Source: Chlamydiota bacterium
GTDB lineage: Bacteria > Auribacterota > Tritonobacteria > UBA1439
Direction: 5' to 3'
Assembly: GCA_012729785.1 (NCBI GenBank)
Contig: JAAYCL010000013.1
Span: forward strand, 1 to 46,395
Length of the DNA: 46,395 bases
Positions within the stretch are counted from its first letter, which is position 1, and each line of letters opens with the position of its first letter. The notes below the pieces were generated by a model. The model was not told where the DNA came from, did not search any database, and saw only the letters and a list, made by a program, of their open reading frames with translations. Shown here in pieces: positions 1 to 46,395 of this stretch. The translations under genes were made by a program, and so were the position numbers.

Positions 1-93
1 AGAAATAAAATGAAGCAAGCCTTTGCAACAGCCATGAAGCTGGAATATATGTTTTGGGACGGGATCTACAATGAACAGCGGTGGATCAATTGA
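1..93 (+). CDS. TenA-family protein (thiaminase II-like), C-terminal end only
   Basis: The window opens inside an open frame that reads 30 codons to a TGA at 91-93. The visible tail contains KLEYMFWDGIYNEQRW, which resembles the C-terminal helix of TenA/thiaminase II proteins (pattern LEYMFW..AY..E.W), enzymes that hydrolyse aminopyrimidines in thiamine salvage or serve related roles. Only the last helix is visible, so the assignment rests on one motif. A stem-loop at 271-302 lies downstream and may end the transcript. Confidence 0.5.
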   Translation, partial: RNKMKQAFATAMKLEYMFWDGIYNEQRWIN

Positions 94-112
94 ACCACTA
101 CTAGTGTGGTGA

Positions 113-220
113 TATCTCAGGACGTGGGCAATCAGTGACGAATTGGGGATATCCTTCAAAACGGTGAGGGATGGTCATAGGCGAATATGCTTCCTGCCAG
201 CCATTGGGCAAGTACCATAG
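113..220 (+). pseudogene. HTH-like gene fragment
   Basis: A stop-bounded stretch of 35 codons reads AISDELGISFKTVRDGHRRI, which looks like the recognition-helix part of a LuxR/GerE-type helix-turn-helix. There is no start and a stop lies directly upstream, so it is a remnant. The same TVRDGHRRIC string is encoded near 6075-6128 and near 7433-7491, so three degenerate copies of one sequence exist in the window. The HTH reading is an inference from pattern. Confidence 0.35.
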
Positions 221-270
221 GCCAGGGGTCCAACATTCATCGAACAATGACAGCGCCGCTGGGATAAGGC

Positions 271-302
271 GAGGGGCCAGCTGTGCTTATAGCTAGCCCC
301 TC
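271..302. terminator. Stem-loop between tenA-like gene and secreted-protein gene
   Basis: Inverted repeat GAGGGGC-c-AGCT / AGCT-a-GCCCCTC with an 8-nt loop. It lies between two convergent genes and could terminate either, but neither strand has a clear U-tract, so the function is uncertain. Confidence 0.35.
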
Positions 303-342
303 TCGATATAGCTACACTTCTTGCAGCTACGTAAGATGGCCT

Positions 343-1689
343 CTACTCGATGCTAAAGGTCGCCGAGTTGATAGCCAAGGCATTCTCTACGAGGGCCTTG
401 TCGCCGGCGCGGAGCACCGCCGCGTAGATGGTCCATTCTCCGACTGGCGTTCCCGCAGGGATCGTGAACGTTGTTACTATTCCCTGGTATGGTTGCGGGA
501 GAGGCGGATTGTTTTTGACGTACGGCTTGATTCCCTCTGGCAAGGATGCCCCCTGGCAGGAATAGGTGATTCCTCCTGGGCCTACAAAAACCACGTACCC
601 ATCAAAGCGAATCGGAATATCCCGCCCGATAGAAACCTCCGCGGAGAGGGTGTCACCCGTGGTATACGTCATCCTGTTCAGTGCAACACCAAGCTCCGGC
701 GCAAGGGGCGTTATCCGATACAGGTTCGAGGGCGTCGGCCCACCGAAGACATCCATATAACCGGCGCAGAGCGCTGCGTCGGTCAATATGCCAGCGTTAA
801 AAGGCTGCTCCCTATCGCGGAAGGCCAACACGGTAAATCCTCCGCCCATCCCTGCGCCAAGTGATGCAAAGTCGGAGCGGGGCGAAATCGCATAGATCTT
901 CCCGTTGTTGGCATCCGATACATAAACTGCGCCTGATGTATGCCAGGCGACATCATACCCGCCGTTAAGTCCGGAGGCTATCGTCTGAGCGTCTCCCATC
1001 CCAAGCACCGGTCCCCCGCTGAGAGCATTTTCGAGCTTGGCGGCCGCGAAACTCAATAGCGTAAAATCACCCGGTTGGACGGGAAAGTGGGCGCTATTCT
1101 TCACATAATATACATTCCCGCTGTCATCCGCGTCGATCGGCCCTGAATAGGTGTGATCAATCGAGGCAACCTCCTTGATCGCGCTGCTGTTCAGGTCTAG
1201 ATGGAGTATTTTATTCGTCGTGCCATAGGCCGGGTTCGCGCTGAGGTAGCAGTTTCGATCGTTGATGAAAGCCAGATCGAACGCCCCGTCAAAACTCCCG
1301 GATGATGGAACAACCTCTGTGACATCGTAATCCGCCAGGTCGATCGAATAAATCTGATAGGTGATGCTGTCGACAAACAAGGCGGAGGTCCCGTCGGGGT
1401 TTACCTTGACGAAGGAACCGAAGGTCGCCTTTCCGAAGTCATACACTTTGGTGACAGCGGCCGGGATCCCGTCGCCGTTTCCGTCGATGATCCCGATGTA
1501 ACTGTTCTCCGCCATATTCTGATCGGCATACATCCCTATGATGTCGCCGTTCGGCAGCCAGTCGAAACCGCCGCCGAAATCCTGATTGAGCGGTATCGAC
1601 TGGAACCCGTCAGGAACGTCGATCCCGGCCTGCGCAATCCCGACGCTGCACATGATCGCCAAGATCGTGACACCCATCAGATACCTCAT
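343..1689 (-). CDS. Secreted beta-propeller-like protein with C-terminal Ig-like domain
   Basis: 448 aa. The start at 1689 is chosen because AGGAGG sits 5 nt upstream and the protein then begins with a clear Sec signal peptide (MRYLMGVTILAIM, cleavage near AQA). The body has repeated short motifs such as GSFVKVNPDG, GPIDADDSGNVYYV and VAWHTSGAVYVSDANNGKIY, typical of NHL/SMP-30-like six-bladed propellers. The last ~115 residues form a separate beta-rich domain also seen in the protein at 3467-4579. It is a paralogue of the next gene (1899-2993) with the same motif order, and lies 209 nt behind it on the same strand, so it may be the distal gene of a cobalamin-riboswitch-controlled transcript. 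Ligand or enzymatic role is unknown; cobalamin or metal handling is only suggested by the context. Confidence 0.75.
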   Translation of the reverse strand: MRYLMGVTILAIMCSVGIAQAGIDVPDGFQSIPLNQDFGGGFDWLPNGDIIGMYADQNMAENSYIGIIDGNGDGIPAAVTKVYDFGKATFGSFVKVNPDGTSALFVDSITYQIYSIDLADYDVTEVVPSSGSFDGAFDLAFINDRNCYLSANPAYGTTNKILHLDLNSSAIKEVASIDHTYSGPIDADDSGNVYYVKNSAHFPVQPGDFTLLSFAAAKLENALSGGPVLGMGDAQTIASGLNGGYDVAWHTSGAVYVSDANNGKIYAISPRSDFASLGAGMGGGFTVLAFRDREQPFNAGILTDAALCAGYMDVFGGPTPSNLYRITPLAPELGVALNRMTYTTGDTLSAEVSIGRDIPIRFDGYVVFVGPGGITYSCQGASLPEGIKPYVKNNPPLPQPYQGIVTTFTIPAGTPVGEWTIYAAVLRAGDKALVENALAINSATFSIE

Positions 1690-1898
1690 TGTTCCCTCCT
1701 TTTCATACCCAACTGCCGCGATTGATCCGTTGCCCGGCATCTAGATAGATTCAGGGCGGTCTATTCCGCTTTTCCGGCAGCCCATCCCGCAGGATAAGGG
1801 ATACCATGGCCGGTTCCCCTTCTTTGGAGAAACAGCCTTCCATGGGAATCCAGCACGCAGATCCAGGTTCGGCGGCGCTGAAAATGCGGGACACCATC

Positions 1899-2993
1899 CT
1901 AGAGCCATCCCCACGCGCCGTTCGTGCCGTACGGATTCTCGTCCGCGCTGATCCATCCGTCCGGCGTCGTCGCCCCCGAGGGCTTGAAGTCGATGTACAG
2001 GATCGTAGACGTCAACTGGTAGAAGGCGCTCACCGAGGACCAGTCGCTGTACACCACGCACAGCTTTGCAGCCGTTTGCGCGCACGGGCCAAACGAAGAA
2101 TCACGGCGGTAGAGGTCCATCCCGGTGTAGCTGTCGTAGGAGCCGCCGCCGCGCTCGCAAAACGTGCTCACCGTGCCGTCCGACTCAATCTTGTAGATCT
2201 TCCCGTTGTTTGAGTCGGACACGAAGCAATATCCGGACGAATGCCAGGCGACTTTATAGCCTCCGTCGAGCAGCGCGATCTGCTGCGCGTCGTTTTCGCC
2301 CAGCGCGGTCTCCGTTTGCAGCGCCTGCGCCAGCGCCGCCGCAGAGTACTTCAGCAGCGCGAAGCTGTTCGGCGGGGGCGGGTATGCGCCGGTCCCCCTG
2401 ACGTAATAGAGATTCCCGCTGTCATCGACGTCGATGGGGCCGGACGGCGTGTCCGGTATCTCGACCACCACCGTCCTGATCCCGGTATCCAGGTCCCAGT
2501 GATAAATCCTGTTGGGGCCGGACTCCCATGTCTGGGGGTTGTATTCGGGGTTCGCGCTGAGATAGCAGTAGTGGTCGTCGATGAAGGAGAGGTCGTTGTT
2601 GTACGCAACGGTCGCGATCTGCACCACGCTGTGGCCGGAAAGATCGATGTGGCGGATGACGCCGTTACTGCTCTCGCCGAAGATGGCAAACCCGCCCGAA
2701 GGACTCACCCGGACGAATGAGCCGTAGACCCCCGACCCGAGCGCGTAGAGCTGCTGCGGGGCCGAGGGCACGCCGTCACCGTTCGCATCGACCTCGACGA
2801 GGTAGCCTGTCGTGGGATACCCAAGATCCTGGTAGATGCCGAGGATATCACCCCCCGGTAGGTAGTCGATCCCGCCGCCGCAATTCGCGTTGATCGACTC
2901 CACCGTGTATCCCATCGGGACTTGGATTTGCGCCGGACTTTCCGCGACGGTCAACGCTGTCAACAACAGAAACAACATCCGTGCCTTGTGCAT
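1899..2993 (-). CDS. Secreted beta-propeller-like protein under a cobalamin riboswitch
   Basis: 364 aa. ATG at 2993 is 5 nt from AGGAGG; a GTG one codon earlier is also possible. A signal peptide (HKARMLFLLLTALTVAES) leads into a propeller with motifs shared with the 343-1689 protein (GSFVRVSPSG, CYLSANPEY, GPIDVDDSGNLYYV, KVAWHSSG, VSDSNNGKIYKI). After the propeller the sequence IDFKPSG...YGTNGAWGW looks like the opening of a malectin/NPCBM-like carbohydrate-binding domain, but a stop follows at once, so the protein may be truncated. Upstream (minus strand) are a terminator at 3116-3156 and a cobalamin riboswitch at 3195-3370, so expression is expected when B12 is scarce. Function unknown. 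Confidence 0.75.
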   Translation of the reverse strand: MHKARMLFLLLTALTVAESPAQIQVPMGYTVESINANCGGGIDYLPGGDILGIYQDLGYPTTGYLVEVDANGDGVPSAPQQLYALGSGVYGSFVRVSPSGGFAIFGESSNGVIRHIDLSGHSVVQIATVAYNNDLSFIDDHYCYLSANPEYNPQTWESGPNRIYHWDLDTGIRTVVVEIPDTPSGPIDVDDSGNLYYVRGTGAYPPPPNSFALLKYSAAALAQALQTETALGENDAQQIALLDGGYKVAWHSSGYCFVSDSNNGKIYKIESDGTVSTFCERGGGSYDSYTGMDLYRRDSSFGPCAQTAAKLCVVYSDWSSVSAFYQLTSTILYIDFKPSGATTPDGWISADENPYGTNGAWGWL

Positions 2994-3115
2994 CACTGCC
3001 TCCTTTCACGTTGATACGCTTGCGTCCTGTCTCGTGTATACGAAAGCTGCCCCCCCCGCAACTCATGAAAGGAACGACGGTTTTCACGACGCTCATGAGG
3101 CATGCCGGATTCGTG

Positions 3116-3156
3116 AAAAAAAAGACCAGCTCTTCCGGTGGGGGATGGCTGGTCTT
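3116..3156 (-). terminator. Intrinsic terminator of the cobalamin riboswitch expression platform
   Basis: On the minus strand a 9-bp stem (AAGACCAGC with GCTGGTCTT, 17-nt loop) runs straight into a run of eight U. It lies between the riboswitch aptamer (3195-3370) and the gene starting at 2993, the position expected for a ligand-controlled transcription terminator. Confidence 0.85.
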
Positions 3157-3194
3157 CCGACATTCAAGGACCTCTCCTACCCCGAAGAAGCACC

Positions 3195-3370
3195 CCATGA
3201 GGTATCCTGGCTTGCGGTTCGCACACATCATTCCCGGGCCTTCCCAGCGCAGCAACCGAGGATCCTCGATTTGAATCCTCGATCCATTGCACCAGTGACC
3301 TGGGAGCGTGTCCATCGCCGCTCACAGTTGCGGGGGCAGCAGCGGAATTTCACCGCTTTCCCTCAATTGA
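3195..3370 (-). ncRNA. Cobalamin riboswitch 1
   Basis: Read on the minus strand it shows the conserved cobalamin-aptamer blocks in order: GGGAAAGCGGTGAAATTCCG, then GCTGCCCCCGCAACTGT, then a GTCACTGG block (the B12-box GCCACTG region), TGGGAAGGC, and AAGCCAGGATACC. A P1 pairing TGAGG (3361-3365) with CCTCA (3198-3202) closes it. It precedes a terminator and the secreted propeller gene at 1899-2993. In this RNA class adenosylcobalamin or related corrinoid binding normally turns expression off. Ends are approximate. Confidence 0.92.
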
Positions 3371-3466
3371 AACGCGCATTTTTCAAAGAACGTCACTTCC
3401 GCAGACCGGTGTTACACACAGAAATCGATGCGGCGCATGCCCCACAACCTCGAAGCGCCCGCGCCG

Positions 3467-4579
3467 CTACTCCTTGATGGTAAACCTGGCGCTCACGTCC
3501 AGGAAGGCGCTCCCCCGGCCCGTGATCGGGCCACACAGGTCGAAAAACGCGGCGACGATCTCATACTCCCCGCGCGGGGCGCCCGCGGGGATGGCAACCG
3601 AGACGAGCCTGTAGTTGAACGGGGCCGCGAGCCCAGGCATGAACGTCACGAACGGCTCTACGGGGCCGAGCGTCACCGCGTCGATCATCGAGCCGTCCGG
3701 CAAGATGAACACCGAATATACGGAGAACGGCAGGCGGATCGTCTCGTACAGGGCGAAGTCCGCCGTCATCGTCCGCCCCGGAGCGAATAAGGGCGCATTG
3801 AGTCTGATCTCTGCTTGGACATCGGGTGTGGGGGTGGGGGTGGGCGTCACAGTCGGTTCGGGGGTGGGAGTCCCTCCGAAGGCCTCGTAGTTGACAGCGA
3901 CGACCGCGTCAAGATCGAATCCGGCATTGTAGCCGGAGAAGTAATTGCCCGGATCGTCGATCGGCGTTCCGTTGCGATCGAGCATCTCCGATGAGGTTCC
4001 TGGTTTTCCGGTGTCGGTAAGCCGGATGTAGCACGCCCAGTCGAGGCCTATGTCCAACAGGTCAAAAGAATCGCCTCCCGATACCGACGGGTCCGACGGG
4101 TCGATGCCGGTGTCCGGGAGGGCGAGAACCGGCATCACGCCCGCCATTCCTCTCCATCGTTCTTCGGGAGAGGCTGCAGGAGTATATTCCATCTCGAACG
4201 CATAGTAGTTGACCCCGTCCTTGCCTGCCTCCACGCGCGCGGTTTCGGCGAATATTTCGGGTCCGCCGGCGATGTAGAAAGAATTTTCGAAAATTGTGAA
4301 GTCCACTCCCGGCCCATCGATTATCCGCCCCTTCGAGAACTTAAGGGTTATGGACCCACCGTCGCCCAGCGAGGCCACATCCCAGGTGCCCCCCGGGTAG
4401 CCCAATACGATATCTGGAAGCGCAGCATGACCGTATGAAGCGCCCGGGGCGAAATTCGTCGCGTACACCTCGTCGGCGCCGGGGCCGGCGAAAACAGGCA
4501 CGGCTGTGCCGGCCTGACATGCCGCTGTGATGATCATATACATCACCGTCCGTAATGCGCTTGTATCTCTCCGGTTCAT
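3467..4579 (-). CDS. Surface/secreted protein with PT-rich linker, under a cobalamin riboswitch
   Basis: 370 aa. The frame is open up to 4810 but that part passes through the upstream terminator; ATG at 4579 gives a signal peptide (MYMIITAACQAGTAVPVFAG) and is preferred although its RBS is weak. Residues ~40-240 form a domain with LPDIVLGYPGG, SLGDGGSITLKF and GPGVDFTIFENSF, a pattern I associate with bacterial cell-surface proteins of unknown function. A linker of TPTPEPTVTPTPTPTP type follows, then a ~115-residue beta-rich domain homologous by eye to the C-terminus of the 343-1689 protein (both end in ..IPAG.P.GE..I.A...). A cobalamin riboswitch and terminator lie upstream. A role in corrinoid capture is an inference from regulation only. 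Confidence 0.75.
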   Translation of the reverse strand: MNRRDTSALRTVMYMIITAACQAGTAVPVFAGPGADEVYATNFAPGASYGHAALPDIVLGYPGGTWDVASLGDGGSITLKFSKGRIIDGPGVDFTIFENSFYIAGGPEIFAETARVEAGKDGVNYYAFEMEYTPAASPEERWRGMAGVMPVLALPDTGIDPSDPSVSGGDSFDLLDIGLDWACYIRLTDTGKPGTSSEMLDRNGTPIDDPGNYFSGYNAGFDLDAVVAVNYEAFGGTPTPEPTVTPTPTPTPDVQAEIRLNAPLFAPGRTMTADFALYETIRLPFSVYSVFILPDGSMIDAVTLGPVEPFVTFMPGLAAPFNYRLVSVAIPAGAPRGEYEIVAAFFDLCGPITGRGSAFLDVSARFTIKE

Positions 4580-4733
4580 TCGAGTTCTCACTGGCGTTCG
4601 CGGAATGCAATGCGGAAACAATTTGCCCTCCAGGAAATGCGCGCGGGTCGCCGCAGATCCACTGGCATTTTGAAAACTAAATATTCCGACGCACGATCTG
4701 CTGCCATGGCCAGATATATCTCCGGTTACGAAC

Positions 4734-4765
4734 AAAAAAACCCCATCCTCACGAGGAGAATGGGG
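4734..4765 (-). terminator. Intrinsic terminator behind cobalamin riboswitch 2
   Basis: On the minus strand CCCCAT...CCTC / GAGG...ATGGGG forms a stem with a small bulge and is followed by seven U. It separates the aptamer at 4881-5031 from the gene starting at 4579. Confidence 0.85.
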
Positions 4766-4880
4766 CTTCGATAGCCGCCACAAGCAACAATGCCTTTCAG
4801 CAGGACGCATTGCCGCATCCCTGATGGCATCAGGCTGCTACTCACTCAATCCCAATCGCGAGGATCATGTGTGAACATTT

Positions 4881-5031
4881 GCTCTGATTCGTCTTCTGGC
4901 TTCCGGGCCTACCCACGTCTGAACAGCCTTCCCATCCCCGAAACAGGACAGTGACTGCCCATGGGTGTTGAACACCGGTTACAGCAGCGCGTCTGCGGCG
5001 GATTTTCACCGCACTTCCGAGAAATCAGAGC
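4881..5031 (-). ncRNA. Cobalamin riboswitch 2
   Basis: Minus-strand blocks: P1 GCTCTGATT (5023-5031) pairing with AATCAGAGC (4881-4889), GGAAGTGCGGTGAAAATCCG, GCTGCTGTAACCGG, GCAGTCACTG (B12 box region), GGGATGGGAAGGC and CCGGAAGCCAGAAGAC. This order is diagnostic of the cobalamin class. The GCTGCC..CGCAACTGT segment is less canonical than in riboswitch 1. It controls the surface protein at 3467-4579. Confidence 0.9.
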
Positions 5032-5065
5032 AGATACACTTGAGAAAGAACCGCTGAATATAGTT

Positions 5066-5095
5066 AGTTAACCAAATATCTCTTTCCAGAGTCAA
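5066..5095 (-). promoter_or_regulatory. Candidate promoter for riboswitch 2
   Basis: Minus strand: TTGACT (5090-5095), 18-nt spacer, TTAACT (5066-5071), about 35 nt before the aptamer P1 helix. Consistent with a sigma70-type promoter; the -10 match is moderate. Confidence 0.4.
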
Positions 5096-5340
5096 CACAA
5101 ATATTATTGTTCCGGATCAATAAAAGCCGGACCAGTGGGAACAATTAAAGATCGGCAACCACGAGTACGCGGCGGCGATGGTCTCCGGGTGCAGCGGGAC
5201 GAGCACTGGAGTTTGCCCTGACGCCGTTCTGATCGCCCCATCCCGCGCATGGCCCCCTCCCGACGCTCGCCGGCATGCCCGACGCCTGCGGCACCGCCGA
5301 AAACCTCCAAATAATATGAGGTGATGGGAGGAAGTGCTGA

Positions 5341-5490
5341 TCAGGCGAGGGTGACGAAGGAGGGATGAGTGGAGAGGCGGTAGCCCTTGGAACGGTCGCA
5401 TTCGATGAACTTCTCGCCGTCGCGGTCGCGGAGGGCGGGGCGGAGGCGGTCGCGGAGCTGGCTGTAGCGCTGGCGGTGCTCGACGTCGAT
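5341..5490 (-). pseudogene. C-terminal gene remnant of unknown family
   Basis: A minus-strand frame of about 50 codons ends in TGA at 5341-5343 and has strong GC-rich codon bias (DIDVEHRQRYSQL... ending GYRLSTHPSFVTLA). It merges upstream into hicA in a different frame and has no start. It looks like the broken C-terminus of a larger protein, perhaps a winged-helix end (R..LR..L...GYRL), with its front replaced by the hicBA locus. The family call is weak. The rest of 5096-5340 holds nothing I can support. Confidence 0.35.
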
Positions 5491-5492
5491 GT

Positions 5493-5720
5493 CTAAAGCT
5501 TGTCCATGAAATCCTCAGGCGCTATCCTCGCCTGCCTGAGGATCCCACGAAGGGCGCCGATCGCGAGTTCCTTGTGGAGGGGGACCACGCAGCCGATGTC
5601 CCCCTTGGGAGTCCTCTTCCGGTGGACGATGTGGCTCCCGCGCTGTCGCGCCTGAACGAAACCGCAACGCTCCTGCGCCCGGACGGCCTCTCCGCCGGAT
5701 ACGCGCCGGAGCTTAGGCAT
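5493..5720 (-). CDS. hicA: HicA-family mRNA interferase toxin
   Basis: 75 aa, the usual HicA size. HicA toxins have a small dsRBD-like fold and cleave mRNA with a histidine. Visible hallmarks are the N-terminal KLRRVSGGEAVRAQERCGFV, the catalytic RQRGSHIVHRK block with its GSH motif, and the C-terminal VPLHKELAIGALRGILRQA...PEDF. It overlaps the upstream antitoxin gene hicB by 8 nt, the normal antitoxin-first order for this arrangement. Confidence 0.88.
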   Translation of the reverse strand: MPKLRRVSGGEAVRAQERCGFVQARQRGSHIVHRKRTPKGDIGCVVPLHKELAIGALRGILRQARIAPEDFMDKL

Positions 5721-5922
5721 GCGCGACCTCGAAGGTGGTAACGAGGGGAGGGCTTGTTTCGGCGATCGGAAACTCCTCGAGATATAGCTCCGTCGCTTCC
5801 TTGAGGTTGGTAATCGCCTCCTCGACGGTGTGGCCCTGGCTCACCGTGCCGACCTCAGGGCACTCGGCGACATAGAGGTTCGCCTCTTTGTGAAGGATTG
5901 CGGTAAAGGTCTTGTAGGTCAT
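5713..5922 (-). CDS. hicB: HicB-family antitoxin
   Basis: 69 aa. The sequence matches the HicB partial RNase H-like fold: YVAECPEVGTVSQGHTVEEAITNLKEATELYLEE. It is a short form, without an obvious C-terminal DNA-binding helix-turn-helix. It would neutralise the HicA toxin encoded immediately downstream with an 8-nt overlap. A G-rich RBS (GGGGGTG) sits ~6 nt before ATG at 5922. Confidence 0.88.
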   Translation of the reverse strand: MTYKTFTAILHKEANLYVAECPEVGTVSQGHTVEEAITNLKEATELYLEEFPIAETSPPLVTTFEVAHA

Positions 5923-5990
5923 ATGGGCACCCCCACATGGTTATTGCGCCTCAAGATGGCGTGGCACTCAAGCCAATCTCCGCGTTAACA

Positions 5991-6128
5991 GAAAAGGGGG
6001 AGGCCGGAATGGCCTCCCCCTGGAAATCTCTGGCGGGGACGACGGATGTCCCGGAGCGTTGCCAGTGATTATCGATACGGTGAAAATTGCATTCAGGACG
6101 GTCCGAGACGGACATAGGAGGATATGCG
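5991..6128. repeat. Direct repeat copy A: terminator hairpin + tRNA-Asp 3' end + HTH-like fragment
   Basis: Contains a perfect 10-bp hairpin (GGGGGAGGCC / GGCCTCCCCC, 5996-6020), then CTGGCGGGGACGACGG (6031-6045 equals the last 15 nt of tRNA-Asp in reverse complement), then ~85 nt encoding VIIDTVKIAFRTVRDGHRRI. A closely similar copy lies at 7345-7491. The two flank the nucleotidyltransferase module. On the minus strand the order is tRNA 3' end, short spacer, terminator, the same as at the genuine tRNA-Asp. Confidence 0.75.
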
Positions 6129-6222
6129 TGTGCAGGGCGTAAAGGGCGCTGCTGGCACGGCGAGGCGAGGGCGTGAACCATCGGGCATCAGGTGCCTTAC
6201 ACGGTGTTCAGGAGTCGGCCGT

Positions 6223-6289
6223 GTTAGGCAACTTCATATTGCCTCGCGTTGCCTAACGGGGTAAGATAGTCTCCGAGATGTTAGGCAAC
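6223..6289 (+). promoter_or_regulatory. Promoter with three copies of a 10-bp operator
   Basis: GTTAGGCAAC occurs at 6223-6232 and 6280-6289 and its reverse complement GTTGCCTAAC at 6248-6257. A promoter TTGCCT (6239-6244), 17-nt spacer, TAAGAT (6262-6267) has the middle operator inside its spacer, and the third lies just before the ATG at 6302. This layout suggests autorepression of the two-gene module by one of its products or another DNA-binding protein. Confidence 0.6.
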
Positions 6290-6301
6290 CGGGGGTGATG
6301 G

Positions 6302-6607
6302 ATGAGCGCGCTGAGACCCATTTTGAAGGAAGAACGGCAGCGGCTCGAGTGCCTGTGCCGCAGATACCGGGCGGAGATAGGAAAGCTCCCGAAGGGGTCC
6401 ATCTCGGAAAAGGACAGGAAGGGTCGTCTCTACGCCTATCTCGCGTTCAGGGACAGAGGGAAAGTCGTCTTCAGATACCTTGGGGGGGTCCGGTCGGCGC
6501 AGGTGGCGGAGATGAGGGAGAAGATCCAGTCCCGGAGGCAATTCGAATTGCTTTTCAAGAAGGCGCAGGCCAATCTCAAGGAACTGAAGAGGGCTCTCCG
6601 TGAGTGA
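6302..6607 (+). CDS. Small protein paired with nucleotidyltransferase, possible antitoxin
   Basis: 101 aa, highly charged. The segment RLYAYLAFRDRGKVVFRYLG followed by a predicted helical, lysine/arginine-rich tail resembles small DUF6788-like proteins (pattern YLxxREGGKVxxxYLG), which often sit beside nucleotidyltransferase genes; I am not certain of the family. It overlaps the next gene by 8 nt, so the two are translationally coupled. The operator array upstream fits an autoregulated toxin-antitoxin or defence module. An overlapping frame at 6295 is rejected as a shadow. Confidence 0.6.
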   Translation: MSALRPILKEERQRLECLCRRYRAEIGKLPKGSISEKDRKGRLYAYLAFRDRGKVVFRYLGGVRSAQVAEMREKIQSRRQFELLFKKAQANLKELKRALRE

Positions 6608-7286
6608 GCAACGCCGGCTTTCCCTCAAGGTGCTCAAGGAGTTCCACAAGGCGGGCGTCCTGAAGGACCTCGTCCTCATCGGAAGCTGGTGCCACTACTT
6701 CTACCGGGCTTACTTCAACGATGCCCCGGAGATACCCCTGGTGCGTACACTGGACCTCGATTTCCTGATTCCAAAACGACAACTCGCGAAGACAAAGGCC
6801 GACGTCCCGGAGGTCCTCGCCGGCTTGGGATTCGAGCCGCTCCGGCAGTATCCGTCCGGCCTCGTGAAGTACGGGCACCCCGACCTCGAGGTTGAATTCC
6901 TCGTGCCGGAGCGGGGGAGGGGAGAGGACAGGCCGGTCAGGATTGATGCGCTGGGCATCAATGCACAGGCACTCAGGTTCCTCGGCATCCTGGGAGACCA
7001 CACGATGGAGGTGAGGCACGAAGGGCTTCCGATCCGGCTCCCCGAACCCGCCGCGTACGTCCTGCACAAGTTCATCATCGCCCGGCGGAGGGCACGGCCG
7101 GAGAAGGAGGAGCGGGATCTTCTCGCCGCGAAGGAGCTGGGCGAGTTCCTCCTTGGAGATGCGGTTCAGCGGGTTAAGCTGCGGGAGATATTCACGGACC
7201 TCCCGCTGAAGTGGCGGCGAAAGGTCCTCGACAGCGTGAAGAGCGAGTCCAAGCCCTTGTACGATTGTCTGACAAACCCCTTCTGA
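6600..7286 (+). CDS. Predicted nucleotidyltransferase (AbiEii/MNT-like), possible toxin
   Basis: 228 aa, GTG start overlapping the upstream gene by 8 nt. Near the N-terminus VLIGSWCHYFY...RTLDLDFLIP gives the G-S...D-x-D signature of the DNA polymerase beta-like nucleotidyltransferase fold, with D..D as metal ligands and a later acidic strand (DLEVEFLVPE). Such proteins transfer nucleotides to RNA or protein and include AbiEii-type (type IV) toxins and defence components. No membrane segments or signal. With its small partner it forms a compact module bounded by the direct repeats at 5991 and 7345. The substrate cannot be told from sequence. Confidence 0.65.
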   Translation: MSEQRRLSLKVLKEFHKAGVLKDLVLIGSWCHYFYRAYFNDAPEIPLVRTLDLDFLIPKRQLAKTKADVPEVLAGLGFEPLRQYPSGLVKYGHPDLEVEFLVPERGRGEDRPVRIDALGINAQALRFLGILGDHTMEVRHEGLPIRLPEPAAYVLHKFIIARRRARPEKEERDLLAAKELGEFLLGDAVQRVKLREIFTDLPLKWRRKVLDSVKSESKPLYDCLTNPF

Positions 7287-7344
7287 GATCTGCTGGCCGC
7301 GACGGCACTCGCCTTCGGAGAACCCGTTTTCGCCACCGGCGAGC

Positions 7345-7491
7345 GAAAAGGGGGAGGACCTAAGTGGCAATAGATCCTCCCCTTGAAAAATGCTGGCGGG
7401 GACGACGGATGTCTCGGAGCGTTCCCAGTGATTATCGATACCGTGAGGATCGTGTTCCGGACTGTCCGGGACGGGCATAGGAGGATATGCC
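7345..7491. repeat. Direct repeat copy B: terminator hairpin + tRNA-Asp 3' end + HTH-like fragment
   Basis: Same plan as copy A: a hairpin (GGGGAGGA 7351-7358 with TCCTCCCC 7375-7382), the 15-nt tRNA-Asp 3'-end match at 7394-7408, then a stretch encoding VIIDTVRIVFRTVRDGHRRI and ending in CATAGGAGGATATGC. Starts are 1354 nt apart. Remaining sequence between 7287 and 7547 shows no gene. Confidence 0.75.
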
Positions 7492-7547
7492 GCGGCAGTC
7501 GCAGAACGAGATGCCTGGCAAGGTACGGCTGTGGCATTTGGGCAGCG

Positions 7548-8510
7548 TCAACAGCCGAGGATCCATGCGAGCAGGATCGCCAGGAGTCCAGATGCGAGCG
7601 TCACGAGCACCCAACTGGACAGCACCACCAGCAGGAGCCTCGAGTTGAGCGCCCTCGATCCTTTGGCGACCCCCACTCCCGCGACCGCCCCCACGATCGC
7701 CTGTGCCGAGGAAACCGGGACGTGCAGATGGGTGAAGATGTGCAGGACGATCGAGTGGGCGAAGACCGCGACGAGCGCGGAGAAGGGGTCCAGCGCCGTG
7801 ATCCTCTCCCCGATGGTCCGCATCACCTTCCGGCTGTAGGTGAGGGCCCCGAGCGCGATCCCCGCCCCGCCGGTCAGGGCGGCAAGGAACGCGGCCATCG
7901 ACGTCGAGGGATCGCCGAACAGGCCCGCCTTGAAATAGGGGCCGGTGGTGACGACGACGTTGTTCGCGCCGAGCGTGTAGGCCCCGTAGCACCCGCTGAC
8001 GACGAAGCCGGCCTTGTAGATCGCGCTCAGCAGCGCCGCGTTGGACACCCTCCGGAGGAGGGGGGCGGCGCCCCTCAGGCACACGAAGGCGATGAGCGCG
8101 GCGAAGACGGGCGTGACGGCCCAGCAGAGGGCCCACCCGCCCAGCTTCGCCCACTCCGACCCGGCGGCGCCGCTCGACCAGACCGCGGCGCCCATCATCC
8201 CCCCCGCGGCGGCCTGGGAGGCGGAGGCGGGCAGGCTGAGATAGGTCAGGACGAACATCGCCGCCGCCGCGGCCCCCGTCGAGGCGAGGGCCAGGCGCGG
8301 CGAGACGGAGCCGGAGAATGAATACGACTCGTACAGCGCGGGTCCCTCCGCCGCCGCGCCGATGGTCGCGAAGACCGCGATGAGGATGACGGCCGTCCTG
8401 AACCGCATCGAGCGCGTTCCCACGGCGGTGCCGAACACGTTGGCGCTGTTGTTCGCGCCGAGGCTCCAGGCGAGGAAGAGACCCCCAATGAGCGTGGTGC
8501 CGACGTACAT
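7548..8510 (-). CDS. PiT-family inorganic phosphate permease
   Basis: 320 aa, start at 8510 chosen because the protein then opens with the transporter's first helix (MYVGTTLIGGLFLAWSLGANN). The duplicated PiT signature is present twice: LAWSLGANNSANVFGTAVG near the N-terminus and GAYTLGANNVVVTTGPY in the middle; VPVSSAQAIVGAVAGVGVA is the second-half counterpart. About 9-10 hydrophobic segments. PiT proteins import phosphate with H+ or Na+. It lies 20 nt behind a DUF47 gene, a very common pairing in which the DUF47 protein modulates the transporter. The operon is preceded by a sigma54-type promoter. Confidence 0.9.
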   Translation of the reverse strand: MYVGTTLIGGLFLAWSLGANNSANVFGTAVGTRSMRFRTAVILIAVFATIGAAAEGPALYESYSFSGSVSPRLALASTGAAAAAMFVLTYLSLPASASQAAAGGMMGAAVWSSGAAGSEWAKLGGWALCWAVTPVFAALIAFVCLRGAAPLLRRVSNAALLSAIYKAGFVVSGCYGAYTLGANNVVVTTGPYFKAGLFGDPSTSMAAFLAALTGGAGIALGALTYSRKVMRTIGERITALDPFSALVAVFAHSIVLHIFTHLHVPVSSAQAIVGAVAGVGVAKGSRALNSRLLLVVLSSWVLVTLASGLLAILLAWILGC

Positions 8511-8530
8511 AGGGTGCCTGTCGTGAGCGG

Positions 8531-9076
8531 TTACGGACGGAGGAGGACGACCAGCTTCTTCAGGGACATATCCATCGCGTAGAGGGCGTCCGTGAGCGGC
8601 GCCAGGAACACGGCCTCGCCGAGGTTCTGGTCCCGGGCCACGTCCTCGAACCGGGCTATCCTGGCGAGGGACCCCTGCAGTGTCTCGCCGGCCTTCCGCA
8701 TATCGGTGCCCAGGTACGCCCAGGCGCACAGGAAGAGCTCGACGATCCCCCCCAGCGCGATGAAGACGTCCGAGAGGTTCGCGAGCTTGTATCGCTCCTC
8801 GGCCTTGAGCGACGCGAGGAATGCGACGAGGTCGTCCAGGTGCCGGGAGAGGGTCACCAGGCCGCCGGATATCTCGAGGAAATGCGGACGGAAGAACGGC
8901 AGCGTGTCGTTGTGCGCCAAGTCCCTGAACGCCGCCGTGTGAAGCTCGGCCATCTCGCCGCGCAGGGAGGACGGCGTGGACAGGAGGTCCGGCCTCCGGA
9001 GCGTTTCGACGATCCGCGCGTGCAGGGCGTTGATCTGCCGTTCGATGATGGACATCGACTTGATGGAGAGAATCAT
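8531..9076 (-). CDS. DUF47/PhoU-like regulator of phosphate transport
   Basis: 181 aa, predicted all-helical, resembling the DUF47 (YkaA/PhoU-like) family that is usually encoded just before a PiT transporter. Visible features are the long helical repeats with an acid/histidine pattern (ELHTAAFRDLAHND, LSRHLDDLVAFL, ARFEDVARDQNLGEAVF) and no signal peptide. A GGAGGAGG Shine-Dalgarno lies directly before the ATG at 9076; a second ATG seven codons later is possible. It is the first gene after the sigma54 promoter at 9131-9146, 20 nt ahead of the permease. Confidence 0.8.
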   Translation of the reverse strand: MILSIKSMSIIERQINALHARIVETLRRPDLLSTPSSLRGEMAELHTAAFRDLAHNDTLPFFRPHFLEISGGLVTLSRHLDDLVAFLASLKAEERYKLANLSDVFIALGGIVELFLCAWAYLGTDMRKAGETLQGSLARIARFEDVARDQNLGEAVFLAPLTDALYAMDMSLKKLVVLLRP

Positions 9077-9130
9077 CGCCTCCTCCTCCCGATGGTGGAC
9101 TACCCGCGTCGCTTCACCGCCATATCGACG

Positions 9131-9146
9131 AGCAAGTTACGTGCCA
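9131..9146 (-). promoter_or_regulatory. Sigma54 (-24/-12) promoter
   Basis: Minus strand reads TGGCACG-TAAC-TTGCT, a full match to the sigma54 consensus TGGCACG-N4-TTGCW (-24 element 9140-9146, -12 element 9131-9135). It lies ~55 nt upstream of the DUF47 gene and points toward it. A gene for an activator with the sigma54-contacting GAFTGA motif is directly upstream (9314-10672). Confidence 0.88.
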
Positions 9147-9265
9147 ACGGTTCGCCGAGCGCGGATTCGCCGATTGATTGCGAGCCGGGCAGGCGGAGAA
9201 GGGATGCGGATCGAAGGCGACGCGGGACCGATGGCGAGGCGGGAGGACGGACGAACAGGCGCCTA

Positions 9266-9302
9266 TGTGCAGCGCCCTGCACACAGGATGCAACGCCTTG
9301 CA
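9266..9302. promoter_or_regulatory. Paired activator-binding palindromes (UAS)
   Basis: Two dyads share the same 4-nt centre CGCC: TGTGCAG-CGCC-CTGCACA (9266-9283) and TGCAA-CGCC-TTGCA (9289-9302). Their centres are 21 bp apart, i.e. two helical turns, and they lie ~120 bp upstream of the -24 element. This is the classic layout of NtrC-type enhancer sites. Confidence 0.75.
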
Positions 9303-9313
9303 CGGCAGTGCGC

Positions 9314-10672
9314 TCAGGTGATCTGATATTCCTTCAGCTTGTACTGGAGCTTCCGGAGGCTGATGCGGAGGCGTTCCGCCGCCTTGGCCCTGCTGCCGTT
9401 CTCCTGCTGGAGGACCTTGAGTATCACGTCGCGTTCGAAATCCCCGAGCAGCTTCCGGAGCGGCGCGTCCCTGGTCTCCGCGGGAGGGGGGACGATGGAG
9501 GCGAGATTGCGCAACCGTGTCGGAAGGAGGTCCACGGTGAGCACGGGTGATTCCATAAGGATGAACGCCCGTTCGATCACGTTCTCCAACTCGCGGACGT
9601 TGCCGGGCCAGGGGTACTCGCGGAAGATCTCCCGCACGTCGGGGGATATCTCCGGGACCGCCTTGCGCCACCGCTCCGCGTACCGCTCGAAGAAATGCCG
9701 CGCGAGCGGTTCGATGTCCTCCGTCCTCTCGCGGAGGGGAGGCAGATGGATTTCCACCACGTTCAGGCGCCAGTAGAGGTCCTCCCTGAAGAGACCCTTG
9801 TCGACCATCTCCCTGAGGTTCCGATTCGTCGAGGCGACGATCCGCACGTCCACCGCCGTCTCGCGATTCGAGCCGAGCTTCACGAATGTCTTCTGCTCGA
9901 GGACGCGGAGGAACTTCGCCTGGAGCGCGAGGCCGAGCTCGCCGATTTCGTCGAGGAAGAGCGTGCCGCCGGTCGCGTACTCGAACTTGCCCTCGCGGTC
10001 CTGCAGAGCGCCGGTGAAGGCTCCCTTGACGTGGCCGAAGAGCTCGCTTTCGAGTAGCGGCTCCGGTATCGCCGCGCAATTGATGGGCACGAAGCGGTTC
10101 CTCCCGCGCGGGCCCGAGTAGTGCAGGGTTCTCGCCGCGAGCTCCTTCCCCGTGCCGCTCTCGCCCGTGAGGAGGACGTTCGAGTCGGAATGGCGCAGCC
10201 TCTTGATGAGATTCAGCACCGGGAGCATCGCCGGGCTCGTGCCGATGAGTGCCTCATTACCATGCAGGGAAGGAATCTCCGCCCGCGGAGCGATGGTCCC
10301 CTGTTGAACGCACAGGCGCTCCTCCTCTTTCTTGACCACGGCGAGCAGCTCTTCGGGGTCTATCGGCTTTATTAGGTAGTGGTCCGCGCCTGACTTCAGC
10401 GCGCTCACCGCGTTCTCGACCGTCGCGTAGGCGGTGAGGATGATAATGATCGCGTCCCGGCCGGAGCCCCGGATCGCGGGGATGATCTCCAGGCCGTTGC
10501 CGTCTGGAAGCCGGACGTCGACCACGTAGATGTCGCACCTTTCCGAGCGGATCCGGTCCCTCGCCTCCGCGAAGGTGTACACGCACGCGGGCTCGTATCC
10601 CTTCTTCGAGAGAAAGCGACCGAGGTTGTCGCAGGCCACTCGTTCGTCCTCTATGATCAGCACCTTTTTCAC
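9314..10672 (-). CDS. NtrC-family sigma54-dependent response regulator
   Basis: 452 aa, GTG start at 10672 overlapping the kinase stop by 4 nt (GTGA). Domains in order: receiver (1-120, acidic pocket E8-D9, phospho-acceptor D52 in VVDVRLPDG, K in LIKPID); AAA+ (about 145-375) with Walker A GESGTGKE, the sigma54-contact loop GAFTGA, Walker B GTLFLDEIGEL and arginine-finger region FREDLYWRLNV; and a Fis-type helix-turn-helix at the C-terminus (SRAKAAERLRISLRKLQYKL). It forms a two-component pair with the upstream kinase and probably activates the DUF47-PiT operon through the palindromes directly downstream of its own stop codon. Confidence 0.93.
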   Translation of the reverse strand: MKKVLIIEDERVACDNLGRFLSKKGYEPACVYTFAEARDRIRSERCDIYVVDVRLPDGNGLEIIPAIRGSGRDAIIIILTAYATVENAVSALKSGADHYLIKPIDPEELLAVVKKEEERLCVQQGTIAPRAEIPSLHGNEALIGTSPAMLPVLNLIKRLRHSDSNVLLTGESGTGKELAARTLHYSGPRGRNRFVPINCAAIPEPLLESELFGHVKGAFTGALQDREGKFEYATGGTLFLDEIGELGLALQAKFLRVLEQKTFVKLGSNRETAVDVRIVASTNRNLREMVDKGLFREDLYWRLNVVEIHLPPLRERTEDIEPLARHFFERYAERWRKAVPEISPDVREIFREYPWPGNVRELENVIERAFILMESPVLTVDLLPTRLRNLASIVPPPAETRDAPLRKLLGDFERDVILKVLQQENGSRAKAAERLRISLRKLQYKLKEYQIT

Positions 10673-12432
10673 ACGTTCCCCCCCTCGCGGTACGCCGGTA
10701 GGGAAATCCTCACGGTCGTTCCCACCCCTTCCTCGGATTCGATGTCGAAATCGCCGGCGTGCGCCTGGACGATCCGCATCACGGAGGAGAGGCCGCAGCC
10801 CGTCCCCCCGGGCTTGGTCGTGAACGGAAAGTCGAAGAGGCGCGCCCGCTCCTCCGCGCCCATCCCGACGCCGGTGTCGCGCACGGCGATGACCACGCGG
10901 TCCCCGCTGCGCGAGCCCGCGATGGCGAGTTTGCCCCCCGGTTTCATCGACTGGCACGCGTTCAGCAGCAGGTTAAGCAGGGCCTGGCGGAACCGGTTCG
11001 GGTCGACCTCCGCATGCAGCCCGGTCTCCAGGTCGAGTTCGATCCATATCCCCAGCATCTCCACCTGGGGCGCGGCGAGCGCGAGCACCGCGCGGATCTC
11101 CTCCGCGAGGTCCGATCTGGTCTTCTTCAGGACGAGGCTGCCCCCCGCCTCCACGAAGTCCCGTATGGTCTGATCGAGCCGCTTGATCTCCGAGTGGACG
11201 CACTCAATCTTCTCGATGATACCGGGGGGGGCTAAGGCCGCATCTCCGACCTCCTCCCTGAGCAGGCGGAGCGTGATCTCCATCGAGTTGAGGGGGTTCC
11301 GCACCTCGTGCGCGAGTTCGGCGGTCACCTGCCCGAGGATGGCGAATTTCGCCGCGACGATGAGCTGCTGCTGCGTCCGCATGATCTTGTCCTGCGATTT
11401 CTTGAGTTCGGACACCATGCTCTTGAAATGCCGCGAGAGCTCCTGGAACTCATCCCAGCGGAGGTTGGGTATCTCCGCGTCCATCTCGCCTTTGGAGACG
11501 CGGTCTATGACCGTAAGCATCCTCTTCAGGGGGGAGGAGAAGCTTCTGCTCAGGGATACGGCCAGAAGAAAGGCGAAGGCGCACGTTACGAGGAAGGAGA
11601 ATGTGACGATGAGCTGATTGGCCCGCAGGGGCTTCAGGACGGCGGCCCTTTCTCTCCAGAGGAGGATGCTCCCGAAGAAGGAGCCGTTCCGATGGTAGAG
11701 CGGATTGGAGACCCCCCACATCTCCTCGCCGTGCAGGGCGAAGACTGTCCCCGTCAGCCGGGCGCCGTCCCTCGAGACGGCGTGCGGGAAGTCAGTGGTC
11801 ACCTGCAGGGCGCGGGGAGATGTGCTGGCGATGAGGGTGCCTCTCTCGAAGAACGCGATGTCGAAGCCCGTGATCGTCTTGTAGATGTCCAAGAAATCCC
11901 TGTTCAGTAGGACCCCCGTCATCAATGTGCCCGCGGATGCGCCTCGGACAGCCTGGATCGGGGCGACCGCCCGCAGGGCGATCCCGGATGCGCCATACTC
12001 GATGTCCGCGTCCTGCCTGCCTTCCAGCGCGTTCCGTATGATGAGTTGCGATGATTTGGATTCCCCGTGCTCCTGGGGGCGGTGGGCCTTGGCCAGGACG
12101 TGCCCGCTGGAATCTCCCACCTCGAGCAGGTCCAGGTTTGAATACCGATAGAGTTCGGCGAGGCGCTCCATCAGAGCGCCGCGGTTCCGATCAGCAACCG
12201 CCGCGGCGATGCGTTGGTCCGCCGAGTAGACCTCGGCCAGTCGGAGGAGACTGTCCGATCTGCGCGTCAACTCCTCCGTCACTCCGCGGGCAACGCGTTC
12301 CGCCTGGGAATGGAATTCACTCTGCGCCGTCCTTTTTAGGAACGTCTGGAAGAGCGCGAACGAGAGGAGAATGGGGACGGCGACGGTGACGAGGAAGCTC
12401 GCATACAGACTGGCGCGGTAACTTAGACGCAT
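10669..12432 (-). CDS. Membrane sensor histidine kinase, partner of the NtrC-type regulator
   Basis: 587 aa; the start at 12432 places an N-terminal membrane helix (ASFLVTVAVPILLSFALF) at the front. A ~260-residue periplasmic sensor region (Cache-like) follows, then a second membrane helix (FSFLVTCAFAFLLAVSLSRS), a HAMP domain (SPLKRMLTVIDRVSKGEMDAEI), HisKA with the phospho-accepting H375 in ELAHEVRNPLNSM, and HATPase_c with N-box LLNLLLNACQSM, G1 DTGVGM and G2 GGTGCGLSSV. The gene overlaps the regulator by 4 nt. The neighbouring phosphate transporter suggests the signal relates to phosphate or nutrient state, but this is inferred from context only. Confidence 0.9.
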   Translation of the reverse strand: MRLSYRASLYASFLVTVAVPILLSFALFQTFLKRTAQSEFHSQAERVARGVTEELTRRSDSLLRLAEVYSADQRIAAAVADRNRGALMERLAELYRYSNLDLLEVGDSSGHVLAKAHRPQEHGESKSSQLIIRNALEGRQDADIEYGASGIALRAVAPIQAVRGASAGTLMTGVLLNRDFLDIYKTITGFDIAFFERGTLIASTSPRALQVTTDFPHAVSRDGARLTGTVFALHGEEMWGVSNPLYHRNGSFFGSILLWRERAAVLKPLRANQLIVTFSFLVTCAFAFLLAVSLSRSFSSPLKRMLTVIDRVSKGEMDAEIPNLRWDEFQELSRHFKSMVSELKKSQDKIMRTQQQLIVAAKFAILGQVTAELAHEVRNPLNSMEITLRLLREEVGDAALAPPGIIEKIECVHSEIKRLDQTIRDFVEAGGSLVLKKTRSDLAEEIRAVLALAAPQVEMLGIWIELDLETGLHAEVDPNRFRQALLNLLLNACQSMKPGGKLAIAGSRSGDRVVIAVRDTGVGMGAEERARLFDFPFTTKPGGTGCGLSSVMRIVQAHAGDFDIESEEGVGTTVRISLPAYREGGNV

Positions 12433-12527
12433 CGTTTTCCTACGATCAAAGGCGTTTTGCGACACAGTGTAGCACAATTGCGCGGTGCCGATGGCGGTTA
12501 CCGCGGAAGAGGAGGAGAGACGGGAAA

Positions 12528-12586
12528 GGGGGCGGCCCTATCGATGATAGGGCCGCCCCCTGGAAATCGCTGGCGGGGACGATCCC
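12528..12586. repeat. Copy C: long hairpin plus tRNA-Asp 3'-end fragment
   Basis: A perfect 15-bp stem with a 3-nt loop (12528-12560) is followed by TGGAAATCGCTGGCGGGGAC. The part up to CTGGCGGGGACGA is shared with copies A (6021-6042) and B, and contains the last 12 nt of tRNA-Asp on the minus strand. It lies ~80 nt from the genuine tRNA gene. A palindrome ATCCCGGTCTGCAGACCGGGA follows in part. Unlike A and B there is no HTH-like segment. Confidence 0.6.
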
Positions 12587-12631
12587 GGTCTGCAGACCGG
12601 GACAACCGACGGATCGTCAGTATCGGCGGAG

Positions 12632-12662
12632 ATAAAAAGAGAGCCCGTAAGGGCTCTCTTTT
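12632..12662 (-). terminator. Terminator of tRNA-Asp
   Basis: AAAAGAGAGCCC (12635-12646), loop GTAA, GGGCTCTCTTTT (12651-12662). On the minus strand it ends in a U-run (AAAAA at 12634-12638 on plus) just after the tRNA 3' end; the symmetric stem could also act on the plus strand. Confidence 0.8.
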
Positions 12663-12668
12663 CATTTC

Positions 12669-12745
12669 TGGCGGGGACGACGGGGCTCGAACCCGCAACC
12701 CTCGGATCGACAGTCCGATACTCTAACCAGTTGAGCTACGTCCCC
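12669..12745 (-). tRNA. tRNA-Asp(GTC)
   Basis: 77 nt on the minus strand. Acceptor GGGGACG pairs with CGTCCCC; D-arm GCTC...GAGT; anticodon arm TCGGA-CTGTCGA-TCCGA gives anticodon GTC (Asp); T-arm GCGGGTTCGAGCCCCGT carries the TTCGA loop; discriminator G and encoded CCA. Its 3' end is partly copied at 6031-6045, 7394-7408 and about 12570-12582. Confidence 0.96.
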
Positions 12746-13081
12746 ACTGCAACGCTGTCACACTATACCAAACGTCCCCGGAAAGGCAATCGGATATCTG
12801 CGGGGGTTCCGCGGGGAGATCCTCGGGCGATGAGGCGGGGCGAGGGGCGAGGCATGGACGCCCGGATGCCCGTGTATCTGGGTATTCCGGGGCACGGTCG
12901 CTTCCGCCTCCCCCGCGGGATAATCGGCGGTGCGGATTCCGTTAGGGGGCGGGCGGATCGAGCGCGTGGGCCGTGCGGTCCGGTCCGGAGAGGCAGAAAA
13001 GCGCCCCGCGTCGAGAGGTGGGGCACGGCCTCGCGCACCGAGGGGAGAAGGGGGGATTGGCCAAATTGCACGATGCCCTGT
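12746..13081. other. Intergenic region without recognisable gene
   Basis: About 335 nt of GC-rich sequence between tRNA-Asp and the promoter region of the hybrid kinase. Frames read through it on both strands, but none has a convincing RBS, family motif or sensible composition. I see no feature here. Confidence 0.5.
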
Positions 13082-13138
13082 GGGGGGTAAAAATACCCCC
13101 CCCTGGGGGATTGTCCGGAGCGCAGACGATGCTATAAT
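13082..13138 (+). promoter_or_regulatory. G/C-tract hairpin and promoter upstream of the hybrid kinase
   Basis: GGGGGGTA-AAAA-TACCCCCC is a perfect 8-bp hairpin (13082-13101). The C-tract can instead pair with the following GGGGG (13105-13109). Directly after it come TTGTCC (13111-13116), a 16-nt spacer and TATAAT (13133-13138). The palindrome abutting the -35 box looks like an operator, and a similar arrangement precedes the lipoprotein gene and cas12b near 39047 and 39573. Confidence 0.6.
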
Positions 13139-13183
13139 TCAAACAAACGACTGCGTACGTGTTCCGGCGTCGGGGAGCAAAGG

Positions 13184-16100
13184 ATGAAGCAGGGAACGTT
13201 GAAACAGAAGAGTTGCAGGGGCGATCTCAGCCGGGAACTCGGGGCGCTCCGGCACAAGATCCAGTACGCCCTTCTGCTTATCACAGTAGTTCCCATTATC
13301 ATCTATTCCGCGTTCATGATCCGCTATGTCCCTCCGCAGACGATCGAGTTGTTCCCGGTCGCCGTGCTGCTTTTGGCGACGATGGCGCTGATGCTGGGGG
13401 GGACGCGGATCATCCTGAACCTCGTCGGCTCGGTCATACCCTCCGGAAGCGACGAGACGCGGGCCCGTTCGCTGGCGCGTGCGCTTCTTCGCGGCGCCGG
13501 GGGCGGCTCGGTGCGCCGGACGATGGTCCAGGCGGTCTCCCTCATCGGCGTGATTCCCCTCCTGGCGTTCGGCTACGTGGTCGTGAAGTACGTGCTCCCC
13601 CTCCGGACGGAGGAGAACATACCGCTCATCGTCGTGAGTCTCGCGCTCGTCGTCACGCTCGGCATGCTGCAGGTCTACCGGATCACCTATCGCATCCTGT
13701 CCATCGCCGCGGATGCGCGGAGGGTGCGCACGGAGAGCGGCCCCCCGGGAAAAGACAGGGGGCGCGACGAGATCAGCGGCATCTCCAAGGACCTCGGTTC
13801 GATCGCGGAGAAGCTCTCGCTCCGGGTCTCGGAGATCAGGCGCACCCGCGCATTCGTCGAGCGGCTTCCGCTCCCGATGCTGGTGTTGGACGAGGCGGGC
13901 GCGATCGTGTTTTCCAACCGCGCCGCGCAGGAGCTCCTCGGCTACGGGGAGGAGGAGCTCGCCGGCAGGGAGGCAAGGTCCCTGTTCGCCGAAGAGGCGG
14001 AGACGGCGTGGCTCCGCGGGGAGGGGGGGGGCGCGGTCCGGGAGACCCTCTGGGTCCACCGCAGCGGGGCGACGCTGCCCGTCGCCGTGCGCGTCGGCCC
14101 TCTCGACGACGGGAGATGCGCCGGAGGATCGGTGCTCGTCGCCATCGACATCGCCGAGCGGAAACGGGTCGAGGATTCCCTGCGCGCGAGCGAGGAGCGT
14201 TACCGGAGCATCTTCAACGATTCCCCGATCTCCCTCTGGATGGAGGATTTCTCGGCGGTCCGGGGAAGGATCGACGAGCTCAGGCGCGCGGGGGTCGAGG
14301 ATTTCGCGCGCTATTTCGATGAACATCCCGAGGAGGTCCGCGGCTGCGCCTCGCGGGTGAGGATCGTGGACGTGAACAGGACGACCCTCGCGATGTACGA
14401 GGTCGACCGCAAGGAGGAGCTGACGCGCGATCTTGCCGGCCTCTTCAGCCCCGAGATGCTCGTCACCTTCGCCAGGGAGCTCCTCGCCGTCGCCGCCGGC
14501 CACACGCGGTTCGAGGGCGACGCGGTCGCCCTCACGCGAAAGGGGAGGCGCAAACAGACGAGCCTCACCTGGACGGTCGTGCCCGGGCACGAGTCCACCT
14601 ACGGCAGGGTTCTGGTCTCCATCATCGACATCACGGAACGCGTGCGTGTGTTCGCGGAACTGAAGCGGGAGCGCGACACGCTCCGGAAGTACATGGACCT
14701 GTTCAAGGCCATCCTCCTTGTCCTCTCTCCGGATGGACGGGTGCAGCTCGTCAACGGGACCGGGTGCGAGATCCTCGGGTATCCCGAGCGGGAGATCGTC
14801 GGGAGCGACTGGGTCGCCCGCTTCATTCCTCCGCGGCTGCGGGAGGAGATACGCGGCATCTTCATCAAGGTGATTGCCGGGGATGTGGCGATGGTCGCCC
14901 AGCACGCCAACCTGGTTTTGACGCGCGGCGGGGAGGAACGGCTGATCGAATGGCGGAACACCCTGCTCGACGACGGGAGCGGCTCGATCATCGGGATGCT
15001 CTGCTCAGGGTACGACGTGACCGAGCAGAAGCGGATGGAGGAGTACCTGTTCCGGGTGAGGAAGCTGGAATCGGTGGGCACGCTGGCGGGAGGGATCGCC
15101 CACGACTTCAACAACCTCCTCGCCGGCATCGTGGGGTACGCCTATCTCGCCCGGGGGAGCCTCTCCGCGGGCAGCCGCGCCGCGGCGGACCTCGACGCGA
15201 TCGAGCGCCTCGCGATGCGCGGCTCGGGCCTGACAAAGGCGCTTCTGGCCTTCGCGCACGGCGGCGACTACCATCCGGAACCGCTCGACGCGAACCGCTG
15301 CGTGGAAGAGGTGCTGCCGGCGATCCGCGGCACCGCGGGCCACGGCATCGAATGCAAAATGGAACTCGCGCCCTCCCTCCCGCACGTCTTCGTGGACAGG
15401 AGCCAGTTCCGCCAGTGCCTGGCGAATCTCTGCATCAACGCCTGCGAGGCGATGCCCGGGGGCGGCACGCTGACGGTGAGGACCGGGCGCGTCTCCTCCG
15501 ACGCCGCGTTCCTGGCGGCGCATCCCGGGGTCGACGGAAGAACGTTCGTCGCCGTGGCCGTCTCCGACACGGGTGTCGGGATGGACGCCGCGACGAAGGC
15601 GCGCATCTTCGACCCGTTTTTCACCACCAAGGACAACAAGACAGGCAACGGGCTCGGGCTTCCGATGGTGCACGGCATCGCGGAGCGCGCGGGGGGGATC
15701 CTCGAGGTGGAGAGCGCCCCCGGGAAAGGGAGCACCTTCACCCTCTACATCCCCGTGCGGGAGGGCGGGATTGCGCAGGAGGCCCCGGCGCGCGTCCCCG
15801 CCGCCGGCGGGAAGACGATACTGCTGGTGGACGACGAAACCGACTTCCGGAACTGCGCGGCACGCTGGCTCGCCCGTCTGGGGTACCGGGTCATCGAGGC
15901 CTCCAGCGGCGAGGCGGCCGTGGAGATCTTTGAAACGCGGAAAGACGAGGTGGGGCTGGTGCTCCTCGACATGGTCATGAAGGGCGCGGGCGGCGCGGAG
16001 ACGTTCCGGGAGCTGCGCTCCCGCAACCCCGGCCTCCGGGTGCTCATCTGCTCCGGATACGCCCTCGACGCCACATGCCGGGATCTGATCAGCAACGGGG

Positions 16101-16201
16101 CCCTCGGATTCGTGCAAAAGCCGTTCGAGCACGCCGCGCTCGCGGCCCGTATCCACGAGATCCTCGGCCCGGGGATGCCGGGGGAGGCGGAGGAAAGGTG
16201 A
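13184..16201 (+). CDS. Hybrid PAS-domain sensor histidine kinase with C-terminal receiver
   Basis: 1005 aa. The N-terminus has four or so membrane helices (YALLLITVVPIIIYSAFMI; VAVLLLATMALML; two near 125-165). Three PAS-type segments follow: LPLPMLVLDEAGAIVFSNRA (~230), EERYRSIFNDSPISLWMED (~345) and LFKAILLVLSPDGRVQLVNG (~507). The kinase core has H640 in GTLAGGIAHDFNNLLAGIVG, a NLCINACEAMP N-box and DTGVGMD / GNGLGLPMV loops. A receiver ends the protein (ILLVDDETDF, phospho-acceptor D929 in VLLDMVMKG, K in FVQKPFEH). No partner regulator is adjacent, so output probably goes to a distant phosphotransfer protein. It stands alone between a promoter at 13111 and the nusA leader. Confidence 0.9.
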   Translation: MKQGTLKQKSCRGDLSRELGALRHKIQYALLLITVVPIIIYSAFMIRYVPPQTIELFPVAVLLLATMALMLGGTRIILNLVGSVIPSGSDETRARSLARALLRGAGGGSVRRTMVQAVSLIGVIPLLAFGYVVVKYVLPLRTEENIPLIVVSLALVVTLGMLQVYRITYRILSIAADARRVRTESGPPGKDRGRDEISGISKDLGSIAEKLSLRVSEIRRTRAFVERLPLPMLVLDEAGAIVFSNRAAQELLGYGEEELAGREARSLFAEEAETAWLRGEGGGAVRETLWVHRSGATLPVAVRVGPLDDGRCAGGSVLVAIDIAERKRVEDSLRASEERYRSIFNDSPISLWMEDFSAVRGRIDELRRAGVEDFARYFDEHPEEVRGCASRVRIVDVNRTTLAMYEVDRKEELTRDLAGLFSPEMLVTFARELLAVAAGHTRFEGDAVALTRKGRRKQTSLTWTVVPGHESTYGRVLVSIIDITERVRVFAELKRERDTLRKYMDLFKAILLVLSPDGRVQLVNGTGCEILGYPEREIVGSDWVARFIPPRLREEIRGIFIKVIAGDVAMVAQHANLVLTRGGEERLIEWRNTLLDDGSGSIIGMLCSGYDVTEQKRMEEYLFRVRKLESVGTLAGGIAHDFNNLLAGIVGYAYLARGSLSAGSRAAADLDAIERLAMRGSGLTKALLAFAHGGDYHPEPLDANRCVEEVLPAIRGTAGHGIECKMELAPSLPHVFVDRSQFRQCLANLCINACEAMPGGGTLTVRTGRVSSDAAFLAAHPGVDGRTFVAVAVSDTGVGMDAATKARIFDPFFTTKDNKTGNGLGLPMVHGIAERAGGILEVESAPGKGSTFTLYIPVREGGIAQEAPARVPAAGGKTILLVDDETDFRNCAARWLARLGYRVIEASSGEAAVEIFETRKDEVGLVLLDMVMKGAGGAETFRELRSRNPGLRVLICSGYALDATCRDLISNGALGFVQKPFEHAALAARIHEILGPGMPGEAEER

Positions 16202-16278
16202 AGGCGCGACCCGGGGAGATATCGCTTATTTTTCTGTCAGTCAACTGATTCCGCGTTGTACAAATCGGGTTTTTGCTG

Positions 16279-16307
16279 TTGACGCCGGGCGCACTTTATT
16301 ATAAGGT
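16279..16307 (+). promoter_or_regulatory. Candidate promoter of the nusA operon
   Basis: TTGACG at 16279-16284 followed by an AT-rich TATTATAAGGT stretch; TAAGGT (16302-16307) gives a 17-nt spacer and TATAAG (16300-16305) a 15-nt spacer. The AT-rich patch stands out in this GC-rich neighbourhood. Confidence 0.55.
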
Positions 16308-16335
16308 AAGCTCGAATCTGCGCCGGGTCCTCCAG

Positions 16336-16362
16336 AGTGGGTACCTACCCACTTTTTTTTTT
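16336..16362 (+). terminator. Terminator in the nusA leader (likely attenuator)
   Basis: AGTGGGTA-CC-TACCCACT is a perfect dyad followed by ten T. It lies ~30 nt after the candidate promoter and 117 nt before nusA. If the promoter is real, most transcripts would stop here unless read-through occurs, which fits autoregulation of NusA, itself a termination factor. It could also simply end the hybrid-kinase transcript. Confidence 0.8.
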
Positions 16363-16478
16363 GATACCGCGCGGACGGGCGGATCATCCGGAAGGCGCCC
16401 GGCCGGCGACCGGCGCGGCCGTTTGACGACCATGCTGCGGGTCCCGCGCCCGGCGCGCGGGAGAGGGAGGTCACGACA

Positions 16479-18032
16479 ATGAATGGCGAACTGCTGGCCG
16501 TTTTCGAATATCTCGAGCGGGAAAGGGGAATCAGCCGGGACGTGCTCATCGAGGCGGTGGAGAGTTCGCTGCTCTCCGCGGCCCGGAAGGGGGTCGAGCA
16601 GGCCAAGAACCTCCGGGTGGAGATAGACCGGGAGACCGGCGCCGTCCGGGCGTTCGCCGAGATGCGCGTCGTCGAGACGGTCTCGTCCAAGGACGAGGAG
16701 ATCACCCTCGAGGAGGCGCGCAAGACCGATCCCGAGGCGAAGATCGGCGACTCCGTCTCCGTGGAGATCCTCACGAAGAACCTCGGGCGCATCGCCGCCC
16801 AGAGCGCCAAGCAGGTCATCATCCAGCGCATCCGCGAGGCGGAGAACAAGATCGTCTACAACGAGTACAAGGACCGCGTCGGCGACATCATCACCGCGGT
16901 GGTCCGGCGCTACGAGCGGGGGAACGTCATCCTCGACCTCGGGAAGACCGAGGCGGTGCTTCCGGCGAAGGAGCAGTGCCCGCGCGAGAGCTACGGCCTG
17001 GGGAGGAGATACAAGGTCTACGTCGCGGAGGTGCGCGAGGGCGCCAAGGGCCCCGAGATCATCGTCTCGCGGAGCCATGACGAACTGCTCCGAAAGCTGT
17101 TCGAGCTCGAGGTCCCCGAGATCGGCGAGGGGAGCGTACAGATCAGGGGGATCGCCCGTGATCCCGGCTACCGCGCCAAGATGGCGGTGAGCTCCGCCAG
17201 CGACAAGGTCGACCCGGTGGGGGCCTGCGTCGGCATGCGCGGCGCGCGGGTGAAGGACGTGGTCCACGAGCTCAACGGGGAGCGGGTGGATATCATCCGG
17301 TGGAACGAGGATCCCGTGGTTTTCCTCACCAACGCCCTGAGACCGGCGCGTCCGAGGGAGATCCGGATCGTCGCCGAGGGCCGCGCCGAGATCATCGTCG
17401 ACGACGACCAGTTCGCCCTGGCGGTGGGGAAGAAGGGCCAGGGTATACGGCTGGTGTCGAAGCTGACCGGATGGAACGTCGACATCAAGAAGGCCGGCGA
17501 CATCGCGCGGGAGGAGCAGGAGGCGGAGGTCCCGGTGCGGGATCTGGGGGGGCTCGCCCCCAAGGTCGTCGCCGCGCTCGAGGAGCACGGTTACACGACG
17601 GTGGGCGCCCTCAGGAAGGCGGATATCAAGAAGCTTCTCGAGATCCCCGGGATCGGCGACAAGACGGCGCAGAAGATCGTGCATGCGGCGGCCGAGTTCC
17701 GCTTCCCCGAGCCCGAACCCGCCCCCGTGGAGCCCGCAACGGGGCCCGCGGACGAGGGGGCCGCCGCGGAATCGACTGGCGGAGACGCCGTTTCGGCGCC
17801 CGCCGCGGAGGAGTCGGCGGACGGGGAACCGCCCGCGGAGGGAGGCGCCGAGAGGCCGGCGGAGGGCATCCAGGAGGAAGGCGCGAGGCAGGGCGCCGCC
17901 GTTCCGGATGAGACCGAACTGACGGATGCATCCGCTCCCGCGGAGTCGGGCGAGGCGGCCGGAGACGGCGGCCCCGCGGACAAGGCGGGAGAGGACGCTT
18001 CAAACGAGAGAGGCGTGAGTGATGCGGGCTGA
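16479..18032 (+). CDS. nusA: Transcription termination/antitermination factor NusA
   Basis: 517 aa. NusA binds RNA polymerase and RNA to modulate pausing, termination and antitermination. Order: N-terminal polymerase-binding domain (ELLAVFEYLERERGISRDVLIEAVE), S1 domain (~135-200, GDIITAVVRRYERGNVILDLG), two KH domains (PVGACVGMRGARVKDVVHEL with the GxxG loop, and FALAVGKKGQGIRLVSKLTG), then a helix-hairpin-helix segment (KKLLEIPGIGDKTAQKIV). The last ~110 residues are a low-complexity Ala/Glu/Pro tail not needed for the core. It heads the nusA-infB operon; rimP is not next to it. RBS GAGGGAGG before ATG. Confidence 0.97.
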   Translation: MNGELLAVFEYLERERGISRDVLIEAVESSLLSAARKGVEQAKNLRVEIDRETGAVRAFAEMRVVETVSSKDEEITLEEARKTDPEAKIGDSVSVEILTKNLGRIAAQSAKQVIIQRIREAENKIVYNEYKDRVGDIITAVVRRYERGNVILDLGKTEAVLPAKEQCPRESYGLGRRYKVYVAEVREGAKGPEIIVSRSHDELLRKLFELEVPEIGEGSVQIRGIARDPGYRAKMAVSSASDKVDPVGACVGMRGARVKDVVHELNGERVDIIRWNEDPVVFLTNALRPARPREIRIVAEGRAEIIVDDDQFALAVGKKGQGIRLVSKLTGWNVDIKKAGDIAREEQEAEVPVRDLGGLAPKVVAALEEHGYTTVGALRKADIKKLLEIPGIGDKTAQKIVHAAAEFRFPEPEPAPVEPATGPADEGAAAESTGGDAVSAPAAEESADGEPPAEGGAERPAEGIQEEGARQGAAVPDETELTDASAPAESGEAAGDGGPADKAGEDASNERGVSDAG

Positions 18033-18072
18033 GACAGCCGTCCGCTGATCCGGCGAAGGGGAGGGGCGTAAC

Positions 18073-20286
18073 GTGCGCGTGAGAATATACGATCTGGCCA
18101 GGGAGCTAGGCGTCGAAAACAAGGATGTCATCGCGCGCCTTGCCGCGATGGGCGTCGCGGTCAAGAGCCACTCCAGCAGCATCGACGAGGAGACCGCCGC
18201 CCGCCTGCGCGCGGCCTACGCCTCTCCCGCCGGCCCGAAACCCGCGGCGCCCGCAAAGCCTGCGGCGCCCGCGAAACCCGCCCCCCCGAAGGCCCCGGGC
18301 GCCAAGCCCGCGGCGCCCGCGAAGCCCGCCCCTGCAAAAACCCCGGCCGCTCCGGCAGCCGCAAAGGCTCCGGCCGCCAAGCCCGCGGCGCCCGCGAAGC
18401 CTGCACCTGCAAAAACCCCGGCCGCTCCGGCAGCCGCAAAGGCTCCGGCCGCCAAGCCCGCGGCGCCCGCGAAGCCTGCACCTGCAAAAACCCCGGCCGC
18501 TCCGGCCGCCAAGCCGGCCGCTGCTCAGGCGCCTGCCGCGCCGCTCCGCCCGGTCAGCGTTTCGATGCCCATGAACGTGCGCGCGCTCGCGGAGGCGATC
18601 TCGGTCAAGCCCGAGGAGCTGATCCGCACGCTCATGAAGTTCGGCGTGATGGCCTCGATCAACCAGAATCTTGACGCCGCGACGATAGAGGTCGTCGCGC
18701 ACGAGCACGGTGTCGCGGTGGAGTTCGCCGCCGCCCCGGCGTCCGGCGAGGAGGAGTTCAAGGACGACCCGAAGGATCTCGTCCCGCGGGCCCCCGTGGT
18801 CACCTTCATGGGGCACATCGACCACGGCAAGACCTCGCTCCTGGACGCGATCCGCAAGAGCAAGGTCGTGCACGAGGAGTCCGGCGGCATCACCCAGCAC
18901 ATCGGCGCATACGAGGCGGCGCTGCCGAAGGGCCGCATCACCTTCCTCGACACCCCCGGCCACGAGACGTTCACCGCGATGCGCGCGCGCGGCGCCGACA
19001 TCACCGACATCGCCGTGCTCGTCGTCGCCGCGGACGACGGCGTGATGCCCCAGACGCGCGAGGCGATCGACCACGCCCGCGCCGCCGAGGTGCCGCTGAT
19101 GGTCGCGGTGAACAAGATCGACAAGCCGGGCGCCCAGCCCGAGAAGGTCCGGCGGCAGCTGATGGAGGCCGGCTTCAGCCCCGAGGAGTACGGCGGCCAG
19201 ACGATCTTCTGCGACGTCTCCGCGGTCACCGGGGCGGGGCTCGATCATCTGCTCGAGATGATCCTGCTCCAGGCCGAGATCCTGGAGCTCAAGGCCAACC
19301 CCACCGCCGCCGCGCGCGCCGTGGTCATCGAGGCGCAGATGGACAAGGAGCGCGGGGCGGTCGCGACGGTCCTTGTCCGGCGCGGGACGCTGCGGGTGGG
19401 CGATCCGGTCGTTTGCGGGACCTGCGCCGGCAGGATCAAGGCGCTCTTCGACTACCGCGGCGCGAGGATCCGCGAGGCGGGGCCCGCGAAGCCGGTCGAG
19501 GTCCTCGGGCTCGGCGGGGTGTGCGAGCCCGGCAGCGAACTGCGCGCGGTCGAGAGTGAGCGCGCGGCGAAGGAGATCGCCGCCGAGCGGCGTCTCGCGT
19601 CGGCGTCCGCCGGCGCCGTCCAGGGCAAGATGACCCTCGAGGATCTGTTCACCAAGATCGCGGCCGGCAAGGCCAAGGAGCTGCGGCTCATCCTGAAGGG
19701 CGACGTGCAGGGGTCGGTGGAGGCGCTCGGCGACGCGTTGCGCAAGCTCGCCACCGCCCAGGTCGCCGTCAAAACGCTCCGCTGCGCGGTGGGGGACATC
19801 AACGAGAGCGACGTGATGCTCGCCTCCGCCTCGGACGCCGTGATCATAGGGTTCCACACGCGCATCGACGTCGACGCGAAGGAGCTGAGCCGCCGGGAGA
19901 GCGTGGAGATCAAGCTCTACGACGTCATCTACGAGGCGATCGAGGACGTCAGGAAGGCGATGGAGGGGCTGCTCGAGCCCGCGATCCGCGAGACGGTGAT
20001 CGGCCGCGCCGAGGTGAAACAGCTCTTCAAGGCCGTGAAGGGGGACCCGATCGCCGGCTGCATGGTCGTGGATGGCAAGGTGCTCGAGAACGCGCGCGCG
20101 CGCGTCATCCGGGGGGAGAAGATCGTCCACGAGGGCACCATCCTGTCCCTGCGCCGGTTCAAGGACCAGGTCAGGGAGGTGAAGAGCGGGACGGAGTGCG
20201 GTATCCGCCTCGCCAACCTGAAGGACCTCCGCGAGGGGGACGTCATCGAAGTGTACAGGATGGAGAAGATCCCGCAGAAGCTCTGA
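18073..20286 (+). CDS. infB: Translation initiation factor IF-2
   Basis: 737 aa, GTG start with a GGGGAGGGGCG region upstream. IF-2 is the GTPase that brings initiator tRNA to the 30S subunit. An N-terminal IF2_N-like segment ([20 protein letters not shown]) is followed by an Ala/Pro/Lys linker with a 25-residue tandem repeat, a second IF2_N segment ([19 protein letters not shown]), then the G domain: G1 [13 protein letters not shown]2 region [12 protein letters not shown]3 DTPGHETF, G4 NKID. Beta-barrel domains II and IV and the IF2 domain III follow ([11 protein letters not shown], ending [12 protein letters not shown]). It lies 40 nt after nusA in the same operon. Confidence 0.98.
18307..18510 (+). 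repeat. 75-bp in-frame tandem repeat in infB linker
   Basis: Two full units (18307-18381, 18382-18456) and a partial third (18457-18510) encode the 25-residue motif beginning [16 protein letters not shown]. The DNA copies are nearly identical. Such linker repeats are prone to length variation without harming the factor. Confidence 0.9.
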
Positions 20287-20404
20287 CCGGACGCGAAGCG
20301 GGGGCCCGTTTCCCCCTCCCCGCCGTCCGGCTTCCAGGGACCGGGCGTAGCGTGCCGGCTTTTCCGCACGACGCCTCGCGCGTCCGACGTTCACCCCGGG
20401 CACC

Positions 20405-20686
20405 ATGGTCATCGGCGTACTCGAGATGCAGCTCAGCATGCCGGGCAACCGGTCCCTCAAGGACAAGCGGCAGGTCCTGAAATCGGTGAAGGACCGGGTC
20501 CGCGCCGCCTTCAACGTCTCGATCGCCGAGGTCGCCGAGCAGGAACGATGGTGCGCGGCGCACCTGGCGGCGGCGACGGTGGCGCCGGACCGCGAGCGCG
20601 CGCACGCCGTGCTCGAGGCGGTCGCCCGCATGGTGGAGCGCAGAGGCGACGCGGTGCTCGCGGGGTACTGTATCCAGATGCTGTGA
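20405..20686 (+). CDS. DUF503 family protein (YlxP-like)
   Basis: 93 aa. It matches the small DUF503/YlxP family often found between infB and rbfA: MVIGVLEMQLSMPGNRSLKDKRQVLKSVKDRV..., FNVSIAEVAEQE. The fold is a small alpha-beta dimer; the role is thought to relate to ribosome or translation functions but is not firmly known. It sits 118 nt after infB and about 50 nt before rbfA, the conserved gene order. Confidence 0.88.
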   Translation: MVIGVLEMQLSMPGNRSLKDKRQVLKSVKDRVRAAFNVSIAEVAEQERWCAAHLAAATVAPDRERAHAVLEAVARMVERRGDAVLAGYCIQML

Positions 20687-20736
20687 GGGCGGACGCGGGA
20701 TATGAGACGGGATCGTCGTCTCACGGGGACCAGGGC

Positions 20737-21096
20737 ATGGCCAGCCGCAGGATGGAGCGCGTCGAACAGCTTCTGAAGGAGAGTCTCGGCTTCATCTTCC
20801 AGCGGGGGCTGAAGGACCCGCGTATCGGGTTCGTCACCGTGACGGGGGTGCGGGCGAGCGCGGACCTCTCGCACGCGAAGGTGTACCTCAGCGTGATGGG
20901 GACGGAGAAGCAGAAGGCGGAGACGATGGAGGGGGTCGCAAGCGCCGCGGGCTACATCCAGCGCATGCTCGCCGCGCAGGTGCGCCTGCGGTACATCCCG
21001 CACCTTGATTTCTTCATCGACGACTCCACGGACCGGGGGTTCCACATACAGGAGATTCTCGACAAGATCGAGGCGGAGAGGAACGATGGCGCCTGA
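20737..21096 (+). CDS. rbfA: 30S ribosome-binding factor RbfA
   Basis: 119 aa. RbfA is a cold-shock-related factor that binds the 30S subunit and helps 16S rRNA 5'-end maturation. The sequence has the typical KH-like features: RRMERVEQLLKESLGFIFQR, DPRIGFVTVTGVRASADLSHAKVYLSV and RYIPHLDFFIDDSTDRG. The start at 20737 (MASRRME) is preferred to upstream in-frame codons that lie within the shadow of the DUF503 gene. Its stop overlaps the next gene's start by 11 nt. Confidence 0.95.
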   Translation: MASRRMERVEQLLKESLGFIFQRGLKDPRIGFVTVTGVRASADLSHAKVYLSVMGTEKQKAETMEGVASAAGYIQRMLAAQVRLRYIPHLDFFIDDSTDRGFHIQEILDKIEAERNDGA

Positions 21097-22123
21097 ATCC
21101 CCGGCGCGCCGGATCGCGCGACTGCTGCGTGCCCGCCGGTCGTTCCTCGTCTGCGGGCATATCCGCCCCGACGCCGACTGCATCGGCTCGCAGCTCGCCC
21201 TCGCCCGCGTCCTCTCCGCGATGGGGAAGCAGGTTGTCGTCTGGCTCGCCGACCCCGTCCCGGAACAGTGCCGGTTCCTCCCCGGCAGCGCGGGGATACG
21301 CCTCCCCGACGACCGGGAAGACCCCCCGGGCGAACTCGCCGTCGTCCTCGACACCCCGAATCCGGATCGGCTCGGCCGGATCGCGGGGCGCGTGCTCGCG
21401 ATGCCCGCGGTGGTGAATATCGACCACCACCCGAGCAACATCCGGTGGGGCGACCCGCACTGGGTCGAGCCGGGGATGGCGGCCACCGCCGAGTTCATCT
21501 ACCTCCTCGCCAAGGAGCTCGGGGTTTCGATCGATCGCGATATCGCCGTCTGTCTCTACGCGGGGATCGTCACCGACACCGGGCGGTTCTCCTACGACAA
21601 CACGACGCCGTTCACGCACCGGGTGGCTGCGGAGCTCGTCGAACGGGGCGCGGATCCGCACGAGACGTACGAGCGCCTCTATGCCTCCCACCCCCCCCGC
21701 CGGATGCGGCTGCTCGCGCGGGTGTTGGAGGGGCTCCGGGTGGATCCAGACGGGGCGTTCGCCCGGCTTTGGATCCGGCGCCGCATGTACGAGGAGAGCG
21801 GCGCGGGTCCGGAGGACGCGGACGGGTTCATCAACTTCGCGCGCGATCTCGACGGCGTCCGGGTGGCGGCGCTCTTCGAGGAGACGGCCGGGGGCGGCGT
21901 CCGCGTGAGCCTCCGGTCGCGCGACGCGGCGGTCGACGTGAACGAGCTTGCCGCCCGGTACGGCGGGGGCGGGCACCCCGGCGCGGCCGGGGCGAACGTC
22001 GCGGGCGAGCCGGAGGAGATCGAGCGGAGGGTCTGCGGGGATGTCAGGGCCGCACTCGCCCGCCCCGGAGGAACCGGGCGGGATACTCATCGTGGCGAAG
22101 CCGGCGGGGCCGACGTCGCATGA
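21086..22123 (+). CDS. nrnA: DHH-family phosphoesterase, NrnA-like (oligoribonuclease / pAp phosphatase)
   Basis: 345 aa. DHH/DHHA1 enzymes of this type degrade nano-RNA and 3'-phosphoadenosine-5'-phosphate with Mn2+. Motifs: CGHIRPDADCIGSQLAL (the H..PD.D metal site; Ile replaces the more usual Asn/Glu), VVLDTPNPDR, and the namesake VVNIDHHPSNIRWG. CLYAGIVTDTGRFSY follows, and the C-terminal DHHA1 domain has GGGGHPGAAG. The start overlaps rbfA by 11 nt and its end overlaps truB by 83 nt, so the genes are tightly coupled. Confidence 0.9.
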   Translation: MAPESPARRIARLLRARRSFLVCGHIRPDADCIGSQLALARVLSAMGKQVVVWLADPVPEQCRFLPGSAGIRLPDDREDPPGELAVVLDTPNPDRLGRIAGRVLAMPAVVNIDHHPSNIRWGDPHWVEPGMAATAEFIYLLAKELGVSIDRDIAVCLYAGIVTDTGRFSYDNTTPFTHRVAAELVERGADPHETYERLYASHPPRRMRLLARVLEGLRVDPDGAFARLWIRRRMYEESGAGPEDADGFINFARDLDGVRVAALFEETAGGGVRVSLRSRDAAVDVNELAARYGGGGHPGAAGANVAGEPEEIERRVCGDVRAALARPGGTGRDTHRGEAGGADVA

Positions 22124-22766
22124 CGTCGTGGCGCGCGTGCGGAGCCGATTCCGGTTCCGTAAGGTCGGCCACGCGGGGACGCTCGACCCGTCCGCCGAGG
22201 GGGTCCTGATCCTCGGCCTCGGGCGGCGGGCGACGCGGCGGCTCGGCTTCTACCAGGGGCTGGGGAAGGAGTACCTCGCCTCGCTCGAGCTCGGGGTCAG
22301 CACCGACACCCAGGACGCCGACGGCGAGGTCACGGCGCGCGGCGAATGGCGCGGGGTGACCGAGGAGGCGCTGCGCGGTGCGCTCGCGGTGCTCGCCGGG
22401 GCGCGGATGCAGGTGCCGCCGATGTTCTCGGCGCTGAAGCGGAAGGGGGAGCCGCTCTACCGCCTCGCCAGGAGAGGGGTATCGGTCGAGCGGAAGGCGC
22501 GGCCGATCGTCATCGAGGCGCTGGAGCTCGTCGAGTTCGCCCCGCCCGCGGCGCTGCTGCGGGTGCGCTGTTCGAAGGGGACGTACGTCAGGACGCTCTG
22601 CGCGGAGATAGGCGAGGCGCTCGGGTGCGGGGCGCACATGCGGGCGCTGACGCGGACGCGGGTGGGAGAATTCACGCTGGAGCGGGCGCTCCCCCTCGAC
22701 GCGCTGCTCGCCATGACGCGCGAGGAGATGGAGAAGCGGATGCTTCCCGTCGAGGAGGAGTCGTGA
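22041..22766 (+). CDS. truB: tRNA pseudouridine(55) synthase TruB
   Basis: 241 aa. TruB makes pseudouridine 55 in the T-loop of tRNAs. Motifs: GGILIVAKPAGPTSHDVV, the catalytic HAGTLDPSAEGVLILGLG with its aspartate, EYLASLELGVSTDTQDADG, PPMFSALKRKGEPLYRLAR and CSKGTYVRTLCAEIGEAL. The start at 22041 lies inside the nrnA reading frame (83-nt overlap). A PUA domain is not evident, so this is the short bacterial form. It ends in a GTGA overlap with ribF. Confidence 0.95.
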   Translation: MSGPHSPAPEEPGGILIVAKPAGPTSHDVVARVRSRFRFRKVGHAGTLDPSAEGVLILGLGRRATRRLGFYQGLGKEYLASLELGVSTDTQDADGEVTARGEWRGVTEEALRGALAVLAGARMQVPPMFSALKRKGEPLYRLARRGVSVERKARPIVIEALELVEFAPPAALLRVRCSKGTYVRTLCAEIGEALGCGAHMRALTRTRVGEFTLERALPLDALLAMTREEMEKRMLPVEEES

Positions 22767-23791
22767 GACGCAAGGCGGGAGACGGGGGGACCGTCCCGCG
22801 TCTCCTCCCCTGCGTCCCGCGCGGGCGGGTACGGCCGGCGCGCGGCCTGGACGACCCGGCGCTGCGGAAGGCCGGACGCCTCGTCCTCTCGATCGGGGTC
22901 TACGACGGCGTGCACCTCGGGCACCGGCGCGTGATCGAGACGCTTGTCCGGGAGGCGCGGCGTCTCCGGGCTACGCCCGCGGTGCTCACCTTCGATCCGC
23001 ATCCGAAGGCCCTCCTCGGCACGGGGGCGCCCCCGCTGATCGCCGCGCTCGAGCACCGGATCGCCCTCCTCGGCGCGCTCGGGGCGCGCCTGTGCATCGT
23101 GCTCCCGTTTTCGCCCGAGATCGCCGCGCTCGACGCGTCCGACTTCGTCCGCCGCCTTCTGGCCGCGGCCGATATCGCCGGCATCGTCGTGGGGCCCCGT
23201 TTCGCCTTCGGCCGGCGGAGGGGCGGAGACGTGGCGCTCCTGCGCCGGCTCGGCGAGGCGCACGGCTTCTCGGTCGCCGTGGCGGAGGGGCTGTCGATCG
23301 GGGGGCAGGCGGTCAGCTCCACCGCCATCCGCCGGTTGATCAGGCGCGGCGACCTCGCCGAGGCCTCCCGCCTGCTCGGGAGACCGTATTCGCTGCGCGG
23401 AACCGTGCAACCGGGCAAGGGGATCGGCAGGACGCTGGGTGTGCCCACGGCGAATCTGGCGCTCGAGGGGGTTCTGGCGCCCCCCCCGGGGGTCTACGCC
23501 GCCAGGGTCCTCCTCGGGAAGCGGGTCCGCGACGGGGTGCTCAACGTGGACTTTGGCGGCGCCGTCGAGGTTTACCTGTTCGACTTCAAGGGGGACCTGT
23601 ACGGCAGGACGCTGGAGCTGTTCTTCGGCGGGCGCATCCGCGCCGAGCGGCGGTTCGCCGATCCGAAAGCGCTCGCCCGGCAGATGCAGCGCGACATTGC
23701 ATTTGCGCGGGAAATGCTGCATACTAATGCATTACACAGGGGCGGGTCCCGCGCCCGGCGCGGGAATTCCGCGACACAGTCCCTTCCCTAG
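22763..23791 (+). CDS. ribF: Bifunctional riboflavin kinase / FAD synthetase
   Basis: 342 aa, GTG start overlapping the truB stop by 4 nt, with GAGGAGGAG just upstream. It makes FMN and FAD from riboflavin. N-terminal adenylyltransferase domain: [20 protein letters not shown] (H.GH), [26 protein letters not shown], and ISSTAIR-like [15 protein letters not shown]-terminal kinase domain: [21 protein letters not shown] (the GxPTAN site) and VYAARVLLG. The last ~25 residues (after FAREMLHTN) are unusual and Arg/Gly-rich. Confidence 0.95.
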
Positions 23792-23853
23792 GCCGGCCGA
23801 GTCGCCGACGGCGGGCGTGGAGAAGGGAGCAACAGGAAGAAGGAGGATTCGCA

Positions 23854-24123
23854 ATGGCGATGGATGCACGCAGGAAGGAGGCTTTGGTAAAGGAGCACCG
23901 CCTCCACGAGACGGATACCGGTTCGGCCGATGTCCAGGTGGCACTGCTCACGGCGAGGATCAACGACCTCGCGCAGCACCTGAAATCGCACGCGAAGGAC
24001 CACAACTCGCGCAGGGGCCTCCTGACGCTGGTCGGAAGGCGGCGCAAGCTGCTCGACTACCTTCATCGGGTGAGCGACGAGCGCTACAAGGCGCTGATCA
24101 AGAAGCTGGAGCTCAGGAAATAA
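23854..24123 (+). CDS. rpsO: 30S ribosomal protein S15
   Basis: 89 aa, full family length. Sequence is plainly S15: [61 protein letters not shown]15 is an early 16S rRNA-binding protein. AGAAGGAGG lies ~6 nt before the ATG. A promoter-like TTGCAT-N17-CATACT (23697-23725) lies inside the end of ribF. It precedes pnp, the conserved rpsO-pnp pair. Confidence 0.98.
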
Positions 24124-24186
24124 CCCGCGCCGCGATGCGTCCGGCGACCGCCGCAGAGGCGGTCAGGCCGGAGGGGCGCGGGTTTT
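24124..24186 (+). terminator. Large compound hairpin between rpsO and pnp
   Basis: Nested arms: CCCGCGCC (24124-24131) with GGCGCGGG (24175-24182); TCCGGC with GCCGGA; GACCGCC with GGCGGTC closing a GCAGA loop. TTTTC follows. It can act as a partial rpsO terminator and as a double-stranded RNase III-type processing site before pnp, as is known for the enterobacterial rpsO-pnp region; that role here is inferred. Confidence 0.75.
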
Positions 24187-24254
24187 CGGTTCGAGGAGGC
24201 CGCGGGGGCGTTGCGCCCCCGGCAATGGGAACGGGAGAGGAGAAAGGTACGTAT

Positions 24255-26396
24255 ATGGTCCACAGGGTATCGACGACGCTGAACGGCAAGGAACTGATCA
24301 TAGAGACGGGCAAGCTCGCCAAACAGGCCCACGGCGCCTGCACGGTGCGGTACGGGGATACGGTGGTGCTCTGCACGGTCACGGCGGCCCCGCGCCCGCG
24401 CGAGGGAGCGAGCTTCTTCCCCCTGACGGTGGACTACCGCGAGAAGACCTCCGCCGCGGGGATGTTCCCCGGCGGCTTCATCAAGCGTGAGGGGCGTCCG
24501 ACGGAGAAGGAGATCCTCACGATGCGGCTCACCGACCGCCCCCTGCGCCCGCTCTTCCCGAAAGGGTTCAGGCGCGAGGTGCAGATCATGAACGCGGTCC
24601 TCTCCGCCGACAACGACAACGACCCCGACGTGCTCTCGGTGGTCGGCGCCGCGGCCGCCTGCCTGCTCTCGCCGCTGCCGTTCACCGAGGCGGTCGGCTG
24701 CGTGCGGATAGGGAGGAACGACGGGCGGTGGATCGTTAACCCGTCCTACGCCGAGATCGACGCCAGCGACATCGAGCTCGTGGTCGCCGGGACCGCGGAC
24801 GCGGTGGTCATGGTCGAGGGGAGCGCATCCGAGATCTCCGAGGCGGACATGGTCCAGGCCCTCTCCGTCGCCCACGAGGAGATCAAGCGGATCGCCGCGG
24901 CCCTGGTCGAGCTGCAGTCCAAGGCCGGCGCGGCGAAGGAGGAGGCCGAGGCGGCGGCGCAGCCGGACCAAGCGCTCGCCGCGGCGGTGGAGGAGTTCCT
25001 GAAGGACCGGCTTGAGGCCGCCCTGCTCGTCAAGGGCAAGAAGAACCGCGAGGCGAGCCTCGAGGCGCTGCGTCTCGAGACGGTCGCGGCGGCCCGGGAG
25101 CGGTTCCCTGAGGCGGAGGAGGGGGCGGTCTCGGCGCTCTTCGACGCCGCCGAGCACCGCATGGTGCGCCTCCTCATCCTCTCCAAGGGGCTCCGCGTGG
25201 ACGGCAGGGGGGTCGACGAGATCCGCCCGATCAGCTGCGAGGTGGGATTCCTGCCCCGGACGCACGGCAGCGCCCTCTTCACCCGGGGGGAGACGCAGGT
25301 GCTCGCGATGACGACGCTCGGGACGCCGCAGGACGCGCAGCGCCTCGAGGCGTACGAGGGCGAGTCCTCGAAGAGCTTCATGCTGCACTACAACTTCCCT
25401 CCGTACTGCGTCGGGGAGACGAAGCCGGTGCGCGGCCCCGCACGGCGCGAGATCGGCCACGGCAACCTCGCCGAGCGCGCGCTCCTCGGCGTGGTCCCCA
25501 AGGAGTACGAGTACACGGTGCGGATCGTCTGCGACGTGCTGGAGTCCAACGGCTCGTCGTCGATGGCGAGCGTCTGCGGCGGGAGTCTCTCCCTGATGGA
25601 CGCGGGCGTGACGATGTCCGCGGCGGTCGCGGGCATCGCGATGGGGCTGGTGCAGGAGGGGAGCCGGTTCGCCGTCCTCACCGACATCCTCGGCTCCGAG
25701 GATGCCTGCGGGGACATGGATTTCAAGGTGGCGGGGACGCGCAAGGGGATCACGGCGTTCCAGCTCGACAGCAAGATCAAGGGGATCGGCACCGAGGTGC
25801 TCGCCCAGGCGCTCGAGAAGGCGCATGTCGGCAGGCTCGTCATCCTCGACATCATGGACCGCGCCATCTCCCAGCCGCGCCCCGAGGTGTCGAAGTACGC
25901 CCCCCGCATCGTCAAGCTGAAGATCCCGATCGACAAGATCGGCGACCTGATCGGCCCCAAGGGCAAGTTCATCAAGAAGATCTGCCAGGACACGGGCGCC
26001 CAGATCGACGTCGAGGACGACGGTACGGTCAGCGTCTCCTCCAACACCCCCGAGAGCCTCGCCCAGGCGGTCGAGGAGGTCAGGCGCCGCACCGCGGAGG
26101 TGGAGGTGGGCAAGATCTATCCCGGAATCGTCAAGAACGTCCTGGATTTCGGCGCGTTCGTGGAGGTGATGCCCGGGAAGGAGGGGCTCGTCCACATCTC
26201 CAAGCTCGCCGACCACCGGGTGGCGAAGGTCACCGACGTCGTGAACATCGGCGACCAGATCGATGTCAAGGTGACGGGGATCGACGAGCAGGGGCGCATC
26301 AACCTGTCCCGCAAGGCGGTGCTCACCGGCAAGGACGACCCGGAGGAGGAGCGCCGGCCGCCGCGCAGGCCGTTCAGGCCGCGCGGGCGTAGGTAG
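24255..26396 (+). CDS. pnp: Polyribonucleotide nucleotidyltransferase (PNPase)
   Basis: 713 aa, start at 24255 after GGAGAAAGG. PNPase is the phosphorolytic 3'-5' exonuclease of the RNA degradosome. Two RNase PH domains are visible: first with GDTVVLCTVTAAPRP, FFPLTVDYREKTSAAGMFPGG and RPLRPLFPKGF; second with RVDGRGVDEIRPISCEVG, HGSALFTRGETQVLAMTTLG, FMLHYNFPPY and the catalytic-loop LTDILGSEDACGDMDFKVAGT. C-terminal KH (IGDLIGPKGKFIKKI) and S1 (GIVKNVLDFGAFVEVMPGKEGLVHIS) domains complete it. Normal length. It follows rpsO after the compound hairpin. Confidence 0.98.
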   Translation: MVHRVSTTLNGKELIIETGKLAKQAHGACTVRYGDTVVLCTVTAAPRPREGASFFPLTVDYREKTSAAGMFPGGFIKREGRPTEKEILTMRLTDRPLRPLFPKGFRREVQIMNAVLSADNDNDPDVLSVVGAAAACLLSPLPFTEAVGCVRIGRNDGRWIVNPSYAEIDASDIELVVAGTADAVVMVEGSASEISEADMVQALSVAHEEIKRIAAALVELQSKAGAAKEEAEAAAQPDQALAAAVEEFLKDRLEAALLVKGKKNREASLEALRLETVAAARERFPEAEEGAVSALFDAAEHRMVRLLILSKGLRVDGRGVDEIRPISCEVGFLPRTHGSALFTRGETQVLAMTTLGTPQDAQRLEAYEGESSKSFMLHYNFPPYCVGETKPVRGPARREIGHGNLAERALLGVVPKEYEYTVRIVCDVLESNGSSSMASVCGGSLSLMDAGVTMSAAVAGIAMGLVQEGSRFAVLTDILGSEDACGDMDFKVAGTRKGITAFQLDSKIKGIGTEVLAQALEKAHVGRLVILDIMDRAISQPRPEVSKYAPRIVKLKIPIDKIGDLIGPKGKFIKKICQDTGAQIDVEDDGTVSVSSNTPESLAQAVEEVRRRTAEVEVGKIYPGIVKNVLDFGAFVEVMPGKEGLVHISKLADHRVAKVTDVVNIGDQIDVKVTGIDEQGRINLSRKAVLTGKDDPEEERRPPRRPFRPRGRR

Positions 26397-26487
26397 GGGT
26401 CCCGCGCCCCCGCGGGTCCGACGTGGCGCCCGGCGGCTGCGGCTGCCGGGCGCCGTGGCGCCCGCCCGCCCGAGGAGGCATGCCCGG

Positions 26488-28701
26488 ATGAGGATCATCT
26501 ACGCAGTCCTGTTCTGGATGCTCTCCCTCCTGCTCTTCCTCAGCCTCTACACCTACGACCCGATGGACGTGCGGTACTACACCACGCAGCCGAACAGCCC
26601 GCCGTTCAACAGCGTGGGGATCGTCGGCGCCTGGACGGCGTTCCGCTGCTTCTTCGAGCTCGGCTTCGCCGCCTACCTCCTCATCTTCATCCTCTTCGTG
26701 ATCGGCTGCGCCCTGGGGAGAGGCAAGGGTACCGCGAGGGCCTGGGCGGCCCGGGCCCTCGCCGGGGCCGTGATGGTCGTCTCCCTTTCCGTGTTCCTCC
26801 AGCTTCCCCACCGGATCCCGGGCCTCGTCGACGCGGCGCGGCGGCTCTCCCTGGTGGGGCCCGGCGGGCGGGTCGGCGACGCCGTGGGTTCCGCCCTGGT
26901 CCTCCCGTATCTCGGCTACACCGGCGCCACCGCTGTCTGCGCCGCGATCTTTCTCGGCGCCGTCGCGCTTTTTGCGCGGCTCACGCCGCTCGCGGCCGCC
27001 GCCGCGCTCGTCAGGAAGGCGGCGGGCGCAGCGGGGGAGTCCGCCAGGATCTCGGCGGAGGCGCTGCGGCACCGGCGGCGCATGGTCCCGCTCGGGATGC
27101 GCACCGTGCGCGTGCGTCCGTTCGCGCGCCGCGGCAGGCGGGCCGCCAGGATGAAGGTCGCGGTCCCCTCCGCGCGCGAGGTGCAGCGCGAGCTGCCGAT
27201 CGAACGCGCCCCGGAGCGGCGCGAGAAGCCGGAGCGGCCGCCGAGGTCCGCGCCCGCGGCGCAGTTCCGGAGGCCGCGGGGAGCCGGCGCCTACCGGCTG
27301 CCGGGGATCGATCTCCTGCACGAGCCGCTCGCCTCGAAGGGGCGCCAGGCGGAGGAGGACCTCGAGAGGAACGTCGAGGTGCTCCAGTCCACGTTGCGGG
27401 AGTTCGGGATAGAGGCGCAGGTCGGCAACGTGATCAGGGGGCCGGTCATCACCCGCTACGAGGTGCACCCGGCCCCGGGCGTCAAGGTGCAGAAGATCAC
27501 CGCGCTCGCGGACGACCTCGCGCTCGCGATGGCGGCGGCGAGCATCAGGATCGTCGCCCCCATCCCCGGGAAGTCGGCGGTGGGGATCGAGATCCCGAAC
27601 ATCAAGGCGACCCTCGTGGGCCTCAAGGAGATGCTCCTCTCGCGCGAGTACCGCCAGACGAGGAGGTTCATCCCGCTCGCCATCGGGAAGGAGATCTCCG
27701 GGAGCGCCGTCGTCGGCGATCTCCGGGAGATGCCGCACCTCCTCATCGCGGGCTCGACCGGCTCCGGGAAGACCGTCTGCATCAACAGCATCATCCTCAC
27801 GATGCTCTTCTCCCGCACCCCCGACGAGCTCAAGCTTATCCTCATCGATCCCAAGCGGGTGGAGATGAGCCAGTACCGCGACATCCCCCACCTGATCACG
27901 CCGGTCGTCACCGAGAGCCGGATGGTCGCCCAGGCGCTCCGGTGGGCGGGGCGGGAGATGGAGCGCCGCTACAACCTCTTCTCCACGCACGTCGTCCGCG
28001 ACATCGTCTCCTACAACGCCAAGGTGGCCAAGGAGGGCGCCTCCCTGAAGGGGGAGGACGGCGAGCCGCTGGAGTCGATGCCGTATCTCGTCGTCATCAT
28101 CGACGAGCTTGCGGATCTGATGCTGGTGGCCCGGAAGGATATCGAGGACCCGATCATCCGCCTGGCCCAGATGGGGCGCGCCGCGGGCCTCCATATCATC
28201 CTGGCGACGCAGCGCCCGTCCGTCAACGTGATCACCGGCCTCATCAAGGCCAACTTCCCGACCCGGATCGCCTTCAAGGTGGCGAGCAAGGTCGACTCGA
28301 AGGTGATCCTCGACGGCAGCGGGGCCGACAAGCTCCTGGGGAAGGGGGACATGATCTTTATGCCGCCCGGCGCCTCTCGCCGGATCAGGGTCCAGGGCAC
28401 GCTCGTCGACGACGACGAGATCAACGCGGTGGTCGAGTTCGTCAAGGCGCAGGGCGTCCCGGAGTACCGCGAGGAGATCCTGGCCGCGGAGGAGGAGGGG
28501 GCGTCGGGCGTCGAGGAGATAGACGACGACCTGTACCAGGACGCGGTCAAGACGGTGCGTCAGCTCGGGCAGGCGTCGGCCTCGATGCTCCAGCGTCGCC
28601 ACCGGATCGGCTACAACCGCGCCGCGCGCCTCGTGGAGATGATGGAGGAGCGCGGGGTCGTGGGCCCGCAGCAGGGGAGCAGGCCGAGGGAGGTGTTGTG
28701 A
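26488..28701 (+). CDS. ftsK: DNA translocase FtsK/SpoIIIE
   Basis: 737 aa; start at 26488 has GAGGAGG nine nt upstream, while an earlier in-frame codon lacks this. Hexameric ATPase that pumps chromosome DNA through the division septum. About four membrane helices lie in residues 1-165 (IIYAVLFWMLSLLLFLSLY...). A short basic linker follows, then the motor: RYEVHPAPGVKVQKI, Walker A AGSTGSGKTVCIN, IDPKRVEMSQYRDIPHL, Walker B LVVIIDELADLMLV, and ATQRPSVNVITGLIKANFP. A C-terminal gamma winged helix (QASASMLQRRHRIGYNRAARLVEMMEERGVVGP) reads KOPS-like polarity signals. Confidence 0.96.
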   Translation: MRIIYAVLFWMLSLLLFLSLYTYDPMDVRYYTTQPNSPPFNSVGIVGAWTAFRCFFELGFAAYLLIFILFVIGCALGRGKGTARAWAARALAGAVMVVSLSVFLQLPHRIPGLVDAARRLSLVGPGGRVGDAVGSALVLPYLGYTGATAVCAAIFLGAVALFARLTPLAAAAALVRKAAGAAGESARISAEALRHRRRMVPLGMRTVRVRPFARRGRRAARMKVAVPSAREVQRELPIERAPERREKPERPPRSAPAAQFRRPRGAGAYRLPGIDLLHEPLASKGRQAEEDLERNVEVLQSTLREFGIEAQVGNVIRGPVITRYEVHPAPGVKVQKITALADDLALAMAAASIRIVAPIPGKSAVGIEIPNIKATLVGLKEMLLSREYRQTRRFIPLAIGKEISGSAVVGDLREMPHLLIAGSTGSGKTVCINSIILTMLFSRTPDELKLILIDPKRVEMSQYRDIPHLITPVVTESRMVAQALRWAGREMERRYNLFSTHVVRDIVSYNAKVAKEGASLKGEDGEPLESMPYLVVIIDELADLMLVARKDIEDPIIRLAQMGRAAGLHIILATQRPSVNVITGLIKANFPTRIAFKVASKVDSKVILDGSGADKLLGKGDMIFMPPGASRRIRVQGTLVDDDEINAVVEFVKAQGVPEYREEILAAEEEGASGVEEIDDDLYQDAVKTVRQLGQASASMLQRRHRIGYNRAARLVEMMEERGVVGPQQGSRPREVL

Positions 28702-28798
28702 CCCCGAGGCGCGCGAGGCGACGGGTTCGAGGGGCGGGAGCGGCGGCGTTGAACAGGATGAAGGCGGAGGCGATTCGCATGGCGACCGGAGGAGCGAG

Positions 28799-29590
28799 AT
28801 GACGAAGATAGGCGAATACCTGCGGAGCGCGCGGGAGGAGCGGAAGATACCGCTCGCGCAGGTGGCCCGCGACACCCGGGTGAACGAGCGGTACCTCTCC
28901 GCGATCGAGGCGGGTGAGTTCTCGCGCCTCCCGGCGGCCGCCTACGCGAAAGGGTTCATACGGATCTACGCGGAGTACCTCGGCCTCGACCCGAAGCCGC
29001 TGCTCGAGCAGTTCGCGCGCGAGCGTCCCGGCGCCGCGCGGTCCCCGCTCGACGCCGAGCGCGAGGCCGTTCCGTTCCCCGCCCGCGCGTCGCGGAACCG
29101 GCTCCTGATCGGCGTCGCGGCGGCGGCGGGTATCGTCGTGGCGATACTCGCCGTGTCGATGCTCCGCAGGTCCGCGTGTGCCCCCCGTCCCGCTCCCCCC
29201 GCCGCCCCCGCCACGGAGGAGCTCGAGACGCTGCCGCTGCCCTCCGTCCCCACGCCCAAGCCGTCCCCCGAACCCGGGGAGACGGAGGAGCCGTCCCCCG
29301 AGGTCTCACCGGTCGCGCGGAAGAAGCTCTCCATCAAGGCGAAGGAGCCGGTGACGCTCAAGGTCTACGCGGACGGCGCGCTGCTCTTCCAGGGGACGCT
29401 CGCGAAGGGGAAGGAGGAGTCGTGGACCGCCGCGGAGGGGTTCGATCTCCGCGTCAGCCGCCCGCGGATCGCGGAGATGCTCCTGGACGGCAAACCGATC
29501 AAGGGGATCAAGGGGCGGACCGCGCAGAACATCCAGATCGACAAGGACGGGAAGATCGAGTTCTACAAGGGGAAGCTCAGGGCGGAGTGA
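28799..29590 (+). CDS. RodZ-like membrane protein with cytoplasmic HTH
   Basis: 263 aa. N-terminal HTH_25 domain (IGEYLRSAREERKIPLAQVARDTRVNERYLSAIE, AYAKGFIRIYAEYLGLDP), a single membrane helix (LLIGVAAAAGIVVAILAVSML) near residue 100, a Pro/Glu-rich spacer (TPKPSPEPGETEEPSPE), and a C-terminal periplasmic beta domain of the DUF4115 type (LSIKAKEPVTLKVYADGALLFQGTL...). This is the RodZ architecture, which links the rod-shape cytoskeleton MreB to the envelope. Position between ftsK and rimO is common. GAGGAGCG precedes ATG. Confidence 0.85.
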   Translation: MTKIGEYLRSAREERKIPLAQVARDTRVNERYLSAIEAGEFSRLPAAAYAKGFIRIYAEYLGLDPKPLLEQFARERPGAARSPLDAEREAVPFPARASRNRLLIGVAAAAGIVVAILAVSMLRRSACAPRPAPPAAPATEELETLPLPSVPTPKPSPEPGETEEPSPEVSPVARKKLSIKAKEPVTLKVYADGALLFQGTLAKGKEESWTAAEGFDLRVSRPRIAEMLLDGKPIKGIKGRTAQNIQIDKDGKIEFYKGKLRAE

Positions 29591-29695
29591 CACGCAAGCC
29601 CTCAGCCACGATACGTCGGACGGGAGAGGGGAGATGGAGAAGACGAGGTGAGGCGGTCGTCTCACGGCTCCCGTCTTCCGTCTCGCGATGAACGG

Positions 29696-31039
29696 ATGGG
29701 GATCAAGATCGGGATCGTCAGTCTCGGCTGCGCGAAGAATTTGGCGGATTCGGAGGTGATTCTCGGCTGCCTGCGGGAGGGCGGCTTCGAGGTCGCCGAG
29801 CATCTCGACGAGGCGCAGGTCGTGATCGTCAACACCTGCGCCTTCATCGCCGAAGCGGAGCGCGAGTCCGCGGGGACGATCCGCCGCCTCGAGGAGCTGC
29901 GGGCGCGCGGGGAGATACGGCGGCTCGTCGTCGCCGGGTGCCTCCCCGCCCGGCGGGGGGCGGACGTGGCCGCGACATTCCCCGGGGTGGACCGGTTCAT
30001 CCTGCCCCCGGATATCCCGCACGCCGCGGAGATCGTCCGCGCCGCCCTCTCTGAGGGGCGGGCGGCCCCGGTCGCGGTGGGCGAAGCGGGATTCCTCGCC
30101 GGCCGCCGAAGCCCGCGCGTCCGGCTCACGCCGCCGCACTACGCGTACGTCAAGATCGGTGAGGGGTGCGACAACCGGTGCAGCTACTGCGTCATCCCGA
30201 GTATCAGGGGCGCGGCGCGTTCGCGTTCGGCGGATTCGATCGTCGGGGAGGCGCGCCGGCTCGCCGCGGAGGGGGTCAGGGAGATCAACCTGATCTCGCA
30301 GGACACGACCGCGTACGGAAACGACCGCCCCGGAGCGGAGGGGCTTCCGGCGCTCCTCACGCGGCTCGCGCGGATCAGGGGGCTCCGCTGGATCAGGCTC
30401 CTGTACGGCCACCCGGCGCGCTACACCGACGAGCTTTTGCGCGTCATCGCGGGGGAACCGAGGATATGCCGGTACGTCGATTTCCCGCTGCAGCACGCCT
30501 CCGACCGAATCCTCCGCCTGATGGGAAGGCGCATGACGAAGGCGCAAGCGGCCCGGCGGCTGGAGAGGGTGCGCCTGCTCGTGCCGGGGGTCACGGTGCG
30601 GACCACGTGCATGGTCGGGTTCCCGGGCGAGACCGAGCGGGAGTTCGAGGAGCTTCTCGGCTTCGTGCGGGAGGCGCGGTTCGAGCACCTCGGCGCCTTC
30701 GCCTACTCCCGGGAGAAGGGCACCGCGGCCGCCCGCATGGAGCGGCAGGTCCCCGCCCGGGTGAAACGGGAGCGGCTCCACCGGCTGATGACGCTCCAGC
30801 AGGGGATCGTCCGCGAATCGCTCGAGCGGATGCTCGGGCGCGACGCGGAGGTGATGGTGGACGAGCGCCTTGACGAGGGGTCGTTCCCGCTCCGCGGGAG
30901 GACCGCGGGCGACGCCCCGGAGGTGGACGGCTCGGTCTACCTCTCCGGGAACGACGCTGCCCCCGGGGAGATCGTCACGGTTCGCATCACGGGGATGATG
31001 GAGTATGACCTGGTGGGGGCTGTACGCTGTAAGCGGTGA
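29696..31039 (+). CDS. rimO: Ribosomal protein uS12 methylthiotransferase RimO
   Basis: 447 aa. RimO is a radical-SAM enzyme adding a methylthio group to an aspartate of S12. N-terminal UPF0004 domain: IGIVSLGCAKNLADSEVILG, VNTCAFI and VVAGCLPARR, giving the three cysteines of the auxiliary cluster. Radical-SAM core: GEGCDNRCSYCVIPSIRG (CxxxCxxC). INLISQDTTAYG and MVGFPGETEREFEELL follow, then a TRAM domain (LGRDAEVMVDERL...). The SLGCAKN..DSE signature and CVIPSIRG favour RimO over MiaB. Start at 29696 chosen from the protein alignment pattern; ATG at 29688 is out of frame. Confidence 0.95.
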   Translation: MGIKIGIVSLGCAKNLADSEVILGCLREGGFEVAEHLDEAQVVIVNTCAFIAEAERESAGTIRRLEELRARGEIRRLVVAGCLPARRGADVAATFPGVDRFILPPDIPHAAEIVRAALSEGRAAPVAVGEAGFLAGRRSPRVRLTPPHYAYVKIGEGCDNRCSYCVIPSIRGAARSRSADSIVGEARRLAAEGVREINLISQDTTAYGNDRPGAEGLPALLTRLARIRGLRWIRLLYGHPARYTDELLRVIAGEPRICRYVDFPLQHASDRILRLMGRRMTKAQAARRLERVRLLVPGVTVRTTCMVGFPGETEREFEELLGFVREARFEHLGAFAYSREKGTAAARMERQVPARVKRERLHRLMTLQQGIVRESLERMLGRDAEVMVDERLDEGSFPLRGRTAGDAPEVDGSVYLSGNDAAPGEIVTVRITGMMEYDLVGAVRCKR

Positions 31040-31144
31040 GCGGCAAGCGGCACGCGGTATGATGCGGGCGGGAGGAGGCGTGCCGCGCCTCTGCGCGTTC
31101 TGCGGCATCCATCGCACAGCGTGCGGCGTGTAGCGTACAGCGTA
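31021..31144. repeat. Inverted repeat and short GCGG-type tandem in rimO-pgsA spacer
   Basis: TACGCTGTA (31023-31031, overlapping the rimO stop) recurs inverted as TACAGCGTA (31136-31144), and AGCGG-containing hexamer-like units (31032-31057) lie between. The stretch is non-coding and much less gene-like than its surroundings; it looks like a small dispersed intergenic repeat, but no second copy is seen in this window. Confidence 0.45.
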
Positions 31145-31153
31145 GGACGCGAA

Positions 31154-31756
31154 ATGAATCTTCCCAACAAGCTGACCACAAGCAGGGTGGCGCTCTCGTT
31201 CGTCTTCATCTATCTGCTCTGGGCGCGGTTCCCCGGCAGCATGTTCGCCGCCTGGCTCGTCTTCGCCGCGGCGGTCGCCAGCGACTTCCTCGACGGGTGG
31301 CTCGCGCGGCGGGGGCACGGGGTGACCGACTACGGCAAGCTGATGGACCCGGTCGCGGACAAGATGCTCATCTGCGCCGCGTTCGTCTCCTTCGTCCAGC
31401 TCCCGGACACGCACGTCCCGGTCTGGATGGTGGTGGTCATCATCAGCCGCGAGTTCATCATTACCAGCCTCCGCCTCCTGGCGCTCTCCAACGGGCAGGT
31501 CCTCGCAGCGGGGCTCTGGGGGAAGCACAAGACCGCCTCGCAGGTCGCCGCCATCCTCCTGATCCTCACCGTGCTTGCGGTGAAGGATCTGTCGCGCTGC
31601 CTCGGCATCGAGGAGTCGCTCCGCCCGTTCTACGACCCGGCCCGTTTCGCGGGGTTCGTCTTCTGGGTGATGATGGTGACGGTGGCCTTGACCGTCGGCT
31701 CCGGGCTCATCTACCTCTACGAGAACCGGGGGCTGTTCTGGGAGGGGGAACGGTAG
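31154..31756 (+). CDS. pgsA: CDP-diacylglycerol-glycerol-3-phosphate 3-phosphatidyltransferase
   Basis: 200 aa. First step of phosphatidylglycerol synthesis. The CDP-alcohol phosphotransferase signature is complete: ASDFLDGWLARRGHGVTDYG then KLMDPVADK (D..DG..AR........G...D...D). Start NLPNKLTTSRV is typical of PgsA. Four to six membrane helices are predicted. It is followed after 1 nt by pgpA, the next enzyme of the pathway, so the two form a phospholipid operon. Confidence 0.95.
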   Translation: MNLPNKLTTSRVALSFVFIYLLWARFPGSMFAAWLVFAAAVASDFLDGWLARRGHGVTDYGKLMDPVADKMLICAAFVSFVQLPDTHVPVWMVVVIISREFIITSLRLLALSNGQVLAAGLWGKHKTASQVAAILLILTVLAVKDLSRCLGIEESLRPFYDPARFAGFVFWVMMVTVALTVGSGLIYLYENRGLFWEGER

Positions 31757-31757
31757 G

Positions 31758-32216
31758 ATGCGGGCGGGAAGGTGGGCGCTCTGGATCGCGACGTGCTGCG
31801 GCGCGGGGCTCTGCCCCGTCGCCCCCGGCACGGCGGGGGCCGCCGTCGGCCTGATCCCCGCCTGGCTTCTGGCCCCGTGGCCGGCCCTCTACGCGGCCGC
31901 GGCCGGGGCCCTCTTTTTCATCGGGATCGCCGCGGGCACGGCCGTGGAGAGGGCGCTGGGGGAAAAGGACCCGCCGAGCGTCGTCATCGACGAGGCGGCG
32001 AGCGTGATGCTCACCTTCGCCTTCCTCCCGCTGACGTGGGGGACGCTCGCCGTCGGGTTCGTCCTCAACCGCCTCTTCGACATCCTCAAACCGTTTCCCG
32101 CCGGGAGGCTGCAGGATTTGCCCGGCGGCTGGGGAATCATGATGGACGACCTGTGCGCGGGGATCTACGCGAATCTCGCCCTCCATCTGGCGCGGGCGTT
32201 CGGGTGGCTCGGATGA
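31758..32216 (+). CDS. pgpA: Phosphatidylglycerophosphatase A
   Basis: 152 aa. PgpA dephosphorylates PGP to phosphatidylglycerol, directly after PgsA. Family motifs: GAGLCPVAPGTAGAAVGL near the N-terminus, DPPSVVIDEAASVML (catalytic acidic block), VLNRLFDILKPFPAGRLQ, and PGGWGIMMDDLCAGIYAN at the C-terminus. Its stop overlaps the start of the TPR gene by 4 nt (ATGA). Confidence 0.95.
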   Translation: MRAGRWALWIATCCGAGLCPVAPGTAGAAVGLIPAWLLAPWPALYAAAAGALFFIGIAAGTAVERALGEKDPPSVVIDEAASVMLTFAFLPLTWGTLAVGFVLNRLFDILKPFPAGRLQDLPGGWGIMMDDLCAGIYANLALHLARAFGWLG

Positions 32217-34726
32217 GGAGGAGCCCCGTTCCGGCGGCCGCGGCAATCGCCCTGCTCGCCCTCGCGGGAGCGTGGCAGGCCCCCGCCGCCGCATTCCCGC
32301 GGCTCTTCAAGGCCCCGGCCTACCCGACCGCGCAGGAGCAGTTCGAGTACGCCGCGTCGCGCGAGAAGGCGGAGGATTTCAACGGGGCGATGGACGCCTA
32401 CCAGCGGCTCGTGGACGACTTCGGCGACTCCCCGCTCGCCGCCGAGGCGCAGTTCAGGGTCGCGGAGATGCTCGAGAAGACCAAGCGCTACTACCCGGCC
32501 TTCAACGCCTACCAGGCGGTGCTGGACAAGTTCCCGTCGTACCCCAAGGTCAACCTGATCCTCGAGCGCCAGTTCAGGATCGCGAACCTGTTCCTCTCGG
32601 GCACGGAAATCGGATTCCTCAGGATCAACCCGAGCGGCTCCCTCAAGCGCGCGATCGCCGCGTTCGGCAAGCTGCTCTCCAACGCCCCGTTCAGCGACTT
32701 CGCCCCGAACGCGCAGTACAACCTCGGCCTGGCGCACCTGGAGCGGAAGAACTATACCGAGGCGGCGATCGAGTTCGAGAAGGTCATCGCGCGCTACCCG
32801 CGGAGCGAGTTCGTCGCCGCGGCGAAGTTCCAGCTCGGCGTCTGCGCGTACCGCCAGGCGCTCGCCGCCCAGTACGACCAGGAGGCCGCCCGGGAGGCGA
32901 TCAACCGGCTCGCCGACTATCTCGCCGAGTTCCCTTCGGACAAGAACGCCGAGCCCGCCAAGGAGATGATACAGGAGCTCCAGGGGAGGAAGGCGGGCGC
33001 CCTCTTCCAGATCGGCTGCTACTACCGGGAGCGCGACAATCCCAAGGCCGCGCTCATCTACCTGCGCGAGGTCATCAGGGACTACCCGCTGACCCGCTAC
33101 GGGGAGAAGGCGCGCCGGGCCGCCCAGCGCGAGGAGCGGAGGCTCGAGTTCGCGGAGGGGGTCGGGCAGGCGCAGGAGGCCGTGGATGAGCTCAGGCGGC
33201 TCATCGCGAGCCAGCGCTCCGCGATCGCTGCCATCAAGCGGAAGGGGCAGACCCGGTGGGCGTTCTGGCGGTACGTCCTGCCGCGGACGCTCACCCCCGA
33301 GGAGGCGCGGGAGGTGGATGAGCGGGAGGACAGGATCCGAGCGCTCCGTGAGCGCCTCGCCCTCGCCGCGCTCGATCTGGAGGAGAAGACCGCGCTCGCG
33401 CGCAACCGCCGGACCCTCCTGGACGCCGAGGCCGCGGTGGAGAGGGAGGAGGAGGCGGTGCGGGCCACGCAGCTCGAGCTGCAGGTCGCGCAGAACAGAT
33501 TCTCCGAGATGGGTTCGCTTCCCGAGGCGGCGGCCGAGATCGTGGAGCAGGCCGCGCGCGGGATCGCGGCGATGGAGGAACGCGTCCGGAAACAGGAGGT
33601 CGCGCTCGAGCAACTCAAGAAATGGCTCGGCGAGGTCGAGAGTCGGTGCGCCGCCGAGGACCAGCGCATCAGGGAGCGGTACGCGCAGAAACGCCCCGGC
33701 CGCCCCGCCGCGCAAGAAGAGGGGGCGCCGGAGCCCAGCCGCGGATGGTGGCCGTTCCGCCGCGCTTCGTCCGCCCACCCGGAGGGCGGGCAGGCCTCCG
33801 CCGGCGACGCCGCCTCCGCCCCGCCGTCGCCGCTGAGGCGGCTGTGGCCGTTCACGCGTCCGGAGGCGCCGCGCCCGGGTGAGGCCTCGGCCGGCACGGA
33901 GGAGACGTTCCGGGAGGCGGAGGAGTTCATGGCGGCGGCCCGGCGCCACCGGCTGGACCGGCAATGGGGGCCCGCGCTGGAGGCGTTCAACCGCGCCGCG
34001 CTGAAGCTGATGGAGATCAGGAGCGGCCAACCGGCGTACCGGAGCGCCGAGGTCCACCGGCGGCTCCAGGAGTGCCGCGACGCGATCGAGGAGGCGCGGG
34101 AGGAGAGCGCCCGAGCCCAGTACGACGAGCTCTCCGCCGACCTCGAGGCCCGCCTGGAGAAGAACCCCGATGACGCCGACGCCCTCGTCTCGCTCGGCGC
34201 CATACGCCGGCGGCGCGGCGACGCGCGCGGCGCGATCGACTGTTTCCGGAAGGCGGTCGGCCTCAAGCCCGACAAGGCGGAGGGATGGCACCTCCTCGGC
34301 GCCGCCTCCGCATCCGCCGGCGATCTCAGGACTGCGGAGCTCTGCCTGAGGAAGGCGGTTGAACGGGCGCCGTCGGCCGCGCAGGTTCGCTACGACCTCG
34401 GTCTCGTGCAACGGGAACTCGGGGAGTACGAGGCCGCCCGCGCCTCGTTCGAGGAGGCGGTTGCGGCCGACCCGTCGTTCGCCCCCGCCTGGTTCAGTCT
34501 CGGGGCTTTGTACCAGTCGGCGCTCTCCGACAGGGCCAAGGCCGCGGAGTGCTGGGAGCGGTACCTCCAGTTGAAGCCCGACGCCCCCGAGGCGCCGAGG
34601 ATACGGGAATGGATCGACCGGCAGCGCGGCCCCGCGGAGATCAGGGCCTCGACCGCCTCCGGCGAACTCGCCCCCCCGGGAAGCGGGGGGCAGGGATGGG
34701 GAGGGTTGTTCCGGCGCGACCGGTGA
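32213..34726 (+). CDS. Exported TPR protein: BamD-like repeats, coiled coil and C-terminal TPRs
   Basis: 837 aa, ATG overlapping pgpA by 4 nt. A Sec-type signal peptide (AAAAIALLALAGAWQAPAAAF) lacks a lipobox. Residues ~35-310 are BamD/YbgF-like TPRs (QEQFEYAASREKAEDFNGAM, NLGLAHLERKNYTEAAIEFEKVI, YYRERDNPKAALIYLREVI). A long charged coiled coil follows (~310-490), then a Pro/Ala-rich spacer with two PFxR repeats (GWWPFRRASS, RRLWPFTRPEA). Canonical TPRs close the protein (ADALVSLGAIRRRRGDARGA, GWHLLGAASASAGDLRTAEL, APAWFSLGALYQSALSDRAKA). BamD-like repeats beside an lptE-like gene suggest an outer-membrane assembly role; that is an inference, and the fusion is much longer than BamD. Confidence 0.75.
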   Translation: MRRSPVPAAAAIALLALAGAWQAPAAAFPRLFKAPAYPTAQEQFEYAASREKAEDFNGAMDAYQRLVDDFGDSPLAAEAQFRVAEMLEKTKRYYPAFNAYQAVLDKFPSYPKVNLILERQFRIANLFLSGTEIGFLRINPSGSLKRAIAAFGKLLSNAPFSDFAPNAQYNLGLAHLERKNYTEAAIEFEKVIARYPRSEFVAAAKFQLGVCAYRQALAAQYDQEAAREAINRLADYLAEFPSDKNAEPAKEMIQELQGRKAGALFQIGCYYRERDNPKAALIYLREVIRDYPLTRYGEKARRAAQREERRLEFAEGVGQAQEAVDELRRLIASQRSAIAAIKRKGQTRWAFWRYVLPRTLTPEEAREVDEREDRIRALRERLALAALDLEEKTALARNRRTLLDAEAAVEREEEAVRATQLELQVAQNRFSEMGSLPEAAAEIVEQAARGIAAMEERVRKQEVALEQLKKWLGEVESRCAAEDQRIRERYAQKRPGRPAAQEEGAPEPSRGWWPFRRASSAHPEGGQASAGDAASAPPSPLRRLWPFTRPEAPRPGEASAGTEETFREAEEFMAAARRHRLDRQWGPALEAFNRAALKLMEIRSGQPAYRSAEVHRRLQECRDAIEEAREESARAQYDELSADLEARLEKNPDDADALVSLGAIRRRRGDARGAIDCFRKAVGLKPDKAEGWHLLGAASASAGDLRTAELCLRKAVERAPSAAQVRYDLGLVQRELGEYEAARASFEEAVAADPSFAPAWFSLGALYQSALSDRAKAAECWERYLQLKPDAPEAPRIREWIDRQRGPAEIRASTASGELAPPGSGGQGWGGLFRRDR

Positions 34727-34815
34727 GGGCGCGGAGGGGAGGGCGGGGATTTGGGGCCTGTGTTTTGAGATTTCGTTGTGGTACCATACCCCCGGCGCAA
34801 CAAGGAGATCGGCAG

Positions 34816-35319
34816 ATGAAAAGGACGTGTGCGGTTTTGTTCGCGTGCGCGGTGGCGGCGTCGACGGCGGGGTGCGGATACCGCGTCGGCTCGATGAACC
34901 CCGATGACCCGATCAAGACCATCTACATCCCGATGGTGAAGAACCTCACCAAGGAGCCGGCCCTCGGGGCGCAGGCGACCAGCAAGATCGTCAACGCCTT
35001 CCAGATCGACGGGACCTACATGGTGGTGAACGAGAAGGAGGCCGACGTCATCCTCGAGACCACCCTGACGACCTACAACCGGGCGGCGCTCCGCTACGAC
35101 AAGAACGACATCACGCGCGAGTACCGACTGACGATCGGCGCGGATCTTGTCCTGAGGGACGCCAAGACCAGCAAGGTGGTCTGGAAGTCCACGAGGGTCG
35201 AGGGGGAGAAGGCGTTCTTCGTCACCATCACCCTGCCGGAGTCCGAGAGGATCGCCGTCCCGTTCGCCCTCGAGGATCTCGCGACCGAGATCGTCGAGCG
35301 GGTGACGGAGAGGTGGTAG
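34816..35319 (+). CDS. LptE-like lipoprotein
   Basis: 167 aa. A lipoprotein signal peptide (MKRTCAVLFACAVAASTAGC, lipobox TAGC) is followed by GYRVG, the typical start of LptE-family proteins, then IKTIYIPMVKNLTKEP, ADVILETTLTTYNRAALRYD, EYRLTIGADLVLRDAKTSKVVW and an end with LATEIVERVTERW. LptE plugs the LptD channel that inserts lipopolysaccharide into the outer membrane. Its presence supports a diderm envelope. AAGGAGA RBS upstream. Confidence 0.82.
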   Translation: MKRTCAVLFACAVAASTAGCGYRVGSMNPDDPIKTIYIPMVKNLTKEPALGAQATSKIVNAFQIDGTYMVVNEKEADVILETTLTTYNRAALRYDKNDITREYRLTIGADLVLRDAKTSKVVWKSTRVEGEKAFFVTITLPESERIAVPFALEDLATEIVERVTERW

Positions 35320-35372
35320 GACGGCGGGTGACGGGCGTTGGGCGTCCGTTTCCAGGGCCGGAGGGGCGGGGG

Positions 35373-35417
35373 GAAAAAGGATCCGCGGCCGCGGGGATGC
35401 CCCGGGCGGCCGCGGAT
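35373..35417 (-). terminator. Intrinsic terminator of rpsT
   Basis: ATCCGCGGCCGC (35381-35392) and GCGGCCGCGGAT (35406-35417) form a 12-bp perfect stem; on the minus strand it is followed by CC and five U. It lies 17 nt past the rpsT stop codon. Confidence 0.88.
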
Positions 35418-35433
35418 GCGCTGCCGGAAACGG

Positions 35434-35688
35434 TCAGGCGGTCCTGTGCGCGAGGCGCGACTTCTTCCGCGCCGCGCGGTTCTCGTGGATGATCCCCTTC
35501 TTCGCGGCCTTGTCCAGCGCCGAGGTGACGGAGGGGTACAGCTTCGCGGCGCCCTCCTTGTCCCCCTTGGCAAGTAGGGCTTCGTATTTCCTGGTCAGCG
35601 TCTTGAGCGCCGATTTAATGCGCGCGTTGCGCACGCGCTTTTTTTCATCCGCGCGCATGTGCTTCAGGCCGGATTTCCTTGTCGGCAT
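35434..35688 (-). CDS. rpsT: 30S ribosomal protein S20
   Basis: 84 aa, family length. Clear S20 sequence: MPTRKSGLKHMRADEKKRVR, NARIKSALKTLTRKYEALL, YPSVTSALDKAAKKGIIHEN, RAARKKSRLAHRTA. S20 binds the 5' domain of 16S rRNA. It is a single minus-strand gene, divergent from murJ, with its own terminator. AGGAGGACG lies before the ATG at 35688. Confidence 0.97.
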   Translation of the reverse strand: MPTRKSGLKHMRADEKKRVRNARIKSALKTLTRKYEALLAKGDKEGAAKLYPSVTSALDKAAKKGIIHENRAARKKSRLAHRTA

Positions 35689-35916
35689 CGGGTGCGTCCT
35701 CCTGTGGAATGTCGCGTCGCGACCGGGGCGACGGTGCGGAGGGCATATGTACCACCTTCCGGCCCCGAAGTCAACGGATATGAACGCCACCGTGCGCGCG
35801 CCTCGCGGATCGCCGGGGGCGCGGCGGGCGCGTTCGATGAGCCGCTCCCGCGCCGCGGGCCGCGCGAGGGCGGTTTCACCCCCTTGGCGGGGGATCGGTA
35901 GCGCAGGTACCTTCCC

Positions 35917-37491
35917 ATGGCGCCGATGAGGATCGCCCGTTCAGCCTCCGCCGTCGGTCTGGCGACGCTCGTCAGCCGGGTGCTCGGCCTCGCGCGGGAC
36001 ATGATCATCCTCAAGGTCTTCCCGCCGATGCTGACCGACGCCTTCTACGCGGCCTTCCGTCTGCCCAGCACCCTCCGCTACCTGATGGGGGAGGGGGCCC
36101 TGAGCGCCGCCTTCATCCCGGTCTTCAGCGACTACCTCCGCAACAGGACCCGGCGGGAGGCGTGGGAACTCGTCGCGTCGGTTGCGGTCGTGCTGACGGC
36201 CGTGACGAGTTTCATCGCCCTCCTGGGGATCCTCTTCGCCCCCTGGATCGTGCGCGCGGCGCTCTGGGGCTTCGCCGCGGACGCGGAGAAGTTCCAAATC
36301 ACCGTCGAGCTGACCCGGTGGCTCTTCCCGTACCTGATCTTCGTGTCGCTCGTGGCGCTCTGCATGGGGGTTCTGAACTCGTTGAGGCACTTTGCGATGC
36401 CGTCCCTGTCGCAGGCCGCCTTCAACGCGATGGTCATCTTCTCGGCGCTGTGCATCGCCCCCCGGTGGGGCGCGCGGCCCCAGGAACGAATAGTCGCCCT
36501 CGCCCTCGGCGTGCTGTTCGGAGGGGCGGTCCAGGTCGGGATGCAGATCCCGGCCCTGCGCCGGAAGGGGTTCATCCTCGTCTTCGGGCGCGTCTGGACG
36601 CACCCGGAGTTGCGCCGGATCGCCCGGCTGATGCTCCCGGCGACCGCCGGCCTCGCCGTCTACCACGTCAACCTCCTCGTGGACAACCTCGTGGCCTCCT
36701 TCCTCCCGCAGGGGAGCGTCACCTACCTGTACGCGGCCACGCGCCTCATCCAGTTCCCGATGGGCACGTTCGTGATCGGCATCTCCACCGTCGCCTTCCC
36801 GCTGATGGCGGGCTACGCCGTGGCGGGGGAGGTGGAGAAGCTGAAGGAGGCGATGAACTACGCCCTGCGGCTCGCCCTGTTCATCGTCGTCCCCGCCGCC
36901 GCGGGCCTCGTGGTCCTCGGGAGGCCCATCATCGGCCTCCTCTACGACCGGGGAGAGTTCCTCGCGGCCGGGAGCGCCGGCCCGACGTACTGGGCCCTGA
37001 TCTTCTACTCCCTCGGCCTCTTCGCGGTGGGGGGCGTCGCGGTGGTCGTGCGCTGCTTCTACTCGATCGAGGACACGCGGACGCCGGTGCGGGTGGCTTG
37101 CGCGGCGGTGGCCGTCAACATCGTCCTGGATTTCGCCCTGATGATGCCCCTCAAGCACGGCGGGATCGCGCTCGCCACCTCCATCTCCTCGTGCGTGAAC
37201 CTTTCGCTGCTCCTGTGGCTGCTGCGGAAGAGGGTGGGTGCGCTGGGGCTCCGGCGCGTCGGCGTGTCGCTCGCCAAAATCGCCGCCGCCACGGCGGCGA
37301 TGGCGGCCGCCTCCTGGGCGGCGCACCGCGGCGTGGCCGCCGTCGCGGAGGGCGGGGGGATCGGGCCGCAGGCGTTCAGGGTCTTCGTGCCGCTGGCGGC
37401 GGGCGTCGCCGTCTACCTGGCGGCGGCGCGGGCAGCGGGAGCCCCCGAACTGGGGGAGCTCCTGCACGAGTTCAGGCGCCGGGGGCACTGA
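35917..37491 (+). CDS. murJ: Lipid II flippase MurJ (MviN)
   Basis: 524 aa, about 14 hydrophobic segments. MurJ flips lipid II for peptidoglycan synthesis. Motifs: ASAVGLATLVSRVLGLARDM (the functionally important N-terminal SxxxSRxxGxxRD), YAAFRLPSTLRYLMGEGALSAAFIPVFS, YLYAATRLIQFPMGTFVIGISTVAFP and RPIIGLLYDRGEF. A second in-frame ATG (35926) could also be the start. The pattern is that of rpsT and murJ diverging, common in several phyla. The upstream spacer 35689-35916 contains a G/C palindrome (CCCCC-TTGGC-GGGGG, 35880-35893). Confidence 0.95.
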   Translation: MAPMRIARSASAVGLATLVSRVLGLARDMIILKVFPPMLTDAFYAAFRLPSTLRYLMGEGALSAAFIPVFSDYLRNRTRREAWELVASVAVVLTAVTSFIALLGILFAPWIVRAALWGFAADAEKFQITVELTRWLFPYLIFVSLVALCMGVLNSLRHFAMPSLSQAAFNAMVIFSALCIAPRWGARPQERIVALALGVLFGGAVQVGMQIPALRRKGFILVFGRVWTHPELRRIARLMLPATAGLAVYHVNLLVDNLVASFLPQGSVTYLYAATRLIQFPMGTFVIGISTVAFPLMAGYAVAGEVEKLKEAMNYALRLALFIVVPAAAGLVVLGRPIIGLLYDRGEFLAAGSAGPTYWALIFYSLGLFAVGGVAVVVRCFYSIEDTRTPVRVACAAVAVNIVLDFALMMPLKHGGIALATSISSCVNLSLLLWLLRKRVGALGLRRVGVSLAKIAAATAAMAAASWAAHRGVAAVAEGGGIGPQAFRVFVPLAAGVAVYLAAARAAGAPELGELLHEFRRRGH

Positions 37492-37914
37492 GGAACGCGG
37501 CTGAAGATGCGTGGGAGCACACCGGGCGGGGTGCGGGGGCGCGGCTCGGCGGCAGAGCCGAGTTGCGCAACCGGTCGGTCGCAACTTACTCCGGCGTCGA
37601 CCTCGAGACGGGCCGGTTCCTCTCGGTCATCCTCGACTGACCAACTTCATCGATCAGGGCCTTGTCCCGATTCGCCGCCCCCCCACGACTTGCGCCAGAG
37701 TACGTCAACGCCGACGACGCGATCCGCCTGGACTCCGGGTCGTCCAGATCTCCGGGTATCCGCGGGAATAGCCCGGGCGCACCCGAAAGCCGGAGCCGGA
37801 CGACGCCTTTTTTCCCAGCCGTCCGGCGGCAGCACGCACGCCGCCACGGTGCGCGAGGTCATCGACGCGCCTGCCCCGCAAACGCGCGGGGCGCCGCACC
37901 TCCGCTCCGTCGCG
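37492..37914. other. Spacer with apparently decayed coding sequence
   Basis: 423 nt between murJ and the radical SAM gene. Short frames on both strands (for example SVATYSGVDLETGRFLSVIL on plus ending at 37640, and a minus frame around 37640-37862) have coding-like composition but break repeatedly and match no family I recognise. Most likely a degraded gene; nothing can be called with confidence. Confidence 0.3.
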
Positions 37915-38955
37915 TCAGATCTCCGAGGGGCGGAGCCCCGCCTGACGCGCCTGGCGGAGCGCCTCGGCGTACTCCTGCCGCGTTATCCTGCGGGCGATCT
38001 CCGGATACTCAGACGCCCGGTAGGCCGGGGTGTACTGCGCCATGATGTTGAGGTACGTCTCCGCGGGGAGCTCCGCGGCGATCGTTTCGACGACCCCCTT
38101 CGTGCCGCTCACCCCGTTCGGCATCACCAGGTGGCGCACCATCAGCCCCCGGCGGACGAGACCATCCGTCCCCGGGCGCGCCGTCCCGACCTGGCGCTGC
38201 ATCTCCGCGAGCGCCGCGCGCGTGATCGCGGGGTAACGCGACGCGCCGGCCGAGTATCTGGCCGCCATCGCCGGGTCCGAGTATTTGAAGTCTGGGAGGT
38301 AGATGTCCACTACGCCGTCGAGCAACTTCAGGACGGAGACCTTCTCCCAGCCGCAGCTGTTGTAGACGAGCGGCAGTCGCAGCCCGCGTCCCGCCGCGTG
38401 GTCGAGCGCGAGGAGGATCTGCGGGGAGTAGTGCGTCGGGGTCACGACGTTGATGTTGTGGCACCCCCGCCGCTGGAGGTCGAGCATCATCCCGGCGAGA
38501 TCCTCGACGTTCCGCGCGCGCCCCTCACCCCCCTGGCTGATCTCCCAGTTGATGCAGAAGACGCACCGGAGGGAGCAGTGTGAGAAGAAGATTGTGCCGG
38601 ACCCCCCGCCTCCGACGAGCGGGCGCTCCTCGCCGAAGTGGGGGTGGTGCGAAGCGATCTCGAGCTGCGCCGAGGCGCCGCAGAAGCCCCGCGCGCCGGC
38701 GAGCCGCTTCGCGCCGCACTCCCTCGGGCAGAGCGTGCAGCGCTCCATCATCCGCCAAAGCGTCTCGCCCCGCTGCAGGAGCTCGCCGCGCCGGTGGAGC
38801 TTCAGGTACGCGGGCTCGAAACCCGCCGCCGCGCCCGCCGCCCCGCCGGGCGGCGGGGAGCCGCGCCCGCATCCGCCCAACGCGCCCGCGCCCCCGAACC
38901 CCGAAAGGGCGAGGAGAGCGCACGACCGCATGAATTCGCGCCTTGTCTGCCGCAT
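37915..38955 (-). CDS. Radical SAM protein, PflA-like, with Tat/lipoprotein-type leader
   Basis: About 346 aa; ATG at 38955 has GGGAG six nt upstream, and ATG at 38961 is the alternative. The N-terminus has a twin-arginine motif (TRREFMRSCALL) followed by a hydrophobic, Gly-rich stretch and a lipobox-like GALGGC. Next come a four-cysteine segment (ERCTLCPRECGAKR...GFCG) and the radical SAM cluster SHCSLRCVFCINWEIS (CxxxCxxC). YNSCGWEKV, VDIYLPDFKY and VRHLVMPNG fit the COG1313 PflA-related family. Substrate is unknown. Export of a radical SAM protein is odd because S-adenosylmethionine is cytoplasmic. Confidence 0.8.
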   Translation of the reverse strand: MRQTRREFMRSCALLALSGFGGAGALGGCGRGSPPPGGAAGAAAGFEPAYLKLHRRGELLQRGETLWRMMERCTLCPRECGAKRLAGARGFCGASAQLEIASHHPHFGEERPLVGGGGSGTIFFSHCSLRCVFCINWEISQGGEGRARNVEDLAGMMLDLQRRGCHNINVVTPTHYSPQILLALDHAAGRGLRLPLVYNSCGWEKVSVLKLLDGVVDIYLPDFKYSDPAMAARYSAGASRYPAITRAALAEMQRQVGTARPGTDGLVRRGLMVRHLVMPNGVSGTKGVVETIAAELPAETYLNIMAQYTPAYRASEYPEIARRITRQEYAEALRQARQAGLRPSEI

Positions 38956-39046
38956 CCGCATCTCCCGCGCGCCTCTCGTCTCAAGTATACCCGAACCGCG
39001 CCGCCGGAAAAAGCCGCTCCCGCGCCTGCACCCCCCGCTCCGGTCA

Positions 39047-39132
39047 CACCCCCCTTGGGTGGTTGCGTGACTCCACGAAGGGTGGTACCCTTACATCGCC
39101 AACCTGACCATTTACCACGGGAGGGGATTATG
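39047..39132 (+). promoter_or_regulatory. Palindrome plus promoter, copy 1 (lipoprotein gene)
   Basis: CACCC-CCCTT-GGGTG palindrome (39047-39061) abuts TTGCGT (39063-39068), a 17-nt spacer and TACCCT (39086-39091). GGGAGGGGATT precedes ATG at 39130. A second copy of the whole arrangement starts at 39573 (25 of the first 28 nt identical) with the same distance to its start codon. Confidence 0.6.
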
Positions 39133-39522
39133 ACCAAGTCCTCCGCCTGTCTAACCCCCACTCTTGCGCTATCCCTCTCACTCATATTCTATGGATGTGC
39201 TTCCCATCAGGATGGCCTGTTCCCTTCTGTTGAGTATCACAAGCAACAGATTGCCTGCCAGCAAGCCAAACTGGTTTATTTCCAAAAGCAAGCGCAGTAC
39301 CACAAGGAACAACTTGAAGCACGGAAGGCAAATCACGGTCAACTGCTTATCAACGCGAGAGGAGAAGCCGAGGCAATGGAGGACGGTGCCATTATGACCG
39401 CCAAGGTCATAGGCGCACTCATTGCCGCAGGTGCCGCCAGCAACTCTGGCCAATGTACATCTGGTAAGGGTGGGGCAGGGGGGCGGTTCCCCCCGGGGGG
39501 GCATAGTCGATGCCGAGAATGA
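39130..39522 (+). CDS. Small lipoprotein of unknown function
   Basis: 130 aa. Start at 39130 after a strong RBS; signal peptide with lipobox (ALSLSLIFYGCAS). Residues 30-70 are a charged helical stretch rich in Gln/Lys/His (HKQQIACQQAKLVYFQKQAQ), then a helical or membrane-associated segment (MTAKVIGALIAAGAAS). The last ~20 residues are encoded by runs of G and C (39478-39501) and look unnatural, so the true frame may end differently. Family not recognised. Confidence 0.6.
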   Translation: MTKSSACLTPTLALSLSLIFYGCASHQDGLFPSVEYHKQQIACQQAKLVYFQKQAQYHKEQLEARKANHGQLLINARGEAEAMEDGAIMTAKVIGALIAAGAASNSGQCTSGKGGAGGRFPPGGHSRCRE

Positions 39523-39572
39523 TTCCCATCCCATTCGGGTAGCGGAGCAACACATCCCCTATGCCCCAAAAT

Positions 39573-39617
39573 CACCCCCCTTGGGTGATTGTGTGATTCC
39601 CCCTATGGTGTTACCCT
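39573..39617 (+). promoter_or_regulatory. Palindrome plus promoter, copy 2 (upstream of cas12b)
   Basis: Same CACCC-CCCTT-GGGTG palindrome (39573-39587), then TTGTGT (39589-39594), 17-nt spacer, TACCCT (39612-39617). It now faces a truncated leader ORF at 39657 and, 130 nt further, cas12b, and may drive the cas operon. Confidence 0.55.
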
Positions 39618-39656
39618 TTGAATCATTAATCCAAACAGTCATCATAGGAGGGGCTT

Positions 39657-39701
39657 TTGAAACGATCCGCCGCCTTCTTGATGCTTTTCCTTTTGAACTG
39701 A
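39657..39701 (+). pseudogene. Truncated lipoprotein/signal-peptide remnant
   Basis: TTG start with GGAGGGG upstream, at the same spacing as the ATG of the lipoprotein at 39130. It encodes LKRSAAFLMLFLLN and stops. The leader looks like the first half of a signal peptide. The copy at 39130 continues into a full lipoprotein, so this is probably a cut-off paralogue next to the cas insertion. Confidence 0.5.
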
Positions 39702-39787
39702 ATTTGCCTTAGAACCATCCCGATCACATGCCTAGAAGCGCCGATTCGCGATCAAAATATCCGGCGAGCAACCAGCGAGGTGAGGCC

Positions 39788-42700
39788 GTGAACCGCATCT
39801 ACCAGGGCAAGGTAACGAAGGTCGAGATCCTTGACGAGCGGGATTCCCAGGGGGAGACGAAGTGGCTCGAACTCCCCGCCGCGGAGTGGCATGCCGCGCT
39901 CTGGCGCCACCATGAGCTGTTCCAGGACGCGGTGAACTACTACACCCTCTGCCTGGCGGCGATGGCCGCAGGCGTGAAGGGCGACTCGCCGCAGGCGAAG
40001 GCACTGGGTTCCTGGGTGGCGAAGGTGAAAGAAAACTGGACGACCGCGAGCCGCAGGGCCCAGGTGTTCGACGGCCCCGGGGAGCGCCTCGCCAAGCTCC
40101 TAAAACTCAAAGCCGGTGAGACCGGCTTCGATAAGGCGGCGGCACACGTCCTTCGTACGAGCCGCGCGACGGGGCCACAGCGTTTGGCCGCGCTGCTCCA
40201 ACTGCTCGACGAGGCCGATAAGGGGGATCTGAACCAGGTATGCGTCAGAAGGATCGCATTCCTGTGTCCTGCCAGGCCTGACAGCGAAACCCGCCCAACG
40301 AGCGAGGCCCTCGCGTCGAGCCAGGTGGTGAAACGCCAGGAGGAGGTGCGCAGATACCATCGAATGCCCCGCTCGGAAGCGCTCGAGGCGGCATCGGATC
40401 TGAAACTCGGCCTGTTCCTAACGCAACCCCCCACACAGTTCCTGAAAGGGCAGGATGCCGCGAAGGAGCTGTCGAAGAAGTTCGCACAGGCGGCGGCGAG
40501 GCATCCCGAACTCAAGAAGGCCTCCGCAAAGTTCCAGAAGCATCTCGCCATCTGCGGCGGCAAGCTGAAGATACCGGCGCCGGGGCGGAAGCCGAGCGGC
40601 CTCTATCCGCTAGCGGCGGTCTTCAAGTACTTCCCGTGCCGTGAAGCACTCGATGCCTTCCTCCAAGCGACCAAGACGCTCGCCGAGGGTAAGGACAAGA
40701 TCAAGGCCGAGGATGCCATAGACGATGCCCGCGTCGGCGACAAGCCGCACTTCGACTATTTCACCAACCTAGCACTCGTCCCCGGCGGCGACGGCGGCAG
40801 GGAGACGCGGGCGGTCTGGTTCGAGTACGACCTCGCCGCCTTCATCGAGGCCCTCAAGGCACCCCATCGCTACTACCAGGACACGCTCAAGCGCGAAGCG
40901 GCCGCGGAAGGGCTGCGCAGACGGATCGCGGCGATGGATGGGCGGGGTTGCGAGGCATCCGGCGACGACGAGGCCGGCGAACCGCTGCCAGGATTCGAGG
41001 GCGACGAACGCATCCGGCTTCTGCAAATCATCGTCCGTGACAAACTGAAATGGGTGGCCGAGGCGGAGGGCGGGGATGCGGACCCCGAGGAGAGGGAATA
41101 CACGATCCGGGGGCGAACGCTACGCGGGTTCGGGGAAATCAAGCGCCGCTGGCGTGCCGCCGCCGAGGACGGGCGCGCCAAGGAGAATCATCTCTTGGAC
41201 ATCCTCGCCGCGGAGCAGACGGAGCACAGGGATGACTTCGGGAGTTCTGCGCTCTACCGCGAGCTTGCGAAGCCGATGTTCCACCCCATCTGGCGCGATG
41301 AGGGGACGCAACCCTGGCACGCCGAGGATCCGCTCCGGGCGTGGCTCGCCTACAACGACCTCAAGGCCGAGCTCGTGGACAAGGAGCAACCGATACGTTT
41401 CACACCCGCCCATCCGGAATGCTCGCCCCGGTTCTTCATATTCCCGAAGAGGAGCGAGTCGAAACCTAAGAAGGGGGAGCGGATCGCCCGGAAACCCGGC
41501 CTGCTGTCACGGCACGAGCCGGGCCAACTAGCGTTCACCGCCGGTATAGTGTCGCCGACCGCCGGCGGCCTCTCTCCGAAGGTCGCCCGGATCCATTATG
41601 CCGCCCCGCGCCTCTGCCGCGACCGGATCCGGACCAGCGGGGACAGCGACCTCCACGAGGCCCCCTGGGTGCAGCCGATGATGGCGGCGCTCGGACTCGC
41701 GGAATCGCCCGAACGAGTGAACTTCGCCAACTGCCGCATCACGCTCGAGCCGACGAGCCCTTCCGACATCCAGCTCGTGTTCCCGCTCGAGGTGGGTGCG
41801 GAGCGCATCAAGAAGGCCATTGCATCGGCATTCTCATGGGAACGACAGTTCAATATGCAGCCGGAGGGAGTCGGCTTCTGCAACGCCTCGCTACGATGGC
41901 CGCACGAGAAACAGCTATCGAAGGCGCCTTCTCCGTGGCACAAGGAGGTGGACGAGTTCCGCTGCATCGCGGTCGACCTCGGCCAGCGCAACGCGGGGGC
42001 GTATGCCCGTATCTGCGTGAGAAGTGGGAGGAACCCCGGCAAGCGTCCGTCACGTGCGATCGGGGAGACCGGCGGCAGGCGGTGGCGGGCGGAGTTGGAG
42101 AGGGCGGGTCAGTTCCGTCTCCCCGGCGAGGACGCGAGGATCTGGCGCGAGAAAAGCAAGCTCGATGCCCGACGACCGGACGACTCGGGCCTGGAATTCG
42201 ATTTCCGCGAGGAGCTGTGGGGCGACCGCGGCCGGCCCGCGAGGGACTGGGAGGCGGACGACACCGCGGAACTGATGCGGCTTCTCGAGGCGCCTGCCGA
42301 GGACGAGCGGCATTCGATCCTGGATAACGGATGGCGCCGGGAATTGAGTTTCCCGGAGCAGAACGACAAACTGCTGATCGCTGTGCGGCGTTTCCAATCG
42401 CGCATCGCGCGGCTCCATCGCTGGTGCTGGATGCTCAGAGGCGACGACAGGCAGAAGGACATCGCCTGGACGGAGATCACGGAATGCGAGGATGTGCGCT
42501 TGGTGCCGGCCGAACTGCGCACGGCTGCCAAGAAGCGCGATCCCCGCGTGAAGGAGGGATTGGAGCGTCAGCTCCGCGAAAGGATCGAACTCGCCCCGGA
42601 CCTCCTCGTGCGGATCGCCAACCGCGTCCTGCCGTTGCGCGGCCGTTCCTGGCGCTGGGAGCGGCATCCCTCTTCGACTCCCAGGAACACCCTGCATCAC

Positions 42701-44065
42701 CTCACCCAAAGTGGTCCCCCCCTAGACAGCGGCAAGAGGCCGGTATGGCTCCGTGGGCAGCGCGGGCTTTCGTTGAGACGCATCGAGCAGATCGAGGAGC
42801 TGCGGAAGCGTTTCCAGTCGCTCAACCAGTCGCTACGACGCGAGGTGGGTGGGAAGGCGCCCATCCGCAGGGACGAGGCCGTCCCCGACACCTGTCACGA
42901 TCTGCTCGAGAAGCTGGCCAATCTCAAGGAGCAGCGGATCAACCAGACGGCGCATATGATCCTCGCCGAGGCCCTCGGCCTCCGCCTCGCCCAGCCCGCC
43001 CCGGACAAGAAGGCGTTGCGCCAGCGGCAAGACCAGCACGGCGCCTACGAGAAGATACTGGACGGGCAGGGACGCTGGCTCGGGGTCGCGGACTTCATCG
43101 TAATCGAAAATCTTTCGCGTTACAGGGCGAGCCAGGGCCGCGCTCCGCGAGAGAACAGCCGCCTTATGAAGTGGTGCCACCGCGCCGTGCGGGACAAGCT
43201 TAAGCAACTCTGCGAGGTGTTCGGGCTGCCCGTGGTCGAGACGCCGGCGGCGTACTCGTCCCGATTCTGCTCCCGCAGCGGGGTCCCCGGGTTCCGCGCG
43301 GCCGAGATCGCCGCGGGCTTCACGAAGGACGGGCAGTGGCGCTGGATCGCCGCGAAGAAGGACGAGCACGGGCGCCCCACAGGTGAGGCACAGAGATTGG
43401 CCGCGCTCGATCGGCAGCTCGCGGAGGCGCAGATCGCCCTCGAGAAGTCCTTGGTCGGGGAACGGCGCCCGGGGCCCTGTCCGAAGCGCACTCTGCTCGT
43501 CCCTTCGGCGGGCGGCGGGATTTTCGTGCCTATCGTGGATGCCGTGAAACGTTCCGAAATGCAGCCCGCCCTCGCGCAGGCCGATGTGAACGCCGCCATC
43601 AATCTCGCGCTACGCGCCGTGGCCGATCCCCGAATCTGGGAGATCCATCCCCGCCTGCGCACTATGCGCGCCGGCATCGGGCAGACCGGCAAAGGCAAAG
43701 GGTCGGCGAACAGGACGCCGGGCACGGATGAAATGCGGTTGCTGACTCGCGAGAAACGACGATACGGGGAAAAGGGGCCGGCGATTGCCGTCCATCGATC
43801 CGACAGTGCCGGTAAGAACGATACCGCCCAGCCCAACTTCTTCGCGGACCTAGCCGGTCTGGCAGGCCTCGCGGAGAAGCTCAGCGGGGAGAGCCGCGAG
43901 CATCGCTGGCTGCGCGACGAATGGACGACCGCGGACATCCAGGGCGAGGAAGGCGCACCGGAGCTCGTCCACGGCAAGTCGTTCTGGGGCTGCGTGAAGG
44001 CCGCGCAGTGGAGCCGTATCCAGGAGATCAACGGCCGGAGATTGTCCAAGTGGCGCACGAAATGA
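39788..44065 (+). CDS. cas12b: Type V-B CRISPR effector Cas12b (C2c1), long form
   Basis: About 1425 aa from GTG at 39788, chosen because GAGGTGAGG sits upstream and the protein then begins NRIYQG as in Opitutaceae-type Cas12b; ATG at 39728 would add 20 residues. Cas12b is a crRNA/tracrRNA-guided DNA nuclease with one RuvC site. RuvC-I FRCIAVDLGQRNAGAYA has D730; RuvC-II DFIVIENLSRYRAS has E1107, followed by ENSRLMKWCHRAV and AAYSSRFCSRSGVPGFR; RuvC-III AQADVNAAINLALRA has D1266. These match the Cas12b catalytic triad and the ENNQLMQWSHR / AAFSSRFDARTGAPG blocks of Alicyclobacillus Cas12b. Other clade-typical segments are LWRHHELFQDAVNYY, SRHEPGQ, IHYAAPRL and RLPGEDARIW. No HNH. The length is ~300 residues above the 1129-aa Alicyclobacillus protein. 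cas4-cas1 begins 22 nt after its stop. Confidence 0.95.
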   Translation: MNRIYQGKVTKVEILDERDSQGETKWLELPAAEWHAALWRHHELFQDAVNYYTLCLAAMAAGVKGDSPQAKALGSWVAKVKENWTTASRRAQVFDGPGERLAKLLKLKAGETGFDKAAAHVLRTSRATGPQRLAALLQLLDEADKGDLNQVCVRRIAFLCPARPDSETRPTSEALASSQVVKRQEEVRRYHRMPRSEALEAASDLKLGLFLTQPPTQFLKGQDAAKELSKKFAQAAARHPELKKASAKFQKHLAICGGKLKIPAPGRKPSGLYPLAAVFKYFPCREALDAFLQATKTLAEGKDKIKAEDAIDDARVGDKPHFDYFTNLALVPGGDGGRETRAVWFEYDLAAFIEALKAPHRYYQDTLKREAAAEGLRRRIAAMDGRGCEASGDDEAGEPLPGFEGDERIRLLQIIVRDKLKWVAEAEGGDADPEEREYTIRGRTLRGFGEIKRRWRAAAEDGRAKENHLLDILAAEQTEHRDDFGSSALYRELAKPMFHPIWRDEGTQPWHAEDPLRAWLAYNDLKAELVDKEQPIRFTPAHPECSPRFFIFPKRSESKPKKGERIARKPGLLSRHEPGQLAFTAGIVSPTAGGLSPKVARIHYAAPRLCRDRIRTSGDSDLHEAPWVQPMMAALGLAESPERVNFANCRITLEPTSPSDIQLVFPLEVGAERIKKAIASAFSWERQFNMQPEGVGFCNASLRWPHEKQLSKAPSPWHKEVDEFRCIAVDLGQRNAGAYARICVRSGRNPGKRPSRAIGETGGRRWRAELERAGQFRLPGEDARIWREKSKLDARRPDDSGLEFDFREELWGDRGRPARDWEADDTAELMRLLEAPAEDERHSILDNGWRRELSFPEQNDKLLIAVRRFQSRIARLHRWCWMLRGDDRQKDIAWTEITECEDVRLVPAELRTAAKKRDPRVKEGLERQLRERIELAPDLLVRIANRVLPLRGRSWRWERHPSSTPRNTLHHLTQSGPPLDSGKRPVWLRGQRGLSLRRIEQIEELRKRFQSLNQSLRREVGGKAPIRRDEAVPDTCHDLLEKLANLKEQRINQTAHMILAEALGLRLAQPAPDKKALRQRQDQHGAYEKILDGQGRWLGVADFIVIENLSRYRASQGRAPRENSRLMKWCHRAVRDKLKQLCEVFGLPVVETPAAYSSRFCSRSGVPGFRAAEIAAGFTKDGQWRWIAAKKDEHGRPTGEAQRLAALDRQLAEAQIALEKSLVGERRPGPCPKRTLLVPSAGGGIFVPIVDAVKRSEMQPALAQADVNAAINLALRAVADPRIWEIHPRLRTMRAGIGQTGKGKGSANRTPGTDEMRLLTREKRRYGEKGPAIAVHRSDSAGKNDTAQPNFFADLAGLAGLAEKLSGESREHRWLRDEWTTADIQGEEGAPELVHGKSFWGCVKAAQWSRIQEINGRRLSKWRTK

Positions 44066-44087
44066 TATCCCGTGCCCCTCATAATCG

Positions 44088-45788
44088 ATGAGCGACGCGG
44101 CATTGCGAACCGACGGCTCGTTTGATGCGCAGCCCAAGCTGAATGTGCGCGGTCTCCACAACTACGCCTATTGTCCCCGCCTATTCTACTATCAATGGGT
44201 GGAGAACATCTTCCAGCACAACGCCGATACGGTGGAGGGGGGGTATGCCCATCGTGCCTCGGATCGTCCCACCTGCTTCGATGAACTCAAGGATGCAATC
44301 GAACTGCCCGAGGATTCCTCGATCAGATCGATGCACATTGAAAGCGACACATACGGCCTTGTAGGAGTCGTGGATCTCATCGAAACGCGTGCGGGCGGCG
44401 TGACGGTAATCGATTATAAGAAAGGCGTTGCATGGCGCGATGCACACGGCAATCGCGTTGCGAAGGAGCCTGATGCCGTTCAAGTCGTGGCCTACGCTCT
44501 GCTGCTCCGAGAAAGCGGCCACATTCCTCGGGAAGCGTTCATCTATTACGCGGCGGAGAAACGGCGTGTGTCGGTGGACATCTCCGAGGAAAGAATCAAC
44601 GCCTGCGTCGAGAAAATCGTGGAGGCCAAGTCCTTAGCGTCTCGTGGCGAATGTCCACCCCCGTTGGAGGATGATCCACGCTGCCTGTACTGCTCCGCAT
44701 ATCCCATCTGCCTCCCCGGAGAATCTGCCTTCTGGCGGCTCGCAAAGGATGGAAACGTTGCGATCAAGAGAGCCCCCCGCCCAGACAACGATGAAGGGGA
44801 GATTTTAGTAGTGCAAACACCGGGAGCGACCGTCGGACGTAGGGGCGGCGAGATCACGGTGTCACTGAATGGCGAGATAGTCCGCAAACTCCCTTCCCGT
44901 CAGTTGCGTGCTGTGTATCTTTATGGTGCGGTTCAACTCACCGCGGCGGCGGCGCAGACGCTCCTGGAACTCGGGATCGACGTGTCATTCTTCGCCCCTT
45001 CGGGACGCTTTCTCGGGCTTCTGCGCGGACTTCCCGCATCCGGAGTGGACGCGCGCCGCGGGCAGTACCGTCTCTTTGAAGATGCACGAACGTGCCTCGG
45101 GGTCGCACGCGAAATCATACGCGCGAAGATTCACAACCAGCGCGTGATGCTAATGCGGAACGGGGATGCGCCGGAACCTTTGCTGGCGCAGCTTGCGGAT
45201 CTTAAGGACAGAGCGGTCAAGGCGATGGGGATGAAAGAATTGTTGGGTGTGGAGGGTATGGCCGCGGCCCTCTACTTCGAGCAGTTCAACGGTATGCTGA
45301 AAGCCAACGAACATCGCCTTTTTGAGTTCCACGCTCGCAATAGACGCCCCCCGCGCGATCCGGTCAACGCGCTTCTATCGATGGGATACAGCATCCTCTG
45401 CAAGGAGGTCACTGGGATCTGCCATGCGGTGGGTCTCGATCCATTCCTCGGCGTTATGCATCAGCCACGCTATGGCAGGCCGGCATTGGCGCTCGACTTG
45501 ATGGAGGAATTCCGGCCGCTCATCGCCGATAGCGTCGCTATTAGTATGATCAACCGCAGCGAGGTCAACCGGGGCGATTTCATCATCAGCGCTGCAGGAG
45601 TATCCTTGGACGAGCAAGGGCGGCGCGCCTTTTGGGAATCCTATTGCCGCAGAATGGAAACGGAAGTTGCCCATCCCCATTTTGGATATCGGATGCCCTA
45701 TCGGCGGATGCTCGAAGTCCAAGTAAGACAGATGTGGCGGTTTGTCAGAGGCGAGGCGAACAATTACATCGGCTTCACCACTAGATAG
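44088..45788 (+). CDS. cas4-cas1: Cas4-Cas1 fusion protein (spacer acquisition)
   Basis: 566 aa. Residues 1-~215 are Cas4, a RecB-like nuclease that trims and orients prespacers by PAM: C29 in YAYCPRLFYY, D96 in GVVDLIE, D109/K111 in VIDYKKG, Q132 in VQVVAYALLL, and C199, C202, C208 completing the [4Fe-4S] set. From ~235 on is Cas1 integrase: EILVVQTPGATVGRRGGEI and LPSRQLRAVYLYG, then the metal residues E389 (GVEGMAAALYFEQF), H458 (GVMHQPRYG) and D470 (ALDLMEEFRPLIADS). Both active sites appear intact. This fusion is typical of type V-B and of type I-G/I-U loci. The DNA is visibly less GC-rich than the core genes to the left. Confidence 0.95.
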   Translation: MSDAALRTDGSFDAQPKLNVRGLHNYAYCPRLFYYQWVENIFQHNADTVEGGYAHRASDRPTCFDELKDAIELPEDSSIRSMHIESDTYGLVGVVDLIETRAGGVTVIDYKKGVAWRDAHGNRVAKEPDAVQVVAYALLLRESGHIPREAFIYYAAEKRRVSVDISEERINACVEKIVEAKSLASRGECPPPLEDDPRCLYCSAYPICLPGESAFWRLAKDGNVAIKRAPRPDNDEGEILVVQTPGATVGRRGGEITVSLNGEIVRKLPSRQLRAVYLYGAVQLTAAAAQTLLELGIDVSFFAPSGRFLGLLRGLPASGVDARRGQYRLFEDARTCLGVAREIIRAKIHNQRVMLMRNGDAPEPLLAQLADLKDRAVKAMGMKELLGVEGMAAALYFEQFNGMLKANEHRLFEFHARNRRPPRDPVNALLSMGYSILCKEVTGICHAVGLDPFLGVMHQPRYGRPALALDLMEEFRPLIADSVAISMINRSEVNRGDFIISAAGVSLDEQGRRAFWESYCRRMETEVAHPHFGYRMPYRRMLEVQVRQMWRFVRGEANNYIGFTTR

Positions 45789-45790
45789 AT

Positions 45791-46081
45791 ATGCCGAGAA
45801 TACGCTATCTCGTCTGTTACGATATCGCAGACCCCAAACGGTTGCGTAGAGTGGCTAAAGTTCTCGAGGCATATGGCAGGCGTCTCCAGCTATCGGTATT
45901 CGAGTGCTCCCTGGACAAGCAAAGGTATACCCAGGCCAAAACAGAGCTGGCCGAAATCCTGAATCACGCGGAGGACCAAGTGCTATTCGTCTCACTGGGA
46001 ACATCGGGCGATGATTCCAGTATCCTGATAGAAGCGATGGGGCTTTCTTACACCGGTCGACCGCGAGTTACAGTAATTTGA
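45791..46081 (+). CDS. cas2: CRISPR-associated protein Cas2
   Basis: 96 aa, normal length, starting 2 nt after the cas4-cas1 stop. Cas2 is the structural dimer of the Cas1-Cas2 integrase. Motifs: LVCYDIADPKRLRRVAKVLE with the ferredoxin-like first strand and conserved Asp, GRRLQLSVFECSLDK, and EDQVLFVSLG. It is the last cas gene of the operon. Confidence 0.96.
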   Translation: MPRIRYLVCYDIADPKRLRRVAKVLEAYGRRLQLSVFECSLDKQRYTQAKTELAEILNHAEDQVLFVSLGTSGDDSSILIEAMGLSYTGRPRVTVI

Positions 46082-46395
46082 TTGTATAAAGGGCTATCTC
46101 TGCTATCATAGCCATTGGCTAAGGCCATCGATCACAACCCTTCCGCCATTGGGGTTGCAAGTTCCTTGAAATCGCTTGCGGGGCGAGCGCGGAAATTGCC
46201 TCCAGCTCGATCTGGGACGCTCGCGTGCTGTATCTCCTTGATCCGTAGTTGGATATGGGTGACTGGGGCCTCCCATAACACCTTCGATATGTCGTGAAGG
46301 AGGGGTGCTCGCTTGGGTTGAGTTTACCCCTTCAAGGCCAATGGCTTCTGAAGGCTAGGGCGGCATCCGCAGCGGATTCTCGGAGCTTGAGGCGG
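46082..46395 (+). ncRNA. Structured non-coding region after cas2: candidate tracrRNA / CRISPR leader
   Basis: No gene is supportable here. TATAAA at 46085-46090 could be a -10 element. Several hairpins follow: GGCTAT/ATAGCC (46092-46113), CAACCC/GGGTTG (46135-46157), GGGGT..CTC/GAG..ACCCC (46302-46330), an alternative CCTTC..AAG/CTT..GAAGG (46329-46354), and ATCCG/CGGAT (46365-46377). AGCCATTGGC (46110-46119) is exactly complementary to GCCAATGGCT (46337-46346). In type V-B loci the tracrRNA gene usually lies between cas2 and the repeat array. The strand and ends are uncertain and no CRISPR repeat is visible before the window ends. Confidence 0.4.

Follow-up and report, generated by a model that had tools for sequence, protein, structure and literature searches.

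A predicted vitamin B12 capture locus of the BtuG/BtuH kind, with a separate propeller family, behind two cobalamin riboswitches in an Auribacterota genome

Our analyses indicate that the window, the whole stretch of 46,395 nucleotides of contig JAAYCL010000013.1 that was analysed, quite probably contains a locus for the capture of vitamin B12 (cobamide) that is of the BtuG/BtuH kind, with propellers that form a separate family and with B12 binding as a prediction. The riboswitches, the terminators, the homology, the fold and the conserved gene company were all computed. A sequence-only reading had guessed, from the riboswitches, at extracellular or periplasmic corrinoid capture in a BtuG-like role, and as a prediction this is supported by propeller cores that always lie behind cobalamin-type riboswitches, by homology to BtuH and by the company of transport genes; the BtuF-type role that it had also considered finds no support, as no BtuF-like fold is present. 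The system is undescribed only in part: the domain of P0003 is a distant member of the known BtuH class (PMC8941943), whereas the propellers are a new family, newly seen in this role in the phylum.

The locus runs in a single orientation in the order riboswitch 2, P0003, riboswitch 1, P0002 and P0001 (Table 1). Both aptamers match the Rfam covariance model RF00174 well above its gathering score of 31.5 bits (cmscan), and the two cobalamin riboswitches noticed from the letters alone are thus real; the coordinates proposed for them, 3195-3370 and 4881-5031, were correct within a few bases, the strand having been omitted. Each aptamer is followed by its own terminator, placed between aptamer and gene as an expression platform, again as first read, and for neither hairpin was any shuffled sequence equally stable. 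The first description of the genes, an exported protein with a PT linker and a propeller with its paralogue, also holds.

Table 1. Features of the locus, with coordinates in the window
Feature	Coordinates	Strand	Evidence
Aptamer 2, a cobalamin riboswitch (RF00174) preceding P0003	4869-5044	-	cmscan 78.8 bits, E 7e-18, full model 1-189
Intrinsic terminator, riboswitch 2	4737-4769	-	hairpin -20.9 kcal/mol, z = -5.1, U-tract
P0003, a 370-aa exported protein with a BtuH-like domain, a PT linker and a beta-sandwich-like domain at the C-terminus	3467-4579	-	translation
BtuH-like ("FEN") domain of P0003, residues 35-236	3872-4477	-	PDB profile search, Foldseek; AF2 pLDDT 86
Asn99 codon of P0003; the residue aligns with Asn399, a B12 contact in BtuH2	4283-4285	-	alignment
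Pro/Thr-rich linker of P0003, GTPTPEPTVTPTPTPTPDV	3815-3874	-	translation
C-terminal domain of P0003	3467-3814	-	BLASTP vs P0001: 32% identity, E 5e-9
Aptamer 1, a cobalamin riboswitch (RF00174) preceding P0002-P0001	3200-3363	-	cmscan 79.0 bits, E 6e-18, model 45-169
Intrinsic terminator, riboswitch 1	3120-3158	-	hairpin -20.1 kcal/mol, z = -3.7, U8 tract
P0002, a 364-aa exported beta-propeller with an AGGAGG ribosome-binding site	1899-2993	-	AF2 model, NHL/SMP30-type propeller
P0001, a 448-aa exported paralogue (beta-propeller and C-terminal domain) with an AGGAGG ribosome-binding site	343-1689	-	similarity to P0002

The central evidence comes from P0003, which begins with a signal peptide-like N-terminus. 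Judged by profile and predicted fold, its first domain and the B12-binding domain BtuH are homologous. A profile of 39 rows searched against the PDB found 8blw_B (E 1.9e-4) and 7biz_A (E 0.02) and nothing further up to E 10, and both carry Bacteroides BtuH domains, those of BtuG1-BtuH and BtuH2; Foldseek with the AlphaFold model of the domain returned 8blw_B, BtuG1 with its fused BtuH, as the sole PDB match below 0.001 (E 3.4e-4). The relationship is remote, the sequence match covering about half of the domain and the Foldseek TM-scores being modest (0.47). Single-protein Pfam and NCBIfam scans and single-sequence PDB searches gave little, and profiles and folds were needed; the BtuH-related domain is absent from Pfam. 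A weak match of an 8-row alignment to trypanothione reductases (E 0.013) was gone at 39 rows and was dismissed as noise. In BtuH2, Asn399 contacts B12 (PMC8941943), and its equivalent is kept as Asn in 38 of the 39 family members, with Phe at the position of Phe401 in 28; the BtuH contacts Gln333, His476, Tyr510, Trp511 and Trp577 could not be aligned with residues of the family.

Compared with the BtuH proteins of B. thetaiotaomicron (BtuH1 and BtuH2, and the C-terminal domain of BtuG1/BtuGH), the P0003-type domain is likewise exported, under cobalamin-riboswitch control and homologous in its core, but it is shorter, with about 200 aa where BtuH has about 270, the homology is remote, and the Tyr, Trp and His corrin contacts are unrecognisable. 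The layout of BtuH2, in which Ig-like repeats precede a binding domain at the C-terminus, is also seen in P0005, an Ig-repeat protein that has the BtuH-like domain in common with P0003 (36% identity, E 2e-23). BtuH was reported without known structural homologues, from gut Bacteroidetes and three Firmicutes (PMC8941943). Membership in BtuJ (DUF4465), an exported beta-jelly-roll B12 binder that is found in riboswitch loci and linked to propellers and transporters (PMC13398666), was rejected, as none of the 39 aligned members matches DUF4465 in Pfam.

P0002 and P0001 are 39% identical. The AlphaFold model of P0002 is a propeller (mean pLDDT 81) of about 23-24 strands with NHL/SMP30-type propellers as its nearest folds in Foldseek, from which six blades are suggested. 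Like BtuG, a 7-bladed propeller (DUF5074/PF16819), the window propellers are exported and stand beside BtuH-like proteins in a cobalamin-riboswitch regulon, but they lack a Pfam or PDB sequence match to BtuG and a BtuB partner gene: in Pfam, P0001 has no match and P0002 gives just a weak DUF5007 (E 0.11), and a propeller profile searched against the PDB up to E 10 met zero BtuG chains. On these sequence comparisons, the propellers appear to be a new family distinct from BtuG, a compact one whose members are new candidate binders of B12.

The gene company is conserved. Among 384 genomes surveyed, the propeller core was found in eight, each time downstream of a cobalamin-type riboswitch, either directly or via an operon, and the proposed check, that the same genes should lie behind such riboswitches elsewhere, held for all these homologues; one of the riboswitches, an AdoCbl RF01482 in G013, is sub-threshold. 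Propeller and BtuH-like genes adjoin in five loci (L105, L106, L107, L108 and L157), and the core is present also in a Deltaproteobacteria MAG (L108). In L157, BtuF/BtuC/BtuD-type genes lie upstream (FecCD 1.7e-90), and in L105 the propeller and the BtuH-like segment are fused in one ORF, similar to the propeller/BtuH fusion of BtuG1. The BtuH-like domain is more common, with 46 of the 384 genomes, and by our tally it stands behind a cobalamin riboswitch at 22 of the 28 loci with readable upstream DNA; the operon company of the relatives, from several phyla, includes ECF/DUF4430 genes, BtuFCD-type genes or TonB receptors. The C-terminal domain of P0003, common to P0001 and the C16 propeller P0004, is widespread at C-termini across this family of genomes, and loci with this domain alone had zero cobalamin riboswitches. 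It is probably a surface module fixing both window proteins to the cell surface.

Genome-wide, this relative of Ca. Auribacterota/Omnitrophota has only four cobalamin riboswitches, and all of them control this gene set: besides the two of the window, one precedes a third propeller and one an operon of an Ig-repeat protein, DUF4430 and an ECF vitamin transporter. The order of the latter is Ig/BtuH-like protein, DUF4430 (PF14478, 1.3e-9), CbiQ-like T component, double ATPase and ECF S component, and no model assigns the S component to a cobalamin S family or to any substrate. ECF vitamin transporters with DUF4430 offer a parallel for such a riboswitch operon, and a Firmicutes btuH homologue adjoins an ECF-like cobamide transporter (PMC8941943); BtuH itself pairs with BtuB, while the BtuH-like domain here joins an ECF operon instead. 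Our literature search found no relevant paper tying PEP-CTERM proteins or DUF4430 to cobalamin riboswitches. Among the proteins of the genome, 23 have a B12-binding domain and none is CbiC, which is consistent with a cobamide importer. As this importer, BtuCDF was rejected and the ECF operon favoured because the FecCD match is weak (28 bits). In this genome, none of the riboswitches controls a BtuB-like receptor. Its single Plug-domain protein, L156, also the only TonB receptor found, was not assigned as BtuB since its best model, TonB-B12, scores far below threshold (122 of 600 bits) and it sits in another cluster beside DUF364 and XdhC genes.

Under the mechanism that we propose, low cellular cobamide would let transcription pass the terminators of both riboswitches, and P0003, P0002 and P0001 would be exported; with plentiful cobamide, the riboswitches would terminate transcription. 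P0003 is predicted to bind cobamide through its BtuH-like domain, with the propellers as putative partner capture or hand-over proteins, similar to BtuG for BtuH in Bacteroides, and the module at the C-termini of P0001 and P0003 would anchor both to the cell surface. From there, the captured cobamide may pass inward to the ECF operon, which lies at another site in the genome behind its own riboswitch.

The same regulation could also belong to surface proteins that do not bind B12, such as factors of vesicle release, attachment or surface remodelling. There is precedent for this: BtuL and BtuK2 are B12-regulon proteins without B12 binding, and the Bacteroides BtuL, encoded in a B12-regulated operon, promotes the release of vesicles (PMC12751083). 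Across this family of genomes, moreover, the C-terminal domain is a generic one, and in Foldseek the fold of the BtuH-like domain resembles sugar-binding CBM32/discoidin domains as well. We nevertheless consider this explanation unlikely, given that the B12-binding BtuH domain is the closest by both profile and fold, that the B12-contacting Asn is conserved and that the genes adjoin B12-type transporter genes in several phyla.

Still less probable is that the propellers are exported enzymes, hydrolases or lactonases processing corrinoids or replacing a B12-dependent function. The Foldseek matches of P0002 do include SMP30/gluconolactonase and strictosidine synthase propellers, and some B12-independent isoenzymes lie under cobalamin riboswitches; however, with 736 matches below 0.001 at about 10-15% identity, the resemblance reflects a common fold, no enzyme family was matched in Pfam and NCBIfam scans, and the neighbours are transport rather than metabolic genes. 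That the RNAs are degenerate and their association with the genes accidental, we regard as practically negligible: while aptamer 1 covers only a part of the 189 model positions, each RNA scores 79 bits and has its terminator, and the same families stand behind cobalamin riboswitches in many genomes. At the density seen in the phylum sample, approximately one riboswitch per 2.6 Mb (n = 44), a chance position just upstream is almost never expected.

With the related domain in 46 of the 384 genomes, mostly behind cobalamin riboswitches, the BtuH-type family reaches far past the gut inhabitants from which BtuH is known. Predicted surface B12 capture is thereby extended to free-living, uncultured bacteria, and numerous "cell surface proteins" gain a testable function. 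Beyond the preferred reading of the window as a B12 capture locus, we tentatively entertain the possibility, which we would not yet favour, that cobamide scavenging by the unnamed BtuH-related domain and the new propellers extends over multiple phyla, and that systems of the Auribacterota type feed an ECF transporter with no BtuB receptor of their own; cobamide would then have to cross the outer membrane by some other route. Many uncharacterised surface proteins would on this view be cobamide binders, among them the Leptospira LIC_13355 family. The lipoprotein model of that family (NF033170) is matched by 33 of the 39 BtuH-like members, at best with 3e-20 and below the cut-off, P0003 itself reaching E 3.4e-11 and 42.8 bits against the curated 120 bits. 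The Leptospira lipoprotein has been studied for host-ligand binding only, with B12 unmentioned (PMC11891782), and the matches raise a B12-binding hypothesis for a protein so far known as a binder of host molecules.

The sequence-only reading had called the two aptamers of the window cobalamin riboswitches, each with a terminator behind it, and this holds for both: the RNAs were recognised in an Rfam covariance search, and a terminator follows each of them. Given the gap of 103 nt between the end of the gene for P0003, the exported protein with the BtuH-like domain, and riboswitch 1, the locus may be a single operon with an internal riboswitch or may consist of two units; in the former case, it would be like operon 1 of Bacteroides thetaiotaomicron, which contains an internal riboswitch (PMC12751083).

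Riboswitches, genes and other features, with their positions
Feature	Location	Positions	Strand	Context
Riboswitch 2	window	5044-4869	minus	then terminator, then P0003
P0003	window	4579-3467	minus	3' of riboswitch 2 and terminator
Riboswitch 1	window	3363-3200	minus	then terminator, then P0002
P0002	window	2993-1899	minus	3' of riboswitch 1 and terminator
P0001	window	1689-343	minus	after P0002, last in order
Third RF00174 riboswitch	C16, L006			upstream of P0004
Fourth RF00174 riboswitch	C15, L005			upstream of P0005-P0006-ECF gene set
TonB-dependent receptor	G000:C35, L156	5751-8024	plus	
RF01482 riboswitch, family f9	L073	7580-7768	minus	
RF01482 riboswitch, family f9	L101	534-676	plus	
Two small neighbouring ORFs	window	5493-5922	minus	
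Small ORF and nucleotidyltransferase gene	window	6302-7286	plus	overlapping
Cas12b-like protein, Cas4-Cas1 fusion and 96-aa ORF	window	39728-46081	plus	
Cas4-Cas1 fusion	window	44088-45788		after Cas12b-like gene

The association of these genes with riboswitches, which that reading proposed to seek elsewhere, recurs in other genomes. The propeller core, present in 8 of the 384 sampled genomes, has a riboswitch upstream at both loci of the window's genome (G000) and in G001, G003, G004, G026 and G031, and in G249 it is reached from the upstream riboswitch through a BtuH-like gene, an order also seen in a Deltaproteobacteria MAG (L108); in G013, a match to the AdoCbl-class RF01482 lies just upstream, its score below threshold (38 bits vs 50). 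An Omnitrophota locus (L105; propeller, BtuH-like gene, DUF4430) was left out of the count as the gene exceeds the fetched stretch. No riboswitch was found at loci matched solely via the C-terminal domain, and the link thus belongs to the propeller and not to that module.

The BtuH-like domain is more widespread (46/384 genomes). With five of the 33 strongest loci set aside (gene at contig or locus end, or unexamined), 22 of the other 28 have a cobalamin-type riboswitch upstream in the same orientation, either immediately before the gene or at the operon head; the six loci where none was found, some with little upstream DNA read, are those of G170, G306, G101, G370, G233 and G239, and the G101 gene adjoins a TonB receptor whose best model, a B12 receptor, is below cut-off. 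In the reverse search, a propeller or BtuH-like gene comes next in at least 19 of the 44 riboswitch matches of the phylum sample (three below cut-off), a lower bound as contig ends interrupt several loci. The gene company varies: riboswitch, TonB receptor and BtuH-like gene (L168, L158); riboswitch, BtuH-like gene, NHL propeller and TonB receptor (L162); or riboswitch, BtuH-like gene and propeller, preceded by BtuF-, BtuC- and BtuD-type genes (L157). At two loci (L073, L101), RF01482 replaces RF00174 upstream of the same gene families.

No Pfam family was found for the BtuH-like domain. A profile from 39 sequences, run against 177,635 PDB sequences up to E 10, gave two matches in all: 8blw_B (1.9e-4), a BtuG1 with fused BtuH, matched at residues 394-498 inside its C-terminal extension, and 7biz_A (0.02), which is BtuH2. 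The AlphaFold model of the P0003 domain (pLDDT 86), compared with 350,542 PDB chains, likewise points to 8blw_B as the first and sole match below 0.001 (3.4e-4), with BtuH2 at rank 18 amid CBM32/discoidin-like folds. Among the residues contacting B12 in BtuH2 is Asn399 (PMC8941943); with chain index taken as residue number minus 100, which fits Gln333, Asn399, Phe401, His476, Tyr510 and Trp511 in the alignment as printed, it aligns with the Asn of the FEN motif, conserved in 38 of 39 members (Asn99 of P0003). This supports a predicted shared B12 site, short of proving binding since the remaining contacts are unalignable and the Asn may be structural.

The P0002 model is a propeller closest to NHL, SMP30 and designed 'Pizza' folds. 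Pfam and PDB profile searches found no BtuG sequence match to the window propellers, which lie outside the BtuG family and would work like BtuG by positional analogy at most. A C-terminal domain of ~100 aa, possibly a sorting or anchoring module, is common to P0001, P0003, P0004 and many large exported proteins of G001-G005; the same propeller carries another, repeat-type C-terminus in G013 and G031.

For the window gene family, the nearest named records come from MAGs of Candidatus Auribacterota, Omnitrophota and Ca. Euphemobacter, which places the window in or near that group. The G000 genome (2.59 Mb, 97% complete) holds exactly four RF00174 matches, two inside the window. The third precedes P0004, another propeller with the C-terminal domain of P0001; the fourth heads a gene set encoding Ig-repeat P0005, DUF4430 P0006 and three transporter parts, namely a CbiQ-like T component, a double ATPase and an ECF S component. 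As the C-terminal domain of P0005 is homologous to that of P0003 (36% identity, E 2e-23), the 'unknown' window proteins have paralogues among the products of an ECF transporter operon that is regulated in the same way. The genome encodes 23 B12-binding-domain proteins, and de novo B12 synthesis is unlikely as CbiC, the one family searched, is missing. Thirteen of the 23 are densely clustered on G000:C44 and are probably cobalamin-dependent radical SAM enzymes. FecCD gave a weak match. The sole TonB-dependent receptor has a B12 receptor as best NCBIfam model, far under cut-off, with a double ABC ATPase, DUF364, XdhC and an NTPase downstream.

In Bacteroides, BtuH and BtuG bind B12 at the surface and load BtuB (PMC8941943, PMC10404256), offering a parallel for the mechanism proposed here, in which the inner-membrane step would most likely fall to the ECF transporter. 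The kinds of component (riboswitch, BtuH-type domain, propeller, ECF) are already known. What is new comprises the propeller family, the link of a widespread unnamed domain to BtuH, the pairing of that domain with an ECF operon in an Auribacterota-type group, and the prediction that follows for LIC_13355-type lipoproteins; no prior report of these was found in the literature searched, mostly non-subscription journals. The LIC_13355 model (NF033170) matches 33 of the 39 BtuH-like sequences, P0003 itself being under cut-off, and the Leptospira lipoprotein, which has been studied for its binding of host ligands (PMC11891782), may be a cobamide-binding protein.

Elsewhere in the window, a 1445-aa protein, on the long side for Cas12b, has Cas12b/C2c1 RuvC-like and helical domains (PF22126, 4e-22; PF22202, 2e-9), and the Cas4-Cas1 fusion behind it is followed by a 96-aa ORF at the cas2 position. 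Two small neighbouring ORFs look by eye like a HicA/HicB toxin-antitoxin pair, and a nucleotidyltransferase gene (PF12281, 1e-25) and the small ORF that overlaps it possibly form a two-gene defence or toxin-antitoxin unit.
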